Shown piece after piece: positions 1-64,000 of a DNA stretch of 64,000 bases. Both the position numbers and the translations under genes were made by a program. Position 1 is the stretch's first letter. Each line of letters starts with the position of its first letter. Origin of the DNA: Niameybacter massiliensis (lineage in GTDB: Bacteria; Bacillota; Clostridia; Lachnospirales; Cellulosilyticaceae); assembly GCF_001282685.1 (NCBI RefSeq), contig NZ_LN875035.1, positions 2,590,001 through 2,654,000 of the forward strand. The letters are read 5' to 3'. Below the pieces are notes generated by a model. That model did not search any database, was not told the origin of the DNA, and was given only the letters and a program-made list of their open reading frames with translations.

Positions 1-1511
1 ATCTCATAAATCTTGTAATTGCCTTCACGAATGAGTTCACAGGCTTTATGCATCTTCACTTCATTAATATAATCTACTAAATTTTGATTGCAGTGCTTCT
101 TAAACAAGGCTGATAAATAGCTAGGTGACATATTCACATAATCTGCAAGATCTTGTAACATTAATTTTTCTGTAGCATGGGCTACAACATAGTTCTTAAC
201 TCTTTCCATAACCTCAAAGTGACTGCCTGTCAGTTGCTCTAATTGCCAAATCACTTGTTCTGCAAACCCCCTTACCCACTTTTGTAGCTGACTAAAGGTA
301 AGCATTTCACTAATGGTTTGTATCATCTTCGATAAGTCTACAAAATAGGCATTCATCCCATCTTCTGGTAAGAGTGGTACAAGGACTGCATAAACCGTAC
401 TATATAAGTCAATACAACTTCTAATTTCAACAACTGGATTATGGGGAGTGCTTCCAAACTTCTCCTCTATCTTTGCAAAAGTCGCCTTGCACGCTGCCAC
501 ATCCTTTAATCTAATAGCTATAACCAATTTATTAATCTCTGGCGTAAGACTGATATCTTTGTATACCGTTTCACCTATTTGCTTATAATAGACAAGCTCA
601 GGCTCATGGCAATAATAATATTCAAGTAATTGGTCTATTTGACGCAAACCATGAAAAATATCTTTTTCTTTCAATACATCACTTACTAGCAAAGAAATTT
701 TGGTTGCTGTTGCATTAGAAGATGCAAGAAGGAATTTATTATAAAAGGTCTCTATATGCTCTTTAAATGTCACTTCATCTACATCCCAAACGAAGATTTG
801 AAACTTTTGATAGGCGCTATCTGATGCCACTAAAAAATAATGATTAAAAAGCTTAGGCAAAATTGTTTCTAATAGTTCCTGCTCCCATCCAAAGATACGC
901 TCTCTATCAAAGGCTGATGTATTTTGAGCCTTAGGGAGAATAGAATAATCAAGCACTACTTCTAATAATGCAAACCTATCTAAAATATGATGGGCTTCTA
1001 GAAGCTTATAGCCTTCACTATTTCTATTTCTTATTTTTCTTTCTAAGAGTTTTTTGAGACACCCTTGTATGATTTTATGATTATCTTCTTCTATGACTTC
1101 ATTGGCTAAGTCTATCTTGGCCATCTTGTTTCTTTTATCACATTCTAGAATGGCACTTTGGATTGCCTTTTCTAAGACTTCTGGTTCTAATTGTGTCTTT
1201 AATAAATAATCCACAGCTTTATAACGGAGAGATTCACGGGCCATATCAAACTCTTGATGATTGGTCAACATTACAAATACTGGTTGATGTTGCCTGTGGG
1301 TGACTTCTTTAAGTACTTCTAGCCCTGAAAGGATAGGCATATTAATGTCACATAAAACAATATCAGGTTTTTCAACCTCTATGATTTCAAGGGCTTGCTT
1401 GCCATTTCTTGCTGTATTTTGAATATCACAATCAAGCTTATGCCAATCTAGCAAAAACTTGATGCCTGAAAGTACTAGAGGTTCATCATCTACTAATAAG
1501 ACTTTATACAT
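1..1511 (-). CDS. AraC-type response regulator (YesN-like), 3' end cut by window
   Basis: Open from the ATG at 1511 to the window edge (503 codons read, no stop), so the C-terminus is missing. The N-terminus is a receiver domain: acidic residues D8/D9, phospho-acceptor Asp at about residue 55 (VLCDINMP) and Lys near 106 (YLLK). A long, poorly conserved middle follows. The end is the first half of an AraC helix-turn-helix (LQDLADYVNMSPSYLSALFK). It overlaps the end of the sensor kinase gene by 19 bp, so the two are co-transcribed and translationally coupled. By analogy with YesMN systems the kinase phosphorylates D55 and the protein activates the adjacent ABC importer/GH88 genes. That target is inferred from position only. 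Confidence 0.93.
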   Translation of the reverse strand, partial: MYKVLLVDDEPLVLSGIKFLLDWHKLDCDIQNTARNGKQALEIIEVEKPDIVLCDINMPILSGLEVLKEVTHRQHQPVFVMLTNHQEFDMARESLRYKAVDYLLKTQLEPEVLEKAIQSAILECDKRNKMAKIDLANEVIEEDNHKIIQGCLKKLLERKIRNRNSEGYKLLEAHHILDRFALLEVVLDYSILPKAQNTSAFDRERIFGWEQELLETILPKLFNHYFLVASDSAYQKFQIFVWDVDEVTFKEHIETFYNKFLLASSNATATKISLLVSDVLKEKDIFHGLRQIDQLLEYYYCHEPELVYYKQIGETVYKDISLTPEINKLVIAIRLKDVAACKATFAKIEEKFGSTPHNPVVEIRSCIDLYSTVYAVLVPLLPEDGMNAYFVDLSKMIQTISEMLTFSQLQKWVRGFAEQVIWQLEQLTGSHFEVMERVKNYVVAHATEKLMLQDLADYVNMSPSYLSALFKKHCNQNLVDYINEVKMHKACELIREGNYKIYE

Positions 1512-3292
1512 TCATCTCTCTCCTTTCTTATCTTAACCGTTATTTTTGTATAGTGATCTACTTCACTTTCTACAAATAAGCCGCATGCCTTACCATAGAT
1601 AAGCTTAAGACGTCTATTCACATTGGAAACGCCTATGCCACTCATTGTATTTCTACCTACTTGTTTTTTGTCTGCAAGTAAGTGTTGTACCTGCTCCTCA
1701 TTCATTCCAACTCCATTATCTTCTACATCTATATAAAGGTACGTTTCATCTTCACGGGCACTGATGCGGATTGTACCTATCCTTCCCGAAGGCTCTATGC
1801 CATGGAAAATAGCATTTTCTACAACAGGTTGCAACGTCATTTTAACAATACGATACTGCAAAAATGCCTCTTCAATATCATTCTTATATTCAAAGGTCTC
1901 TGCATAGCGAATACTTTGTATGGTAATATAGTCCTTGAGTAAACTTAGTTCATCTTCTAGAAGAATTTTATCCGATACACCTTTTGCCATATTTTTAAGT
2001 AGATTTGATAAACTCCTTGTAATATTACTAATCCCTGGTGCTTTTTGTATAACAGCCATCCAATGAATGGAATCTAATGTATTGTATAAGAAATGTGGAT
2101 TGACTTGGGCTTGCAATAAGGCCATCTCGATTTTATTTTGCTCCTCATTTTTACGTATAATTTCATTCATTAAGTTCGATACACTTTGAACCATTTCATT
2201 GACTAATCGCCCTATTTCCCCTATTTCATCTTGAGTTCTCTCAATTTCTGGATCATAAGAAAAATCATTTTCAGCTATTTTTTGAATACGTCTACTTAGC
2301 CTACTAATAGGTCTTGTAACCCATCTACTTACCATAATGATAATGGCACATGTAATCACCGCACTTAATACAAGTACAACAATCAATGTATAAAGCATCT
2401 CATTCTCTTTCATGGAAAGCTCTGTAATATCAATAAAATTGTAGAGTGATACATTGGTTCCATCTATTGCTTTTTTATGTACTTTATATCTTGCTTTATC
2501 AAAGACTATTGCTTCTTTGTCCGATTCTTCCATAAGCTTGATCAAAAGGGACTCATTCATATTGTCTGTTATCCAATTATCTTGGTCTTTCTCATTGCGC
2601 ACTACTGTATAATTAAGAGGACTATGTGCCACTAAGATGTCTTTTATAATACTGCTATCCACTTCCATATAAAGATAGCCATTTTCCTTCCTATCTGAAA
2701 AAGAACTTACTTTAAATAGTACCGAGAAACTATCCTTTGCATAAGGTGTAATAGACTCCCCTAGTGTGAACACCCCAAATTTATTTGTCTCTTCTTGATT
2801 CCTATCAAGCTTTTTCTCAACAATCTGCTCCACATCTTCTAAGTAAGCCATATGATTGCCTACTGCCTGCACTACAACCCCTTGCTGATTAAAAACAAGT
2901 ATTTTATTGACATACTTCTTCATCTTTGTTGTCGACAGTAAATCATTCATTACATTTTGAGCTTGTAAAAGGACCTTTTTATCTTCCACCGTTTTTACTT
3001 CTTGAATTTTCATCGCTTTCATTACATCATAGTGATTGGCACAATTAATTCCTGTATTAAAAAGTGCTTGAAAAGGTTCTTCTAGTTGAACGGTCAAATT
3101 TTCCATATAAATGTTATTAATTTTGTCCGCCTTCTCAACAATAATCCCATTTAAATAAGAGAATAGATAGAGATAGCCACATGTACTCACGCTAATCACA
3201 CATAACATTGAGTAAAATACCATTTTGAAGCGAATGCTTCTAGGATTCCATATGCCCATTATTTTTCTCCGATCTACTCTCTTCTTTTTCAT
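1493..3292 (-). CDS. Sensor histidine kinase, YesM family
   Basis: 599 aa membrane kinase. Transmembrane helices lie at about 23-45 and 300-321, flanking an extracellular sensor region of roughly 250 residues. A HAMP linker follows (about 322-375), then a His_kinase (PF06580-type) phospho-acceptor at H400 in NPHFLYNTLDS. The C-terminal ATPase has an N box (VVENAIFHG), G1 (DNGVGM) and G2 (GIGVSN). The start has a clear AAGGGGG ribosome site. It sits 39 bp downstream of the GH88 gene on the same strand and overlaps the response regulator. Kinases of this family typically sense oligosaccharides or cell-surface cues for a neighbouring ABC importer. The actual ligand is unknown, but an uronic-acid disaccharide would fit the neighbours. 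Confidence 0.93.
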   Translation of the reverse strand: MKKKRVDRRKIMGIWNPRSIRFKMVFYSMLCVISVSTCGYLYLFSYLNGIIVEKADKINNIYMENLTVQLEEPFQALFNTGINCANHYDVMKAMKIQEVKTVEDKKVLLQAQNVMNDLLSTTKMKKYVNKILVFNQQGVVVQAVGNHMAYLEDVEQIVEKKLDRNQEETNKFGVFTLGESITPYAKDSFSVLFKVSSFSDRKENGYLYMEVDSSIIKDILVAHSPLNYTVVRNEKDQDNWITDNMNESLLIKLMEESDKEAIVFDKARYKVHKKAIDGTNVSLYNFIDITELSMKENEMLYTLIVVLVLSAVITCAIIIMVSRWVTRPISRLSRRIQKIAENDFSYDPEIERTQDEIGEIGRLVNEMVQSVSNLMNEIIRKNEEQNKIEMALLQAQVNPHFLYNTLDSIHWMAVIQKAPGISNITRSLSNLLKNMAKGVSDKILLEDELSLLKDYITIQSIRYAETFEYKNDIEEAFLQYRIVKMTLQPVVENAIFHGIEPSGRIGTIRISAREDETYLYIDVEDNGVGMNEEQVQHLLADKKQVGRNTMSGIGVSNVNRRLKLIYGKACGLFVESEVDHYTKITVKIRKERDECIKSY

Positions 3293-3331
3293 AATTTTCC
3301 CCCTTATTCGTCTTTTCTTTATGGTAACATA

Positions 3332-4483
3332 TTACCAATAAGGGTTCCATCGTTTTGTCATACGAATAAGGGCTTCTAGGTAAAAATAATCGCCCCATGT
3401 ATTGCATTCATCTACGCCCCTATCTTTTGGAATAGGATTGTAAGGACTATTCTTTGCATAAACACCATGTAAAAGTAAGCCATTGCTTTCCTTCACATCT
3501 TTGACCGCATAGCTTTCAATGAGGCTCTTTAACATATACCAAGCGGCTTCTTGGTAATATTCTCGCTTTGTCTCCTCTAAATTAGGTAACATTTCCAAAA
3601 TGCCACATACTGCAATAGCTGCTGCAGAGGAATCTTTCGGTTCACCTGAGCCTTCTTCAAACTCCAAATCCCAGTAAGGCACATGATCTCTAGGTAACTT
3701 TTCAATGAAGAACCTTGTAATCTTCTCAAAGAGTTCAATACATACAGGATCTTGTGTATAACGATAAGCAAGTGCTGTACCGTATACCCCCCACGCTTGC
3801 CCCCTTGCCCATGCCGAACCATCTCTATAACCTTGGTGTGTCACACCTCTTACAGGCTCTCCTGTATTTTTATCAAAGAAGTACGTATGATAGGTTGAGC
3901 AATCCAGCCTAATGAGATTTTGCAAGCTTGTTGTCGTATGCTTCCTAGCAATTTGGGCATACTTATCATCCCCTGTGACTTCACTTGCCCAATAGAGTAG
4001 AGGTAAATTCAGTAGACAGTCAATAATCAAGCGGTAATTATTTTCTACCCCTAACGCTCCCCATGCTTGAAGGAACTGTCCCTTTTCTTGGAATCTTGCA
4101 ATCAGATTGTCTGCTGCTAATAATGCAGCCTCTTTACCTGTTTCATCCCCAATAAGTTTGTAGGCTGCTACACAACTGGGTGTATATAAAAAGCCCATAT
4201 CATGATGGTTCACATCTATCTTTTTTTGTATTCTTTCCAAAAAGCTTTCTACTTGAATCAGTGCCGCTTCTTTAAAGGCTTCATCTTGTGTGTATTCATA
4301 CGCAAGCCAATATTCTCCTGTGCAAAAACCTGTTGTCCATTCAACATTTGCTGCCTGCTTATAAAATTGGTTTACACTATTTGAATCTTGAAAAGAATAC
4401 GTAAAGTCTTTCAGGTTCGTTTTCAAACACCTTACTGCACACTCTAATGCTTGTTCTAACAATTCTTTATGTAATGTCTCCAT
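3332..4483 (-). CDS. GH88 unsaturated glucuronyl hydrolase
   Basis: 383 aa, a normal length for glycoside hydrolase family 88. It has no signal peptide and is probably cytoplasmic. The family hydrates and releases the delta-4,5-unsaturated uronic acid from disaccharides made by polysaccharide lyases (chondroitin, hyaluronate, heparin, gellan or xanthan). The two aspartates expected from the Bacillus UGL enzyme are visible: D95 in HHDMGF and D155 in LIIDCLLN, 60 residues apart as in UGL. The segment HQGYRDGSAWARGQAW is also typical. It ends the importer gene block (13 bp after the permease gene), and KDG kinase and KDPG aldolase lie further upstream. That supports a complete unsaturated-uronide route. 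The exact glycan cannot be read from sequence. Confidence 0.93.
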   Translation of the reverse strand: METLHKELLEQALECAVRCLKTNLKDFTYSFQDSNSVNQFYKQAANVEWTTGFCTGEYWLAYEYTQDEAFKEAALIQVESFLERIQKKIDVNHHDMGFLYTPSCVAAYKLIGDETGKEAALLAADNLIARFQEKGQFLQAWGALGVENNYRLIIDCLLNLPLLYWASEVTGDDKYAQIARKHTTTSLQNLIRLDCSTYHTYFFDKNTGEPVRGVTHQGYRDGSAWARGQAWGVYGTALAYRYTQDPVCIELFEKITRFFIEKLPRDHVPYWDLEFEEGSGEPKDSSAAAIAVCGILEMLPNLEETKREYYQEAAWYMLKSLIESYAVKDVKESNGLLLHGVYAKNSPYNPIPKDRGVDECNTWGDYFYLEALIRMTKRWNPYW

Positions 4484-4496
4484 CCCCTCATCCTCT

Positions 4497-5327
4497 CTAT
4501 CCCTTTAATCCACTTGTTGCAATACCCTCTACAAAGAATCTTTGGAAGGCCAGATAAATAACAAATACTGGAACCAGCGCAACAACACTGGCTGCCATAA
4601 TCAAGTTATACTCTGCTGAGTATTGGCTAATAAACATACGAATCCCTAGTTGTATGGTTTTTACCTTTGTTGAGTTAAAGTAGATCATAGGCCCCATAAA
4701 GTCATTCCATACAGTTACAAAACTAAAAATGGTTAAACTTGCAAGGGCTGGTTTGGATAAAGGTAAGATGATACGTGTATAAATACCATATTCTGAAAGT
4801 CCATCAATACGGGCAGCTTCTAGAAGATCCTCTGGGATACTTTGATAAAATTGACGTAATAAGAACACACCAAATGCAGTAAAGCTTTGTAACAAAATAA
4901 TGGACCAGTGTGTATCTACGAGATGTAGCTTATTCATCATAATATATTGAGGCAACATATACACTTGCCATGGGATAGCAATGGTAATAATGTAGCATAA
5001 GAATAAGGTATCTCTTCCCCTAAATTTACACTTAGAAAAACCATAAGCTGCAAAACTAGAAGTTGCTAACTGAATAAGGGTAACAATGACCGTAATTTTT
5101 ACACTATTAAATGTAAAAAGCGCTAACGGTATCTTCTCCCATATTTTTGCATAGTTACTCCATTGTGGGTCTTGTGGAATCCATTGAATCGGTACACTAA
5201 ACACTTGGCTTTCTAACTTTAAAGAAGCAGAAAGCATCCATATCAATGGTAACAAAGTTACAAATGCTATAATGCTCAGCAACATATAAAGCGCTACTTT
5301 TCCAAATTTATCTTTTACTATAGACAT
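4497..5327 (-). CDS. Carbohydrate ABC transporter permease (MalG type)
   Basis: 276 aa inner-membrane permease with six predicted helices and the cytoplasmic EAA coupling loop (EAARIDGLSEYGIYTRI) that contacts the ATPase. The ending FFVEGIATSGLKG is typical of MalG/AraQ-type CUT1 permeases. It lies 11 bp downstream of its MalF-type partner and directly upstream of GH88. No ATPase gene is in this block. CUT1 importers in Firmicutes commonly share one MsmX-like ATPase encoded elsewhere, so that is the likely energiser. From its neighbours it probably imports unsaturated uronyl disaccharides. Confidence 0.94.
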   Translation of the reverse strand: MSIVKDKFGKVALYMLLSIIAFVTLLPLIWMLSASLKLESQVFSVPIQWIPQDPQWSNYAKIWEKIPLALFTFNSVKITVIVTLIQLATSSFAAYGFSKCKFRGRDTLFLCYIITIAIPWQVYMLPQYIMMNKLHLVDTHWSIILLQSFTAFGVFLLRQFYQSIPEDLLEAARIDGLSEYGIYTRIILPLSKPALASLTIFSFVTVWNDFMGPMIYFNSTKVKTIQLGIRMFISQYSAEYNLIMAASVVALVPVFVIYLAFQRFFVEGIATSGLKG

Positions 5328-5338
5328 GTGGCTTCCTC

Positions 5339-6244
5339 CTACATAAAGTCATTAAATTTTTTCTCAAAACGGAATTGTATAATCGTAATGGTTCCTACTA
5401 TTAAGAATAAAACCATTGAAGCCGCACTGGCTGTTCCGTAGTTCCAAGATACAAAGGACTGATCATAAATAAAGTTTGCAAGCATCTTCGTTGCAATCCC
5501 TGGTCCTCCGTCTGTTAAGACAAAGATCAAATCAAATACTTTAAAACTGTTGATGGTGAGCATCATAAATACAAAGAAATGTGAAGGTGTAAGCATTGGG
5601 AAGGTTATACGCCAAAACTGTTGCCATTTGTTAGCCCCATCAATTTGCGCTGCTTCATATAAAGAAGATGGTACATCTTGTAAGGCTGCTAAATAAATAA
5701 TCATAAAGTAGCCCATGTTCTTCCACACACTTACAATAATAACCCCAACCATAGCCCATTCTACAGAAGCGAACCATCCAGGTGGATTAGCAACCCCTAC
5801 AAATTGTAAGAAGGCATTAACAGGCCCTGAATCTTTCATAAACATAGCATTCCATACAGCCCCTACTGCTACGATGGATGCGACATAAGGAAAGAATACG
5901 GCACTTCTAAAAAAATTAATTCCTTTTATTTTTCTATTTAATAAAAGTGCTAAACCTAAAGCTGTTACCATACTAAAGAACACAGTAAAGACAGTATAAA
6001 CAATAGTATGCTGTAAAGCTGGAAGGAAAACTCGATTTTTGAAAATCGCTACAAAATTACTTAGACCAGCAAACTTGATTGCATTAAAACCATCCCACTC
6101 AGCAAAACTTAAAATAAACGAAAAAATAACTGGAATTAATATAAAACATAAAAATCCTAAAAAGTTCGGTAAGATGAAGGACATGCCAACAAGGGTATTA
6201 CGTGTATTCATTTTCATCTGCTTTTTATGACGTGATGTTTGCAT
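5339..6244 (-). CDS. Carbohydrate ABC transporter permease (MalF/UgpA type)
   Basis: 301 aa with six predicted membrane helices and an EAA loop (EAAQIDGANKWQQFWRI) characteristic of CUT1 sugar permeases. A short basic N-terminus precedes helix 1 (VGMSFILPNFLGFLCFIL). It forms the channel with the MalG-type protein encoded 11 bp downstream and takes substrate from the lipoprotein encoded upstream. A stable hairpin (6274-6316) sits between the binding-protein gene and this start. Such a site usually lowers permease mRNA relative to binding-protein mRNA. Confidence 0.94.
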   Translation of the reverse strand: MQTSRHKKQMKMNTRNTLVGMSFILPNFLGFLCFILIPVIFSFILSFAEWDGFNAIKFAGLSNFVAIFKNRVFLPALQHTIVYTVFTVFFSMVTALGLALLLNRKIKGINFFRSAVFFPYVASIVAVGAVWNAMFMKDSGPVNAFLQFVGVANPPGWFASVEWAMVGVIIVSVWKNMGYFMIIYLAALQDVPSSLYEAAQIDGANKWQQFWRITFPMLTPSHFFVFMMLTINSFKVFDLIFVLTDGGPGIATKMLANFIYDQSFVSWNYGTASAASMVLFLIVGTITIIQFRFEKKFNDFM

Positions 6245-6273
6245 CAGATAGCCTCCTTTTATCTAAAATTAAA

Positions 6274-6316
6274 GGCAGGCTTAGATTTTTAAGCCTTTCA
6301 TTCTCCTAAGCCTGCC
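6274..6316 (-). terminator. Intercistronic hairpin after the binding-protein gene
   Basis: Eleven-base perfect stem GGCAGGCTTAG / CTAAGCCTGCC around a 21-nt loop, directly after the binding-protein stop and before the permease ribosome site. There is no strong U-run, so it is more likely a partial terminator or mRNA-stabilising hairpin than a full stop. Confidence 0.65.
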
Positions 6317-6331
6317 TGACTGTCTTATTGG

Positions 6332-7672
6332 TTATTTTCCTTGAATTTCTTTAGAACGTTCTGCCATTGTGGCAAGCCCTTCATCTACACTTGCTTCTCC
6401 AAGCATAATCATAGAATGCTCTTCACCCATCATGCCATTGACTTCTGCAACTTTATCAGCCATTGGTCTATCAAAACTAATATTTTTCACTGCAAGTGCT
6501 TCTAATACACCCTCTGGCATTCCTTCTAAGTTTGCAATGGCTTGTAAAGCTTCTTGATTTGAACGTCCAGGGATTGCACCTGCTTCAGCATAAAGTTTGG
6601 CACATTCTTCACCAGTCATAAATTTAATAAATTCCCATGTTGCATCTTGCTTATCGGTTGCAGCATTCATAACAAGTGGTGTTGCTGAACCTACTGTATA
6701 GCCTGCTTCTACGTCATTGGCGTGTGGTAATGTGGCTACGCCCCAGTTTACACTACTTTCTCCAGCTTGAATTTTACTAATAATTGTTGTCATAAACCAT
6801 GAACCCATAGGCATCATCCCTACATTACCTGTTAAGAATGGACTAGAGTAATGGATATTACCTGTTTTTAAAGTAGCATAATCCATAATGGTTTTATCAT
6901 CATTTTGCATACGTAAAACCATTTCATAGTAAGGTTTTAAGAAGGTATAATCTGTATCCATAATGGTATGTTTGCCATCTTGTACGCCCCAGTTTGCAAC
7001 ACATGCTTGCCATGTATGAATGAGTGCACCATATTTCTTATCGGCACCTTCTCCTGTTGTAATCTTCTTAGCTGTTTCTTCAAATTCTTCCCAAGTCATA
7101 TCATTTGAAGGGTAGCTAACACCCGCTGCGTCAAAGATATCTTTATTATAATAAAGAACATAGTAATCTGTACGTGCTGGTAAACCTACAATTTCACCAC
7201 TTGGCATAGTAAAGTTATTGGCAAGTCCGTTGTAAGCCTCTAAATCGATACTATCCTTTTCGATGTAAGCTTTAAGATCTGCTATTTGCCCTTTGTCAAA
7301 TAAGCTCTTTGTTGTGTCGGCATCTTTAATCCAGAAAGCATCCAGTTCACTGCCACCATTTAACATAACACTTAATTTTTGTGTATAGTCTGCACTTGCA
7401 ATATCAATAATTTCTACCTTAATATTTGGATTTTGTTCTTCAAAAGCTTTAACTGAGCTTGTAATCCCTGGGTTGGCTGCTAAGTCCCATGTAGAGACTT
7501 TAAGGGTTACATTTTCTTGTGCTTTTGGTTCTTCCTTCTTATCTGCTGTTTGTGTTTGATTAGCAGTTTCCACATTGCCTGTTTGGGCTGTTTGTGTGCT
7601 CGCACATCCTGTAAACATCCCCATAGCCATTGTTGCAGCAAGTGATAACACTGTAAACTTTCTTAATTTCAT
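6332..7672 (-). CDS. Sugar ABC transporter substrate-binding lipoprotein
   Basis: About 446 aa from the chosen ATG at 7672. An upstream in-frame ATG at 7699 exists, but 7672 has an AGGGGCGG ribosome site at good spacing and gives a clean signal peptide. The signal peptide ends in a lipobox (FTGC, lipidated C23). A Thr/Gln/Lys-rich linker is followed by the family-1 extracellular solute-binding fold (for example the segments GLPARTDYYVLYYNKDIFDAAG and NVGMMPMGSW are typical). It captures an oligosaccharide outside the membrane for the two permeases encoded downstream. A perfect bidirectional terminator at 7807-7844 separates it from KDG kinase, so it starts its own transcript in the 7673-7800 gap. 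Confidence 0.93.
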   Translation of the reverse strand: MKLRKFTVLSLAATMAMGMFTGCASTQTAQTGNVETANQTQTADKKEEPKAQENVTLKVSTWDLAANPGITSSVKAFEEQNPNIKVEIIDIASADYTQKLSVMLNGGSELDAFWIKDADTTKSLFDKGQIADLKAYIEKDSIDLEAYNGLANNFTMPSGEIVGLPARTDYYVLYYNKDIFDAAGVSYPSNDMTWEEFEETAKKITTGEGADKKYGALIHTWQACVANWGVQDGKHTIMDTDYTFLKPYYEMVLRMQNDDKTIMDYATLKTGNIHYSSPFLTGNVGMMPMGSWFMTTIISKIQAGESSVNWGVATLPHANDVEAGYTVGSATPLVMNAATDKQDATWEFIKFMTGEECAKLYAEAGAIPGRSNQEALQAIANLEGMPEGVLEALAVKNISFDRPMADKVAEVNGMMGEEHSMIMLGEASVDEGLATMAERSKEIQGK

Positions 7673-7806
7673 ATTATCCGCCCCTTCTCTTTGTTCCATA
7701 ATTTTTTAAATTTACTACACTTGTTTGTGTTTTTATTGTACGTTATTTTGTACTTATAAAAAATAAACTTTTTTTATGGAATCTATTACTTTTTTATACT
7801 CATATA

Positions 7807-7844
7807 AAAAAAGTAATACTTTTTTTATGAAGTATTACTTTTTT
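7807..7844. terminator. Bidirectional rho-independent terminator
   Basis: Fifteen-base perfect inverted repeat (AAAAAAGTAATACTT and its complement) with an 8-nt loop, bounded by A- and T-runs on both sides. In the minus direction it ends the kdgA-kdgK transcript. Confidence 0.85.
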
Positions 7845-7861
7845 ACGAAAAAAGGTACGAT

Positions 7862-8884
7862 TTATCGTTTCATTTCACTATGGTAACCTGTATTTTCATG
7901 ATCTTTAATAATATCTTCAATTTCCTCTAAATTGAGAGAAGGCATATCTCCTGGGATGGTATTTTTGACTGCACTATAGGCATTTCCATATTTTAAAGCT
8001 TTTTGGCAATTACCCTTTTCAGATAATAGACCATATAATGCTCCTGCAACATATGCATCTCCACTACCAATACGATCAATCACTTCAATATTGTGATAGC
8101 CTTCCTCCTCATAATAAACATCTGCTTTAGCATCATAGATTACTGAAGAGAAACTGTGCTTTTTAGGACTATGTACCACGCGCTTAGTCGATGCCATAAC
8201 AGAAATTGGATAATCCTTAGCAAAGCTCTTCATCATTGCTCTCATATCACCTTCCTTGCCAAAGGTAAGTCTAGCCGTATCCTCAGAACAGAAGAAAATA
8301 TCTACATAAGGTAAGATTTGTTCAATGTATTTTTTTGCTTCTTCACCTGTCCATAAGTTGCCTCTAAAGTTTACATCAAAAGAAATAAGAGCACCTTGTG
8401 CTTTAAAGCGCTTGATAAGTTCAATCGTTGTGTTTCTACTTACTTCGCCTAGTGCTAGAGTAATCCCTGATGTGTGGAAGCATCTTGTACTTTTATAAAT
8501 TGCTGGATCAAAATCGCTACATTCCACTCTAGTCATAGAAGTATGCTTTCTATCGTAGACAACCCCTGGTTTTCTAGGATAAGCACCCTTTTCATAATAA
8601 TAAATACCAAGTCTTGCCTCTTCGCTCTTGTCATAGGCTAAGTAGGTGTCACTCACCCCACAAAAGCGCATACTATTTCGGGCAAATAATCCGATACTAG
8701 TCTCTGGAATTTTGGAGAGCATCCCTGTTTGTAAGCCTAAAAGGGAAACACCTGATGCTACGTTTAACTCTGCACCCCCTATTTGTTTTTCTAATAGATT
8801 GCCGCGTACAAGTCTTTCTTCTCCTGGTGGTGATAATCTTAATAAGATTTCTCCTAACGCTAATAAATCAAATGGTTTTTCCAT
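7862..8884 (-). CDS. kdgK: 2-keto-3-deoxygluconate kinase (PfkB family)
   Basis: 340 aa from the ATG at 8884, chosen over 8938 because AGGGGG lies about 9 nt upstream. It is a ribokinase/PfkB fold protein: first signature GGAELNVASG at about 36-45, and the second signature DRIGSGDAYVAG near the C-terminus carrying the anion hole and catalytic Asp. It phosphorylates KDG to KDPG with ATP in the cytoplasm. The assignment to KDG rather than another sugar rests on the adjacent KDPG aldolase gene and the GH88 context. It ends before a strong terminator at 7807-7844. Confidence 0.9.
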   Translation of the reverse strand: MEKPFDLLALGEILLRLSPPGEERLVRGNLLEKQIGGAELNVASGVSLLGLQTGMLSKIPETSIGLFARNSMRFCGVSDTYLAYDKSEEARLGIYYYEKGAYPRKPGVVYDRKHTSMTRVECSDFDPAIYKSTRCFHTSGITLALGEVSRNTTIELIKRFKAQGALISFDVNFRGNLWTGEEAKKYIEQILPYVDIFFCSEDTARLTFGKEGDMRAMMKSFAKDYPISVMASTKRVVHSPKKHSFSSVIYDAKADVYYEEEGYHNIEVIDRIGSGDAYVAGALYGLLSEKGNCQKALKYGNAYSAVKNTIPGDMPSLNLEEIEDIIKDHENTGYHSEMKR

Positions 8885-8951
8885 TGTTACTTCCCCCTGC
8901 ATATGCTTAATATGATTGATATAATCGAGAGCATTCACTGACTAAAACAAT

Positions 8952-9590
8952 CTATGCTCTAACACTTTGCACAAGTGCACTGACTGCTTTACACTTCTTG
9001 GTAATGTCTTCAAAGTTCCCATCGCAGATGTCTTGCTCCTTCACCATCCAGCTTCCACCACACGCTAAGATTTTGTCCGATTTCAAATATGCCTCTACAT
9101 TTTGCAGATTAATCCCACCTGTTGGCATAAATTTAAGCTTCGTATACGCAGCACCCATTGCCTGGATCATTGGTAGCCCACCTGAAGGCTCGGCAGGGAA
9201 GAATTTAACCACTTCAAGCCCTAGTTCTAGTGCTTGCTCAATTTCACTTGGAGTGACAACACCTGGTATAATAGGGATCCCCTTTTCTTGACAGTAGCGC
9301 ACCACCTTAGAGTTTAAGCCAGGGCTTACAATAAACTTCGCCCCCGCATCCACTGCACGGTCTACTTGCTCTGTTGTGAGTACGGTACCTGCACCCACTA
9401 ATAATTCTTTATAAGCCTCACTCATCTGGCGAATGGTTCCTTCTGCCGCATCCGTTCTAAAAGTCACTTCTACTGCCAATAGTCCTCCATCACAAAGCGC
9501 CTTTGCTAATGGCATTGCATCCTTTTCATCATGTATAACGACTACAGGTATAATCCCTATATTTTCTAATTTCTTCATCATCAAATCCAT
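8952..9590 (-). CDS. kdgA: KDPG / 2-keto-4-hydroxyglutarate aldolase
   Basis: 212 aa from the ATG at 9590. A start at 9611 is possible, but AGGAAA sits correctly for 9590. Class I aldolase of the Eda/KdgA family: it splits 2-keto-3-deoxy-6-phosphogluconate into pyruvate and glyceraldehyde-3-phosphate. The Schiff-base lysine is K129 in EVVKFFPAE and the general acid/base is E41 in VEVTFRT. Their 88-residue spacing matches E. coli Eda (E45/K133). Glycine-rich phosphate loops (GAGTVLT, PTGGIN) are present. It is the first gene of a pair with KDG kinase (about 67 bp apart) and forms the exit of the uronate pathway. Confidence 0.94.
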   Translation of the reverse strand: MDLMMKKLENIGIIPVVVIHDEKDAMPLAKALCDGGLLAVEVTFRTDAAEGTIRQMSEAYKELLVGAGTVLTTEQVDRAVDAGAKFIVSPGLNSKVVRYCQEKGIPIIPGVVTPSEIEQALELGLEVVKFFPAEPSGGLPMIQAMGAAYTKLKFMPTGGINLQNVEAYLKSDKILACGGSWMVKEQDICDGNFEDITKKCKAVSALVQSVRA

Positions 9591-9611
9591 CACACATTTC
9601 CTACTTTCCAT

Positions 9612-9830
9612 ATGTATTTATCAACACTATAAAATAAATCAGAGTTCTTTATATTCTTAGTCTAGCATGCATTTTTTTCTATTTCTTGGCGTATATTCTA
9701 TAAAATATGGTTTTTCTTGAAGTGTCTTATTAAGGTCATGCTATCTTATCTAACCTATATACAATCTTTTTTATTTTTTTATGAAAAATGCGACGAATTT
9801 TAACCTTCTGCGGTGTATGTATATATATAA
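9612..9830. other. Intergenic region upstream of kdgA and of RNA copy 1
   Basis: AT-rich DNA without a plausible reading frame. It must hold the kdgA promoter (minus) and the promoter of the structured RNA (plus). The only motif I can point to is the alternating TATATATATA at 9820-9829, shared with the other RNA copies. Confidence 0.5.
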
Positions 9831-10366
9831 GGCAAAACAAATTGCCTTATACGGTATCTGATGGGGCAAGTCCTAGGCTCCTTGAATCTAAGATACCTCT
9901 CTAAGATGAGCAAGTAACTTAAGTTCCCCTCCTCCCTAGACTTAATGGTACATCTCCTCTTAGAATCCCAGCTCTGTCGGTGGTGGCAACCCCAGAATGC
10001 TGGTCAATCTTTATAACTAAATAGTGGCTTCCGCCTTTCAAATCCTTTGTTCAACTACTAAGTTACACTAGCTCTTAGGAACGTATGAGGTAAATCTAGC
10101 GTACAGACAGCTGGCCTTGGACACCTGGCATGATACATCCAATTGGGGATCCCTTTCACTGCAGGCACACCAACCCAAGCTCCCTGTAGCCTGGTAAATC
10201 CAAGAGGACTTCGCTAATGCTAGCTTTACTTAGAACCTACGCAAAGGACCACTCTAGGAAGTCACTTACACGTTATAAGCTTTGCCACAAAATAATAAGC
10301 CACCTTAAGCTCAGTCTTTGTGCAACGCACAGGGAGGAAAAGACTGTTCTTAGGGTGGCTTATTGT
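9831..10366 (+). ncRNA. Large structured RNA, copy 1 (subfamily A)
   Basis: About 536 nt with no meaningful ORF, about 95% identical by eye to copy 2. From the 5' end: a GGCAA/TTGCC hairpin; a hairpin with palindromic loop CCTAGG (9872-9877); a stem TCTAAGA/TCTTAGA (9887-9893 with 9958-9964) enclosing TCCTCCCT (9930-9937); a stem CCAGC/GCTGG (9968-10003) with loop GTGGCAA (9983-9989); a variable middle; TTGCCAC (10282-10288); and a long terminal hairpin (about 10293-10364). The hairpin loop AGGGAGGA (10331-10338) is exactly complementary to 9930-9937, and 9983-9989 is exactly complementary to 10282-10288. Both pairings recur in every full copy. I cannot match it to a named family. ROOL/GOLLD-type ornate RNAs are the nearest concept. 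Confidence 0.75.
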
Positions 10367-10372
10367 GTTTAT

Positions 10373-10759
10373 TTACTTTATAATTTGATCAATTTCTTTT
10401 TTGACTTCATACATAATACGCTTACATTCTTCAAAATCCTCTTTATCTACAAGATGATAATCAGGTCCTGGATATCTTGTATCAAAATAGTAGTTGGTTA
10501 AGTAGGCTAAATCTTTCAAGTTAAGATGTAAACTCGGTAATGCCCCTTGTAATGCTCGGCCTAATGTTTTGAGCGAATGAGATCTTAAAACTTCTGTAAT
10601 ATTATCTTCCATATATACTTGTTCAATAACACTTTTTAGAAGTTTCTCTACAATCTGTTGGCAAAGTGCTGATGGCTGATTGTAATAGCCTGTATCTCCA
10701 ATGGCTTCTAGATACGCTAGATCATTACAAGCTATTGCATAGTAACTATTGGCTTTCAT
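10373..10759 (-). CDS. HEPN-domain protein (putative toxin of HEPN/MNT pair)
   Basis: 128 aa all-helical HEPN-family protein (PF05168-like). Visible family features are the N-terminal YYAIACNDLAYLEA helix, QIVEKLLKSVIEQ, the R/H segment LRSHSLKTL and a YFDTRYPGPDY segment. HEPN proteins are often RNases or partners of minimal nucleotidyltransferases. Here the MNT gene overlaps its start by 14 bp, giving the usual type VII-like HEPN/MNT pair in which the MNT modifies and silences the HEPN protein. Its stop lies only a few bases beyond the terminal hairpin of RNA copy 1, which points towards it. Toxicity is inferred from family, not shown. Confidence 0.85.
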   Translation of the reverse strand: MKANSYYAIACNDLAYLEAIGDTGYYNQPSALCQQIVEKLLKSVIEQVYMEDNITEVLRSHSLKTLGRALQGALPSLHLNLKDLAYLTNYYFDTRYPGPDYHLVDKEDFEECKRIMYEVKKEIDQIIK

Positions 10760-11126
10760 TATTCTTCTCCTGTCTCCATAATATCTTTCTGTCTCTCATA
10801 ATATTTTTACAAAATACACTATCTGTCTTATAAAAGTTTTCTTCACTCGCTATTAATAAATCTATACCCATCTCATAGGCTAACTCATAGAGTTCCCCTT
10901 TTTGTATACGCTGGGGCACTTTCTCATAAAGTACATACATATCAACATCACTGGTTGCTTTATATGTTTCTCTTGCGTAACTCCCATATATCCCAATTTC
11001 AATAGGATTCGTTGCAATTAATTCAGGTAATAGCTCTTTTATTTTTTTCTCTTGCTTCTCTCTAAGTTTCTCTTTAATATAGTCCATTTCATGTACTACT
11101 TGCATCCACCCCATCCTCTCATACAC
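10746..11126 (-). CDS. MNT-type nucleotidyltransferase (antitoxin partner)
   Basis: Up to 126 aa. The catalytic signature GSYARETYKATSDVD (GS then DxD) is complete, so it is probably an active minimal nucleotidyltransferase of the Pol-beta superfamily. Related MntA enzymes transfer AMP to their HEPN partner. The ORF opens with GTG at 11126. Internal ATGs at 11114 and 11105 have comparable purine-rich upstream sequence, so the start is uncertain. It is first in a two-gene operon and overlaps the HEPN gene by 14 bp. Alternative role: modification of another substrate, since the pair sits in an accessory region. Confidence 0.85.
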   Translation of the reverse strand: MYERMGWMQVVHEMDYIKEKLREKQEKKIKELLPELIATNPIEIGIYGSYARETYKATSDVDMYVLYEKVPQRIQKGELYELAYEMGIDLLIASEENFYKTDSVFCKNIMRDRKILWRQEKNNESQ

Positions 11127-11199
11127 CTAGTAAAACTATAGTAATCTACCTTTTACTTTTAGTATACACAAAAAATCTTTCAAGTTACAAGGTTCTTTT

Positions 11200-11372
11200 A
11201 AATTCTTTGTTCAGCTACTGAGTTACACTAGCTTTACTTAGAACCTACGCAAAGGACCACTCTAGAAAGTCACTTATACGTTATAATCTTTGCCACAAAA
11301 TAATAAGCCACCTTAAGCGCAGTCTTTGTGCAATGCACAGGGAGGAAAAGACTGTTCTTGGGGTGGCTTGTT
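11200..11372 (+). ncRNA. Deleted remnant of the structured RNA
   Basis: About 170 nt matching copies 1/2 at their 3' end. The 5' half is absent. A further 152 nt are missing exactly between two CTAGCT hexamers (10068-10073 and 10220-10225 in copy 1), which are fused into one at 11228-11233. It retains TTGCCAC, the terminal hairpin and AGGGAGGA, but has lost both 5' pairing partners, so it cannot form the long-range pseudoknots. It is probably a degenerate copy, although its hairpin may still work as a terminator for neighbouring transcripts. Confidence 0.8.
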
Positions 11373-12033
11373 ATTGAATTTTTTTCCTTATCTCTAGCAA
11401 CTCTTCTTTTATGCTTTCGTCTGTCACTTGTTTTTCTAATCCTTCAACAAGTTCACTTGCAAGGGCAACTTCATTCTTTTCTAATGCAACGAATATCTCC
11501 AATAGCATTATATTTTCTGTATATTTCCCCATACGCTTAAACTTCTCACATGTATTTTTGTTTTGTAAATACAGTGCTATTGCTTTATCATTTTGTTGTA
11601 CATAGAAATAGCTTAGACATAGATTAAGCAACCATACAATTCGTATTTCATCTCTTAATTTCACTTTTGCTAAAGGTTCAAGGATTCCTATTGCCTTATC
11701 ATACTGCTTTAAATCATAGTATCCTGCACTAAGATTAACATCAAGCACACTTCTAAGGGTCTTTCCTTTTGCTTTTTCTTTTATTTGTTCTATTTGTTCA
11801 ATATACGCCTTACATTTCCCCTCTTTCAAAAGCCCAATTGCTTTTTGGATTTTCCTGCTATAGGACAGATTATAAAGTACATTAAATAGTACTGCCCCCA
11901 CGATAACAAAAATCCCTATTATCCAATACCCTTTTCGAAAAATATCATCTGGAATAGAAAGGGTTTTTTGTATAATCAACATGAGTATTCCCAATACAAA
12001 TCCTATACCTACTATTTTCATGATTCTTTTCAT
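11371..12033 (-). CDS. TPR-like protein with two N-terminal membrane helices
   Basis: 220 aa from the ATG at 12033 (AAGGAG 8 nt upstream). The GTG at 12042 lies inside that ribosome site and is less likely. Two hydrophobic helices at roughly 4-25 and 38-58 anchor it. The cytoplasmic or extracellular C-terminal part (about 75-220) is made of tetratricopeptide-like helix pairs, for example LSAGYYDLKQYDKAIGILEPLAK and LNLCLSYFYVQQNDKAIALYL. TPRs bind proteins. No catalytic motif is visible and I cannot assign a role. Its stop codon lies at the end of the RNA-remnant hairpin, the same geometry seen for the HEPN gene. Confidence 0.8.
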   Translation of the reverse strand: MKRIMKIVGIGFVLGILMLIIQKTLSIPDDIFRKGYWIIGIFVIVGAVLFNVLYNLSYSRKIQKAIGLLKEGKCKAYIEQIEQIKEKAKGKTLRSVLDVNLSAGYYDLKQYDKAIGILEPLAKVKLRDEIRIVWLLNLCLSYFYVQQNDKAIALYLQNKNTCEKFKRMGKYTENIMLLEIFVALEKNEVALASELVEGLEKQVTDESIKEELLEIRKKIQ

Positions 12034-12042
12034 CACTTTCAC

Positions 12043-12278
12043 TCCTTGCTGTATATATACTTTATATCATTATACAACAAGTTATAATTAAACTAAATTA
12101 CATATATAACTATACCAAGCAATCACTAAGCTACCTTAAGCCACTCTCTGTATATTTAAAGTTTTTCAACTTCTTAAGATCCAAGACAAACTTCTACGAG
12201 AAACTTGTTTTAAAATTTTTTAACTTTTTTATAAAAATTGGGAGACTTTTAAAAAAATCCGTGTATAAGTATATATAG
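12043..12278. other. Intergenic region upstream of RNA copy 2
   Basis: AT-rich, no coding signal. It contains a short partial echo of the repeat (AAGCCACCTTAAG-like at about 12128-12157: AAGCTACCTTAAG) and the TATATATA box at 12270-12277 just before copy 2. It should also carry the promoter of the TPR gene on the minus strand. Confidence 0.45.
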
Positions 12279-12812
12279 GGTAAAACAAATCGCCTTATAC
12301 GGTATCCGATGGGACAAGTCCTAGGCCCCTTGAATCTAAGATACCTCTCTAAGATGAGCAAGTAACTTAAGTTCCTCTCCTCCCTAGACTTAATGGTACA
12401 CCTCTTCTTAGAATCCCAGCTCTGTCGGTGGTGGCAACCCCAGAATGCTGGTCAATCTTTATAACTAAATAGTGGCTTTCGCCTTTCAAATCCTTTGTTC
12501 AACTACTAAGTTATACTAGCTCTTAGGAACGTATGAGGTAAATCCAGCGTACAGGCAGCTGGCCTTGGACACCTGGCATGATACATCCAATTGGGGATCC
12601 CTTTCACTGCAGGCACACCAACGCAGTTCGCTGTAGCCTGGTAAATCCAAGAGGACTTCGCTAATGCTAGCTTTACTTAGAACCTACCCAAAGGACTACT
12701 CTAGGAAGTCACTTACACGTTATAATCTTTGCCACAAAACAATAAGCCACCTTAAGTTCAGTCTTTGTGCAGTGCACAGGGAGGAAAAGACTGTTCTTAG
12801 GGTGGCTTATTG
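12279..12812 (+). ncRNA. Large structured RNA, copy 2 (subfamily A)
   Basis: About 534 nt, nearly the same as copy 1 with roughly thirty scattered substitutions and one indel. All paired elements are kept: palindromic loop CCTAGG at 12320-12325; TCCTCCCT at 12378-12385 facing AGGGAGGA at 12778-12785; and GTGGCAA at 12431-12437 facing TTGCCAC at 12729-12735. The terminal hairpin (AATAAGCCACC / GGTGGCTTATT, about 12741-12811) is followed by a T-rich stretch. A TATATATA box precedes the 5' end. The convergent stalk-domain gene ends at 12843, just beyond it. Confidence 0.75.
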
Positions 12813-12842
12813 CGTTTTATAACGATTTATGCGTTCTAAAAC

Positions 12843-13712
12843 TTATTGCTCATGTATCACTAATGCTTTAATATACTTTCTATCCTTACTGCCATCAAAC
12901 GTTATGCTTAGGCTAGAAGATTCGTCTTTTGCTACTAATCCTACCTGATAGCCATCTGACTCAATAATTGTTAAAGGAATAATCGATTGAGTAGAAATAA
13001 TATGATAGATTTCAGCTGCTTTAGTAGGTACTAAACTATTTAAAATTAAGTTTGCAAAGGCAAGGTTCTCTGGATTATTTTCATGTAGAGATAAGGTGAC
13101 TAATTGCATTTCGGGCAACACTTGTGATAATGAAATTTGATAACGTTCCCCTTCATTGTTAATGGCACGTCTCAGATAAGTCATATTACCTGGCCCAAAC
13201 TTTTCATAACCATTGCTCAACAATAAAGTAGAGACTTCTGATAAGGATATTTGTTTGCTCACAGTAGGTAATTGGATAGGCTCACTTGTTGTTGAGATAT
13301 AAGCTGTTCTATTGGCATAGCCAATTTGTAATCCCAGTGCTTCAGCTACCACTTTAAGAGGAACATAAACTGTATTATGCTTCATTTCTGGCACACTTGA
13401 TAATTGAATATAGCCTGTATTTGATTTTGCGTTGTGATAACCAACCTCAAGTTCAATATACTGGTCCCCTTTTGTAATTATCGCCTTTTCATGCACACCA
13501 TCCCAGCTCACACTATACTTAAGCTTTCCTGATAAGATTCTTAGTGGAATCATAGTATTACCATTTTCACTGATATAGCCCTGCCCAATGATAGCCTGGT
13601 CAAGAGATACCTCTATAGGATTCTTTAAAGGCACCGCTTGCGTTTGAATAGGTATTAATACTAACATCAGTATTATGGTTAGATTAATCATATATTTTAT
13701 TTGCTTCTTCAT
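12843..13712 (-). CDS. Secreted protein with copper amine oxidase-like N-terminal (stalk) domain
   Basis: 289 aa. A Sec signal peptide spans about residues 1-27 (basic MKKQIKYM, hydrophobic core, cleavage near TQA-VP), so it is exported. Residues about 28-145 carry two repeats of the Cu_amine_oxidN1-type module (GNTMIPLRIL and NTVYVPLKVVAEALGLQ). Despite the name, these bind no copper in most Firmicutes and act as cell-surface modules. The C-terminal 140 residues are unrecognised. AGGAGT lies upstream of the start. It is a single gene on the minus strand, convergent with RNA copy 2, with no functional link visible. Confidence 0.85.
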   Translation of the reverse strand: MKKQIKYMINLTIILMLVLIPIQTQAVPLKNPIEVSLDQAIIGQGYISENGNTMIPLRILSGKLKYSVSWDGVHEKAIITKGDQYIELEVGYHNAKSNTGYIQLSSVPEMKHNTVYVPLKVVAEALGLQIGYANRTAYISTTSEPIQLPTVSKQISLSEVSTLLLSNGYEKFGPGNMTYLRRAINNEGERYQISLSQVLPEMQLVTLSLHENNPENLAFANLILNSLVPTKAAEIYHIISTQSIIPLTIIESDGYQVGLVAKDESSSLSITFDGSKDRKYIKALVIHEQ

Positions 13713-13820
13713 TCGAGTAAACTCCTTTGTCTTTTGTACATCGTTCCTATTTTACACTTCATATTGCTGAATAGATACTTTATAAGCAATCTACCTTTTT
13801 ATGGTATGGCATTATACCCC

Positions 13821-14420
13821 TTAAATCGCTTCTTCTGTTTTACGCACTATGACATTCAGCCACTTTTCCTCACGATCAGGACGCTTATCTACAGTAATCC
13901 CTTGCTCTACTATCACTAACTCTGGGAAATGAGCTAATAACTTGGTAAAACGCTCTTCCGTATAGTCACTAAAGTAACGTCCATTGCGCTCCCCTTCAAA
14001 TTCACCATATTTAAAAGAAGCATACAAAATGCCTTCATTCTTTAAGGCTCTAGATAAACGTCTAAAGACATCCACCATATCTTCTTCTGGTACATGAAGC
14101 AATGTAGCACAAGCCCATATGCCATCATAAAGATTTACATCTTCTATCTCTTGAAAAATCATCTGGCGAACTGGTTGTCCTATAAGCTCTGCTGTTTGGT
14201 TACACATAGCTTCCGAACCATCGATAGCACTTACTTTGTAGCCTGCTTCCTTGAAGGCAAGGCTATCACGACCTGAGCCACACCCTGCATCTAGGATGTG
14301 AGCTGCTTGTGGTAAGTAACTCAGGAACTTACTGCGTAGTTCTGACATATCTACGTTAAGTGTGCCTTCTATGAAGTCTTTGGCATTGGTATTGTAATAG
14401 TTTAAGGTTAATTCTTTCAT
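13821..14420 (-). CDS. Class I SAM-dependent methyltransferase
   Basis: 199 aa Rossmann methyltransferase. Motif I is ILDAGCGSGRDSLAF (residues about 41-55), the acidic end of beta-2 is SAIDGSEAM, and a motif IV-like region is DGIWACATLLHV. There is no NPPY/DPPY motif, so an exocyclic-amino DNA methylase is not supported. Small-molecule or protein targets, as in TehB/UbiE-like enzymes, are more likely. Its ATG overlaps the stop of the PLD-helicase gene (ATGA), with AAAGGGGG at correct spacing inside that gene, so the two products are made together. That coupling is the main clue to a shared, unknown job. Confidence 0.87.
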   Translation of the reverse strand: MKELTLNYYNTNAKDFIEGTLNVDMSELRSKFLSYLPQAAHILDAGCGSGRDSLAFKEAGYKVSAIDGSEAMCNQTAELIGQPVRQMIFQEIEDVNLYDGIWACATLLHVPEEDMVDVFRRLSRALKNEGILYASFKYGEFEGERNGRYFSDYTEERFTKLLAHFPELVIVEQGITVDKRPDREEKWLNVIVRKTEEAI

Positions 14421-16927
14421 TTTTGGAGCCCCCTTTTATTTTTATCTTCAAATTGTCTACGATAGTAATCTGCTACTCTATAGTCTATAATTTCTTTAAA
14501 ATGTTTCTTGAAGTATGGATTCTTTAAATAAGGCTCGAGTATCTCATCTAAAGAAAGTAAATAATCTTCTTTAGCTTTAAAGAAGCCTCCTCCATTTTTT
14601 AAAAATGCATTAATAGGTTGATTAAGTACCTCTGTCTTCCATTCTTTTGACGTCCAAGTGCTATAGTGAGTCTTTTTATCCCCTTGTAAGAGATCACGAT
14701 CATTAGACCCTTTTTTATAGAATGTTTTACATACTTCACTGGCTTCTTCTAATGTAATATCAAGGCGTATATCTCCGTTATTATAGAACGCAAGCAAAAG
14801 CGGCATCTTGTATGTCCGCTGCATGCCTGTAATACTCATTTGCTGTAAAAAGTCTCCTGCTCGTGTATCTATCAAAGCTATTTCTTCTTCACATAGTTCA
14901 TCTTGTATCTTTAAAAAGGCCAAATAGTCTTTAAGAACTTTACTTCCCATCTTCTTGGTTAGCTCCGATGGGGTATGGATGAAAACTTCTTTTCTTGTAG
15001 GTCTTCCTCCCACTACACTTTTAATACGCTCATACTCCTCTATACATTTTTCTAGATCGTTTTGACTTTTCTTACCCATTTCTTTGAACAAGTCGATCAA
15101 TCTAAAATCAAAATCCAAGATGCAATCTTCTGGTAGCTCTATGGTCTGAGGATTCATCTTTTTGATTTCGCTTTCCGTATAAGGGCGATTTCCTAATAAA
15201 AACGGGAAAATATTTGCCTTCTTATAATTACCAATAAAGTCTAAAACATTTAAGTACTCTTTACCTTTACACTTTCTTAATCCCCTTCCCAATTGTTGTA
15301 AGAATATTGTAGTCGATTGAGTCGGTCGTAAGAAAAGCACCATATCCACTTCTGGCACATCTACCCCTTCATTGAACATATCTACAGAGAAAATAATTTG
15401 AATTTCACCTCTTCTTAACTGTCCAATTGCCTCACTTCGTTCTGCTGTCTGTTCACCTTGTTCACCACTATAGACAGCTACAGCTTTTATACCCTGTTTA
15501 TTGAAATAGTGCGCCATATATTCTGCATGAGATTTAGAGCTACAAAAGCCCATGGCACGTTTAGAACTATACTTTTGATAGTGTTTTAATATAAGTTCTG
15601 CACGCCTACTAATCATCAGTCCCGCATCCAATTGTTGCTTATCATACTTACTATTTTTATACTCTATTTCATCATAGTTTACTGTCTCATCATAAATTGC
15701 ATAATATCTAAAAGGTACTAGCCAGCCCTTGTTAATAGCTTCTTGCAAACGTACCTCATAAACTAAATTGTCACCTGCAATTTCAAAAACATCTCCATTA
15801 TCCATACGTTCCGGTGTAGCCGTTAAAAATAGCCAAAAAACTGGTGTAAAGTAATCTAATACACTAGTATATTGACGTGCTATTGCATGATGACATTCGT
15901 CAATAATAACATAATCAAACGCATCTGCTGCAAAGAACTCTTGATTTAAGTATTCATTCTTCCCTAAAGTCTGAACTAAAGCAAAAGTTACTTCTTTATC
16001 TACATCTTTCTTATTGCCATAAAAGAATCCTGTACTTTCTGTCTGTCGTACTTTTCTAAAGCTTTCTTCTGCCTGCTTTAAAATTTCTTCTCGATGTGCT
16101 ACAAATAAAACACGTTTATAAGGCTTTGAATCAAATGCAGCAAGATAAGTCTTTCCTATACCCGTTGCCGCTACAACAAGTCCACGTTCCCAGCCTTCTT
16201 CTCTTGTATTCTTTAACGCATACAATGCTTCAATTTGTGCACCCCGTGGTTCATACAAGTCAATTACACTACGTTCACCTATCTCTTCCAATGCTTCTTG
16301 TGCAAGTTGCTGAGACTTTGAAAACAATTTAGGCTTTGTCCAACTTTTTGAATATGCCTCTAGTACCTCATCTGTTACAACTGTAGAGTGGCATTCAAAG
16401 AGATTTACGAATTCATTATAAAAATACTGAAAATCCTCTGGACTTTGTGACTTAGCAAAACGATAATTCCATTCTACAGAATTTGTTAATGCACCACGCG
16501 ATATATTTGAAGAACCTACATAGATTTCACTATCTACTTGTCCATGAAAAAGATATGCCTTTGGATGAAATGATTTATTTTGTACATTGTACAATCTAAG
16601 ATCCAACCGCTCTCCCAGAGCCTCACGAATTAAATATAATGCCGAAGGTTCTGTAATATGTAAATAGTTCCCTGTTAACAGACGAATCTTCACCCCACGG
16701 TTTATTGCTTCCTTTAAGTCTCCAAGAAGTAGCTTAACCCCTGATTCCATAAGAAAAGATACAATAATATCTATTGATTGCGCATTTTTCATACTCGTTT
16801 TAAGACGGTTATATAAGTGATCTGATTCTCCCGTAATGGCATTCACAAGACGGATAGAATCATCAATATGTTTACTTGTTTTATAAAGTAAGTCATGTTT
16901 AAGTTGTTCTGTATTGATAATGTTCAC
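14417..16927 (-). CDS. PLD-like nuclease / superfamily II helicase fusion (DUF3427-type C-terminus)
   Basis: 836 aa. The N-terminus has a phospholipase-D-type nuclease domain with H121-P-K and G-S-S-N at 138-141, a single HKD half-site that would need a dimer. Next is a DEAD/DEAH helicase: Walker A VAATGIGKT (252-260), DECH at 343-346, motif III FLTATPERMD, and motif VI QLGRGLRK. The remaining C-terminal third resembles the DUF3427 region found in this helicase class. Such proteins occur in defence islands and as solitary DNA-processing enzymes. The start is odd: the ORF opens with GTG embedded in the AGGGG ribosome site, and ATT 5 nt further on has better spacing. A 16-bp inverted repeat lies upstream at 16998-17048. 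Confidence 0.88.
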   Translation of the reverse strand: MNIINTEQLKHDLLYKTSKHIDDSIRLVNAITGESDHLYNRLKTSMKNAQSIDIIVSFLMESGVKLLLGDLKEAINRGVKIRLLTGNYLHITEPSALYLIREALGERLDLRLYNVQNKSFHPKAYLFHGQVDSEIYVGSSNISRGALTNSVEWNYRFAKSQSPEDFQYFYNEFVNLFECHSTVVTDEVLEAYSKSWTKPKLFSKSQQLAQEALEEIGERSVIDLYEPRGAQIEALYALKNTREEGWERGLVVAATGIGKTYLAAFDSKPYKRVLFVAHREEILKQAEESFRKVRQTESTGFFYGNKKDVDKEVTFALVQTLGKNEYLNQEFFAADAFDYVIIDECHHAIARQYTSVLDYFTPVFWLFLTATPERMDNGDVFEIAGDNLVYEVRLQEAINKGWLVPFRYYAIYDETVNYDEIEYKNSKYDKQQLDAGLMISRRAELILKHYQKYSSKRAMGFCSSKSHAEYMAHYFNKQGIKAVAVYSGEQGEQTAERSEAIGQLRRGEIQIIFSVDMFNEGVDVPEVDMVLFLRPTQSTTIFLQQLGRGLRKCKGKEYLNVLDFIGNYKKANIFPFLLGNRPYTESEIKKMNPQTIELPEDCILDFDFRLIDLFKEMGKKSQNDLEKCIEEYERIKSVVGGRPTRKEVFIHTPSELTKKMGSKVLKDYLAFLKIQDELCEEEIALIDTRAGDFLQQMSITGMQRTYKMPLLLAFYNNGDIRLDITLEEASEVCKTFYKKGSNDRDLLQGDKKTHYSTWTSKEWKTEVLNQPINAFLKNGGGFFKAKEDYLLSLDEILEPYLKNPYFKKHFKEIIDYRVADYYRRQFEDKNKRGLQK

Positions 16928-16997
16928 CCCTAAAAATTTGTGTATAGAGATAGTTTAACATAGAGTATTTAGAATTGGAAATTCCTAATGCCCATAC

Positions 16998-17048
16998 ATA
17001 AATATAAGAGTTACTAAATCTATATCATGCAATAACTCTTATATTTAT
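16998..17048. promoter_or_regulatory. 16-bp perfect inverted repeat upstream of the helicase gene
   Basis: Arms ATAAATATAAGAGTTA and its exact complement, separated by 19 nt, ending about 70 bp before the helicase start on the minus strand. It could be a repressor operator or leader hairpin. A T-rich run on the plus side (TTATTTTTTC) would also allow plus-strand termination, but no plus-strand gene precedes it. Confidence 0.55.
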
Positions 17049-17318
17049 ATGTTACCTTTATTTTTTCTTTGCAGTTTTGTCAAGTTCCCTAACTATTTTA
17101 ATATACATTCCGTTCTGCATTTATTTTATATCTTCTTGTTCCATCTATTAATTTATTAATCTACTGTTGCTCCATGCAATATAAGTCTTTATAAACTGAA
17201 TCATTATATGATATAAACTTTTCTTTTGACTTTTCTACTATAATTTTTCCAAATATTTAGGTAAAATCCCAATACAGGAATAGAGTAGATTAAACATATG
17301 GTATTAGGATAAATAAAC

Positions 17319-17353
17319 ATAGGGTTTACTGATACCAAATCAGTAAGCCCTAT
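17319..17353 (-). terminator. Terminator of the GHKL ATPase gene
   Basis: Fifteen-base stem (ATAGGGTTTACTGAT against ATCAGTAAGCCCTAT, one wobble) with a 5-nt loop, about 95 bp past the GHKL stop and followed on the minus strand by TTTATTTAT. Confidence 0.7.
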
Positions 17354-17447
17354 TGTTATTACCACATTTATCCTACAAAATATAATTACTAGAACAATAC
17401 ATGCTATAATAAATTTATTAATAATAATTAGTAATATCTTTCATCTT

Positions 17448-19907
17448 CTAGATTAGCTTTCCTAACCTCTTTTTCAAATCATCCATCAGTTTTTCCCCAA
17501 CGAACATAAACTTAGCATATTCTCTCGTAACAACATTAATCTCATCTTCCACACTCATTGCTTTTTCATCTTGATCTACGTCCTTAGGCTTTTTGTTATT
17601 GTGGCGCATACCAATCGCCATGAAAAGCATCATGTAAGTGTACATTTGTTTGTACAGGTCTTTCTCTACTTCGTCTGTGAGCGAGTCAATTTTCACTTTA
17701 AGCGCTGTATTATCTATATTAATATAATATGTTTCTGTTCCTAGGTCATTAACAAGCATGACTGCACTTTCTGCCTTCATACCTGATAGCCAGTTTTCCT
17801 CAGTTACTTCTCGATAATTTGGTAGGCCTATCTCATTTTTATTATTTCCTTTATCTTTTATCTTTCCTTGTACATCATCTTTCACATCAAGCAGGATAGT
17901 ATATTCAAATGTCAATCCACCTTTGCAAGTAATTCTAAACTCAAGTGTCTTTTGCATAATCTTTTTGCCTGCCAGCTTATCATTAAAAATGAAAGTTGCC
18001 TTGCCGTTTTTAATGACTTTACTAAACTCACTGGTTTCTTTTCCATCTACCACAATAGTTACTTGGCCTTGATGATTCATTCTAGTGAAAAAATCTTCTT
18101 CTACATCCGTGACAAATCTTATACGAAAGCTTTTGTTGATCGCAGTTGGTTTAAGGTATTCATCATTTTCATTTTTTCTAAGCATAGGTTTGAAATACGT
18201 TGGCATATATTGAGTTTGAATAGACTCACGCTTACTGTTTTTGCGTGGTTCTCCACCTTGTACTGGATGTGGTACAGAAACTTCACCTTCTTCTCCCTCT
18301 TCTTGCTCCTCTTTTTTTACCTTATTGTTAAAAATATTATTGCCTAGCAGTAACTCACTGATAGTTGGGTCTTTTTCTACCCACTCCTTCATAATCTCTT
18401 TGATAGCTTCACTATCTTGTGGTTTAGTAGCATCTGCTTTTAAGATGTACTTTCTAAATTCACGTAGTTCTTCACTTTTAGAAATGAAATCCTTTAACTT
18501 TTGTTCTATGATCTTCTTAGGTTTTTTATCATAAAGACGCTCTCTATCTGTCGCAAAAAGATCACTTCTAAAACGTGTTGAAATGTTAGGAAACTCAATA
18601 ATCATAATAATTAGATCTTGTATTGCTCCTAACCCCGCACCATTTAAGAAACGTCCTGTTAATCCCCCTTGGAACTGTTGACCTAAGCAAAATTTAACAG
18701 GCTTAGCGCCTTCCATAAGTTTTCCGGCATTAAGGTCAGAACTAGCTTTTTTATTACAGCAGTAAACCGTTACAACTACTTGCTGATCCTCTGCTTTAAA
18801 GTCAAAATTGAATTTGCTATGTACAAGTCCTTTTTCCTCTTCTTCATTATTTCTTAAATCTGCTTGAATAACCTTTTTAAATCCCCTGAAATAGAGGCTG
18901 TTACTACCTTTATTCTTTCTGCAATCTATAAATCGAATAGGTAAATAGGTATCATTAATATAAGCTGCTAAATCATATTTTACATTTCCATTTAAAGGTC
19001 CCTTTTTAGCCAATTTGTAATTATAAAGTTTTATTGCTGTTCCACTTTGAACTTGTTCTTCATATGGAATAAATCCTTTACAAGAGCCTTCATATTGTAA
19101 ATACGTTTTGGAATCCTTATTACTTAATTCTTTTGGAAGTAAAGGAAGTGTTTCCTCTTCGATCATTAATATTTTTCCATTAGGTGCATAGTAAGTATAT
19201 ACAGGATCTTTAGCATTTTCTCTAATTTCTTTTCTAATTAGTGTCCATCCCCATTTATCTACTGTTTTTATATCTGTTGCTTGTTCTTTGGGTATATACC
19301 CGTTACGTTTACTAATCACCAAACAATAACCATTTTCACCACAATACATAAGTGCTCCACTTCCACCTTGATTATAATTTCCTTGTGTGAAAGGAATAGC
19401 ACTTTTATTGCCTTTAAGTAACGATAAAATTGTATCTTCTAAACGAGACGGTTCCTGACCCTCTCCTCTATCAAAAATAATGAGGTTAGGATTATTACGA
19501 CTTTGCTTTTCAGTTGGTTTACAATCTTTACTTGTTGCCATGAGTAATATATTTTGGCTTAATTCTCTTTCCTGCTCTTTTTCAATATTAGAAGTTTCGC
19601 CTTCTTTTATACCAAAAAATACCTCAAGCGCTTGCCTAGAACTTGAAGGTGCGTCTTTTCCTTTTGGATCAATGCCTTTTTCATAGCATTTTCTCATTAA
19701 TACTGCATCTACTGAATTGGTAAACTTTTCAATTAATGCTCTTTCAGCATTTGAAGCTTGATTTCCTATGACACTAAAATTACTTTCATTCTCACCATAT
19801 GGTTTCCAATCTTGTTCCTCATTCATATTTAATAACTCAATAAGCTTTGTTACTTCCTTCTCAGTTTCTGCTTGGTAAAATTTTATAAATAAATCTTTCG
19901 AGTTCAT
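17448..19907 (-). CDS. Large GHKL (Hsp90/MutL/MORC-fold) ATPase of unknown function
   Basis: 819 aa. The N-terminal GHKL ATPase is recognisable: N box ERALIEKFTNSVDAV with E60, N64 and D67; G1 box FDRGEG at 145-150; and a glycine-rich lid NQGGSGAL at 179-186. The middle and C-terminal parts (about 200-819) match nothing I know. They include a conserved-looking RFRSDLFATDRERLYDKKP stretch and an acidic Glu/Lys linker near 530-545. Proteins with this head include prokaryotic paraMORC ATPases, associated with helicases, nucleases and methylases in defence clusters. The neighbours here (helicase-nuclease-LexA upstream, PLD-helicase and methyltransferase downstream) fit that. AAGGATGG precedes the start. 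The function is not established. Confidence 0.8.
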   Translation of the reverse strand: MNSKDLFIKFYQAETEKEVTKLIELLNMNEEQDWKPYGENESNFSVIGNQASNAERALIEKFTNSVDAVLMRKCYEKGIDPKGKDAPSSSRQALEVFFGIKEGETSNIEKEQERELSQNILLMATSKDCKPTEKQSRNNPNLIIFDRGEGQEPSRLEDTILSLLKGNKSAIPFTQGNYNQGGSGALMYCGENGYCLVISKRNGYIPKEQATDIKTVDKWGWTLIRKEIRENAKDPVYTYYAPNGKILMIEEETLPLLPKELSNKDSKTYLQYEGSCKGFIPYEEQVQSGTAIKLYNYKLAKKGPLNGNVKYDLAAYINDTYLPIRFIDCRKNKGSNSLYFRGFKKVIQADLRNNEEEEKGLVHSKFNFDFKAEDQQVVVTVYCCNKKASSDLNAGKLMEGAKPVKFCLGQQFQGGLTGRFLNGAGLGAIQDLIIMIIEFPNISTRFRSDLFATDRERLYDKKPKKIIEQKLKDFISKSEELREFRKYILKADATKPQDSEAIKEIMKEWVEKDPTISELLLGNNIFNNKVKKEEQEEGEEGEVSVPHPVQGGEPRKNSKRESIQTQYMPTYFKPMLRKNENDEYLKPTAINKSFRIRFVTDVEEDFFTRMNHQGQVTIVVDGKETSEFSKVIKNGKATFIFNDKLAGKKIMQKTLEFRITCKGGLTFEYTILLDVKDDVQGKIKDKGNNKNEIGLPNYREVTEENWLSGMKAESAVMLVNDLGTETYYINIDNTALKVKIDSLTDEVEKDLYKQMYTYMMLFMAIGMRHNNKKPKDVDQDEKAMSVEDEINVVTREYAKFMFVGEKLMDDLKKRLGKLI

Positions 19908-19957
19908 AATAATCCCATCCTTAAACTACTCTTTATTAAAATTATATTCTTCACTAT

Positions 19958-19987
19958 GTAGAGCTATTCTCTTTATGATAGCTCTAC
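19958..19987. promoter_or_regulatory. Hairpin in the UvrD-LexA / GHKL gap
   Basis: Ten-base perfect stem GTAGAGCTAT / ATAGCTCTAC with a 10-nt loop in the 143-bp gap. There is no U-run immediately after it on the minus strand, so it is a weak terminator or an intercistronic regulatory or processing hairpin. Confidence 0.5.
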
Positions 19988-20050
19988 CGAAGTCTATATC
20001 CCACATTACTGCCATACTTTAACATTTTAGGCGTAACTCTTTTTCTCCTC

Positions 20051-22471
20051 TTATACTTTCTTAATAACCCCCACCAATTTTCCCATTACCTTAAAGTCTC
20101 CTTCTGAGATCTGTATCGGTTCATACTCTGGATTTTCACTCATAAGTAGTATGCTATCTCCCATAGGTACCACTCTCTTAAGGGTTGTTGCACCATTATA
20201 GTACACTGCGCCTATATCGTTTGTATTAACCACTTGAGCATCATCTATAACAACCATATCTCCACTTTCTATTCCTGCACCAAGCATACTATCCCCTCGT
20301 ACATTAAGAATGTAGAGCCCTGGTCTTTCTTTTGTCCATTCTTTTGGTAGTCTAAAGTTACCTTTGATCTCATCTACAATCTCTATAGGCATGCCTGCTG
20401 CAATATCTGAATAAATCTTAATATTCTGAAGTGTATCACCTGAAAATACACCATTTTCTGTTATAATCTCTGCTACATTAATATCTCTTTCAAATGGATA
20501 GTTCCTGTAAGTTCCTTTATCTACATAAATATAACGTTCCATCGTTGTTGGTAATAGTGTAATATCGCATACAGGAATATCCTTAATCTCATTAAATTGT
20601 TGGTCTAGGAATATAATTTCTTTCCCATTAGTCGCTATACCGTATGTGACATTGGATACGTTCATATAGGATTTGAGCTGAGCAACTGCTTCTTCTATAG
20701 CTACATTACGTTGTTTCACTTCTACAAATAAATGGGGCATCTGATTGTTACTATTGATAACAGCTATGTCCACTAAACCTACTTGTGAGAAGCTTCTAAC
20801 AGGATACTCTACTTGTAACAATTCCTTTGGATAACCATAGTTATTGATTAGCTCTGCTAGCACCCATTGTCTAATACTTTCTTCTTGTTCATGCTTATTT
20901 TTAATCTTCTCTATAAATAAGTATTGCTCATAAGGCAGTTGATAAAAGGCATTCATACGGCTTCCATTTTGCATGGTCAAAAACTTTTTATCTATATCTT
21001 TAATAAACTTGGAAGCCTCCCCATATGAACATAAATATAGACTTTCTTGTGCTCTTGTCATCCCTACATAAAGCAATTTGCGATCCATTTTCTCTTCTTC
21101 TTTGGCTTCTTCCTCCGTTAATCCACTTTGAGTATATGGAATAATATTTTTATTAAGCTCTATTAAAATTACAATTTTAAACTCTAATCCTTTTACAGAG
21201 TGCATGGTTAGAAGTTTGATTTCTTCTTTTCCAAAATCTACTTCTTTGTTGTTTTTAAATAAGAGTGATGGCATATGCGCCTCGTCTAATACTTCTTGCA
21301 AAAGTTCTAATGCCTTATTCGTGCGACTCACAATAGCAATATCTTTTAAATTATAACTTTTCTTTAAGGCATTGATTAAACGAATGACATAGTTTGTTTG
21401 CTCTTTGCTTGATTCAAAATGTCTATAAACAGGGTATTCTCCATGTCTTTCTATAAGAGTTGGCTTTACAAAATTCTCATCTTCTACAATTTCTAGTTCT
21501 TTTGATAACAAGCTATATGCACATTGAGAAATCTCTGTTGTTGTACGATAATTTTTATTAAGTTTATAACCTTTTCCTGTCATATCATAGCCAATACTTT
21601 TAAAGGTGCGTCCTTTTGTCAGCCATGCATGAGGATAGATACTTTGAGCAACATCCATTAAAAACAAAATGGAGCTTTCTTCTTGCTCTGCCTTTAACGC
21701 ACTAATAAGCTCTAGCTGAACCTTTGTTAAGTCTTGGGCTTCATCAATGATAATATGCTGATACCTTTCTTCCGCACCATGCTTCACAATGTATTTGAGT
21801 GCCATAATATTCGCTGTTAATCCATCCACTTGATTATTTTCAAAAAGCCTTCTATCTATTTCTTTTAGCAAGCTATAGATTGCCTCTCTGTTGGTAGATT
21901 GCTTATAAAGTTTGCTAGGTCCTTCTTCTTCACTCCCTAGAGAACGTCCTATTCTATCTGCATTTTGATAAGCTTCTAGCGTTGTATAACCACATCCTTT
22001 AATCCATGCAATTTCATCTTTCAAAAATTTAAAATGCTGGTTATTCAAAAACTTACAATTTGGATAGGCTTCCTTTACTGTAGCAATTGCTTCTTGTACC
22101 AAACTATTTGGTATTTGCCAAGCTATTGTTGCATTCTTTTGACTCAGTACATTGTACTTACTAAAATATTTTAAAGCTAATGCATCGATTGTTTTTACCT
22201 CTACATTTGGATCCTTACTTTCTTCTGTATCAAAAAGACTTATATTAACAGCTGTTTCCATCTTTTTATAAAGATACTCAATATATTTACTCAGTGAACG
22301 GTTATATGTAATAAACAAAATTTTATCTGATTCATAACAATAATTTTCAAGTAAATAAGTAATTCTTCTAACCCCTACAGTTGTTTTGCCTGATCCTGCA
22401 ATGCCTCTAATAAGTGCATGTCCCATTGCTCCATTTTCGGCTAGCTTAAGCTGTTCTCTATTTAAGTGCAC
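20051..22471 (-). CDS. UvrD-type helicase fused to a PD-(D/E)XK-like nuclease and a LexA-like S24 domain
   Basis: 806 aa. Superfamily I helicase: Walker A GIAGSGKTT (23-31), IIIDEAQDL (motif II), LNKNYRTT, MHSVKGLEF and LLYVGMTRA (motif VI). A restriction-enzyme-like segment follows, with VDIAV and, 13-15 residues later, FVEVKQ (D...ExK). The last ~130 residues form a LexA/UmuD-type S24 module: cleavage site A692-G693 (DIAAGMP), catalytic S728 (RGDSM) and K765 (TLKRV). S728-K765 spacing equals E. coli LexA (S119-K156). There is no helix-turn-helix, so it is not a repressor. RecA-stimulated self-cleavage during DNA damage is the obvious inference. The start is GTG with AAGGGGAG 7 nt upstream. 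It is first in a minus-strand cluster with the GHKL ATPase. Confidence 0.88.
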   Translation of the reverse strand: MHLNREQLKLAENGAMGHALIRGIAGSGKTTVGVRRITYLLENYCYESDKILFITYNRSLSKYIEYLYKKMETAVNISLFDTEESKDPNVEVKTIDALALKYFSKYNVLSQKNATIAWQIPNSLVQEAIATVKEAYPNCKFLNNQHFKFLKDEIAWIKGCGYTTLEAYQNADRIGRSLGSEEEGPSKLYKQSTNREAIYSLLKEIDRRLFENNQVDGLTANIMALKYIVKHGAEERYQHIIIDEAQDLTKVQLELISALKAEQEESSILFLMDVAQSIYPHAWLTKGRTFKSIGYDMTGKGYKLNKNYRTTTEISQCAYSLLSKELEIVEDENFVKPTLIERHGEYPVYRHFESSKEQTNYVIRLINALKKSYNLKDIAIVSRTNKALELLQEVLDEAHMPSLLFKNNKEVDFGKEEIKLLTMHSVKGLEFKIVILIELNKNIIPYTQSGLTEEEAKEEEKMDRKLLYVGMTRAQESLYLCSYGEASKFIKDIDKKFLTMQNGSRMNAFYQLPYEQYLFIEKIKNKHEQEESIRQWVLAELINNYGYPKELLQVEYPVRSFSQVGLVDIAVINSNNQMPHLFVEVKQRNVAIEEAVAQLKSYMNVSNVTYGIATNGKEIIFLDQQFNEIKDIPVCDITLLPTTMERYIYVDKGTYRNYPFERDINVAEIITENGVFSGDTLQNIKIYSDIAAGMPIEIVDEIKGNFRLPKEWTKERPGLYILNVRGDSMLGAGIESGDMVVIDDAQVVNTNDIGAVYYNGATTLKRVVPMGDSILLMSENPEYEPIQISEGDFKVMGKLVGVIKKV

Positions 22472-22717
22472 CCCTGATCTCCCCTTTTTAGACTAGTATT
22501 TAATATAATCATAATTATACCAAATATTTCGTCATTTATATATAAAACTATTTACTAAAAAGCACGTATTTTGCTTCTCTTAAATTTCTCTCTTATCTAT
22601 TACTTGTAACCATTTCTACAATTTTTCACATTCACTCTTATTAACCTTCCACAAACTTAACTTTTCTTTCATTTTCTCCGACGGATTTCCCTCTCTAATT
22701 TGTATATATAGAGTGTA
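22472..22717. other. Intergenic region between UvrD-LexA gene and RNA copy 3
   Basis: AT-rich, no coding signal. It carries the UvrD-LexA promoter on the minus strand and, at 22703-22710, the TATATATA box in front of RNA copy 3 on the plus strand, so the two transcripts diverge from here. Confidence 0.45.
22513..22526 (-). promoter_or_regulatory. Extended -10 promoter for the UvrD-LexA gene
   Basis: TGGTATAAT on the minus strand about 50 bp upstream of the GTG start is a good extended -10. The -35 region is poor. No Bacillus-type LexA box (GAAC-N4-GTTC) was seen nearby. Confidence 0.4.
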
Positions 22718-23228
22718 AGGGTTAAGCCTCACAGGTAACTTTGGTGGCCACCGACTTGTGCCTTAATCCTTACTTCTAAGAAAAGTTTAGATACGCTGTA
22801 GGATTCCTCCCTCTTGCCTATTGTTCGTCTTCTTTTCTTAGTAACCTTATCTATAGTGTCTGTGGCAAGCCTATTGATAAGATGCAACACCCTTAGTTTC
22901 AAACTTTGTATCACTTACTTTGTTTAATTACATATTTAGATTTCTATACTCTACTATGAGCTTTAAAGCAATCTCACGCTGCTATAACCTGTATGCATAC
23001 GCTACAGTGATACGTATATCAAATACCTCTATCACCTAAGATTACCCATACGTCTTATAGAGATAAAGATCGCACACCAGCTCATGTAACCCTTTTAGAT
23101 TTCTATCTATTTCCGAACGCCTTGTGTTACTGAACTTATAGAAACACTTTTGCCACACAGACAACAAGCTCACCTTGATCTACCTTATTTTAAGAGGGAG
23201 GGTAGACTCTAGGTGAGCTTGTTGTGTT
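22718..23228 (+). ncRNA. Large structured RNA, copy 3 (subfamily B)
   Basis: About 511 nt. The primary sequence is largely unlike copies 1/2, but the architecture is the same. A 5' hairpin (CACAGGT/ACTTGTG) presents the 10-nt palindrome GGTGGCCACC (22743-22752). Stem CTAAGAAAAG/CTTTTCTTAG encloses CCTCCCTCTT (22806-22815), exactly complementary to AAGAGGGAGG (23192-23201) in the terminal hairpin loop. A stem near 22847-22882 presents TGTGGCAA (22861-22868), complementary to TTGCCACA (23150-23157). The terminal hairpin ACAACAAGCTCACCT / AGGTGAGCTTGTTGT spans about 23160-23225. A 61-codon minus-strand frame inside is not credible as a gene. Confidence 0.75.
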
Positions 23229-23420
23229 GTTATAAAATTCATCTTGACATTTGTCCTATCATTCTTATTTTTCTCTGTATGACACCTACCTATTCCATCT
23301 CTTATTTGCACAATTTCCACTTACTTTAACTACTCATTTCCTATATGTTTTGCACAAAGATATTTTTATTTCTTATTTTTTTGAGGAAAATGGTGCCCTA
23401 TTCCGTATATATATAAGTGA

Positions 23421-23926
23421 AAGGCAAAACAAAGCAAGTAACAAATGGGTGGCCACCTACTTGCTGTTTCCCTTTCCCTAAGAAAAGTTGGACAAGCTTT
23501 AGGGTTCCCTCCCTCTTACCTTTAGCACCTCCCTTTTCTTAATCAACTAAATCTACTTCATGGTGGTGGCAAGCCAGGTAGATTTGGGGCAATACCGCTT
23601 TGCATTGGCTTCGTGGTATCTTGTGTTACTTCCATTTAATCTTTGTACTTTCCTATGTATTTATTTCTAGCCACCCCCTGCATACTACAGGTTAATAACA
23701 ATCTAACGTGTTATGTATATAAAGATACCTCTATCACTAAAGAAACCTTATTCACCTTATACCTATCAGGATTACACTAGAAGTTCATACCTATCTCAGT
23801 TACAAGCTTTAAGTTGAAGTAGATAAGTGCTGTGGACCTTGGAGTGCCTTGCCACTATGCAACAAGCCTACTTAAGTGCATCTCATGTTCAAGAGGGAGA
23901 GATACCTTAGGTAGGCTTGTTGTGTT
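23421..23926 (+). ncRNA. Large structured RNA, copy 4 (subfamily B)
   Basis: About 506 nt, arranged in tandem about 190 bp after copy 3. The 5' hairpin AGCAAGTA/TACTTGCT carries the same palindromic loop GGTGGCCACC (23448-23457) on a different, compensated stem. TAAGAAAAG/CTTTTCTTA encloses CTCCCTCTT (23509-23517), complementary to AAGAGGGAG (23891-23899). Stem AAATCTAC/GTAGATTT (23549-23585) presents GTGGCAAG (23566-23573), complementary to CTTGCCAC (23848-23855). The terminal hairpin CAACAAGCCTAC / GTAGGCTTGTTG ends near 23922. A TATATATA box lies at about 23406-23415. The convergent membrane-protein gene ends at 23980. Confidence 0.75.
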
Positions 23927-23979
23927 CTATATTCACAATTAATGCACGGATTTCTATCACAAAACTATTTAGCTTGATG

Positions 23980-24687
23980 CTAGGCTGCCTTTTGCTCTTC
24001 TTCTATACTCAACGCTTTATAGCTTGCTTTAATTTCTTTGATCAATAGCTTTCTTTCTATTTTATTGAGTATTCCTTTTTTGTGCGCTAAGCTTGCAAGA
24101 AGGTTAATCATCAACCAATATCTAATCACATTTGGTGTCACTTCTAACTTATTGATAAACCACTGATACGTCCATAGGCATTCTAAGTATTCATTGCCTA
24201 AATGCTCCTCTAAGCATTCGAAAGATGTTTGTCTAAATATAATGTTTTCATCCTCCTCATAGAATGCTATTCCCCAATGATTTGTTCCTACGGCTGGAAT
24301 GTCAAAGTATCTAAGACATTGGCCTACCCCAATTTGTTGTTTGATTAGTGTATAAAGCCCCATTATCGCCATACCTACGCCACCTAATGCCATGAGACTT
24401 GTAGGAATGAGCATCAATGATTCCATCATTTCTAGTCTATTGTAGACTTCTTGAGTTGGGAGGGCTGCTACTATCATTCGCTCTTTTAGCGACATTATAG
24501 GCCCTATTCCCTCATAGATCCACTGGTAGATGATTTGTCTATATAAAATAGCACACATCACCCCACCTAGCCCTTGTAATAGCATCTCTAGCTGCATCAA
24601 GAACAACTTCTTCCTTGGTTCTTCTTCTATTGCTTCAAATAACATATCCGTTAGATAGTGTACATTTTCTTCATAAGTGTGCTGCAT
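23980..24687 (-). CDS. Membrane protein of unknown function
   Basis: 235 aa, not recognised. Two hydrophobic stretches are visible (about 32-52, MLLQGLGGVMCAILY region; about 92-115, LIPTSLMALGGVGMAIMGLYTLI). They are separated by a loop containing MSLKERMIVAALPTQEVYNRLEMME. The C-terminal half is soluble, with WGIAFYEEDENIIF and a basic tail rich in Lys/Glu. AAGGGGAG precedes the start. It stands alone between RNA copy 4, which converges on it, and the divergent MATE gene. The general look (helical, charged ends, accessory position) gives no function. An unrelated role from the RNA is possible. Confidence 0.7.
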   Translation of the reverse strand: MQHTYEENVHYLTDMLFEAIEEEPRKKLFLMQLEMLLQGLGGVMCAILYRQIIYQWIYEGIGPIMSLKERMIVAALPTQEVYNRLEMMESLMLIPTSLMALGGVGMAIMGLYTLIKQQIGVGQCLRYFDIPAVGTNHWGIAFYEEDENIIFRQTSFECLEEHLGNEYLECLWTYQWFINKLEVTPNVIRYWLMINLLASLAHKKGILNKIERKLLIKEIKASYKALSIEEEQKAA

Positions 24688-24864
24688 GCTTACTCCCCTT
24701 TACTTACTTTTTGTCTTACCCATTAGTCGTTTCTATTTCGACATAAATATCCATTTTATTTATACAACTCTATTATTTTATATTTTCAGTCTATTAGTCA
24801 ATACTTATGTTATAATAAATTTAATCTATAATACAAATTATAAAAAATTGAAAGAGAGGAAAAT

Positions 24865-26277
24865 ATGAAAAGTTTATTGCAAAAGCTTAAAGAACCAACA
24901 GATATGACCGTTGGTGATCCTTTAAAGCAAATTATTATCTTCATGATTCCCATGCTTATTGGGAACATTGCGCAACAACTTTATAATACAGTTGATAGTA
25001 TTATTGTAGGGAAGTTCGTAGGGGATAATGCACTTGCTGCTGTTGGGAGTGCAGGACCTATTATCAACTTACTATTAGTTTTATTTATCGGTATTTCCGT
25101 AGGGGCTGGGATCATGGTATCTCAGTACTTTGGTTCTAAAGACCGTGAAAATCTATCTGGAGCCATTGAATGCTGTATTTTGCTTACTGCTATTGTATCC
25201 ATAGGACTGATGATTATCACACCATTTGTTATACGGCCAATGCTTAATTTACTGAATACACCCGAAAGCATTATTGATTGGTGCTATAGTTACCTACTCA
25301 TCTTATTCATGGGTATAAGTGGGATGGCCTATTATAATATTTTAGGTGGAATCTTAAGGGGACTTGGTGATTCTATCTCTCCTTTAATCTATTTATTAGT
25401 GTCAACCATCTTAAATATTTTATTAGATTTACTCTTTGTCGCTGTATTTGATATGGGTGTAGCTGGTGTTGCCCTTGCAACCATCATTGCCCAAATTGTA
25501 TCGGCTATACTGTCTTTCATCAAGTTATCCAAAATGCATGATGTCTTTGACTTTAGCTTACGCCATTTAAAATGGAATAAAAAACATGTGGCAACGACTA
25601 TTCGTTTAGGCCTACCATCCGGCCTAACACAGATGATCCTTTCATTTGCTATGATTATTGTTCAGTCGCTTACAAATAGTTATGGAGAAGCCTTTATTGC
25701 AGCCAATGTTATCGTTATGAGAGTGGATGGTTTTGCTATGATGCCTAACTTCTCCTTTGGTACGGCCATGACAACTTTTGCTGGTCAAAATGTAGGTGCG
25801 AAACAATATGACCGTGTTAAAAAAGGTGCTAAAGAAGGAACACTCTTTGCCCTTGCTACTGCAATCATTATTACTGTACTTATTCTCATCTTTGGTAGAA
25901 ATCTTATGTCCATCTTTACCGATACACCGGAGCTTGTGGATTTAAGTATGCGTATGATGACCATTCTTGCTGTAGGCTATGTAGCTATGGCCGTGACTCA
26001 ATGCTTATCAGGTATTATGAGGGGCGCCGGAGATACTATGACACCTATGTGGATTTCTCTGATTACTACTGTTATCATCCGAGTACCTGTAGCTTATTCA
26101 CTGGCTTTCTTTACAAGAACGCCAGAACTTCCAAATGGTAGATGTGAAAGCGTATTTATTTCCTTACTCCTCTCATGGATTATTGGTGCACTACTCACTA
26201 TTTTCTTCTACAAGAGAGGTAAATGGCAAAATAAGGCTATTGAAACCCACGCAAAAAAAGACGATCTATCTGCATAG
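24865..26277 (+). CDS. MATE-family multidrug efflux transporter
   Basis: 470 aa, 12 predicted membrane helices in two similar halves, the normal size for MATE exporters. Typical motifs are MIPMLIGNIAQQLYNTVDSIIVGKFVGDNALAAVG at the N-terminus, its echo in the second half, and GILRGLGDSISP / GIMRGAGDTMTP. It exports cationic drugs or metabolites in exchange for Na+ or H+. AGAGAGG precedes the ATG. The stop codon lies inside a strong terminator (26255-26292). A decayed second copy of this gene's 3' end with the same terminator is present at 39230-39341. Confidence 0.93.
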   Translation: MKSLLQKLKEPTDMTVGDPLKQIIIFMIPMLIGNIAQQLYNTVDSIIVGKFVGDNALAAVGSAGPIINLLLVLFIGISVGAGIMVSQYFGSKDRENLSGAIECCILLTAIVSIGLMIITPFVIRPMLNLLNTPESIIDWCYSYLLILFMGISGMAYYNILGGILRGLGDSISPLIYLLVSTILNILLDLLFVAVFDMGVAGVALATIIAQIVSAILSFIKLSKMHDVFDFSLRHLKWNKKHVATTIRLGLPSGLTQMILSFAMIIVQSLTNSYGEAFIAANVIVMRVDGFAMMPNFSFGTAMTTFAGQNVGAKQYDRVKKGAKEGTLFALATAIIITVLILIFGRNLMSIFTDTPELVDLSMRMMTILAVGYVAMAVTQCLSGIMRGAGDTMTPMWISLITTVIIRVPVAYSLAFFTRTPELPNGRCESVFISLLLSWIIGALLTIFFYKRGKWQNKAIETHAKKDDLSA

Positions 26278-26292
26278 ATAGATCATCTTTTT
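26255..26292 (+). terminator. Terminator of the MATE gene
   Basis: Stem GATCTATCT / AGATAGATC extended by A/T pairs, tetraloop GCAT, followed by TTTTT. The TAG stop lies within it. Confidence 0.85.
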
Positions 26293-26314
26293 ATATTTAT
26301 AGTTTTTTCTTAAT

Positions 26315-26422
26315 TTATTGTATTGGCTCTTCTGTAAGTTTTATACTAAGAAGGTTAATTACTGGTTCTACCTGCATTAACTCCTCTAAAATCTCTTTTG
26401 AAATATCTTTGTAATTTCTCAT
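26315..26422 (-). CDS. Possible 35-codon ORF following the chemoreceptor gene
   Basis: ATG at 26422, two bases after the chemoreceptor stop, reads 35 codons (MRNYKDISKEILEELMQVEP...) to TAA at 26315. Composition is protein-like (acidic, amphipathic), but there is no ribosome site of its own, so it could only be made by re-initiation. It may be the start of a lost gene or chance. Confidence 0.3.
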   Translation of the reverse strand: MRNYKDISKEILEELMQVEPVINLLSIKLTEEPIQ

Positions 26423-26424
26423 CT

Positions 26425-28185
26425 TTATACTGTAAATTTAGCTGACTTTTGACTTAACATCTTTGCACTATTATCTAAGTCTTTTATCATATTATCTACT
26501 TCTAATATATTTTTATTTACCTCTATTATTGAAGATGCTATTTCTTCTGTAGCTGCTGATATCTCTTGTGTTAAACCTAATACTGAACTCATCGCTTTAT
26601 TTACCAAATCCTTTTTGTTATAGGTTTCTTCTATTTTATCAACATTATTCTTTATATGATTTGGAATCTCTTCCATAAATCTTACAACTTCTTTTACTAT
26701 ATTTTGTGTTTCATTTATGGTATTTCTTTGAAGCTCTGAAGATTGTTTGGTTTTTATAACGCTTTCTCCTGAATACTTAATCGCCTCTATAAGCTCATTT
26801 ATATATTCATTTATTTGAGCTGTAGCTTCTTCTGTTTGTGATGATAAATTTTTTATTCCCTGAGCTACAACTACAAATCCCCTACCAGCTTCTCCGGCTC
26901 TTGATGCTTCAATAGATGCATTTAATGCCAACAAATTAATTTGCTTGGATATATTTTCTATAGTATTTATTATCTTTACTATTGTATTTGATTTTTCTGT
27001 TAATAAATTCATATTATTAACCGTTTCTTCTGCTAAATTAAAATTTTCTGAACTTTTTTCTTCTAAATCTTTTAGTATATTTAGCACATCAAAGTTCAGT
27101 TTTCCTGCATTAATAGCTTCATTTTGTAGATGTAAACTTGTATCTTTGATAGAGACAATATTGTTAGTTAAATCTGCTACTACACCAACACTTATTTCCA
27201 TATCTCGTGTTGTATTCCCTGCTGCACAAGCAATTTCTTCTATAGCTTCTGTTATATGATTAGATACTTCCAAAGTACTTTCACTAGCTTCATTTACGTA
27301 TTCAACCTTCTCATTTATTTTATCTAATATACTTTTAAAACTTATTATCATGGATCTTATTTCATATAAGGTAGTATTTAATATATTAGCCATATACCCT
27401 AATTCGTCCTTTGAATCAACATCTATCTTGGAACTTAAATCTCCATCACCTATCTTTTTTATTAATTCAATTAATTTATTTAATGGTTCAACTTTCTTTG
27501 ATATTATAAATCTTATTAAAAGTATACTTAACAATAATACAACTATAGTTACTATTAATATTTTAAGAAATGTGGGAATTAAGTTTCCATAAAAATCTCT
27601 ATAATAGCAACCTACATTTAAATACCATTCCCAAGGTTCATAATACGCTACTACATTTACCTTATCCATTGCTTTCTTGTCTTCAGGATTTTTCCAAGAA
27701 AATGTTATTATTCCGTCATTTTTAGGATTTTTTCCTTCATCAATAATAAGTTTAGTAATATTTCTCCCTTTATTGTCAACTACATCTGAGATGTTCTCTC
27801 CTTCCTTAAAAGGATGCATCTTTTCATTTCCATTACTATCTATAGCATACATATATGCTTGAACATTAAGTTCTAACTTTTTATTTAACCCTCGAGTCTT
27901 ACCATCACTGCCTCTTTCATTTAACATTTTAGTTTTAAATATTTCCTGGGCTTCTTCTCTTGTTATTTTAGAATTTTCAACTTGTGTCTCTAACATGTCC
28001 ATCATGGCAACACCCATATTAATTCTATTTTTTAAAGCTTCTTCTCCTAGTTTAGTTAATATTTCTTTTGCACCTATAAACGAAACAAAAGTAACCCCTA
28101 TAATTGAAATAAAAAATAAGATAAATATCCCAAGGTACGACTTAAATAGTCTTTTCTTTATTTTATTATTAGATCTTTTGACCAT
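26425..28185 (-). CDS. Methyl-accepting chemotaxis protein (single Cache sensor)
   Basis: 586 aa. Helix 1 is at about 13-37. An extracellular sCache_2-type sensor follows (about 40-205), with the usual [16 protein letters not shown] and a [13 protein letters not shown] end. Helix 2 is at about 205-228 and the HAMP domain at about 228-282. The signalling domain contains the hairpin tip [27 protein letters not shown], which binds CheA/CheW. Cache_2 sensors often bind short organic acids. The gene is visibly more AT-rich than the sugar genes around it. It is divergent from an Fnr-like regulator, so oxygen- or redox-linked expression is plausible but unproven. Confidence 0.92.
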
Positions 28186-28703
28186 ATTACTGCTCCTTTA
28201 TCACTTTTTTAGTTTAATTCCTTTATAATGAAATATTTTATTCTATTACTTTTTCCTATTTTATCGCCATAATTAATACCAATAAACTGGTTTTCTGAAC
28301 TACTTATGATAATACACTCAACAATTTTAATAACTTTTTGCTTTATATTTTAATCTACTTTTTATCTTTAATCTCTTTCTACTTTTTATTTTTATTGTCA
28401 AAAGTAAGTATCCTATGTACGCCTCTAAAAAATGTAGATTCCCTCTCTAATATCAATAAAAGTAAAAAATATCTATGCTTAAATATATATTTTTAAAAAT
28501 AAACTTTTTTATTTTCTAATTATTTTCTTTCATAAATTCTCTCCTTCATTTATTAATTTTTTAATTTTATACTCTTACTAAAATATCCTCTATATTTTAT
28601 ACATAATTATCAATAAAAAAAATGATATCTATCATGTTTTTTACCACTTAATTATTATGTTATAATAATTAATATTAACTTTCTAATAAGAATGAGGTAA
28701 TCT
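28186..28703. other. AT-rich intergenic region between chemoreceptor and Fnr-like gene
   Basis: About 520 bp, extremely AT-rich, no coding frame on either strand. The plus side ends in an extended -10 TGTTATAAT (28658-28666) suited to the Fnr-like gene. I found no clear Fnr box (TGTGA-N6-TCACA). Confidence 0.5.
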
Positions 28704-29396
28704 ATGAATTTAATAGAATTAAGACATAACTTAGTAAAAGAGTTTAAACCTTTTATTGAAAGCACAATCACATTAAAAAGAAAAACACCTATATGGGAAC
28801 AGGAAGATCAACGGAATAAATTAATCATTGTTTTAAATGGAACAATAAAAGTATCCCATATGCTACCAAATTATAATGAACTTCTACTCGGAATTTACAA
28901 CTCTGAGATCATTATATTTCCAGCAATTTTAAATATGGAGAATAACTTTTCATCTTTATTCAGAATAAGTACTTTAACAGAGTGTACATTAGGTACTATA
29001 TCTGCGCCTACTTTTAAGTCTATAATTGAAAACGATTTTATACTTCTTAGAAATTTGTATTTATATCATGATTATCTATGCCAAAAAGTTTTTTTACAGA
29101 TGAGAGATATTGGTATTCATGATAAAAAACATGCTTTGCTTTCTATACTAATACGCCTATATAATACTTATGGATTAAAAACACAAGAGGGTTTTAAAAT
29201 AAATATAAAACTTTCTAATATAATTTTATCTGAATACCTAGGGACCTCACCAGAAACTATAAGTAGGTTATTAACCAAATTAAAACATGATAATCTGATA
29301 ACATTTAATCATGGCTTTTTAATTCTTAAAGATTTAGAGCACATAAAAAATACTTTAGGGTGTTCTAAATGTAATGAAAACTTATGTGTACTTTAG
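28704..29396 (+). CDS. Crp/Fnr-family regulator with C-terminal cysteine cluster
   Basis: 230 aa. Cyclic-nucleotide-binding-like sensor fold in the first ~140 residues, then a winged helix-turn-helix containing LSEYLGTSPETISRLLTKLKHD (about 172-193). The N-terminus lacks the E. coli Fnr cysteines, but the extreme C-terminus has C220-x2-C223-x4-C228. This is the same spacing as the 4Fe-4S ligands of Bacillus subtilis Fnr (C227, C230, C235). An oxygen-labile iron-sulfur sensor is therefore a good inference. GAGGT lies upstream of the start. The chemoreceptor is divergent from it and is the closest candidate target. Confidence 0.88.
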   Translation: MNLIELRHNLVKEFKPFIESTITLKRKTPIWEQEDQRNKLIIVLNGTIKVSHMLPNYNELLLGIYNSEIIIFPAILNMENNFSSLFRISTLTECTLGTISAPTFKSIIENDFILLRNLYLYHDYLCQKVFLQMRDIGIHDKKHALLSILIRLYNTYGLKTQEGFKINIKLSNIILSEYLGTSPETISRLLTKLKHDNLITFNHGFLILKDLEHIKNTLGCSKCNENLCVL

Positions 29397-29455
29397 TTTT
29401 TTCTGTATGACCTTTTGAGATATCTATATTAATTATTCTATTGTAGAATAAAAAA

Positions 29456-29486
29456 GCAGTGGTATTGATTATTTCAAAACCACCGC
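29456..29486 (-). terminator. Terminator of the ABC importer/exporter operon
   Basis: Stem GC-GTGGT with ACCAC-GC (one mismatch) followed on the minus strand by TTTTTT. It lies just past the stop of the last ABC gene. Confidence 0.7.
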
Positions 29487-29496
29487 ACAAGACTAT

Positions 29497-31224
29497 TTAA
29501 ACTAGTTTCCACCCACTTGCTTCTTTTATCATACTAATAAACTCTGCATAAAGTCCTTTTTGTTGAAGTAATGTTTCATGAGTACCTTGTTGCATAATGC
29601 TTCCCTCGTTCAACACGATAATTTGATCTGCTTGGCGAACCGTTTTTAAGCGGTGAGCTATCATAACAATTGTTTTATTATGCATAAGTGCATTTATAGC
29701 TACCTGAAGTTCAGCTTCATTTTCTGGATCCACACTTGCCGTTGCTTCATCTAGAATAATAATAGGAGCATTTTTTAGCATAGCACGTGCAATAGAGATA
29801 CGTTGTTTTTCTCCACCAGAAAGCGTTCCGCCTCCTTCACCTAAAATGGTATTATATCCTTGCGGCAATGCAGAAATAAAATCATGGCAACGTGCTGCCT
29901 GAGCTACATCTACTACTTGTTCATGTGTAGCTTCTGGACGGCCAAATTTAATATTATTTTCAATTGTATCTTGAAATAAATAGACATTTTGAAAAACCAT
30001 AGAAATATTATTCATCAAGCTATCCAGTTTATAATCTTTTACATTATATCCTCCAACAAAAATAGCCCCGCCTTGTACATCCCAAAATCTTGCAATTAAA
30101 TTGCATAGCGTAGTCTTTCCACTCCCTGAAGGACCTACAATAGCAGTTGTAGTTCCAGCAGGAATAGTTAAATTCACATGATCAAGAATCATCTGACTCC
30201 CATAGGCAAAGCTAACATCTTTAAAAGAAATGGAGGAATCTATAGGGATCAGTTCCTCTCCATCTATATCCATAGTTGGTGTATTATCAATAGCATTGGC
30301 TTGCTCCATAGATGCACCCAAGAGTTGCAGATTGTTTGACATATTCCCAGCACTTTCTAAGTCCTGATAGATCATAAAAGATGCTATAAGAAGTAATAGG
30401 CAACGAGAAAGAGGTAATGTTCCCGCAGAATAAAGAAATAGTATTCTTAAAACAATACTTATACTAAAAATCCGAATAATAAGCTGTCGAATTGCCATCC
30501 ATGGAACTAAACTATATTCCAACGAAAGGGCTTTTTTGCTGCTATCATCTACTGCTCTGCTTACAGTTTGACCATTATCCTTTTCTAATCCATATGACTT
30601 AACCACACTCATTCCTTGAATATACTCTAAAACTGCCTCTACTAAGTTTTCCTGGGCATGCTGACGTGCATAAGCCGTTTTATAAGCTGCTCTTTGAGAT
30701 AATTCTGTAGCTAAAAGATAGGCAAAAATCCCAATAACGGAAAGTAGAGAAATTCTCCACTCTACAAATACTAACATAAGGCATAATGCTAATGTATTTA
30801 AAAATCCTCCCAAAACCAAAACGAGGCAACGAGCTGCCGTATTTTCAACATCAGCCAGTGTTGTGGTAACCACTGCCGTAATATTCCCTAGACTATTATC
30901 ATTAAAATATCCCATAGGAATATAACGAAGCCGATTACCAATATGGATACGTTTTTCTGCTACCATACAGTATCCTGTTTCCGTCTCTAAGTTGATAGAA
31001 TGGTACGAGCAAAATGCATGACCTGCGATAGATATAAGCATAATCAATAGAATAAGCCAAATTGAATCCACTTTTCCTAACAGAATGCAATCTAGTGTAA
31101 GTACTATGGCAACGACTTGCAAAGCTGAAAACAGAGCGCCTAAAAAAGCAATGATCATTGCTTTTATCAATAACTTTTTACGGCTTCCTGCAAATGCAAA
31201 TATCTTCTTCAATACTCCAAACAT
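29497..31224 (-). CDS. ABC half-transporter (membrane plus ATPase), second subunit
   Basis: 575 aa from the ATG at 31224 (AAAGGAGG 7 nt upstream; the 31242 ATG lies before that site). The N-terminal ABC membrane domain has about six helices (1-310). The C-terminal ATPase has Walker A GPSGSGKTT, signature LSGGEKQR, Walker B IILDEATAS and the switch His in IAHRLKT. It should pair with the half-transporter encoded immediately upstream. Exporter-fold pairs placed after an Opp/Nik importer and an AraC regulator resemble YbtPQ-type siderophore importers. Direction and substrate are therefore open. Confidence 0.9.
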   Translation of the reverse strand: MFGVLKKIFAFAGSRKKLLIKAMIIAFLGALFSALQVVAIVLTLDCILLGKVDSIWLILLIMLISIAGHAFCSYHSINLETETGYCMVAEKRIHIGNRLRYIPMGYFNDNSLGNITAVVTTTLADVENTAARCLVLVLGGFLNTLALCLMLVFVEWRISLLSVIGIFAYLLATELSQRAAYKTAYARQHAQENLVEAVLEYIQGMSVVKSYGLEKDNGQTVSRAVDDSSKKALSLEYSLVPWMAIRQLIIRIFSISIVLRILFLYSAGTLPLSRCLLLLIASFMIYQDLESAGNMSNNLQLLGASMEQANAIDNTPTMDIDGEELIPIDSSISFKDVSFAYGSQMILDHVNLTIPAGTTTAIVGPSGSGKTTLCNLIARFWDVQGGAIFVGGYNVKDYKLDSLMNNISMVFQNVYLFQDTIENNIKFGRPEATHEQVVDVAQAARCHDFISALPQGYNTILGEGGGTLSGGEKQRISIARAMLKNAPIIILDEATASVDPENEAELQVAINALMHNKTIVMIAHRLKTVRQADQIIVLNEGSIMQQGTHETLLQQKGLYAEFISMIKEASGWKLV

Positions 31225-31238
31225 CGACTTTCCTCCTT

Positions 31239-32984
31239 TCACCGACTATCCTGTGTTCCCAAATGAGCTTTCCACATTTGAGCATAAAGTGGACAATTTT
31301 CTATCAACTCTTCTTGTTTTCCCTGATCCACAATTTTTCCTCGCTCAATCACAACAATATTATCTGCATCCACAATCGTAGATAACCGATGAGCAATCAC
31401 AATAAGTGTTTTCCCTTTTGTCAGGGCGGAAATAGCTCGTTGAATCACAGCTTCATTTTCAGGATCAATACTCGCTGTTGCCTCATCTAAAATTACAATA
31501 GGGGCATTTTTCAACATGGCCCTCGCAATAGAAATTCTTTGTTTTTCACCACCAGATAAATGACCTCCACCACCTCCACAGACAGTATCATATCCTTGCG
31601 ACAAAACTTGAATAAAACTATCGCAACCTGTTACCTTTGCAACAAATTCCACTTCCTCATCAGTAGCATCTAGTCGCCCCATTCGAATATTTTCTCTTAC
31701 CGTACGATCAAAGAGGTAGTTATCTTGTGATACATAAGCAATCTGTTGATTTAACTGATCTAGAGGAATTTTTTTTAAGTCCACTCCTCCTAGTGTAATT
31801 TTCCCACCTGTTATATCCCAAAAACCCGCTATCAACTTAGCTATTGTCGATTTCCCAGAACCTGAAGGTCCTACAAGGGCTGTAACTGTGCCCGGTGTTA
31901 TTCTCAAATTAATATCATGTAGCACCTCTTCATCCTTACTATTATAAAAGAAAGTTACATGTTCTAGAATAATCTCTTGATTTTGAAAGGAAACTGGCTG
32001 ATCTGGTCGAATTAGTTCTGGAGCATCCATAATACTAGAAATTTCTCTAACATTTATACCTATAACTGCCAAATCATCTACAAAAGACATGGCGGATACA
32101 ACAGGACCCGTCAGTCCTAAAGATAGTACTACGATGGTCAGAAAATCAACAGATAAAAGGCTTCCATTTGACCAAAGAATAAGTCCGATTGGGAGGACGA
32201 CCACTAACACAGAGGGGATAATTGATTGCCACATACACATATACTTCTGACTATCTCTCATCCAATCTACATAGTAATTAGCATTATCCTCTACAGCATC
32301 TGCATATCTTTTATAGGATCCTGCTGATTGACTAAATGCCTTAACCACTTGAATTCCTCCGATATATTCCACAATAGCATTTGCCATACTATGACCTATT
32401 TCCACCGCACCTTCCCATCGTATAGCATAGGTTTTGGTACTCTTAGATATAATGGCAAGCCCTATGACAGTAGTCACAAATGAAGCTATACCCATGCGCC
32501 AGTCTAATACAAAAATATAGATCGCAATAATGATAGGCACTAATAAGTTAGATGTCATTTCAGGAATCAGATGCGCTAAAGTAGGCTCCATTCCCTCCAC
32601 TCGGTCAATAATAGTAGTTTTGTATTGTCCTGAGGGCGTATCTAATATGGTTCCCATTGGAACCCGTGATAATTTTCTCAAAAGTGCTTTTCGTATATCT
32701 CGTAATGTATGGAATGTTGCAGCATGTGAAACAGCCGTAGAAAGAGTAGAAAAAATTATTTTTCCAATATATCCTGCAAAGGCTAAAGTACACCATGTCA
32801 AGCAATATTGTATGCCTTCACCATTTAATAACAACCGAATTATAGATCCAATGCAAAAGTAAGGTACCATACCACAGGTAACTCCTAATATCGCAAAAAT
32901 TACCGCACTCAGAAAACCACTGTGATATGCTTCGGCCCACCTCCACAATATAGCAAAAGAAGATAAAGTCTTTTTCCCCTTCAT
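31239..32984 (-). CDS. ABC half-transporter (membrane plus ATPase), first subunit
   Basis: About 581 aa from the ATG at 32984, which has a near-perfect AAGGAGGTG site (the ORF could open at 33008, inside that leader). The six-helix membrane domain includes MVPYFCIGSII and LDWRMGIASFV. The ATPase has GPSGSGKST, LSGGEKQRISIARAML and IVILDEATAS. It most likely forms a heterodimer with the next gene, 14 bp downstream. The members are similar but not duplicates. Membership of the seven-gene minus-strand operon suggests it moves the same ligand as the Opp/Nik importer, for example a metal chelate. Confidence 0.9.
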   Translation of the reverse strand: MKGKKTLSSFAILWRWAEAYHSGFLSAVIFAILGVTCGMVPYFCIGSIIRLLLNGEGIQYCLTWCTLAFAGYIGKIIFSTLSTAVSHAATFHTLRDIRKALLRKLSRVPMGTILDTPSGQYKTTIIDRVEGMEPTLAHLIPEMTSNLLVPIIIAIYIFVLDWRMGIASFVTTVIGLAIISKSTKTYAIRWEGAVEIGHSMANAIVEYIGGIQVVKAFSQSAGSYKRYADAVEDNANYYVDWMRDSQKYMCMWQSIIPSVLVVVLPIGLILWSNGSLLSVDFLTIVVLSLGLTGPVVSAMSFVDDLAVIGINVREISSIMDAPELIRPDQPVSFQNQEIILEHVTFFYNSKDEEVLHDINLRITPGTVTALVGPSGSGKSTIAKLIAGFWDITGGKITLGGVDLKKIPLDQLNQQIAYVSQDNYLFDRTVRENIRMGRLDATDEEVEFVAKVTGCDSFIQVLSQGYDTVCGGGGGHLSGGEKQRISIARAMLKNAPIVILDEATASIDPENEAVIQRAISALTKGKTLIVIAHRLSTIVDADNIVVIERGKIVDQGKQEELIENCPLYAQMWKAHLGTQDSR

Positions 32985-33047
32985 AATTGCCACCTCCTTA
33001 GAAAACATCTATCTATATAACAGAACAAAATCCGGTTCTTACATCCC

Positions 33048-34679
33048 TTATTCTATAGGTCGAATCTTACGCACATCAAAAAACGTTGGAGTACTGGTAA
33101 AATCATAGCCATCAATTTTCTCTGAATTATAGACAATCATATCTTTTGCAAACAGAATAGGTAAATCCAAAACATTGTCATTATCAAAATTAAGTAGTTG
33201 ATTGAATATCCCTTGAATTTGTATAGGATCATCATTCACCTGAAACGCATTAATTAACGCTATAAATTCATCACTATCTTCAATATTCTTCAGACTTGGA
33301 ACATGAGGGGAACGAGATAGCATTGGGATAAAGTAATTGTGAGGAGCCGTATAGGGCTGTTCCGTATTCCACATAATCAGGTCATAGTTACCTGCCACAC
33401 CTTCTTGCCACCAGATCATCATCTCTTGTCCTTCTGTCTGCACATCAATACCAATAATTGCTAGTTGACTTTTTATTGCGGTTGCCAGCGGTTTGTTCAG
33501 CGCATCTGCGGAATGATATGTATATTTCAGTATTAAAGGCTGCCCATCTTTTTCACGTATACCAGTAGATTCATTCATAATCCATCCTTCTTGCTCTAAA
33601 AGCGCGTTGGCTTTATCTAAATTGTATGTACGCACAACATTCAACTCAACATCTGTATAAGGAACGTCATCTGGGAACAAGTGATCCGCTGGAGTTTCTT
33701 TGCCATAAGTCAAACCGTTAGATAACGTCTTTTTATCAATCCCATAAGCAACAGCTGATCTCATATTCACATTGGAGAGTACTCCAGAAGCGTTAACAAC
33801 CAGATTGCGAGCTTTGGAGTCACTTTTAGCTACTGCTCCTTCAATATTAGATAGAGTGATTGCCTGATCATAATCATCCCAAGATAGTAGTGCGCTTCCA
33901 TATATCAAGTCAATTTCTCCATTCTGTAGAGCCTGTAGACGAGCAGAAGCTTCAGGAATATATTTAACAATTACTTCATCATAGTATGGCTGTTCACCCC
34001 AGTAATTTTCATTACGTATGAAACGAACATATTCTCCATCCACAATCTCATCATAAATATATGGACCAGTACCTACAACGTCTTTCATCAACTGATAATT
34101 TCCTTCCTCTAGAACTTTTGGAGAAACAAGGACCATTGTTTCAGGGTAGCAAAAATCCATTAAATACGCAAAATAGGCATTAGGATAATGGAATGTAAGG
34201 GTATATTCATCTACGATTTCAACACTTTCCAAATTAGCGACAGCAGAAATATTACTGAAATTAGGGTTAGAATGTGCAAACTCAAAATCTGCTTTTACAG
34301 CTTCTCCATTAAAGGGCGTGCCATCATGGAAGGTAACTCCTTCCTTCAGATGAAAGGTCAATGCCTTCCCTTCATTAGAGAATTCCCAGCTTTCTGCTAA
34401 TCCTGGAACAACCTTGCCATCTTCATAATTAACAAGACCTTCATAGCAAAGTTTAGTACCTATATTATTTTGAACATCCATGTTCAATGGATAGAGCGTA
34501 TTTAATTCAGCTCCTACTGCAGTAGTCAATATTTTAGGTTCAGTAATTGTAGCCTCCGATTTCTTAGAAGCAGATGTAGTATTTGTACTTGACTCCCCAT
34601 TACCATTGCTGCAACCAGCAAAAGTGCCACAAAGTAATGCCCCACACAGAGCAAGAGAGATTAACTTTCTTTTTTTCAT
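33048..34679 (-). CDS. Peptide/nickel-type substrate-binding lipoprotein (SBP family 5)
   Basis: 543 aa. Signal peptide with lipobox FAGC (C23), a Ser/Thr/Asn linker, then a two-lobed family-5 solute-binding fold. Typical segments are LYEGLVNYEDGKVVPGLAESWEFSNEGKALTFHLK and GVTFHDGTPFNGEAVKADFE. Length matches OppA/NikA. It delivers a peptide or metal complex to the permeases encoded upstream in the operon. Three bases separate its start region from the preceding ATPase gene's stop. Ligand residues for nickel cannot be judged by eye. Confidence 0.92.
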   Translation of the reverse strand: MKKRKLISLALCGALLCGTFAGCSNGNGESSTNTTSASKKSEATITEPKILTTAVGAELNTLYPLNMDVQNNIGTKLCYEGLVNYEDGKVVPGLAESWEFSNEGKALTFHLKEGVTFHDGTPFNGEAVKADFEFAHSNPNFSNISAVANLESVEIVDEYTLTFHYPNAYFAYLMDFCYPETMVLVSPKVLEEGNYQLMKDVVGTGPYIYDEIVDGEYVRFIRNENYWGEQPYYDEVIVKYIPEASARLQALQNGEIDLIYGSALLSWDDYDQAITLSNIEGAVAKSDSKARNLVVNASGVLSNVNMRSAVAYGIDKKTLSNGLTYGKETPADHLFPDDVPYTDVELNVVRTYNLDKANALLEQEGWIMNESTGIREKDGQPLILKYTYHSADALNKPLATAIKSQLAIIGIDVQTEGQEMMIWWQEGVAGNYDLIMWNTEQPYTAPHNYFIPMLSRSPHVPSLKNIEDSDEFIALINAFQVNDDPIQIQGIFNQLLNFDNDNVLDLPILFAKDMIVYNSEKIDGYDFTSTPTFFDVRKIRPIE

Positions 34680-34682
34680 ATA

Positions 34683-35399
34683 TTAACTTCCTTTCTTTGT
34701 ATTTTTTATACCAACACGAATAATTTGCCCACATTGTATTGTGAGAATTGTATCAGATAGCCGGTAAGCACTATCTATATCATGAGTAATTAATAAAAAT
34801 GCACACTCAAACTCTTTATGATATTGCTCCAAGACAGTCATTACAGCCTCTGCAGATATAAAATCAAGGCCACTTAATACCTCATCTAGCACTAAATAAC
34901 GAGGATAGATTGACATGGCACGAATCAGAGAAAGACGTCTTTGTTCACCTCCCGAAAGCTGTCTTGCCGGAACATTTAGTAGCCGAGAATCCATATGTGT
35001 TAATTCCATTAATTCACCGATTCGTTCACGTCGTTGTTTTCTTGTCATATCTGTTAAATTAATCATGGCTTCTTCAACATTTCGTCGGACAGATAACATA
35101 GGATTTAATGTGCCACCCGTGTCTTGAAATACTGCTTGGATTTTTCTTCTATGTTTTCGCCAGTCTTCGGCATTCCAGTTAGTTGTATCTTCTCCATCTA
35201 AGAATATTTTTCCAGTATCTGGATGTTCTAACCCAACTAAAAGGCGAGCAAGAGTACTTTTCCCTGATCCAGACTCTCCTACAAGGCAAGTAAATGAACC
35301 AGGCTCTAACTTAATAGATATGTTTTTTAATGCCTCAAAGGATAATCCATGAGATTCCAAATAAGTTTTACTAATATGTTCAGCAATTAGTCCTTCCAT
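34683..35399 (-). CDS. ABC importer ATPase (OppF/NikE type)
   Basis: About 238 aa from the ATG at 35399 (AAGGAGGGG upstream; the ORF could open at GTG 35405). Walker A GESGSGKST, Q-loop QAVFQD, signature LSGGEQRR, Walker B YLVLDEVLSGLD and the H-loop ITHDID are all present. It lacks the C-terminal oligopeptide extension of long OppF proteins, as in NikE. It overlaps the OppD-type gene by about 13 bp and energises the NikB/NikC-like permeases with it. Confidence 0.92.
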   Translation of the reverse strand: MEGLIAEHISKTYLESHGLSFEALKNISIKLEPGSFTCLVGESGSGKSTLARLLVGLEHPDTGKIFLDGEDTTNWNAEDWRKHRRKIQAVFQDTGGTLNPMLSVRRNVEEAMINLTDMTRKQRRERIGELMELTHMDSRLLNVPARQLSGGEQRRLSLIRAMSIYPRYLVLDEVLSGLDFISAEAVMTVLEQYHKEFECAFLLITHDIDSAYRLSDTILTIQCGQIIRVGIKNTKKGS

Positions 35400-36175
35400 G
35401 TCCACCCCTCCTTACTGACTGACCTATTGGCAGTCACATACTCCTTTGTCCATTCACACGTTGGATTAGAGAGAAGTTCTTCCATAGTACCTGTTTCTGT
35501 CAGCTGACCCCATTCCATTACATAAACCCTATCACACTGCTGACTTAATGCAGCTATATCATGAGAGATAAATAAAATACCTGCCCTTTCTTTTTGTTGG
35601 GCTAATAGTTTCAACAATAACGTCCTGTTTTCTGAATCTAATGCAGAGGTCGGTTCATCAGCCAAAATGTATTTGGGGCTCATTGCCAGCAAGAGCGCAG
35701 CGGCTGAGCGTTGAAGCATCCCTCCTGAAAGCTGCCCAGGAAAGCTGTTAAGTACTCGTTTGGGTTGAGAAAAACCTAAATCAACCAGTAATTCTTTTGC
35801 TTGGTCTATAGCTTGTTGTCGAGACATGCCCATTTTTAAGTGAAGTGTTTCAACAATCTGTTTTTCCATCTTAATTTGTGGATCAAATGCAGTCATGGGA
35901 TTCTGGGGAATAAAACCTAACGTCGTTCCACATAAACACCGATGTTTTTTTAAAGATAATGTACCAAGGGCAATATCATCTACAAATATTTCTCCGCTAC
36001 TTATACTGCATCCCCTACTTAAAGTCCCCAATAAAGCCTTTAATAAAGTGGATTTACCTGCCCCACTTTGCCCAGTCAATCCAACAACTTCTCCTACTTC
36101 TAAGTGCAAAGAAATTTGATGTAAAAGTTTATAACCATCTTGAGTTATTACAGATAAATTTTGGACATCAACCAT
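35387..36175 (-). CDS. ABC importer ATPase (OppD/NikD type)
   Basis: 262 aa cytoplasmic ATPase. Walker A GQSGAGKST, Q-loop GFIPQNPMTAF, signature LSGGMLQRSA, Walker B YILADEPTSALD and H-loop ISHDIA are all intact. It is short for OppD and closer to NikD. Its ATG overlaps the permease stop (TAATG), with GAGGGGGG just before. It works as a heterodimer with the following gene. Confidence 0.92.
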   Translation of the reverse strand: MVDVQNLSVITQDGYKLLHQISLHLEVGEVVGLTGQSGAGKSTLLKALLGTLSRGCSISSGEIFVDDIALGTLSLKKHRCLCGTTLGFIPQNPMTAFDPQIKMEKQIVETLHLKMGMSRQQAIDQAKELLVDLGFSQPKRVLNSFPGQLSGGMLQRSAAALLLAMSPKYILADEPTSALDSENRTLLLKLLAQQKERAGILFISHDIAALSQQCDRVYVMEWGQLTETGTMEELLSNPTCEWTKEYVTANRSVSKEGWTWKD

Positions 36176-36975
36176 TAGTTCCCCCCTCTTTTTTCAATTT
36201 CTCTACCTAACATGTGAAATGCCATCGTGCAAAGAACAATCATAGTAATGGGATATAGTGTCAGCCTTGAATGGGCAAGGAGATAATGATGTGCTTCAGA
36301 TACCATACTTCCCCAATCGATTACATTGTCACCCATTCCAAGTCCAATAAATGAAAATCCCACAATTGACAAAATCATATCCGCACAAGATAAGCAAATA
36401 AAATGTAGGACGTCCCATATAAGATTCGGAAGAATATGCCCAAATAGCACTCGCATTTTTTTCGCTCCAGAAGCCATAGCACACATGATATATGCCTTGT
36501 TTTGTTCTATAGTGGTGCGCGTTTGTACCAACTTAACCAACCGTAACAAAAGAGAAACTGTAACTGCAACTAACATAGTAATGACACTATTTCCCCAAGC
36601 CGCAATAAAAATAATTAAATAAGCAATAGGTGGCATTGCGGTTACTGCATTTAAAATGCCTTCTAATACTACATTTTTTCCTCCTTCGCTCCCACCTATA
36701 AAGAGCCCTACCAAAGTTCCAAAAACACTTACTATCAATGCCCCTACTAAAACAATCATCAAAGTAGTACGCCCTCCATACAATAAGCGAGATAATACGC
36801 ACCGCCCCATATTATCAGTCCCCAATGGATACTCTATACAAGGAGACTGAAAACGAATTTCCATATTCACCAGGCCAGGATTATGTGGAGCAAATAAAAA
36901 ACCAAAGGTACATATTAGAATAATTATTAGAGGAAAAATTAATTCTAATTTTCTTTTTAATTGAGATTGTTTCAT
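36175..36975 (-). CDS. ABC importer permease (OppC/NikC type)
   Basis: 266 aa. An N-terminal helix with the short OppC periplasmic lead (FQSPCIEYPLGTDNMGRCVLSRLLYGGRTTL), which contains the family signature PLGTDxxGRxxxSR. Then five more helices and an ATPase-contact loop AMASGAKKMRVLFGHILPNL. It forms the channel with the NikB-type protein. Its start overlaps the upstream gene's stop by 4 bp (ATGA). Confidence 0.93.
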   Translation of the reverse strand: MKQSQLKRKLELIFPLIIILICTFGFLFAPHNPGLVNMEIRFQSPCIEYPLGTDNMGRCVLSRLLYGGRTTLMIVLVGALIVSVFGTLVGLFIGGSEGGKNVVLEGILNAVTAMPPIAYLIIFIAAWGNSVITMLVAVTVSLLLRLVKLVQTRTTIEQNKAYIMCAMASGAKKMRVLFGHILPNLIWDVLHFICLSCADMILSIVGFSFIGLGMGDNVIDWGSMVSEAHHYLLAHSRLTLYPITMIVLCTMAFHMLGREIEKRGGN

Positions 36976-37925
36976 CCTCTGCCTCCCTTTGCTCTCATAT
37001 CACTACGCAATATGTACTGTAATAATTCCGTGAAACTGTCTAGAACAACTAACACAAGTGCAAGAATCAATACAGCCCCATGGATTATTGGTGAGTCCCT
37101 TTTAACTACAGCATCAACAATAAGATACCCAAAGCCGGGCAGTGAAAACACTCGCTCTACAATAGCTGCATTTGCTAAGCACAAACTCAGCATTTGTGCA
37201 AAACTGGGTAGTAAATCTACTATTGCATGAGGTAATCCATGAAAAATCAAGATATATCCTTCACTCAATCCTCTACACCTAGCATACATGGCATAATCTT
37301 GCTCCATCTCTCTTTCTAAAGAGGACGCAAGCATTTGTCCATAAAAGCATATTCCACATACCGATAGACAAAGTGCCACCGGAAAATATTTTGCTATCCC
37401 AGTATTACCCAATACACTCAACCAACCAAGTTTTAACGCAAAAATATCGATAAAAGCTGTTCCTAAGTAGAATCCCGGTACAGAAATACCTACCATGGTT
37501 AATAGAGAGAGTAATGTTCCCCAAATCCTATTTCTCCCTAAGTATCCAAGTGTCCCCACTGCTAGTGCACCTATAGACATCATTATGCCGGAGAGTGCCA
37601 CAACCTTTAATGTGACTGAAACTGTTTTTGCCAATTCGTTCGCGACAGGGTTACCAGTACCTAACGAAATACCAAAATCCATGCAAACGGCATTTCTAAC
37701 CCAATCAAAATATTGTAGCAGTAGAGGCTTATCTAACCCCAACATTACTCTGGCTTTGTCAATTTGTTCTTGAGTCACAATAGCTGAATTCCGCTTTACA
37801 TAGGCAGTAGCTGGATCAATGGGAGACAAACGCATAAGCAGGAAGGATAACAGTGTTACTACAAATACTGTTAAGATGACGATGGCTATTTTACGGATGA
37901 TATATCGCTTGGTTTCACGCCTCAT
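36972..37925 (-). CDS. ABC importer permease (OppB/NikB type)
   Basis: About 317 aa from the ATG at 37925, preceded by AAAGGAGGGG. The longer frame from 37958 has no such site. Family marks: N-terminal RRETKRYIIRKIAIVILTVFVVTLLSFLLMRLSPIDPA, the loop ARVMLGLDKPLLLQYFDWV, and the coupling loop YARCRGLSEGYILIFHGLP. Six membrane helices. It is the first gene of the seven-gene importer operon, whose promoter must lie in the short gap before the AraC terminator at 37971-37996. Confidence 0.93.
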   Translation of the reverse strand: MRRETKRYIIRKIAIVILTVFVVTLLSFLLMRLSPIDPATAYVKRNSAIVTQEQIDKARVMLGLDKPLLLQYFDWVRNAVCMDFGISLGTGNPVANELAKTVSVTLKVVALSGIMMSIGALAVGTLGYLGRNRIWGTLLSLLTMVGISVPGFYLGTAFIDIFALKLGWLSVLGNTGIAKYFPVALCLSVCGICFYGQMLASSLEREMEQDYAMYARCRGLSEGYILIFHGLPHAIVDLLPSFAQMLSLCLANAAIVERVFSLPGFGYLIVDAVVKRDSPIIHGAVLILALVLVVLDSFTELLQYILRSDMRAKGGRG

Positions 37926-37970
37926 AATATCCCCTCCTTTAAGTTGGTTGCTAATCATCGTGTTTCAAAA

Positions 37971-37996
37971 AAAACGCATCGGAATCGATGCGTTTT
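37971..37996 (-). terminator. Terminator of the AraC regulator gene
   Basis: Eleven-base perfect stem AAAACGCATCG / CGATGCGTTTT with a GAAT tetraloop and a run of eight T on the minus strand. Confidence 0.88.
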
Positions 37997-38061
37997 CTCG
38001 GCTTATGATCCCTCTTGCTTACAGAAACCATAATACTGAATATTCTATTTCGTTGCCACTC

Positions 38062-39081
38062 CTATAAGACACTACGCCCTCCTTTTAGACAAAAACTTTT
38101 TCGATACTCTGTGGGAGTCTGCCCTATGAACTGTTTAAAAACTTCTGAGAACTTACTAGCATTTTGATAACCAACTTGATAAGAAATATTTGTTATTCCA
38201 TCATTTGATTCGCGTAAAAGTTGAGCGGCAAACTGTACACGATAAGCCTGCATATAAGTATTGATTGAAGAACCATACACTTCTTTGAAGCAGAGCTTCA
38301 TTGAAGTTAATGGATAATTGAATGTATGAGAAAGTTCTTTCAAGGTAACATGACGATGAAGGTTTTGAATAAGGTATTGTCTAATTGCTTTAATCGACTC
38401 TATCTGTATTTTATTAAAATATTGACGTTCTTCTCGTTTCGCAGTAATTTCTGGTGAGTTTAAAAATAAGAATAATTCCATTACTTTTATTTTGAAATAT
38501 CCACTTTTCAAATCTTCAGGTGTTTTATATAGTTCTGAAAAAATGTGTTGAATAGAATCAGTTGCTCTCATGATAAAGCAAGAGTTACCCTGGCACAAAC
38601 TTTCCTTCATAGAGAACAAATCAAAAGATAGCCCCCTTCCTAAAGCATTTGATACCTGTTTTAATACCTGTGTTGCTAGAGATATATCTACTGCAATAGT
38701 TATACCATGATAATGAGATAAGGGAAACCAGCTCTCACGTGCAACATTCGTCATCACATTAACTGCTAAATCACCTTCTCCTAAATAAGCTGTTTCTCCA
38801 TTAGAAAACTCACATTCAAATCGTCCTATACGACAATGATTAATCTCTATAATATCTGCTCGTGGAGTTGCATTATGCCTAACACCATTTGTCATATGGA
38901 TATCATTATAGAGAATTTCTATTCCCGGGAACACTGAATACCTAATAATAATACCTTCTCCAGTATTATTTTCCATTTTATAAATAGAACATTCTTCTCC
39001 ATGAATAATCGTTTGCGTATCAGATTCATTTAAAACATGCGTTTTTATTAGTTCTTCCGTTTCAGTAAATAGTTTTTTCAT
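38062..39081 (-). CDS. AraC-family regulator of the adjacent ABC operon
   Basis: About 339 aa from the ATG at 39081 (GAGGTG upstream; the frame could open at TTG 39093). The N-terminal ~230 residues form an unassigned sensor domain. The C-terminal ~100 residues are a two-HTH AraC domain (VTLKELSHTFNYPLTSMKLCFKEVYG and ISYQVGYQNASKFSEVFKQFIGQTPTEYRK). The overall size and layout resemble YbtA/PchR-type regulators that respond to siderophores, which fits the NikB-type importer plus paired half-ABC genes downstream. It is transcribed separately, ending at a strong terminator before nikB-like. Confidence 0.9.
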   Translation of the reverse strand: MKKLFTETEELIKTHVLNESDTQTIIHGEECSIYKMENNTGEGIIIRYSVFPGIEILYNDIHMTNGVRHNATPRADIIEINHCRIGRFECEFSNGETAYLGEGDLAVNVMTNVARESWFPLSHYHGITIAVDISLATQVLKQVSNALGRGLSFDLFSMKESLCQGNSCFIMRATDSIQHIFSELYKTPEDLKSGYFKIKVMELFLFLNSPEITAKREERQYFNKIQIESIKAIRQYLIQNLHRHVTLKELSHTFNYPLTSMKLCFKEVYGSSINTYMQAYRVQFAAQLLRESNDGITNISYQVGYQNASKFSEVFKQFIGQTPTEYRKSFCLKGGRSVL

Positions 39082-39229
39082 TATACACCTCAACTTTGGA
39101 TAAGGTAGTTAGTTCCAACTAACTCTATACTTACATTTTATCAGTATTTGATAACCTTAGTCAATTTTCAATGTATTTATAAATACCTTACACCCAAATA
39201 AAAATAGACATTATTATAATTTACACCGA

Positions 39230-39328
39230 TTATTGACCCACTGCTCACTATTTTCTTCTATAAAGAGTCTGATAGCAACGTAAGTCTATTAAAACGCAAT
39301 CCAAAAAAGAAGGTCTATCTTTATAGAT
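39230..39328 (+). pseudogene. Decayed 3' end of a MATE transporter gene
   Basis: The plus-strand frame reads IDPLLTIFFYKESD..., ending at TAG, parallel to the C-terminus of the intact MATE protein (IGALLTIFFYKRGK...). The DNA also keeps the downstream hairpin. Only about 33 codons remain, with many differences and no upstream body, so this is a relic of a second, lost MATE gene. Confidence 0.6.
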
Positions 39329-39341
39329 AGACCTTCTTTTT
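39304..39341. terminator. Bidirectional terminator
   Basis: Stem AAGGTCTATCT / AGATAGACCTT extended by A/T pairs, loop TTAT, T-run on both strands. It ends the minus-strand NifX/MinD cluster and is the relic terminator of the MATE fragment. Confidence 0.85.
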
Positions 39342-39387
39342 ACACATTTATCATGAAAACTAAAATTTTCTTAAAACTAATATTAAA

Positions 39388-39750
39388 TTAATGATTTCCG
39401 CATTCACCTGCATGTTGATGTTCATGACAAATAGAACCTGTTGATACTAAGTTTCCTTCAAGATAAGCTAGAACATTTGCTTTTGCTTCTCCTGCTGCAC
39501 CAACGATAACTTCAATACCTCTTTCATTAAAGATATCGATAGCACCGCCTCCCATACCACCTGATATAATCACATTCACGCCTAATTGATGTAAGTAATT
39601 TGGTAAAAAGCCTGGTTTATGTCCTGGATTTGGTACAGAGTCTTCTTTTACAATTGTTTTACCTTCTACATCATAAATATTGAAGTTCTCACAATGTCCA
39701 AAATGTCCTGCTGTCATTTTTCCTTCACTTGCAACTGCTATTTTCATCAT
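39388..39750 (-). CDS. NifX/NifB-type (dinitrogenase FeMo-cofactor domain) protein with His/Cys tail
   Basis: 120 aa. Single Nitro_FeMo-Co domain: KIAVASEGKMTAGHFGHCENFNIYDVE and VNVIISGGMGGGAIDIFNERGIEV. In the family this fold binds iron-sulfur or Fe-Mo/Mo-Cu clusters in the cytoplasm. The C-terminal tail has alternating His/Cys (CHEHQHAGECGNH), a plausible metal site. AGGAGG precedes the start. It is last in the ORP/Nif-like cluster, 9 bp after a ferredoxin-ATPase gene. The window shows no nitrogenase, so a role in cluster assembly or trafficking is more likely than nitrogen fixation. Confidence 0.9.
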   Translation of the reverse strand: MMKIAVASEGKMTAGHFGHCENFNIYDVEGKTIVKEDSVPNPGHKPGFLPNYLHQLGVNVIISGGMGGGAIDIFNERGIEVIVGAAGEAKANVLAYLEGNLVSTGSICHEHQHAGECGNH

Positions 39751-39759
39751 TCATTCCTC

Positions 39760-40626
39760 CTAGATTGTTTTATTTAATATATTTAAGGTGTGTTCTAAAA
39801 TGTGCCGAAGGGCTCTACCTGCACAACTATCCATCTCAACAATATTTTTCCCTTCATTAATTGCTTTAGAAGCCATTTTATCAAAGGGGATCATACCTAC
39901 AACCTCTATTTTGTGTTGATTGCAGTAATGCTTAATTGCCTCTGTATTGTCTCGATTAATATCATATTTATTAATGCACACAGCACATTTTACTTTAAAA
40001 TAATTAGCCGTTTCTAAAATTCTTTGTAGGTCACTTATACCTGAAACGGTAGGTTCTGTAACAACTAAAACCATATCTATACCTGTCATAGAAGCAATCA
40101 CCGGACATCCTATACCTGGCGAACCATCTATGATTGCAATATTATCCTTAGCATACTTATCCATATTTTTCTTTACTTCTGATACCAATTTACCTGACGC
40201 ACCTGCGCCCATTTTCAACTTAGCCGTTGAAAACACAATCTCATCATGATAGATATAAGTTTGACCACTTACACTTTCCTCCATAGTTATAGATTGGGTA
40301 GGACAAACAAATTTACACGTTCCACATCCTTCGCAAGCATATGGATCAATCGTTATCCTATCTTGATAAGATATTGCATCAAATTTACAATGCTCTAGAC
40401 ATTTTTTACATTCTATACATTTACTTAAGTCTATTTTAGCTTTAGGAAGTCCATAAAAGTTTTGTATTTCTGGCTTACCATGAGGCGTTGCTGTAATATG
40501 CAAATTAGGTGCATCAACATCACAATCTGCATAAGTTTTTGTTTTAAGTAAATGTATAAAACTAGAGGCAACAGTTGTTTTACCTGTGCCACCTTTTCCA
40601 CTTAAAATTAATAACTTTTTCAACAT
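39760..40626 (-). CDS. MinD/Mrp-type ATPase with ferredoxin insert (first of pair)
   Basis: 288 aa. Deviant Walker A at the N-terminus (SGKGGTGKTT) typical of MinD/NBP35 ATPases. Then two 4Fe-4S ferredoxin motifs, CIECKKCLEHC and CEGCGTCKFVC (about 70-110), and a P-loop switch region IIDGSPGIGCPV. Such proteins occur as pairs in ORP-type clusters of anaerobes and are thought to load or transfer iron-sulfur clusters. Its start overlaps the stop of its paralogue by 7 bp. Confidence 0.92.
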   Translation of the reverse strand: MLKKLLILSGKGGTGKTTVASSFIHLLKTKTYADCDVDAPNLHITATPHGKPEIQNFYGLPKAKIDLSKCIECKKCLEHCKFDAISYQDRITIDPYACEGCGTCKFVCPTQSITMEESVSGQTYIYHDEIVFSTAKLKMGAGASGKLVSEVKKNMDKYAKDNIAIIDGSPGIGCPVIASMTGIDMVLVVTEPTVSGISDLQRILETANYFKVKCAVCINKYDINRDNTEAIKHYCNQHKIEVVGMIPFDKMASKAINEGKNIVEMDSCAGRALRHILEHTLNILNKTI

Positions 40627-41456
40627 CTCACCTTCTTCTCAAGCCTCTTCCTTATAGCATCAAAGGCTGCAATTGCTGTTTCATTCGAATAAACAGCAAT
40701 CTCACCTTCAGAATTTTTCTTTCCTATTTCTCTATCAAAAGGAATTCTTCCTATGATCTCAATATGTTCTTCATGACAAAATCGCTCCGATGGATTGTCA
40801 CTCTCTGTACATTTATTAAGTACAACACCAAATTTCTTATGAAATACTTTGACTAATTCATAGACCATTTCTAGGTTGTGTCGCCCAAACTCAGTAGGTT
40901 CCGCAACAAGAATACAGTAGTCCACATCTTTTATCGATTCCATAACCATACATCCACTTCCTGGCGGACAATCTATAATGACATTTTTTTCATTTTTAAT
41001 CTGACTAAGAATGGCTTTGATGATGGGTACACCAGATACTTGTCCTACATCCATCTTCCCAGATACAAACGCTGTTGTACCAGAAATACCTTTCATGACA
41101 CTTCCTACCCTTTTTTCTTCTTCATCTATGGCATTATATGGACAAACGACTTTGCACCCACCACATGAATGGCATACTTCTGGGAAAAGTAAAGGTTGTT
41201 GCTTTACAAAAGCTAATGCATGGAATGCACAAAATGCAACACACTGTTTACATCCTGTACATTGTTCTAGTTGAAAAGTTGGAATTGCAACAGTTACTTC
41301 CTTACTCTCTAGCATCTTAGGTTTAAAAAACAATGTGCCATTGGGTGCCTCCACATCACAATCTACATAGATACAATGTTTGATACTTGCTGCTAGATTG
41401 ACTGACACAAATGTCTTTCCCGTTCCTCCTTTTCCACTCAAAACAGCTATTTTCAT
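40620..41456 (-). CDS. MinD/Mrp-type ATPase with ferredoxin insert (second of pair)
   Basis: 278 aa paralogue of the neighbouring ATPase. SGKGGTGKTF Walker A, ferredoxin motifs CTGCKQCVAFC and CHSCGGCKVVC, and IIDCPPGSGCMV. The pair is expected to form a heterodimer. It is transcribed 30 bp after the NifX-like gene and overlaps the next ATPase. The cytoplasmic iron-sulfur assembly role is taken from the family and not shown here. Confidence 0.92.
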   Translation of the reverse strand: MKIAVLSGKGGTGKTFVSVNLAASIKHCIYVDCDVEAPNGTLFFKPKMLESKEVTVAIPTFQLEQCTGCKQCVAFCAFHALAFVKQQPLLFPEVCHSCGGCKVVCPYNAIDEEEKRVGSVMKGISGTTAFVSGKMDVGQVSGVPIIKAILSQIKNEKNVIIDCPPGSGCMVMESIKDVDYCILVAEPTEFGRHNLEMVYELVKVFHKKFGVVLNKCTESDNPSERFCHEEHIEIIGRIPFDREIGKKNSEGEIAVYSNETAIAAFDAIRKRLEKKVRC

Positions 41457-41486
41457 TTGAATGCATCCTTTCTCAACATCTAAAAA

Positions 41487-41852
41487 CTATTTATCAAATC
41501 CATGATTATGAAATCCTGCATGAATCTTACTTAAGGGTTCTAATTTGCCTTCGGTAAATTTATCTATTTCTTCATCAACTTGCTCTGTCGTTGTCTGATA
41601 CATTTTTACATTGGCTGCTTGTAATACCTTTGCTGCATTTTCCCCACATCTAGGAGTTAATAAGATATCTGCACCTGTATCAACGATAAACTGAGCAGCC
41701 TGTATACCTGCTCCCCCTGGTGCATTTACAGCTTCATTCTCCACATATTCTTTGTGATTGGTTGCTGTATCAATAAATAAAAAGCTTGGTGTTCTACCAA
41801 ATGATACACAAATTGTTTTTTTGTCTTCGTTAACTGGTACAACTATTTTCAT
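41487..41852 (-). CDS. NifX/NifB-type (dinitrogenase FeMo-cofactor domain) protein
   Basis: 121 aa. Nitro_FeMo-Co domain: KIVVPVNEDKKTICVSFGRTPSFLFID and GADILLTPRCGENAAKVLQAANVKMY. It ends HAGFHNHGFDK, a short His-rich tail. It is the first gene of the minus-strand NifX-ATPase-ATPase-NifX operon, behind a strong promoter (41919-41946) flanked by CATATG repeats. Alternative names for this family are ORP-complex or Mo-binding proteins. Confidence 0.9.
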   Translation of the reverse strand: MKIVVPVNEDKKTICVSFGRTPSFLFIDTATNHKEYVENEAVNAPGGAGIQAAQFIVDTGADILLTPRCGENAAKVLQAANVKMYQTTTEQVDEEIDKFTEGKLEPLSKIHAGFHNHGFDK

Positions 41853-41895
41853 CCTTTTATCTCCTTTTCATTTAAGTTTTTACACGTTAAGTTAT

Positions 41896-41946
41896 GAGCA
41901 TATGCTAACTATATTTTCATTATATTCCTTTTTGAGCATATGTCAA
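41896..41946 (-). promoter_or_regulatory. Promoter with paired CATATG operator-like sites (NifX operon)
   Basis: Minus strand: -35 TTGACA (41941-41946), 16-bp spacer, -10 TATAAT (41919-41924). Two similar sites, GACATATGCTC overlapping the -35 (41934-41944) and GCATATGCTC downstream of the -10 (41896-41905), bracket it. The same pair is found before the nifU-like gene, so one repressor or activator probably controls both. Confidence 0.7.
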
Positions 41947-41977
41947 TAATGTTTTTTACTAAATCTGAATAAATAAA

Positions 41978-42013
41978 AAAAGATGATTTTGATTATTATC
42001 AAAATCATCTTTT
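41978..42013. terminator. Bidirectional terminator after DUF134 gene
   Basis: Sixteen-base perfect stem AAAAGATGATTTTGAT / complement with loop TATT. A- and T-runs on both sides. Confidence 0.88.
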
Positions 42014-42018
42014 CATAT

Positions 42019-42483
42019 CTAGCACTGTTTCCAGCAATTTTTAGTACAGAATTTACCCTTGCACTTTTTAACACAATTTATTTTAGTAGACCCACATGTT
42101 GGGCACATATATGTTCCTTCTTTAATTTGCTGCAAATTCTCAAAGCTTTCTTTCCAATTTTCATTACATTCTTCACACATTACACTACAAATATTTCTCG
42201 TGTAATTGCCTCCAGCAATATGTATTGCTTTGCCGTTAATCATTCCATCTGCTATTTTTTCTCTAGCAGATAGTAATATTCTTTGAAAAGTTGGACGAGA
42301 CACTTCCATTCGCTCTGCACACTCTGCCTGCTCAAGCCCTTCTAAATCTTTTAATCGAATCGCTTCTACTTCTTCAAGCAAAAGTACATTTACTTCAACA
42401 CCTTCGATTTCGTGATCTGCAGGTATAAAGTAAGGTACCATAGGTATATGTTCAATTTTACGCCATTTGATTGGTCTTGCCAT
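42019..42483 (-). CDS. DUF134-family DNA-binding protein with cysteine-rich tail
   Basis: 154 aa. It begins MARPIKWRKIEHIP, the usual DUF134 opening, followed by a sigma-70-region-4-like helix-turn-helix (GLEQAECAERMEVSRPTFQRILLSAREKIADGMI, about 49-83). The C-terminal third has many cysteines: CEECNENW, CPTCGSTKINC, CKGKFCTKNC. A rubredoxin/zinc-ribbon-like CxxC pair is likely. The gene lies between the nifU-like and nifX operons, making it the best candidate for the factor that binds the CATATG sites. A metal or Fe-S sensing role is inferred. Confidence 0.88.
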   Translation of the reverse strand: MARPIKWRKIEHIPMVPYFIPADHEIEGVEVNVLLLEEVEAIRLKDLEGLEQAECAERMEVSRPTFQRILLSAREKIADGMINGKAIHIAGGNYTRNICSVMCEECNENWKESFENLQQIKEGTYMCPTCGSTKINCVKKCKGKFCTKNCWKQC

Positions 42484-42537
42484 AAAAGTACCTCCTCATA
42501 CTCATTCTTATAAGAAGTATAGCTTAAAATATTTGAC

Positions 42538-42924
42538 TTAGCAAGGAAGTTGTCTTTTTCTATAATTATCTATAGCATTTTTTAACGCACCTTCACCTAG
42601 TACAGAACAGTGAAGCTTATATTCTGGCAGTCCACCTAAAGCATCTGAAATATCTTTGTCTGTGATTTGATAAGCTTCATCTAATGACTTTCCTTTTGCA
42701 AGTACTGTTGTCATACTACTACTAGCAATTGCTGCAACACATCCAAATGCTAAAAACGTAATATCCTCTATAATATTATCCCTCACCTTTATATATATGG
42801 TTAAGGCATCTCCACACTCGGCTTCTCCATATCGCCCCTCTGCATCAGCATCTGGCATAGTCCCTGAATTATAAGGTGCCATAAAATGTTCAAATACTAT
42901 TTCTGTATAATCACTATATCCCAT
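42538..42924 (-). CDS. NifU/IscU-type iron-sulfur scaffold protein
   Basis: 128 aa, the single-domain IscU/NifU-N length. The three cluster-binding cysteines are visible: C37 (AECGD), C62 (FGCVAAIASSS) and C106 (LHCSVLGE). It assembles Fe-S clusters with a cysteine desulfurase, which is not in this window. Its promoter has the same paired CATATG sites as the NifX operon, placing both in one regulon. Confidence 0.92.
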   Translation of the reverse strand: MGYSDYTEIVFEHFMAPYNSGTMPDADAEGRYGEAECGDALTIYIKVRDNIIEDITFLAFGCVAAIASSSMTTVLAKGKSLDEAYQITDKDISDALGGLPEYKLHCSVLGEGALKNAIDNYRKRQLPC

Positions 42925-42946
42925 TGCTCTACTCCTTTTTATTTAT

Positions 42947-42990
42947 GGTCATATGCTTATTATATTTTAATAACATTATGAACATATGTC
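42947..42990 (-). promoter_or_regulatory. Promoter with paired CATATG operator-like sites (nifU-like gene)
   Basis: Minus strand: -35 TTGACA (42985-42990), 17-bp spacer, -10 TAAAAT (42962-42967). GACATATGTTC overlaps the -35 and AGCATATGACC follows the -10, matching the arrangement at 41896-41946. Confidence 0.68.
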
Positions 42991-43023
42991 AATAATCATT
43001 CCCCTATCTATCATTCCACATAA

Positions 43024-43078
43024 AAAAACACCCAGAGTCACCTTCTATTCAAAGAAGTTGTAAACTCTAGGTGTTTTA
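43024..43078 (-). terminator. Terminator of the alcohol dehydrogenase gene
   Basis: Stem AAAACACC-AGAGT / ACTCT-GGTGTTTT with one bulge and a 25-nt loop, immediately after the dehydrogenase stop. Confidence 0.75.
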
Positions 43079-43088
43079 TACTTTTTAA

Positions 43089-44249
43089 TTAATAAGCTGC
43101 TTTAAAGATATTGATAATATCTTCTTTATTACCTTTACGTGGATTACTAAAAGCATTGCCATCTTTCAATGCCATTTCTGCCATATATTCAAAATCTGTT
43201 TCTTTAATTCCCATTTCTTTTAATGATGTTGGGATACCGATTTCTCTAGATAATCTAAACATAGCATCGATTGCTTTTTCAGCTGCTTCATGCACTGATA
43301 AGCCATCAATTTTTTCACCCATAAACTCTGCAATATCAGCAAACTTTTGTGGATTAGAAATAACATTGTATTTACAAACATGTGGTAATAACATTGCATT
43401 GGCTACACCATGTGGCATATCGTATAACCCACCTAATTGATGTGCCATTGCATGTACGTAGCCTAAGTTACCATTATTAAATGCCATACCTGCAAGGAGT
43501 GAAGCATAAGCCATATTTGTTCTTGCTTCTAAGTTGTCTCCCATAGCTACTGCTTGTCTTAAATTATTTGCTATTAATTTAATAGATTGTATTGCAGATG
43601 CATCTGTTACAGGATTTGCATCTTTTGAAACATAAGCTTCTACGGCATGAGTTAAAGCATCCATTCCTGTTGCAGCTGTAAGTCCTGCTGGTTTGCCAAT
43701 CATAAGTTCTGGATCATTGAAAGATACGAGTGGTAAGTTTCTCCAGCTTACGATAACATATTTAACTTTTGTTTTTGTATTTGTAATAACACAATGTCTT
43801 GTTACTTCACTTGCTGTACCAGCTGTTGTATTGACTGCTAGGATTGGTGGTAGTGGGTTAGTCAAAGTCTCAATACCTGCATACTCATATAAGTCACCTT
43901 CATGTGTTGCAGCAATTCCAATCCCTTTACCACAGTCATGAGGAGATCCACCACCTACTGTTACGATCATATCACAATTTTCTTCTTTAAATATTTTTAA
44001 TCCCTCTGCTACGTTTGTATCTTTAGGATTTGGTTCTGTTCCATCATATATAGCAACTTCAAGCCCGGCTTGGGTTAAATAGTTTATTGTTTGCTCAACT
44101 GCGCCATTTGCTTGATTTCTTAAGAATTTATCTGTAACAACAAGTACTTTTTTCCCACCTAACATCTTCGCACGTTCACCAATCACCTTTAAACATCCTG
44201 GTCCCATGAAATTCACACTTGGTAGTAAATAGTCATACATTCTACTCAT
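43089..44249 (-). CDS. Iron-containing (group III) alcohol dehydrogenase
   Basis: 386 aa from the ATG at 44249 (GGAGG 7 nt upstream). NAD(P)-binding GGGSPHDCGKGI near residue 100. Metal ligands are in the usual places: D/H in GMDALTHAVEAYVS, then H in GYVHAMAHQLGG and H in YDMPHGVANA. Members reduce aldehydes to ethanol, butanol or 1,3-propanediol. The exact substrate is not readable. The next gene upstream encodes a PocR-domain AraC regulator, a combination seen with diol or alcohol metabolism, so 1,2- or 1,3-propanediol-type chemistry is one option. Confidence 0.92.
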   Translation of the reverse strand: MSRMYDYLLPSVNFMGPGCLKVIGERAKMLGGKKVLVVTDKFLRNQANGAVEQTINYLTQAGLEVAIYDGTEPNPKDTNVAEGLKIFKEENCDMIVTVGGGSPHDCGKGIGIAATHEGDLYEYAGIETLTNPLPPILAVNTTAGTASEVTRHCVITNTKTKVKYVIVSWRNLPLVSFNDPELMIGKPAGLTAATGMDALTHAVEAYVSKDANPVTDASAIQSIKLIANNLRQAVAMGDNLEARTNMAYASLLAGMAFNNGNLGYVHAMAHQLGGLYDMPHGVANAMLLPHVCKYNVISNPQKFADIAEFMGEKIDGLSVHEAAEKAIDAMFRLSREIGIPTSLKEMGIKETDFEYMAEMALKDGNAFSNPRKGNKEDIINIFKAAY

Positions 44250-44462
44250 TTGATATCCTCCAAATTTAAGCATAGTTTATTTTTCAATACTCTTGTTTGA
44301 GAGCTTCTTATATTTTAAAAGTGGTCAGCTCTAATTTTATATTTAATATTATAGTATTATTTACACAAATATGCATGAGACAGATATGTCATAAAATTAC
44401 ATTTATTAATGGTAATTTTATGTTCTTTTTAAATTTAATTGTAATTTTTATACTTTGTTTCA

Positions 44463-44518
44463 AAATAAAATAAGATGCTACAGCAATTCTTTTGATTGCG
44501 TAGCATCTTATTTTATTT
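44463..44518 (-). terminator. Terminator of the PocR-AraC gene
   Basis: Long stem AAAATAAGATGCTAC / GTAGCATCTTATTTT plus inner GCAAT/ATTGC; the gene's stop lies in its arm. Confidence 0.8.
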
Positions 44519-45544
44519 TTTATAATATTTTCTATAGAGATGTGGCGTAACCCCTTCATACTTTTTAAAGATTTTTATAAAGTATCCAGGTTCGTTAAAG
44601 CCTAGCTCCTCACTCATTTCACTAATGGGAATATCTGTTTCTTCTAGTATACTTTTCGCCCACTCTATTTTAAGTTTGGATACATAGAGACTGAACTTTT
44701 CTCCTGTTTCCTTTACAAATAGTCTACTAAAATAACTTGGACTTACATGGCAAAGTTCTGCCATTTCTTTTACGGATACATGTTCATTCTTGTGAGTATA
44801 AATATAGTCTATTGCAGGCTTCAAGACCTTACTTACACTAATTTTTTCTTGTTCACGCTCTATATAAGAACTTATAATCCTATTAGACATCTCTTTTTTT
44901 ATATTTTCTATACTCTTTGTTTGATAACCTAACAAAATATCCTGGCTTATATGATGTTCTTTCAAGCCAATAGCTTCATTTAGCTCGAGAGCTAAACTTT
45001 TATCTAATGCTTCTTCAACAAGATAATTACTCAAGTTAAAAATCATCTCTGAGAGATTAACTACCTCTTCATAACTCAAAACTGGCAAGGCTTCATAGTG
45101 TTCTTTAAGATGATTGATTGTTCCTTCAATCCATTCTTTATTAGGTAGTGCTACGATTTGTTCAAGGGTATTATGCATATGATGATCAGATAACTTAACT
45201 TGCCCAACCATAATGGCCCCAATGTACTTATCATCTACTATAATGGGCACTGCAATATCTACTATGCCAAAGTGGCATAAATATATGTAAGGTTTATTGG
45301 TGCGAACGGCTTCTAAGCCGCCTCTTGAATCACATTTTTGACAATACATTGCCATTTTCTTATCCGCTCTTACTATAGAACAAAACTTCTGACATCCACT
45401 ATGCTTGGTCATAGGATTCCCTTTATAATCTATAATAATCATAGCTGCTTTTGTAATTAAAACCATTGAATCTTGTAGCTTATCCCACTTTTTAAAATCA
45501 ATAATCTGGTCTACTTTTAATGTACTTTTCTTCAAAGTAAGCAA
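44513..45544 (-). CDS. PocR-sensor AraC-family regulator
   Basis: 343 aa. The N-terminal PocR ligand-binding domain (about 15-170) has conserved cysteines CQKFCSIVRADKKMAMYCQKCD and LCHFGIVDIAVPI. The C-terminus is a two-HTH AraC domain (VSVKEMAELCHVSPSYFSRLFVKETG and ISEMSEELGFNEPGYFIKIFKKYEGVTPHLYRK). PocR of Salmonella activates the propanediol genes. Here the gene directly precedes the iron alcohol dehydrogenase on the same strand and is probably its activator. The ligand is unknown. Confidence 0.9.
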   Translation of the reverse strand: MLTLKKSTLKVDQIIDFKKWDKLQDSMVLITKAAMIIIDYKGNPMTKHSGCQKFCSIVRADKKMAMYCQKCDSRGGLEAVRTNKPYIYLCHFGIVDIAVPIIVDDKYIGAIMVGQVKLSDHHMHNTLEQIVALPNKEWIEGTINHLKEHYEALPVLSYEEVVNLSEMIFNLSNYLVEEALDKSLALELNEAIGLKEHHISQDILLGYQTKSIENIKKEMSNRIISSYIEREQEKISVSKVLKPAIDYIYTHKNEHVSVKEMAELCHVSPSYFSRLFVKETGEKFSLYVSKLKIEWAKSILEETDIPISEMSEELGFNEPGYFIKIFKKYEGVTPHLYRKYYKK

Positions 45545-45620
45545 CTCCTCAATAAGATATCTACTTTTATTATACTATAAATCCTCTTCTAGTCCCAGTT
45601 TTGCCCTTAAACAAAAAAAA

Positions 45621-45655
45621 CACAGCCATTCAAGAGGGCGAATGGCTGCGATTTT
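45621..45655 (-). terminator. Terminator of the GPH symporter gene
   Basis: Stem CACAGCCATT / AATGGCTGCG with a 10-nt loop and a run of eight T on the minus strand. Confidence 0.8.
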
Positions 45656-45674
45656 TGAGTTCTATTTTGTCATA

Positions 45675-47111
45675 TTAACACATTTCAAATTCTACACTTT
45701 CTATTTCTGCCTCTGTCTCTATCCCTTCAAATTCCTTTGCACGTTTTGTAGAAATAAAAGCCTCCATCTCACTTTCAGTTTTCTTACTAATTGGATAGAA
45801 CTTCATTGCGACGATAGAACATATAAAGGCAGCAATTGGAATAAGTGTCTTCATATATAAAATAGCATTAAGTGTTTGTGGTGTTTGTTGTGCAAGCCCA
45901 GGTGCATAACCTACAAAATCAAGTACATATCCCATAATAAATGCACCAAAAGCTTGGGAAAGCTTATTAACAAAAGTAAAAGTTGAAGAAACGAGGGCTG
46001 AACCATTAATCCCTGTCTTCCATTCTGCATAATTGGCAGAGTCTAATACTGCTGAACGACTCAGCATATTATTAACCGCTCCAATAAGTGGCGTTGCAAC
46101 AATAAAGACCATCACAAGAAAAGTATTATTTGCTGGTGTAAAGAGTAATCCAAGAGCTGCAATAATGGCAATGGCTTCTATAACAATAATACCATTTTTC
46201 TTTCCTAATTTTGCTACATACCACCCTACAATACCAATAAGCATAAATGAAAAGATTGTTGTCGCCCATCCTATGATTCCCATAAGGTGTGTTTTTTCAC
46301 CCATATTGTATTTAAAGAAATACATATTTAGCCCATTACCTATTTGAATGGCTAAACTATCGGTTCCAAAACTAATAAGTACCATCAAAAGTGCTGTATT
46401 TGATGTGATGACTTTCATTCTTTGTTTAAAGGATATTTTCTCGCCTTTTTGAGCTTGCTTTGCTTGTGCTGGATTATAAATATCAAGTTTTCTTACAGAC
46501 ATCGCAGAAATAATAAACATAATGGTGCTAAATACTGCAAAGATTGCAGCAACCATCAACCAAGCTTCCTCACTTGAATCCCCTCCAAACCAATTTAACA
46601 TAGGGATAGCAAGCGCTGTAACCGCTAACGAACCAATATTCCCAACTGCTTGGAAAATTGCCTGTACTTTGGCACGACGCGCTGTACTATGACTCAAAAT
46701 AATAGGTAGTGCAAGCTGAGGAATTTGTACACATGTCCATGCTAAACTATATAAAATATAACTTGTATAAGCATAAATAATTTTCCCACCCATGCTTAAT
46801 TCCGGTGCCATAAACATAACAACAAAAATCACACCAAGTAAAGGGGATCCAAATAAGATATAAGGTCTATACTTACCAAATTTCTTAGAATTTGTCTTAT
46901 CAATAATCATCCCCATAAGTGGATCTGTAAATGCATCTACAAGCCTTGCAACCATAAAGATTGTTCCTGCAACAGTTGCTGAAATGCCCAAGATATTGGT
47001 GTAATAGAACATAATATACGTTCCTACAAACATAAAAATCGCTGTATTTGCAATGTTCCCTATACTGTATAAGTATATATCCTTTTCTGATGCCTCAACT
47101 GAATACTTCAT
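45675..47111 (-). CDS. GPH-family sugar:cation symporter (MFS superfamily)
   Basis: 478 aa, 12 predicted helices. Family marks are DAFTDPLMGMIID after helix 2 and KFGKYRPYILFG. The GPH family includes melibiose, xyloside and glucuronide carriers, driven by Na+ or H+. It is divergent from the sulfatase gene at 47425 across an AT-rich region with operator-like repeats, and the ROK repressor gene is close by. A desulfated glycan fragment or glucuronide would be a reasonable cargo, but this is inference. Confidence 0.9.
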   Translation of the reverse strand: MKYSVEASEKDIYLYSIGNIANTAIFMFVGTYIMFYYTNILGISATVAGTIFMVARLVDAFTDPLMGMIIDKTNSKKFGKYRPYILFGSPLLGVIFVVMFMAPELSMGGKIIYAYTSYILYSLAWTCVQIPQLALPIILSHSTARRAKVQAIFQAVGNIGSLAVTALAIPMLNWFGGDSSEEAWLMVAAIFAVFSTIMFIISAMSVRKLDIYNPAQAKQAQKGEKISFKQRMKVITSNTALLMVLISFGTDSLAIQIGNGLNMYFFKYNMGEKTHLMGIIGWATTIFSFMLIGIVGWYVAKLGKKNGIIVIEAIAIIAALGLLFTPANNTFLVMVFIVATPLIGAVNNMLSRSAVLDSANYAEWKTGINGSALVSSTFTFVNKLSQAFGAFIMGYVLDFVGYAPGLAQQTPQTLNAILYMKTLIPIAAFICSIVAMKFYPISKKTESEMEAFISTKRAKEFEGIETEAEIESVEFEMC

Positions 47112-47424
47112 TATACCGCCTCCCTGACTTTATCTTTTTAATCACTTACTTTATTTTTTATAAAAAATAATTAGTAATCCTCCCCTCTTCACTTTTTGGC
47201 TTTAAAATGTGACTTTTCTGTATATATTTTTATTTAATTAATTATAATTTAAAATTATATATTTATGCAATATGTATTTTTTAAACATATTATACTCATT
47301 TTTTAGTGCATTTTTTATAGTTTTATTATTATTTTCATTATCTATTGTATTTTAAAATACTAAATGATATATTAAAAATTATAATTTATAATTAATATCC
47401 TATCACAGAAAGGAATCAACCGTT
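47112..47424. promoter_or_regulatory. Divergent promoter region with ATATTAA...TTAATAT repeat
   Basis: 313 bp, very AT-rich, no coding signal, between divergent symporter and sulfatase genes. It includes ATATTAA-N16-TTAATAT at 47369-47398, about 27 bp before the sulfatase start. Similar arms occur before the DUF4838 gene (50483-50513). Both are plausible ROK-repressor operators, but the AT bias lowers certainty. Confidence 0.45.
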
Positions 47425-48873
47425 ATGTCTAAAAGAAAAAATATCCTCCTCATCTTATCCGACCAACAACGCTACGATACAGTTAGCGCCTACGGCCTAA
47501 ATGCAGTATGCAAAACACCTCATATCGATACCCTAGCATCCGAAGGTATGAAATTTACCAATGCCTTTACTTCTTCCGCCATATGTGCACCAGCCAGAGC
47601 TAGTGTTATGACAGGGCTCTTCCCTCATAATCATGGCGTTATCGATAATTTTACAGATATCAAAGATGGCATACCTGTTCTTGGCCATTGCATGAAAGAA
47701 CAAGGCTATTTCTGTGGACTTGCAGGGAAATGGCATGTATCTGCAACTAAGACACCTGAAGATTGTGGTTTTGACGGCAAAGCTTTTATGGGATATGGTT
47801 TCCCTGGTAGTGGTGTCTTTTCCAGCTTAAAATTTAATCAGCCACCAGATAACGCACCTAATTATTATGAAGAATATCTTAAAGAAAATGGATTTGATAA
47901 ACCTGATGTATCTCATGGTTTTTTAGGCAATAATCCTGCCCTTCAAATCCAAGAAATGTATGCTAAGCATGAAGGCCCACTAGAAAGCACCATCGAATAC
48001 TTTGTTGCACATGAGGCAAACCGTCTTATAGACAAGGCTGTTTCACAAGATCAACCATTTCTTCTCTGGGCTAACTTCTGGGGTCCACATTCTCCAAGTA
48101 TCGTTCCTGAGCCTTACTTCTCCATGTATGACCCTAAAGATATTAAAGAGCACCCAAGTTACAAAGAAACTTTCGAAAACAAACCTTATGGACATTATCT
48201 GTCCGAAAAAATGTGGGGGCTTGGCGACTACGGCTGGGATGGCTTTGCTGATATTGCAGCCAAATACTATGGCCACTGTACTTTAATTGATGATATGGTA
48301 GGTATGATTATTCAAAAACTTAAAGATCTTGGTATTTACGAAGATACAATCATTATTTATAGCGCCGACCATGGTGATTGCCTTGGTGCTCATAAATTAA
48401 TCGAAAAAGGTGCATTTACATATGATGAAATTTATAGAATCCCTATGATTGTTAAGGGACTTGGCACTAAAGATAACGATAGTTTTGTCTATCTTCAAGA
48501 GTTAATGCCTACACTTTTAGACATTGCAGGCACCTCTCCAGCTAAGCCTGTAGACGGCGAGAGTCTTCTACCACTCATGGAAGGTAGACAAGAAAGTAAT
48601 GGACGAACAGAAATCTACGGCGAGTACCATAACCACTTCTATGTATCACGTCAACGTATGGTTCGAGATAATCACTACCAATTTACTTTTAATGAAAATG
48701 AAAAAGGTGAACTTTATGACTTTGACAAAGATCCTTACCAACTCAATAATGTTTGCTACGACCCAGCCTACTCCCAAATCAAAAAAGCATATATAGAAAA
48801 AATGTCTCATTATATGAAAACAACTAACGATCCAGCTGGTGTTTGGTTCCATAGAATCAAAGAATTTTATTAA
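47425..48873 (+). CDS. Sulfatase (formylglycine type, Cys-type site)
   Basis: 482 aa alkaline-phosphatase-fold sulfatase. Metal residues are in LILSDQQRYD (12-18). The active-site signature CAPARAS has C54, P56 and R58, where C54 becomes formylglycine. Further motifs are GKWHVS and YSADHGD. No signal peptide is present, so the substrate is probably imported first. A Cys-type sulfatase needs an anaerobic radical-SAM maturase, which is not encoded in this window. AAAGGA precedes the start. Its place beside a GPH symporter and ROK repressor suggests a sulfated sugar substrate. Confidence 0.93.
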   Translation: MSKRKNILLILSDQQRYDTVSAYGLNAVCKTPHIDTLASEGMKFTNAFTSSAICAPARASVMTGLFPHNHGVIDNFTDIKDGIPVLGHCMKEQGYFCGLAGKWHVSATKTPEDCGFDGKAFMGYGFPGSGVFSSLKFNQPPDNAPNYYEEYLKENGFDKPDVSHGFLGNNPALQIQEMYAKHEGPLESTIEYFVAHEANRLIDKAVSQDQPFLLWANFWGPHSPSIVPEPYFSMYDPKDIKEHPSYKETFENKPYGHYLSEKMWGLGDYGWDGFADIAAKYYGHCTLIDDMVGMIIQKLKDLGIYEDTIIIYSADHGDCLGAHKLIEKGAFTYDEIYRIPMIVKGLGTKDNDSFVYLQELMPTLLDIAGTSPAKPVDGESLLPLMEGRQESNGRTEIYGEYHNHFYVSRQRMVRDNHYQFTFNENEKGELYDFDKDPYQLNNVCYDPAYSQIKKAYIEKMSHYMKTTNDPAGVWFHRIKEFY

Positions 48874-48892
48874 AGCTACGTCTATTAATTAA

Positions 48893-48939
48893 AAAAGAGT
48901 TATAAAACGCATGCAAGCTGCACGTTTTATAACTCTTTT
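48893..48939. terminator. Bidirectional terminator between sulfatase and ROK genes
   Basis: Seventeen-base perfect stem AAAAGAGTTATAAAACG / complement, T-runs on both strands, between convergent genes. Confidence 0.9.
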
Positions 48940-48951
48940 AAATTTTCCTGC

Positions 48952-50139
48952 TTATTCATTTATAAAATAGGCATCAATGGCACGAGCACTTGCTCCAATC
49001 GCTCCGTTAATAGGACTATAAGGCAAAATTTCAATATTAGAACCATAATGATTCCCCATAAAGTTCAAGTCCTTATCTATATACAATTGAAGCTGCCTAC
49101 CCACTTCTAAATCATCAAATAGTCGCCCATGTAAAAATATTTTGGTAGGATTAATAAGAATAGATAAATTAGATATAGTCATACTCAAGTATTTAAGCCC
49201 TTCTAAAATATAACCTCTTATGATCTCATCCCCCAAATTATAAGCTGTGATAATATGCTCAATGCTTATTTCTTCCGGCGACTCTACTAAACTATTTAAG
49301 ATGATAGAACCTTTATTCTCTACTAATAATTTAGCCGCTTTAATCAGCCATCTTTCACTTGCATAAGTCTGCAAGCAACCGCTTTTACCACATTCACAAC
49401 ACTTACCATCTACCTTTACAATGGTATGCCCAATTTCACCTGCAATATAATTATCTGCTTTAAATAACTCTCCATCAATCATATTTGCACAATACATGCC
49501 TATTCCCACATGGAAAAATGCAAAGTTCTCAGGTGTTGTCTGTGGTTCAAACAAGTATCTCCCAAAAGCCATGCATCTTACATTATTATCCATAATAATA
49601 GGCAAGCAAAATCTTTCTTTTATCTTTTGGGGTTGGAAGGATTTCCACACTTTTGAATCTGTTACAAGCTCTGTCTGATTACTACTTAATTTCCCTGGTA
49701 AGGCAATGCCTATGCCCACTAACTTAGGCACAATTTCCTTATTTCTCTCTATAAGTGTATCTACATTTTGCACAATAAATCCCGTAATATTTGTAACTGC
49801 TTTATAAGTGGTTGAAAACATAATTTCATCTATCACTTTACCACTTAAATTAGTAATACAAAAAGCAATATACTTTTCATTAAACTCTATCCCTATACCA
49901 TATACATAATCTCTATTTAGATCAATCAACACCCTCTTCCTCCCAAGAGTATTGTCGCCCATCTGCTCTGCTTCACCTAAATTAACAATAATCCCTTCAT
50001 TAATTAATGCTGCTGTGGTAGTTGTCACTGTAGCAGGTGTAATCTCAGTACTTTCTGCAATGGTAGCTCTAGATACAGGTGCATTTCTAAAAATATATTC
50101 TAAAATTTTTGTTCGATTGGACTTTTTTACATTATTCAT
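48952..50139 (-). CDS. ROK-family transcriptional repressor
   Basis: 395 aa. N-terminal winged helix (about 5-60: ILEYIFRNAPVSRATIAESTEITPATVTTTTAALINEGIIV), then the ROK sugar-kinase-like fold. The zinc motif is CCECGKSGCLQTYAS. The kinase-type catalytic DxGxT is not evident, in line with NagC/XylR regulators that bind a sugar ligand without acting on it. It is convergent with the sulfatase gene and divergent from the DUF4838 gene. Those genes and the symporter are the likely regulon, via ATATTAA-type repeats. Confidence 0.9.
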   Translation of the reverse strand: MNNVKKSNRTKILEYIFRNAPVSRATIAESTEITPATVTTTTAALINEGIIVNLGEAEQMGDNTLGRKRVLIDLNRDYVYGIGIEFNEKYIAFCITNLSGKVIDEIMFSTTYKAVTNITGFIVQNVDTLIERNKEIVPKLVGIGIALPGKLSSNQTELVTDSKVWKSFQPQKIKERFCLPIIMDNNVRCMAFGRYLFEPQTTPENFAFFHVGIGMYCANMIDGELFKADNYIAGEIGHTIVKVDGKCCECGKSGCLQTYASERWLIKAAKLLVENKGSIILNSLVESPEEISIEHIITAYNLGDEIIRGYILEGLKYLSMTISNLSILINPTKIFLHGRLFDDLEVGRQLQLYIDKDLNFMGNHYGSNIEILPYSPINGAIGASARAIDAYFINE

Positions 50140-50525
50140 CGTCTCTCACCTTTTATCTCATTCTATTACTTAATTTTTATAATTAATTATATCATATCTA
50201 CGTCATTCCTCAATTTTTTTCTACTACACATGCCTCTATATTATTTTAAATAAATAATTTTTTTAATTTTATCTATATCAAATCTAGATTCTTTCATTTT
50301 ATAATTAATTCGTTTTCCTTAGAATCTTTCTTTTATCAACAACTCTTTTACGTATTCCCTCCATCACACTTATCAAACTTGCATATATATTTCTATTTAA
50401 TTTATTTACATTTCACAATTTACTATTTTATTATTTTACTTTAAACTCAATTATAGTAGCTATTTTATACTTTTAAATCTAGTCATATTAATTATATTTA
50501 TTAATTAATATGACATTAAGAAAGG
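50140..50525. other. Divergent intergenic region between ROK and DUF4838 genes
   Basis: 386 bp, very AT-rich, no coding frame. Several TATAATTAATTA-like stretches (for example near 50178 and 50300) and the perfect inverted repeat at 50483-50513 are the only visible structure. Confidence 0.45.
50483..50513. promoter_or_regulatory. 12-bp perfect inverted repeat, candidate ROK operator
   Basis: TCATATTAATTA and its exact complement, spaced by 7 nt, ending about 12 bp before the DUF4838 start. The position would block transcription or translation start if bound. Confidence 0.55.
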
Positions 50526-52430
50526 ATGAGCCCTTTGGAAATCAATCTTATTTTTACTTCTGACGATTCTACTTTACGCTTTTGTGCCACAGAACTTAAT
50601 TATTATCTAAAAAAAATAGACTTCACCACCTCTATTTCTTTTAATGCTAACACACAAAATGCATTTCCTATTTATTTAAGTACACAAGATGCTTGCGTAC
50701 ATACTTTAGATGATTCTTATCAAATTCATTGCACTACCAAATCCATCCACTTACTTGGCAGCAACAAACGCTCTGTTTTACTTGCAACATACAAATTACT
50801 TTATCTTCTAGGATGTAGATTTTTACAACCAGGTAAGCAATACGAGTATATCCCTCAAAAAGATTTGAGCTCCTTTTTACCATGCTATATACATAACCAA
50901 ACCTATACAGCTTCCCTTAGACACCGAGGCGTATGTATCGAAGGGGCAAACGCTCTTGAAAACGTACTAGACTTTATTGATTGGCTTCCTAAGCTAGGTT
51001 ACAATAGCTTTTTCATGCAATTTAAGCTTCCCTATGCCTTCTTCGAGAGATGGTATAAACACACTTTTAACCCTTTACTATCTCCCCAAGACCTTACCGA
51101 AAAACAATTAGAATCCTTTTTAGAAACTATCGAAAGTGAACTTAAAAAAAGAGACTTACTTTATCACAAAGTTGGGCACGGGTGGACATGTGAACCTCTT
51201 GGTTTAAAAGATTTTGGATGGCAAAAAGTTGATGTCACCTTAGAAGATAATAAAAAAGATTGGCTAGCCCTTATCAAAGGTAAACGAGCATTCTGGCGTG
51301 GTATTCCTACTAATACCAACTTATGCTACTCAAATAGTAATGTACAACAAGCCTTCATCAATAATATTGTCGACTATGCAGCCAAGAATCCTTCCATTGA
51401 CTATCTCCATGTATGGTTAGCTGATGAATACAATAATGTCTGTGAATGTGCTAAATGCCAAGACACACTCTTAAGTGACCAATATATAGCTATGCTAAAT
51501 ACTTTAGATGAGGCCCTTACAGAAGCCGGCTTGTCTACAAAAATAGTTTTCCTGCTTTACCAAGAACTTCTTTGGCCACCTCTTCATGAAGTATTCCATA
51601 ATCACGATCGTTTCACACTTATGTTTGCCCCTATTAGCAGAACCTTTGAAAAGAGTTACGAAGACTGCAGCATTCCTGATACTATACCAGCTTACAAGCG
51701 CAACCAGATTACACTTCCACAGTCGTTAGAAGAAAACTTAGCCTTCCTTCAAAAATGGCAAACTAAATGGGATAGTGACAGCTTTGTCTATGATTATCCT
51801 CTCGGACGTGCACACTATGGTGATTTAGGGTATATAAACATTTCAAAAATCATTAGTCAAGATATCAAGGCATTAAAAACGCTTCACTTAAATGGTTATA
51901 TCAGTTGCCAAGAACTAAGAGTAGCAATGCCTCATAGCCTTCCTAACTACATTATGGGCTTAACACTTTTTGATACACATACCGATTTCGATACTATTGC
52001 AGCCGATTACTTCTACCACCTTTATGGCAAAGACGGTGCCTACTACCAAGACTATTTCACAACGATCTCTAATTTATTTAGTTGTGATTATTTCAACGGA
52101 AAAGGTCCAAGAATCTCTACCACTATCGCTGCTAATTGCCTTAAAGCTATAGAATATACCAAGGCCTTTACAATACATACAGCAGAAGAAACTCACCCTT
52201 ATTGCACCAACAAATTACGTTTCCATATTAACTATGTCCATTTATTAGCAACCGCACTTTACCATCTATCTCTTGGAGAGGCTGAAAAAGCACAGACTGC
52301 ATACACTCACTTTATCACCTATATCCAGACCAATGAACCCTTTTTCCAAGATGCTCTAGATGTCTACCGAGTGATCGAAGTTTCTAGTAAATATACCGGA
52401 TTCACATTACCAAATAATTATTCTATTTAA
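50526..52430 (+). CDS. DUF4838-like putative glycoside-active protein
   Basis: 634 aa without signal peptide. The N-terminal ~125 residues resemble the alpha/beta domain that precedes GH20/GH67-type barrels (FATELNYYLKKI, YKLLYLLGCRFLQPG). A DUF4838-like barrel follows, with RHRGVCIEGANALENVLDFIDWLPKLGYNSFFMQ, and VWLADEYNNVCECAKCQ containing acidic residues and a CxCxxC metal-like motif. Relatives sit in polysaccharide loci. Activity is unproven; hexosaminidase- or glucuronidase-like is a guess. Start: ATG at 50526 directly abuts AAAGG. The in-frame TTG at 50535 has proper spacing and may be the real start. Confidence 0.75.
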   Translation: MSPLEINLIFTSDDSTLRFCATELNYYLKKIDFTTSISFNANTQNAFPIYLSTQDACVHTLDDSYQIHCTTKSIHLLGSNKRSVLLATYKLLYLLGCRFLQPGKQYEYIPQKDLSSFLPCYIHNQTYTASLRHRGVCIEGANALENVLDFIDWLPKLGYNSFFMQFKLPYAFFERWYKHTFNPLLSPQDLTEKQLESFLETIESELKKRDLLYHKVGHGWTCEPLGLKDFGWQKVDVTLEDNKKDWLALIKGKRAFWRGIPTNTNLCYSNSNVQQAFINNIVDYAAKNPSIDYLHVWLADEYNNVCECAKCQDTLLSDQYIAMLNTLDEALTEAGLSTKIVFLLYQELLWPPLHEVFHNHDRFTLMFAPISRTFEKSYEDCSIPDTIPAYKRNQITLPQSLEENLAFLQKWQTKWDSDSFVYDYPLGRAHYGDLGYINISKIISQDIKALKTLHLNGYISCQELRVAMPHSLPNYIMGLTLFDTHTDFDTIAADYFYHLYGKDGAYYQDYFTTISNLFSCDYFNGKGPRISTTIAANCLKAIEYTKAFTIHTAEETHPYCTNKLRFHINYVHLLATALYHLSLGEAEKAQTAYTHFITYIQTNEPFFQDALDVYRVIEVSSKYTGFTLPNNYSI

Positions 52431-52436
52431 TATATA

Positions 52437-52482
52437 AAAAGCTCACTTAAATGCTCCTATAAAAGAACATTTAGGTGAGCTT
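52437..52482. terminator. Bidirectional terminator between DUF4838 and kinase genes
   Basis: Stem AAGCTCAC-TAAATG / CATTTA-GTGAGCTT with a 15-nt loop between convergent genes. Confidence 0.8.
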
Positions 52483-52496
52483 CTATACTTATACAA

Positions 52497-54236
52497 TTAA
52501 ATTACCTCTATTGGTAATTTAATACTAATGCTGGTTCCTAGCCCTGGTTCACTTTGAACTTCTACACCATAATCTATGCCATAGATCAGTTTAATTCGTT
52601 CATCCACATTGTGAATACCTATGCCACTGAAATGATATTTCTTTTTGTGTCCCCCTTCATCCAAGCTTCTAATCCCAGTTCCATTATCCAATATTTCTAT
52701 TAAAAGTAGGCCACTATTTTGATTAATAAATACAGTGATATTCCCACTCTTTCTACCTGTGAACGCATGGAAAAAGGCATTTTCTATAAAAGGTTGAATG
52801 ATGAGCTTAGGAATCTGCAAATCTAAGCATGAAGGATCCACTTGATAGTCTACCTTAATGTAGTCTCCATAACGCATTTGATTGATATACACATAGAAAC
52901 CCAAGTTTTTAATTTCATCAGCTATGGTGGTCATTTCATCTGTTGTTCCTATCGTGTTTTGTAAAATCGAAATGAGACAATCTATTGTTTCATCTACTTG
53001 ATCAATCTTTTGATGTTGAGCCAAATATTTAATAGAACTTAAAGTATTATAAAGAAAATGTGGGTTAATCTGCATCTGTAAAGCATTTAACTCAGCCTTA
53101 CGCCTTTCTTCTTGCTCACTCATCAAGCTTTTTACATGATAGTTAATATCTTTTAGCATCATATTATAAGCCTCTGTCATCATCTGCATTTCTTGACTAC
53201 CTTTATGTTGTGTCATAGGCTCTTTAAAGTCGTGGGTTGCTGCAAAGGACATGGTTTGTGCCAACTTATAAAGCGGCTTAGTAATATGTCTAGAGATAAC
53301 AAAAACAAAACTAAAGGTAATACCTATAACCGCTAGCATAATCAGTTGCATATTTTTTTCAAGCCTATAGAGGGGTGCAAAAATCACTTTTTGATCAATC
53401 TCTCCTACCAAATAACCATCATAAAAAGGTAAATATAAACCAATCATAGTCTTTTCATGATCTATATTAATATAACCTGTTTCACTATCTACAGCCTGCT
53501 TGGCTTGTTCTAAAATTTCAAGTTCCTTGGTTCCTATACGTCTTTTATCATCACTAGATAGAACTGTTCCATCACTTTCTATAATGGCAAGTTTCATCCC
53601 TTCAGTTTTGTAATCACTATATTTAGAATAGATATAGCTTTCATCGATTATAACAACTACATAGCCATACATCTTGTGTGTTCCATCTAATAGCGGCTTA
53701 GTTACAAAGATCCCATTCTTATAAGGTGCTTTACTAAATACACCTTGCTTACCATGATAAATCATCTGATTGGCCACTTCACCATCTTTTGCGATATAGT
53801 TTTTCACAAAATCTTCAGGCACTTCATCCCATGCCCATGGATTACTGGTATAGTAGCGTCCTGTCTCACCGTTGGTACCTACTACCATAAAGTAAGTATT
53901 GACAGGTGTTAAGTATTGTCTATAAGTATCCATATACTTTCCTATGTCCAGTACTAAATTCAGCTGTTCCTGAGGTGTGCCTTCTGGTGCGGTAATATAG
54001 TTTTTGAAGGCTTTACTTCCGCTAATTTTACTAATCAAAGTGGCTACTTCTTCATTATAAGCTAAAAGTTCCTTTTGCCCCTTGGCCAAATTGACATAGG
54101 CGTTATGGGTTACTTCTTTGAGCAAAAGCGACTTTGCCATCCCTATACAAGTTAGGCAAATAATCAACGAAACGATTAATATTGTAGGCAACGTAAGTCC
54201 CATTATTCGAGTAAAAATCGTGTTGTATTTCTTCAT
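52497..54236 (-). CDS. Sensor histidine kinase, YesM family
   Basis: 579 aa. Membrane helices at about 11-33 and 297-315 bracket a dCache-like extracellular sensor. HAMP follows (about 315-370). Phospho-acceptor H393 is in MQINPHFLYNTLSS. The ATPase has the N box (QPFIENAFFHAF), DNGTGI and GIGIHNVDERI. It is the second gene of a regulator-kinase pair; its ATG overlaps the regulator stop by one base. The pair is divergent from a sugar ABC importer operon at 56139 and very likely controls it. Confidence 0.93.
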   Translation of the reverse strand: MKKYNTIFTRIMGLTLPTILIVSLIICLTCIGMAKSLLLKEVTHNAYVNLAKGQKELLAYNEEVATLISKISGSKAFKNYITAPEGTPQEQLNLVLDIGKYMDTYRQYLTPVNTYFMVVGTNGETGRYYTSNPWAWDEVPEDFVKNYIAKDGEVANQMIYHGKQGVFSKAPYKNGIFVTKPLLDGTHKMYGYVVVIIDESYIYSKYSDYKTEGMKLAIIESDGTVLSSDDKRRIGTKELEILEQAKQAVDSETGYINIDHEKTMIGLYLPFYDGYLVGEIDQKVIFAPLYRLEKNMQLIMLAVIGITFSFVFVISRHITKPLYKLAQTMSFAATHDFKEPMTQHKGSQEMQMMTEAYNMMLKDINYHVKSLMSEQEERRKAELNALQMQINPHFLYNTLSSIKYLAQHQKIDQVDETIDCLISILQNTIGTTDEMTTIADEIKNLGFYVYINQMRYGDYIKVDYQVDPSCLDLQIPKLIIQPFIENAFFHAFTGRKSGNITVFINQNSGLLLIEILDNGTGIRSLDEGGHKKKYHFSGIGIHNVDERIKLIYGIDYGVEVQSEPGLGTSISIKLPIEVI

Positions 54237-55750
54237 TATTTACCCCATCCTACCTGTTTTCTTCTGTAACTAGTGGGTGTCATAGTTGCATACTTTTTAA
54301 AGACTTTAGAAAAATAATTATGCTCTGAAAAGCCTACTAATCCACTTACTTCAGCTATTGAGAGTTTTTCATCTTTTAGAAGAAGTTTAGCTTTTTCTAC
54401 CCGTACTTTATTGATATAGGCCGTTAAATTTTCACTGGTTTGATTTTTGAAATAAGCAGATAAATAATAGTAATTAATATGCAAATCATTTGCTATATCA
54501 GATAATGTAAAGTCTTCACTATAGTGCTTTTCTACATATTGAATGACCTTACTTAAAATAACTGAGTTCTTCTGCTCCACTTGTTCATTCATAAGTGTTG
54601 TCAATTTTTCAAAGACTTGTTTCATCACTTCTACAAGTTCTTCAAAATAGGTTGCCTTATCTATATCCCTAAATATACGAATCTTATCTTTACTCAAAAG
54701 GCTTATATCAAAACCTAGATGACTTGTGGTATTGATTAAATTATAAATGACATTTTGGCAAAAACGTTTAAGACTATACTCATCATAACCTTGTTCTTTT
54801 TTCACTTCTTCATAGTAGTCAAGCAGTTGCTTTTTGCAAGACTCCATATCTAGTCCATTGAGTGTGGAATTAAAAAGGGCAATATCAAATTCCTTCTTCT
54901 CGCCCTCTTTCTTCATCTCACTTTGTAATATAAATGTTTTTTCTTTAAAGTAAAAAGCCTTGCCAAGCAGTTGACTAAGTTCATTACTTATTTGTATTAA
55001 ACTTGACGGATTAATAAATATTGAGCTTACTATGAAATTTACTTTATCTAACGCAAGATAAGACACCGCTTCTCGTAAAGTATGTAAAAATATTCTTTCA
55101 TCATAATGTTTTAGATTGGCAAGTACAATGTACTCCTCTTGTATAATTGTTTCAATAAAATTAATATTTTTTAAAGCATGATGTACCCAGCTTACTAACT
55201 CTTCTTTATAAGAATCACAAATCTTACATTTCATCAAAATAAAGTTAGGTTCGGACATGACTTCTTCTAGAGGACTACTGATGCAGACCTCTTGATGAAA
55301 AGGATTGAGGAGTTGCTTTAATAAGGAAGATGTATTATCTTTCTTAGCCACTTGCTTACTACTTAAATCCATCTCTCCTTTTACTTTTTCAATTAAAGCA
55401 AGAAGATCTTCTACCTTTAATTTAGGCTTTAATAAATAATCAGATACACCATACTTGAAAGCCTCTCTTACATAGTCAAATTCACTAAAGCTACTCAGTA
55501 CAATCATCCTCACTTGAGGATGTTTCTCTTGCATGATCTTGGCAAATTCTACGCCATTCATCATAGGCATAACAATATCTACTAGCACAATATGGGGCTG
55601 TAGCTCTTCTACAAGCTCTAGCGCTTCCTCTCCATTTGCCGCTTCTCCTACAATTTGAATATCTTGCGCCTCCCAGTTACACAAATATCTCAGACCATTA
55701 CGTAAGATCAATTCATCATCAACAATTAACAACCTACATAATTTATCCAT
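54236..55750 (-). CDS. AraC-type response regulator (YesN-like)
   Basis: 504 aa. Receiver domain: D11/D12, phospho-acceptor D58 (VLVDIVMP) and the Lys of YLLKPK. A ~250-residue linker follows. The C-terminal AraC domain has two HTH units (FTLSDIANDLHINYYYLSAYFKNQ and IAEVSGLVGFSEHNYFSKVFKKYATMTPTSYRRK). It is the full-length counterpart of the truncated regulator at the window's left edge. It is the first gene with its kinase and is transcribed away from the ABC importer it probably activates. Confidence 0.93.
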   Translation of the reverse strand: MDKLCRLLIVDDELILRNGLRYLCNWEAQDIQIVGEAANGEEALELVEELQPHIVLVDIVMPMMNGVEFAKIMQEKHPQVRMIVLSSFSEFDYVREAFKYGVSDYLLKPKLKVEDLLALIEKVKGEMDLSSKQVAKKDNTSSLLKQLLNPFHQEVCISSPLEEVMSEPNFILMKCKICDSYKEELVSWVHHALKNINFIETIIQEEYIVLANLKHYDERIFLHTLREAVSYLALDKVNFIVSSIFINPSSLIQISNELSQLLGKAFYFKEKTFILQSEMKKEGEKKEFDIALFNSTLNGLDMESCKKQLLDYYEEVKKEQGYDEYSLKRFCQNVIYNLINTTSHLGFDISLLSKDKIRIFRDIDKATYFEELVEVMKQVFEKLTTLMNEQVEQKNSVILSKVIQYVEKHYSEDFTLSDIANDLHINYYYLSAYFKNQTSENLTAYINKVRVEKAKLLLKDEKLSIAEVSGLVGFSEHNYFSKVFKKYATMTPTSYRRKQVGWGK

Positions 55751-56138
55751 AAAATTTCCCCTTCATCTGATAACTATTGCCTATATGTTCCCCCACTCTA
55801 GATAGAACAAATAAACAACTTCGAAATACCTCCTAAGCCAAGCCCCCTCTCTTCTATAGTGCATATTAACATTTTTGCTTATTAACTTATTCCTAATTTT
55901 ATCATATCTCACAACAAACTAGCAATTATTTAAGTTTGATTTACGTTAATTAACCTAAAAATTATAAAATTATCAAATTATTACTATTTCTTTTTGCTAA
56001 ATTAATATTTACCAATTTAAAATCAAATTTATACTAAATCTTGTTAATTTTTTACTATAGATTCTTTTTTTATTTTGTTAAAATGTCAATATGAAACACA
56101 GGTATTCTATTCAATATTCTCTAAGGGGGTTTATTCAG
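55751..56138. other. Divergent intergenic region between response regulator and ABC importer
   Basis: 388 bp, AT-rich, no gene. It must contain both promoters. I see no convincing operator; only runs of A and T. Confidence 0.5.
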
Positions 56139-57488
56139 ATGAATAAAAAAATAATTATGGTCGCTTTAACTTTACTTGCTACAACAATGACAGGTTGTAG
56201 TAGTGGTTCTTCAAACGCTACACCAACACCTGCTACAGACAACACTTCAACACCTGTCACTGCACCAGCAGATTCTACAGATACTAATACAACAAATACC
56301 GAACAAAAAGTTGTTGCTTGGTGTTGGGATCAAGCCTTCAATGGGCAAGCTTTAAAAATTGCTGAAGAACTTTATCAAAAAGAGCACCCTGGATTCACAC
56401 TAGAAATCATTGATTTATCAAAAACAGACTTAGAGCAAAAGCTTACAACAAACTTAGCTTCTGGTATTACAGATTCTCTCCCAGATATCATCCTTGTTAA
56501 TGACAGCAATGCTGCAAAATACATTACTTCTTATCCAAATACATTTGCCGATCTTACAAACGCTGTAGACTATTCTAACTTTGCTTCTTATAAGGTAGAA
56601 AGTGTTACTGAAGATAGTAAAATTTATGGTATTCCTTTTGATGTAGGTGTGACAGGTATGTTCTACCGTACAGATTATTTAGAAGAAGCTGGTTTCACAC
56701 CAAGTGATCTAGAAAATATTACTTGGGATCGTTACATCGAAATTGGTCAACAAATTAAAGAAAAAACAGGCAAATATATGTGTACAGTTAACCCTAATGA
56801 TGAAGCTATCACTTCTATCATGCTTCAATCAGCTGGTTCTTGGTACATCACACCTGATAACAAGAGTAACTTTATAGATAACCCTGCTATGACAGAAACC
56901 ATGCGTGTTTATAGAGAGCTTGCAAGTTCTGGTGTTGCTAAACCTGTTACAGGTTGGAGCGAATTTGTAAATAGCTTCAATAACGGTGACGTGGCAACCG
57001 TTGTATCTGGCGTATGGCAAATTGCAACGATTATGGATGGTGAAGGACAAAGTGGTAAATGGGGTGTAGCACCTATTCCTCGCTTAGATATTGAAGGTGG
57101 TACAAACGCTTCTAACGAAGGTGGTTCTAGTTGGTTCGTACTTGATCAAGCTGCTAACAAAGATGTTGCTACTGACTTCCTTGCTTCTACATTCGGTAAT
57201 AGTACAGCATTCTATGAGTCATTCTTAGCACAATGTGGTGGTGTATGTTCTTACCTTCCTGCTTATGAAAGTGATGTCTTTGCAGAAGAAGCTGAGTTCT
57301 TTGGTGGCCAACCAATCTATTCACTCTTTGCGAAATGGCTTCCTGAAGTACCAAGTATTTCTTTAGGTATGTATACTCAAGAAGCAAAAGATGCACTTAA
57401 AAACGAACTTCCAAACATCTTAAATGGTGCAGATATTGATAAGTCATTAGAAACCGTTCAATCTCTCTTCTCACTACAAGTTCAATAA
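56139..57488 (+). CDS. Sugar ABC transporter substrate-binding lipoprotein
   Basis: 449 aa from the ATG at 56139 (AAGGGGG upstream). The longer frame from 56091 spoils the signal peptide. The lipobox ends TMTGC (C20), then comes a Ser/Thr/Pro-rich linker. It is a family-1 extracellular solute-binding protein, with segments such as IYGIPFDVGVTGMFYRTDYLEEAGF and TVVSGVWQIATIM. It is the first gene of a three-gene CUT1 importer; the two permeases follow at 23 bp and with an 8-bp overlap. The substrate is unknown; uronide- or galactose-containing oligosaccharides fit the downstream genes. Confidence 0.93.
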   Translation: MNKKIIMVALTLLATTMTGCSSGSSNATPTPATDNTSTPVTAPADSTDTNTTNTEQKVVAWCWDQAFNGQALKIAEELYQKEHPGFTLEIIDLSKTDLEQKLTTNLASGITDSLPDIILVNDSNAAKYITSYPNTFADLTNAVDYSNFASYKVESVTEDSKIYGIPFDVGVTGMFYRTDYLEEAGFTPSDLENITWDRYIEIGQQIKEKTGKYMCTVNPNDEAITSIMLQSAGSWYITPDNKSNFIDNPAMTETMRVYRELASSGVAKPVTGWSEFVNSFNNGDVATVVSGVWQIATIMDGEGQSGKWGVAPIPRLDIEGGTNASNEGGSSWFVLDQAANKDVATDFLASTFGNSTAFYESFLAQCGGVCSYLPAYESDVFAEEAEFFGGQPIYSLFAKWLPEVPSISLGMYTQEAKDALKNELPNILNGADIDKSLETVQSLFSLQVQ

Positions 57489-57511
57489 CTCAAAAAATAT
57501 GGGGTGATTAT

Positions 57512-58411
57512 ATGCATAAACAAAAAGTGCATGGGCTAGAACGAAAACAACAAATTATAGGATGGGGCTTTGTCCTCATCCCTTCTTTACTCATTTTTGT
57601 TTTTTCTTTTTATCCTATGATTCAATCGTTTTTCCTTTCTCTACAATCCGGTAAAGGGATTGTCTATGAATTCGTAGGCTTCAAAAACTATATCAGACTC
57701 TTTTCTGATCCTATGTTTAAGCAAGCTGTTGCAAATACTTTTCTTTACCTTATTATTCAAGTACCTATTATGCTCCTTCTAGGACTTATCATTGCTGCCC
57801 TTCTTAATGCACCTTCTCTAAAATTCCGTGGTTTTTATCGTACAGCGATTTTCCTCCCTTGTGTAACTTCTCTTGTGGCTTACTCTGTACTTTTTAAAAG
57901 TATTTTCGCTTATGATGGTATCGTTAACCGCTTTTTTATGGCAATTCACGTTTTAGAGGAGCCCATCTCATGGCTTTTAGATCCTTTCTGGGCAAAAGTC
58001 GTCATTATTATCGCTATTACTTGGAGATGGACGGGATACAATATGATTTTCTATCTTGCTGGGATGCAAAACATCGATACAAGTATTTATGAAGCTGCTG
58101 ATATTGATGGTGCAAGCAAGTTCCAACAGTTTAAGCTCATTACAATTCCTTTACTTAAACCTATCATCTTACTTACTACTATCATGTCTACTAATGGTAC
58201 ACTCCAACTCTTTGATGAAGCTATGAATATTACAAATGGTGGACCAGGTAACTCAACCATGACCATTTCCCAGTATATCTATAATCAATCCTTTGTATAT
58301 ACACCAAACTTTGGTTATGCCGCAACCATATCCTACGCTATTTTATTCATGGTAGCTGTTCTTGCAATCATTCAATTTAAAGTCTCAAAGGTAGGTGATC
58401 AAAATGACTAA
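57512..58411 (+). CDS. Sugar ABC transporter permease (MalF/UgpA type)
   Basis: 299 aa, six helices, coupling loop EAADIDGASKFQQFKLITIPLL, and an N-terminal WGFVLIPSLLIFVFSFYPMIQSFFLS typical of CUT1 permeases. It pairs with the following permease. No dedicated ATPase gene is present, as in the first importer, implying a shared MsmX-type ATPase. Confidence 0.94.
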   Translation: MHKQKVHGLERKQQIIGWGFVLIPSLLIFVFSFYPMIQSFFLSLQSGKGIVYEFVGFKNYIRLFSDPMFKQAVANTFLYLIIQVPIMLLLGLIIAALLNAPSLKFRGFYRTAIFLPCVTSLVAYSVLFKSIFAYDGIVNRFFMAIHVLEEPISWLLDPFWAKVVIIIAITWRWTGYNMIFYLAGMQNIDTSIYEAADIDGASKFQQFKLITIPLLKPIILLTTIMSTNGTLQLFDEAMNITNGGPGNSTMTISQYIYNQSFVYTPNFGYAATISYAILFMVAVLAIIQFKVSKVGDQND

Positions 58412-59210
58412 ATTTAAAACATACTGCACCCATCTATTTTTAGGTCTTGCAGCATTCCTTTCCATCTTCCCTTTCATTTGGATGATTATAGGAACCACTA
58501 ATACCTCTTCTGATGTCATTCGTGGGAAGATGAGTTTTGGAAATGCTTTAGGTACAAATATAGAAGGCTTTTTAGCCTCTACAGATGTAAGTTCCATCTT
58601 ATGGATGTCTTTTAAAGTAGCAATTATAGGTACACTTTGCACCTTACTTCTGTGTTCTATGGCAGGTTATGGTTTTGAAGTGTATCGCTCTAAAGGCAAA
58701 GACCGTTTAATGAGTCTTTTGATGCTATCAATGATGATGCCTTTTGCCAGCATTATGGTACCTCTCTTTAAGCTTTTTAGTCAGATGAAACTAATGAATA
58801 CTGCTACTGCTATTATTCTTCCTTCTATGTCTACAGCCTTTATGATTTTCTTCTTCTTACAAAATACTAAGTCTTATCCTAAAGAAATCTTACAAGCTGC
58901 ACGTATAGATGGGCTTTCTGAAATTCAAGCATTCTTTTATATGTATGTTCCAACTATGAAATCAACCTATGCTGCTGCAACGATTATTACTTTTATGAGT
59001 TACTGGAATAGCTACTTATGGCCACTTATCGTTTTACAAAGTCAAGACAAAAAGACAATGCCTTTAGTTATTTCTTCTCTCGCTTCTGCTTATAGTCCTG
59101 ATTACGGGATCATCATGGTAGCGATTGTCATTACAACACTTCCTACTGTACTTATCTTCTTCTTAATGCAAAAGCATTTCGTAGCAGGTATGGTGGGTTC
59201 CGTTAAATAA
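58404..59210 (+). CDS. Sugar ABC transporter permease (MalG type)
   Basis: About 268 aa from the ATG at 58404, inside the last codons of the preceding gene, with AGGTG upstream (a GTG at 58395 is the alternative). Six helices, coupling loop QAARIDGLSEIQAFFYMYVP, and the ending HFVAGMVGSVK. It completes the second sugar importer. Nineteen bases after its stop lies the start of a broken GH42-type gene, once the likely next member of the operon. Confidence 0.93.
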   Translation: MTKFKTYCTHLFLGLAAFLSIFPFIWMIIGTTNTSSDVIRGKMSFGNALGTNIEGFLASTDVSSILWMSFKVAIIGTLCTLLLCSMAGYGFEVYRSKGKDRLMSLLMLSMMMPFASIMVPLFKLFSQMKLMNTATAIILPSMSTAFMIFFFLQNTKSYPKEILQAARIDGLSEIQAFFYMYVPTMKSTYAAATIITFMSYWNSYLWPLIVLQSQDKKTMPLVISSLASAYSPDYGIIMVAIVITTLPTVLIFFLMQKHFVAGMVGSVK

Positions 59211-59229
59211 TGAATGGAAGGTGAATAGC

Positions 59230-59389
59230 ATGTATTTTTTACACGGTGCGGATTATAATCCTGATCACTGGTGGGGCGAGACCTCACTAGCTTGCAAGTG
59301 AATATCCAGAAGCGCTACGTGTAGAAGCCATTCATAAGGCGTTTCATTTAGAAGCGTATGAGGTACTTATACTTAAGGTCCCCGTCTAA
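59230..59389 (+). pseudogene. Truncated beta-galactosidase-like (GH42) gene start, fused to another fragment
   Basis: A good ribosome site (GAAGGTGA) and an ATG at 59230 open a frame MYFLHGADYNPDHWWGE, the typical beginning of a GH42 galactosidase (GADYNPExW). It stops after 23 codons. The next ~90 nt in another frame read EYPEALRVEAIHKAFHLEAYEV..., ending at 59389, of unknown origin. The rest of the enzyme has been deleted, so no function is expected. Confidence 0.6.
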
Positions 59390-59427
59390 GTATCAGCACC
59401 TTGCTAACCTAAATATCATTATACAAA

Positions 59428-59473
59428 AAGCGTCCTTCGACTTCTCTATATCTGAGAAGTCGAAGGACGCTTT
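59428..59473. terminator. Strong bidirectional terminator
   Basis: Eighteen-base stem AAAGCGTCCTTCGACTTCT / complement with a 9-nt loop. It ends the importer operon remnant (plus) and the GDPD gene (minus). Confidence 0.88.
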
Positions 59474-60206
59474 AATCTTTTACATTAAGCAGATTCTCTT
59501 TTAATTTATTTAATCGATTTGGATAATTAGTAATGATACCATCCACACCCATTTCAATCATTTCTAACATATCCTTTTCTTCGTTGACAGTCCATACATT
59601 TATCCCAAGTCCATAACTTTCAACTTCATCTACCCTACGTAGTGTCATCATATGGTAATAAGGATGAAGGTATTGCATTCCTAACGATACAGTATAATCA
59701 CCTATATTATCACTCCAATGATCTACTAAAAGTGCAGCTTTCAAGGTCGGATTGATCTTTTTCATTCTTTCCATACTATAAGGATTAAAAGAACATATAA
59801 TTACCCATTCTTGAAGTCCATACTCTACAATCAATGTATTTACTTTTTCTTCAATACCTTCATACTCAAGGTGGTTTGTCTTTAACTCAATAATACTGAT
59901 AATTGATTGATCTTTCACCCACTCAAAGTATTCACGTAAATTAGGTACATGCTGATAACGTCCATTATATAGATGAGCTGCATTTAAACCTCTAATCTCT
60001 TTATAGTCATAATCTTTTATAAATCCATTTCCATCCGTTGTACGATTTAATCTCTCATCATGCATGATGACAAGCTCGCCATCTTTTGATAAATGGACAT
60101 CTAGTTCAATCCCATCACATCCAGCCTCTACTGCCTTTCGAAATGCTAGCATTGTATTTTCTGGATACGCTCCACTAAACCCACGATGTGCATAATTTTT
60201 GACCAT
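59472..60206 (-). CDS. Glycerophosphodiester phosphodiesterase
   Basis: 244 aa from the ATG at 60206 (GGAGG upstream). GDPD barrel: catalytic AHRGFSGAYPENT (His and Arg), ELDVHLSKDGELVIMHD (Glu, Asp and second His), and C-terminal INVWTVNEEKDMLEMIEMGVDGIITNYP. It hydrolyses glycerophosphodiesters to glycerol-3-phosphate and an alcohol. There is no signal peptide, so it acts in the cytoplasm. It is separated from GH4 by a terminator, and no tie to the glycan genes is evident. Confidence 0.93.
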   Translation of the reverse strand: MVKNYAHRGFSGAYPENTMLAFRKAVEAGCDGIELDVHLSKDGELVIMHDERLNRTTDGNGFIKDYDYKEIRGLNAAHLYNGRYQHVPNLREYFEWVKDQSIISIIELKTNHLEYEGIEEKVNTLIVEYGLQEWVIICSFNPYSMERMKKINPTLKAALLVDHWSDNIGDYTVSLGMQYLHPYYHMMTLRRVDEVESYGLGINVWTVNEEKDMLEMIEMGVDGIITNYPNRLNKLKENLLNVKD

Positions 60207-60284
60207 TTCCTCGCCTCCTGATGCTAAGTACATTTTATTACTTATGTATATTCTTCACCCTATAGTTCATTACACATTCAAATA

Positions 60285-60318
60285 AAAAAGATGCCACCCA
60301 TGTAGGCGGCATCTTTTT
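60285..60318 (-). terminator. Terminator of the GH4 gene
   Basis: Stem AAAAAGATGCC / GGCATCTTTTT with a 12-nt loop containing CC/GG, T-run on each strand. Confidence 0.85.
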
Positions 60319-60377
60319 GTTGGGTGAGAAATATAGAGATTATCCTCAAGGTATCGTAATGAATTTAATCTACTAAC

Positions 60378-61700
60378 TTATTTGTACTCTGGTAACCATT
60401 CTTTCTCTGCTTCAATTAACTCATCTACCATTTTCATAATATCTGGAATAGAGAGTTCACTTGCTGTATGTGGGTCTAGCATAGCTGCATGGTAGATATG
60501 CTCTTTTTTCTTAGTTCTGGCTGCTTCTATTGTTAGAAGTTGTACATTGACATTAGTCATATTCATAGCTGCAAGCTGTACTGGAAGTTTACCTACATAA
60601 CATGGATGAATGCCTGTTCCATCTACAAGGCAAGGCACTTCCACACATGCATCTTGTGGCAAGTTTTCAATAAGATGGCCACTGTTAAGTACATTCCCCC
60701 CAATCTTGTAAGGTGTATTAGTTACAATAGCCTCCATAATATAGGAAGCGTATTCTTGACTACGGTTATGTTCTAGGATTGGATGTGCAAGAAGATCATC
60801 ACGTTGCTTTGCCCAACCTTCAATTTGACTTACACAACGACGTGGGTATTCATCTAAAGGAATATTAAACTGTTCAATAAGTTCTGGGTATTTATTCTTT
60901 ATGTAGAACATGTTGTATTCTGCATTATGCTCACTTGATTCTGTACAGTAATAACCCAATTTATCAATATAGTCGAAACGTACCATATCATGGTGCTTTT
61001 CTGAGGCATTTTTAGCTTTTGCCCGCTTTTTAATTTCTGGATAAAGATCATTCCCCTCTTTATCTTTGATTTCTAAAAGCCAGCCCATATGGTTAATCCC
61101 CGCAATCAGTTCCTTGCGTCCTTCTACCTTATCTTCCATTCCTAGAGATTTAAGTAATTCACGACTACATGTTTGTACGCTATGACAAAGCCCTACTGTT
61201 TTCACCTTAGTATAGCGTTGTAAGTATCCTGTCAACATAGACATAGGATTCGTATAGTTAAGCAACCAAGCATTTGGACATACTTCTTCAATTGCCTCGG
61301 CAAACGTTTCTAAGACAGGTATGGTACGCAACGTACGCATAATCCCCCCAATCCCTAATGTATCTGCTATAGTTTGATGAATACCATATTTCTTTGGAAT
61401 CTCAAAGTCTAAGATGGTACAAGGATCGTATCCTCCTACTTGAATAGCATTCACAACAAATGTGGCATCTTTTAAAGCATCTCTAAGTTGATCTAAGCCT
61501 AAATAGGATTTGATCGTAGCAAACTCACCCTTTCCTTTATTAATTGCATTTAGTATCATGTGACTTTCTTTTAGTCTTTGGGCATCTATATCATAAAGTG
61601 CAATCTCACATTCACGTAGCACAGAGCTACACATACAATCTCCTAAAACATTTCTTGCAAATACAGTACTTCCAGCACCTAAAAAAGTAATTTTCATCAT
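60378..61700 (-). CDS. GH4 glycosidase (alpha-galactosidase / alpha-galacturonidase type)
   Basis: 440 aa NAD- and Mn-dependent family 4 glycosidase. The N-terminal Rossmann motif is KITFLGAGSTVFARN. FVVNAIQVGGYD and LLNYTNPMSM follow. The metal Cys/His are in GLCHSVQ, and the second His is in the GINHMGW region. The CHSV type is shared with MelA alpha-galactosidases and the LplD alpha-galacturonidase rather than 6-phospho-glucosidases. It acts in the cytoplasm by a redox-elimination mechanism. An AraC regulator gene is divergent from it. An uronide substrate would match the rest of the window, but galactosides are equally possible. Confidence 0.9.
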   Translation of the reverse strand: MMKITFLGAGSTVFARNVLGDCMCSSVLRECEIALYDIDAQRLKESHMILNAINKGKGEFATIKSYLGLDQLRDALKDATFVVNAIQVGGYDPCTILDFEIPKKYGIHQTIADTLGIGGIMRTLRTIPVLETFAEAIEEVCPNAWLLNYTNPMSMLTGYLQRYTKVKTVGLCHSVQTCSRELLKSLGMEDKVEGRKELIAGINHMGWLLEIKDKEGNDLYPEIKKRAKAKNASEKHHDMVRFDYIDKLGYYCTESSEHNAEYNMFYIKNKYPELIEQFNIPLDEYPRRCVSQIEGWAKQRDDLLAHPILEHNRSQEYASYIMEAIVTNTPYKIGGNVLNSGHLIENLPQDACVEVPCLVDGTGIHPCYVGKLPVQLAAMNMTNVNVQLLTIEAARTKKKEHIYHAAMLDPHTASELSIPDIMKMVDELIEAEKEWLPEYK

Positions 61701-61815
61701 ATTTACACTTCCCTTCTTTAACCTTATTATAAGAAAATAAAGTTAAAGATGTAATTGTATCATGTGAGATAAATTTGTTATAATGTGTGCATCTATATTA
61801 TAAAGGAGTAAATCT

Positions 61816-62613
61816 ATGCTCAAAGAAATTTTACTAAGAGACTATCCCTTTAACGATCTAAAACCTCTTATTTGTGGTGAGGAAACTTGCCAAGCAGGTC
61901 ATGCCTACGGACCTGCTACAAGACCTTATTATCTTATCCATTATGTACTATCTGGTACTGGTACGTTCAAAAGCCCTAGAGGTACATACCAAGTCTCTTC
62001 TGGAGAACTTTTTATTATTCATCCATTTGAAATCACCTATTACCAAGCAGATTTAAAAAAGCCTTGGCACTACTGTTGGATTGGTTTTGAAATGCATTTA
62101 CCTGCTCACTTCTACCTAGAAGATGATGTTCTAAGTGCACCTCATTTAGAACATATTTTTAGAGACATCAAAAATTGTGAAACCATTGATGCTGGTAGAG
62201 AATTTTATGTATGTAGTAAGCTCTATGAGCTTCTTGTACAGCTCACTCTAGTTCATACCCAAAACAAAGATTCTTCTAAATCTTATATTGATAAAGCAAA
62301 AAACTATATCATGGCTAATTATATGAAACCTATTACCATAGATGGCCTTGCTCAAAAGTTAGGACTTGAACGTAGTTACTTTAGTAATCTTTTCAAAAAG
62401 CAAGTAGGCCAATCTCCACAGGCTTATCTAGTAGACTTCCGCTTAACCAAGGCCGCCGAACTTATTACTCTACATGATTATAAGCCTAGTGAAGCAGCAC
62501 TGTGTGTTGGCTATAATGATCTTTTTAACTTTTCAAAAATGTTCAAAAAGAAATTCGGTGTCCCCCCTACTCAAATCAAAACACATATAGAAAGTAAAAA
62601 ATGCACCTATTAA
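61816..62613 (+). CDS. AraC-family regulator with cupin-like sensor
   Basis: 265 aa. The N-terminal cupin-type AraC sugar-binding region (about 20-120) has YLIHYVLSGTGTFKSPRGTYQVSSGELFIIHPFEITYYQ. The C-terminal two-HTH domain has ITIDGLAQKLGLERSYFSNLFKKQVG and PSEAALCVGYNDLFNFSKMFKKKFGVPPTQIK. It probably senses a sugar. GGAG precedes the start. It is divergent from the GH4 gene, 115 bp apart, which is the most likely target. The sulfatase gene converges on it. Confidence 0.92.
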   Translation: MLKEILLRDYPFNDLKPLICGEETCQAGHAYGPATRPYYLIHYVLSGTGTFKSPRGTYQVSSGELFIIHPFEITYYQADLKKPWHYCWIGFEMHLPAHFYLEDDVLSAPHLEHIFRDIKNCETIDAGREFYVCSKLYELLVQLTLVHTQNKDSSKSYIDKAKNYIMANYMKPITIDGLAQKLGLERSYFSNLFKKQVGQSPQAYLVDFRLTKAAELITLHDYKPSEAALCVGYNDLFNFSKMFKKKFGVPPTQIKTHIESKKCTY

Positions 62614-62625
62614 GGTGCATTTTTT
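62596..62625. terminator. Bidirectional terminator between AraC and sulfatase genes
   Basis: Stem AAAAAATGCACCT / AGGTGCATTTTTT with loop ATTA. The AraC stop lies in its loop region. Confidence 0.88.
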
Positions 62626-62630
62626 ATTTT

Positions 62631-63956
62631 CTATTCAGCTGGTAAAATAGTTACTTCTTCTTCACCAGCTTGTTCCATCCTTGCTACAAGACGTTTTGCA
62701 AGCTCTTTTCTTACTTCTACATAACGCTCATCTTTAACTAAGTTACAAAGTTCATGTGGATCTTCTTGTAAATCATATAAGAAGGCTTCGTAATATGTAT
62801 CTGCTCCTGCTTCTTTCCAAGCATCACCTTTTGCCATCACAGAATATTTATAGCGATTTGTACGAATTGCTCTACCTATATGACTTTCACTAATTTGTAG
62901 AAATACTTCTTGTTGCCAGTCTTCTTTATTTCCTTGTAGTAACTGACAAATTGAATGACCATGATAGTTTTTGGGTACTTCAATTCCTGCACAGTCTAAC
63001 ATCGTTGCTGGTAAGTCAATCAAGCTTACAAGTTCTTCAACGACGCCACCTTTTTCAAATCCAGGCCCATGTACAATAAGTGGGATATGTGTACATCCAT
63101 CATGGCAAGAACGTTTATATTCACCATTACGTGTTTTAAAGTGTGAACCATGGTCTGAAGTATAAATAATAATGGTATTCTCATAAATACCTTTTTCTTT
63201 TAAAGTTTCCACCAATCTTCCTACATTGTAGTCTAGGCTATGACAACATCCAAGATAATTTGGATATTGTGCTTCCCAATCCCCTTGTCCTAATGGTAAA
63301 TCACCCGGGTGTTCGAAGTCTTTAAAACGTTCAAGACTTCCATCTGGTCCCTCATATCGATCTCTATCATTTTGATGATGTGGTTCGATTTGTGATACAA
63401 ATAGGAAGAATGGTTTATCACTCTCTTTATTACGAATATAGTCTAAGGCATAGTTATTGATACAATCAGCACGATACCCTATAAACTCTACTTTTTTATC
63501 ATCTTTATCAAACACATATCCGTTGTAACCATGTGAAGTAAATTCTAGTACATCTGATGCCATCCAATAATCTTTATATCCACCTCTTCTATCTTCTGGA
63601 ATAGCTGTTGTTTCAAAATGTAAATCTGCCTTATTGTCACTTGCTAAATGCCATTTACCTACATAAGCTGTTTCATACCCTGCCTCATTAAAATAATCTG
63701 CAAGCATTTTTTTAGAGAAATCTGGTGCTATGGCATTAGTAAAGCATCCTGTAGATGTTGCATATTGTCCAAGTTGTAAACAAGATCTAGCCGGACCACA
63801 TACTGGCTGACATGTAAATGCATTATTAAATCGAGTTCCCTCTGCTGCTAACTTATCTAAGTTAGGGGTTACATCTAACTTCTGTCCGTAGCATCCTAAA
63901 GTATCCCATCTTTGTTGGTCTGAAAAATAAAAAATAATGTTCGGCTGTTTGTTCAT
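62631..63956 (-). CDS. Sulfatase (formylglycine type, Cys-type site)
   Basis: 441 aa, cytoplasmic (no signal peptide). Metal residues are in FYFSDQQRWD. The active-site signature is CGPARS with C53, P55 and R57. Further motifs are GKWHLA and YTSDHGSH. It is distinct from the sulfatase at 47425, with a different signature and shorter length, so it likely acts on another position or sugar. It needs the same radical-SAM maturase, absent from this window. It stands on the minus strand with its promoter at the right edge. Confidence 0.92.
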   Translation of the reverse strand: MNKQPNIIFYFSDQQRWDTLGCYGQKLDVTPNLDKLAAEGTRFNNAFTCQPVCGPARSCLQLGQYATSTGCFTNAIAPDFSKKMLADYFNEAGYETAYVGKWHLASDNKADLHFETTAIPEDRRGGYKDYWMASDVLEFTSHGYNGYVFDKDDKKVEFIGYRADCINNYALDYIRNKESDKPFFLFVSQIEPHHQNDRDRYEGPDGSLERFKDFEHPGDLPLGQGDWEAQYPNYLGCCHSLDYNVGRLVETLKEKGIYENTIIIYTSDHGSHFKTRNGEYKRSCHDGCTHIPLIVHGPGFEKGGVVEELVSLIDLPATMLDCAGIEVPKNYHGHSICQLLQGNKEDWQQEVFLQISESHIGRAIRTNRYKYSVMAKGDAWKEAGADTYYEAFLYDLQEDPHELCNLVKDERYVEVRKELAKRLVARMEQAGEEEVTILPAE

Positions 63957-64000
63957 TTCTAACTCCTATTTTTATGTTAAATTTAAAAGTAAACTACTTT

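Follow-up and report, generated by a model that had tools for sequence, protein, structure and literature searches.

A family of UvrD-type helicase-nucleases from defence islands that carries a LexA-like S24 domain predicted to self-cleave

The repressors LexA and CI are known to cleave themselves through a peptidase family S24 domain, as is the polymerase subunit UmuD. The upstream site of this family is Ala-Gly (or Cys-Gly), and its autoproteolysis responds to the RecA filament or to alkaline pH. S24 domains cleave themselves, in most cases upon meeting a RecA filament (PMC9578287), and HsdR-type motors, for their part, undergo damage-induced alleviation (PMC4231737). In the stretch of Niameybacter massiliensis DNA analysed here (64,000 nucleotides, referred to as the window), a single open reading frame combines an S24 domain with a helicase and a nuclease (Table 1).

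This combination of a UvrD helicase, a nuclease and a LexA-type domain in one protein had been proposed from the letters alone (the original prediction), and all parts were recovered by Pfam (PF00580, PF13361, PF13588 and PF00717, each with an E-value below 1e-23). The reading frame is preceded by a Shine-Dalgarno-like AGGGGAG just upstream of its GTG start. Its helicase part belongs to the UvrD-type SF1 enzymes, with motifs I to VI complete and invariant or nearly so, among them Walker A (G23xAGSGKT30) and Walker B (D243EAQD247). What had been described as a D...ExK nuclease-like segment proved to be an HSDR_N_2 domain, related to that of HsdR (PF13588/PF04313 in Pfam), and its E531...D568...E584-V-K586...Q598 residues supply the E...D...ExK...Q core of HSDR_N-type PD-(D/E)XK nucleases. 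The C-terminal part combines a peptidase family S24 domain match with the Ser/Lys dyad and an Ala-Gly site upstream of it. As had also been claimed, no DNA-binding HTH accompanies it, i.e., Pfam returned no HTH match in the 806-aa protein.

Table 1. Positions of the gene, its domains, its neighbours in the window and the short paralogues (window numbering, except for the paralogues).
Feature	Position	Strand	Details
Helicase-nuclease-S24 ORF	20051..22471	minus	806 aa, GTG start
SF1/UvrD helicase N-terminal core	residues 3-279, 21635..22465	minus	PF00580, E 9e-24
UvrD C-terminal helicase motifs V-VI (TMHSxKGLEF, LLYVGMTRA)	residues 406-481, 21029..21256	minus	PF13361, E 2e-27
PD-(D/E)XK nuclease domain, HSDR_N_2 type	residues 529-633, 20573..20887	minus	PF13588, E 2e-26
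Peptidase_S24/LexA C-terminal domain	residues 686-800, 20072..20416	minus	PF00717, E 6e-28
S24 catalytic residues	S728 at 20288-20290; K765 at 20177-20179	minus	Ser-Lys spacing 37
Predicted self-cleavage bond A692-G693 (DIAA/GMP)	20393..20398	minus	Ala-Gly in 26/27 relatives; aligns with LexA A84-G85
819-aa protein	17448..19907	minus	GHKL/HSP90-like ATPase motifs EKFTNSVDA, DRGEG, GGSGAL, read by eye
PLD + SF2 helicase, SauUSI/mREase_IV-like	14417..16927	minus	PF13091, PF04851, PF00271; PADLOC mREase_IV E 2e-93
SAM methyltransferase	13821..14420	minus	PF13649, E 8e-13; 4-base overlap with PLD-helicase gene
HEPN + nucleotidyltransferase (MNT) pair	10373-11126	minus	near same island, beyond methyltransferase
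Short paralogue copies	L200:5615-7126; L201:2295-3791; L202:6647-8197		
Short paralogue copies	L203:3276-4787; L204:7411-8982; L205:7897-9366		

Relatives were encountered in 12 of the 392 genomes of the order sample (the window's own included, the 11 others with full-length relatives) and in 18 of the 398 genomes of the phylum sample, where most of the 17 other genomes held a full-length copy. A relative also occurs in Ilyobacter polytropus of the Fusobacteriota (WP_013389202.1), which is labelled only "S24 family peptidase" in RefSeq. Since the 27 full-length proteins are spread across many genera, chance fusion or an assembly artefact could be ruled out, and the comparison of these sequences indicates that the helicase-nuclease-S24 protein is a real gene family. 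S728 and K765 are kept in 27/27 members, with a spacing of 37 in 26 and of 41 in one, and the predicted cleavage bond is Ala-Gly in all but the Ilyobacter protein, which has Gly-Asp there. The numbering originally given for A692-G693, S728 and K765 and their 37-residue spacing was correct, and none of the full-length members turned out to lack the Ser/Lys pair, an outcome that would have spoken against the prediction. The nuclease residues E531, D568, E584, K586 and Q598 and the Walker A/B cores are likewise invariant across all 27, and this conservation of S24, nuclease and Walker residues is far beyond chance.

The S24 domain also appears to be a constant part of the protein. When residues 1-632 were used as the query, the open frames with helicase and nuclease continued through the S24 domain in 12/12 cases of the order sample, and the copies without S24 were broken or cut by a contig end (a frameshift in G441 and in G593, a contig end in G780). 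In G441, the gene lies in two overlapping frames (L062:7428-9891), interrupted at an A6 run (AATTAAAAAAGC) within the nuclease domain. Because the frames overlap and the break falls at this run, the split looks like a frameshift, a sequencing error or slippage, and a naturally separate S24 gene was discarded. An apparent stand-alone nuclease-S24 protein in G787 was likewise set aside as a truncated remnant adjoining a tyrosine recombinase, and the G593 copy is a pseudogene. The patchy occurrence of the family, together with the broken G593 and G787 copies, fits an accessory gene with fast turnover. Phage records yielded no full-length relative, and scans of viral contigs yielded helicases or S24 repressors as separate proteins only, on which grounds a phage-gene origin was rejected.

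In a profile comparison, LexA proteins of known structure gave a clean alignment with the S24 part (Thermotoga LexA 3k2z, E 7e-31). Structure prediction, which had been put forward as a check on the original prediction, was carried out with AlphaFold for residues 640-806, with an alignment with S24 domains from viral contigs (pLDDT 82, pTM 0.79); a whole-protein model from the single sequence reached a pLDDT of 32, and no use was made of it. The 640-806 model fitted cleavable or RecA-bound LexA best: the mutant 1jhe (L89P Q92W E152A K156A) came first with Z 15.1 (122 residues at 2.4 A), followed by RecA-filament-bound LexA (8s7g with Z 14.9 and 8gms with 14.6; 14.9-14.4 with 8trg), whereas the cleavage-defective mutants 1jhf and 1jhh reached Z 11.7-13.1. 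Residue 692 superposes on LexA Ala84 in the fold comparison, and the modelled geometry supports a cleavage-competent S24 domain. Since AlphaFold tends toward one conformation, the match to cleavable LexA is weak evidence for any given resting state.

No convincing LexA box was found within 200-300 bp upstream of any family member, so that SOS-box control of the family gene was dropped and any SOS control would be post-translational. The separate lexA gene of the same genome is preceded by a LexA box, CGAACGAATGTTTG.

A non-coding element of ~570-600 nt, one end of which resembles an inverted repeat, lies directly upstream of the gene in two diverged copies (76%), at 22670-23235 and 23370-23965 of the window on the minus strand. 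Partial extra copies occur in the same genome (L172:3481-4041 and L173:3801-3977); no copy was found in 40 relatives, and no match in Rfam.

The reading that we tentatively favour is that of a stand-alone, single-gene defence helicase-nuclease with a built-in LexA-type switch. The protein would be made constitutively, with the C-terminal S24 domain holding the helicase-nuclease inactive or dimerised. Single-stranded DNA arising from phage replication or from restriction by a neighbouring system would then give rise to RecA filaments that bind the S24 domain and push its loop 683-700 into the site formed by S728 and K765. The ensuing cut at A692-G693 would detach the 114-residue S24 core and leave residues 1-692, an intact helicase-nuclease, free to unwind and degrade DNA. 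The steps of this proposal are not equally secure. The S24 domain is very probably capable of catalytic self-cleavage, and its stimulation by RecA is reasonably likely, while the idea that cleavage turns the enzyme on is a cautious preference. Two points incline us toward activation: helicase and nuclease would both come out of the cut undamaged, and the AA terminus needed for a ClpX-type degron is not conserved. The P2 residue at the predicted cut is S, V, I or T instead of Ala in 11-12/27 members. Of the outcomes that the original prediction had allowed for (switching on, switching off or destabilisation), this replacement of the Ala expected in a LexA/ssrA-like degron somewhat favours release of the S24 module over destabilisation. 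Against an on-switch, activation by RecA filaments would also set the enzyme off after ordinary DNA damage, and the Ilyobacter protein lacks Ala-Gly at the site.

A built-in restriction-alleviation switch is almost as plausible, although somewhat unlikely when judged by itself. The helicase-nuclease would then be active against foreign DNA by default, and RecA filaments marking damaged host DNA would trigger a disarming self-cleavage, with the S24 dimer or the RecA contact lost or the enzyme degraded from its new C-terminus. Such alleviation is established for HsdR helicase-nucleases and the nuclease here is HsdR-like; the absent LexA box would likewise force control to be post-translational, and the new C-terminus would read IAA or VAA in 14/27 members, like that of the LexA fragment. 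The intact helicase and nuclease and the poorly kept AA degron, which favour activation, count against disarming, as does the lack of a consistently paired modification gene.

The genomic surroundings bear on whether the protein serves defence in the first place. The 123 proteins encoded no more than 7 kb from the family gene in 16 genomes matched 92 PADLOC families at E<=1e-30. In the control set, 142 proteins encoded in 16 arbitrarily chosen 14-kb regions of these genomes, only two families were matched, both cysteine desulfurases. Family counts are not system counts, as many models can be hit by one protein, yet the difference is large. The family gene is thus located in defence islands, and the defence link of the effector that had been inferred originally emerged more strongly than the sequence alone could have shown. 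A SauUSI-like helicase, present anywhere in only 79 of the 392 order-sample genomes, lies near the gene in L050 (with an 8 bp overlap), L051, L056 and L058, and methyltransferase relatives or helicase remnants lie near it in L040, L057 and L060, with a methyltransferase relative also in L058. Zorya II (ZorA2/B2/E2) lies 17 bp downstream of the family gene in L052, and a UG10-type reverse transcriptase with a primase-like domain (L037:111-3461) follows another member after 31 bp. Further immediate neighbours include EVE, McrBC-type, GmrSD and Z1 proteins and PDC-S06. Against a defence role, some members (Ilyobacter, L043 and L046) have non-defence surroundings.

In the window itself, genes for the 819-aa GHKL-like protein, the SauUSI-like PLD-SF2 helicase and the methyltransferase come after the family gene, all in its orientation. 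The 819-aa protein gave no Pfam match; its distant relatives reside on plasmids, and the one on a Hymenobacter plasmid adjoins SIR2, DUF262, PAPS-reductase and DUF4007 genes. Both the 819-aa protein and the PLD helicase are absent from most relatives' loci and were rejected as obligate partners. HEPN and MNT proteins, as encoded farther along, form a typical toxin-antitoxin couple.

A paralogue of ~500 aa was present in all seven sampled genomes of genus g3, which belongs to the window's family, and in no other genus sampled. It consists of helicase domain 1 followed directly by the 640-806 segment, with helicase domain 2 and the nuclease deleted (the match of the seventh copy, in G108, spans residues 170-497 only). 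Walker A is kept and DEAQD has become DDA-x-x in most copies, so the short form is predicted to be helicase-dead. IAAG, GDSM and TLKR are retained in the six aligned copies, among which identity is 67-91% in the S24 part and 37-70% in the ATPase part, which indicates selection on the self-cleaving module as such, even where the nuclease is gone and the motor no longer works. Housekeeping-type neighbours are common to the copies in L201-L203, and DUF134/NifX-type/NlpC genes adjoin the paralogue in several g3 genomes. This regular presence in g3 beside such genes, as well as the housekeeping surroundings of the family gene in Ilyobacter and L046, would suit a DNA-repair accessory enzyme that is carried in islands now and then; the strong enrichment beside defence genes over matched controls and the patchy, decaying distribution make this improbable. 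About as improbable is a main role of the S24 domain in docking the motor on RecA-coated single-stranded DNA or in dimerising it, with self-cleavage a slow turnover instead of a signal: UvrD-type helicases act on recombination intermediates and RecA-filament-groove complexes of LexA-type domains (8gms, 8trg and 8s7g) are among the top fold matches, but docking alone would not keep S728/K765 invariant and Ala-Gly nearly so, even in the helicase-dead short paralogue.

In the islands studied here, a DNA-destroying motor with antivirus surroundings is accompanied, if not controlled, by an S24 module. If RecA filaments switch the enzyme, the DNA-damage signal would reach a defence enzyme directly, without a transcription step, and the long-standing question of how bacteria match restriction-type nucleases to the SOS state would become testable (cf. 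damage-induced restriction alleviation). It is conceivable, though we hold it with reserve, that this is the first known effector nuclease to be switched directly and post-translationally by the SOS signal, with helicase-nuclease activity altered at once by RecA filaments that form on broken DNA or on the DNA of an invader, and that the helicase-dead, nuclease-less g3 derivative is a new RecA-filament sensor other than LexA.

Neither PADLOC nor NCBIfam returned a model with the helicase-nuclease-S24 architecture, and the open-access literature searched held no description of it. No named system protein in PADLOC was matched over its full length; the matches listed extend over just the helicase or just the nuclease, and S24 is absent from their annotations. 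Among these, Gabija GajB (E 5e-34) and PADLOC C3a187 (NERD+UvrD, E 6e-38) share an SF1 UvrD-type helicase found in defence islands, and C3a187 likewise pairs UvrD with a nuclease-like domain; here, however, the nuclease is C-terminal and of HSDR_N type, and S24 figures in neither model's description. Among the neighbouring window ORFs searched (methyltransferase, PLD helicase, GHKL-like, MATE, MCP, Crp-like and unassigned proteins), neither the GajA of Gabija (OLD ATPase/TOPRIM nuclease) nor the HsdM/HsdS of type I restriction was seen. HsdR itself has a related PD-(D/E)XK nuclease domain linked to a motor, whereas the motor here is SF1 instead of SF2, the domain order is reversed and S24 is added. 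AddA and RecB also carry an SF1 motor and then a PD-(D/E)XK nuclease in one chain, but their nuclease family differs from HSDR_N_2 and they lack the added S24; AddA scored 58 bits against a cut-off of 708, with partial helicase matches only. Finally, LexA, UmuD and lambda CI share the S24 fold, the Ser/Lys dyad and the Ala-Gly site, with the 37-residue spacing as in LexA. The protein is no LexA repressor (TIGR00498, 78.6 bits against a cut-off of 110.95, with a separate lexA in the genome): it has no HTH, and its S24 domain is joined to an enzyme and not to a DNA-binding or polymerase-accessory part. Each domain is known; what appears to be undescribed is the way they are combined, the location of the combined gene in defence islands and the shortened derivative.
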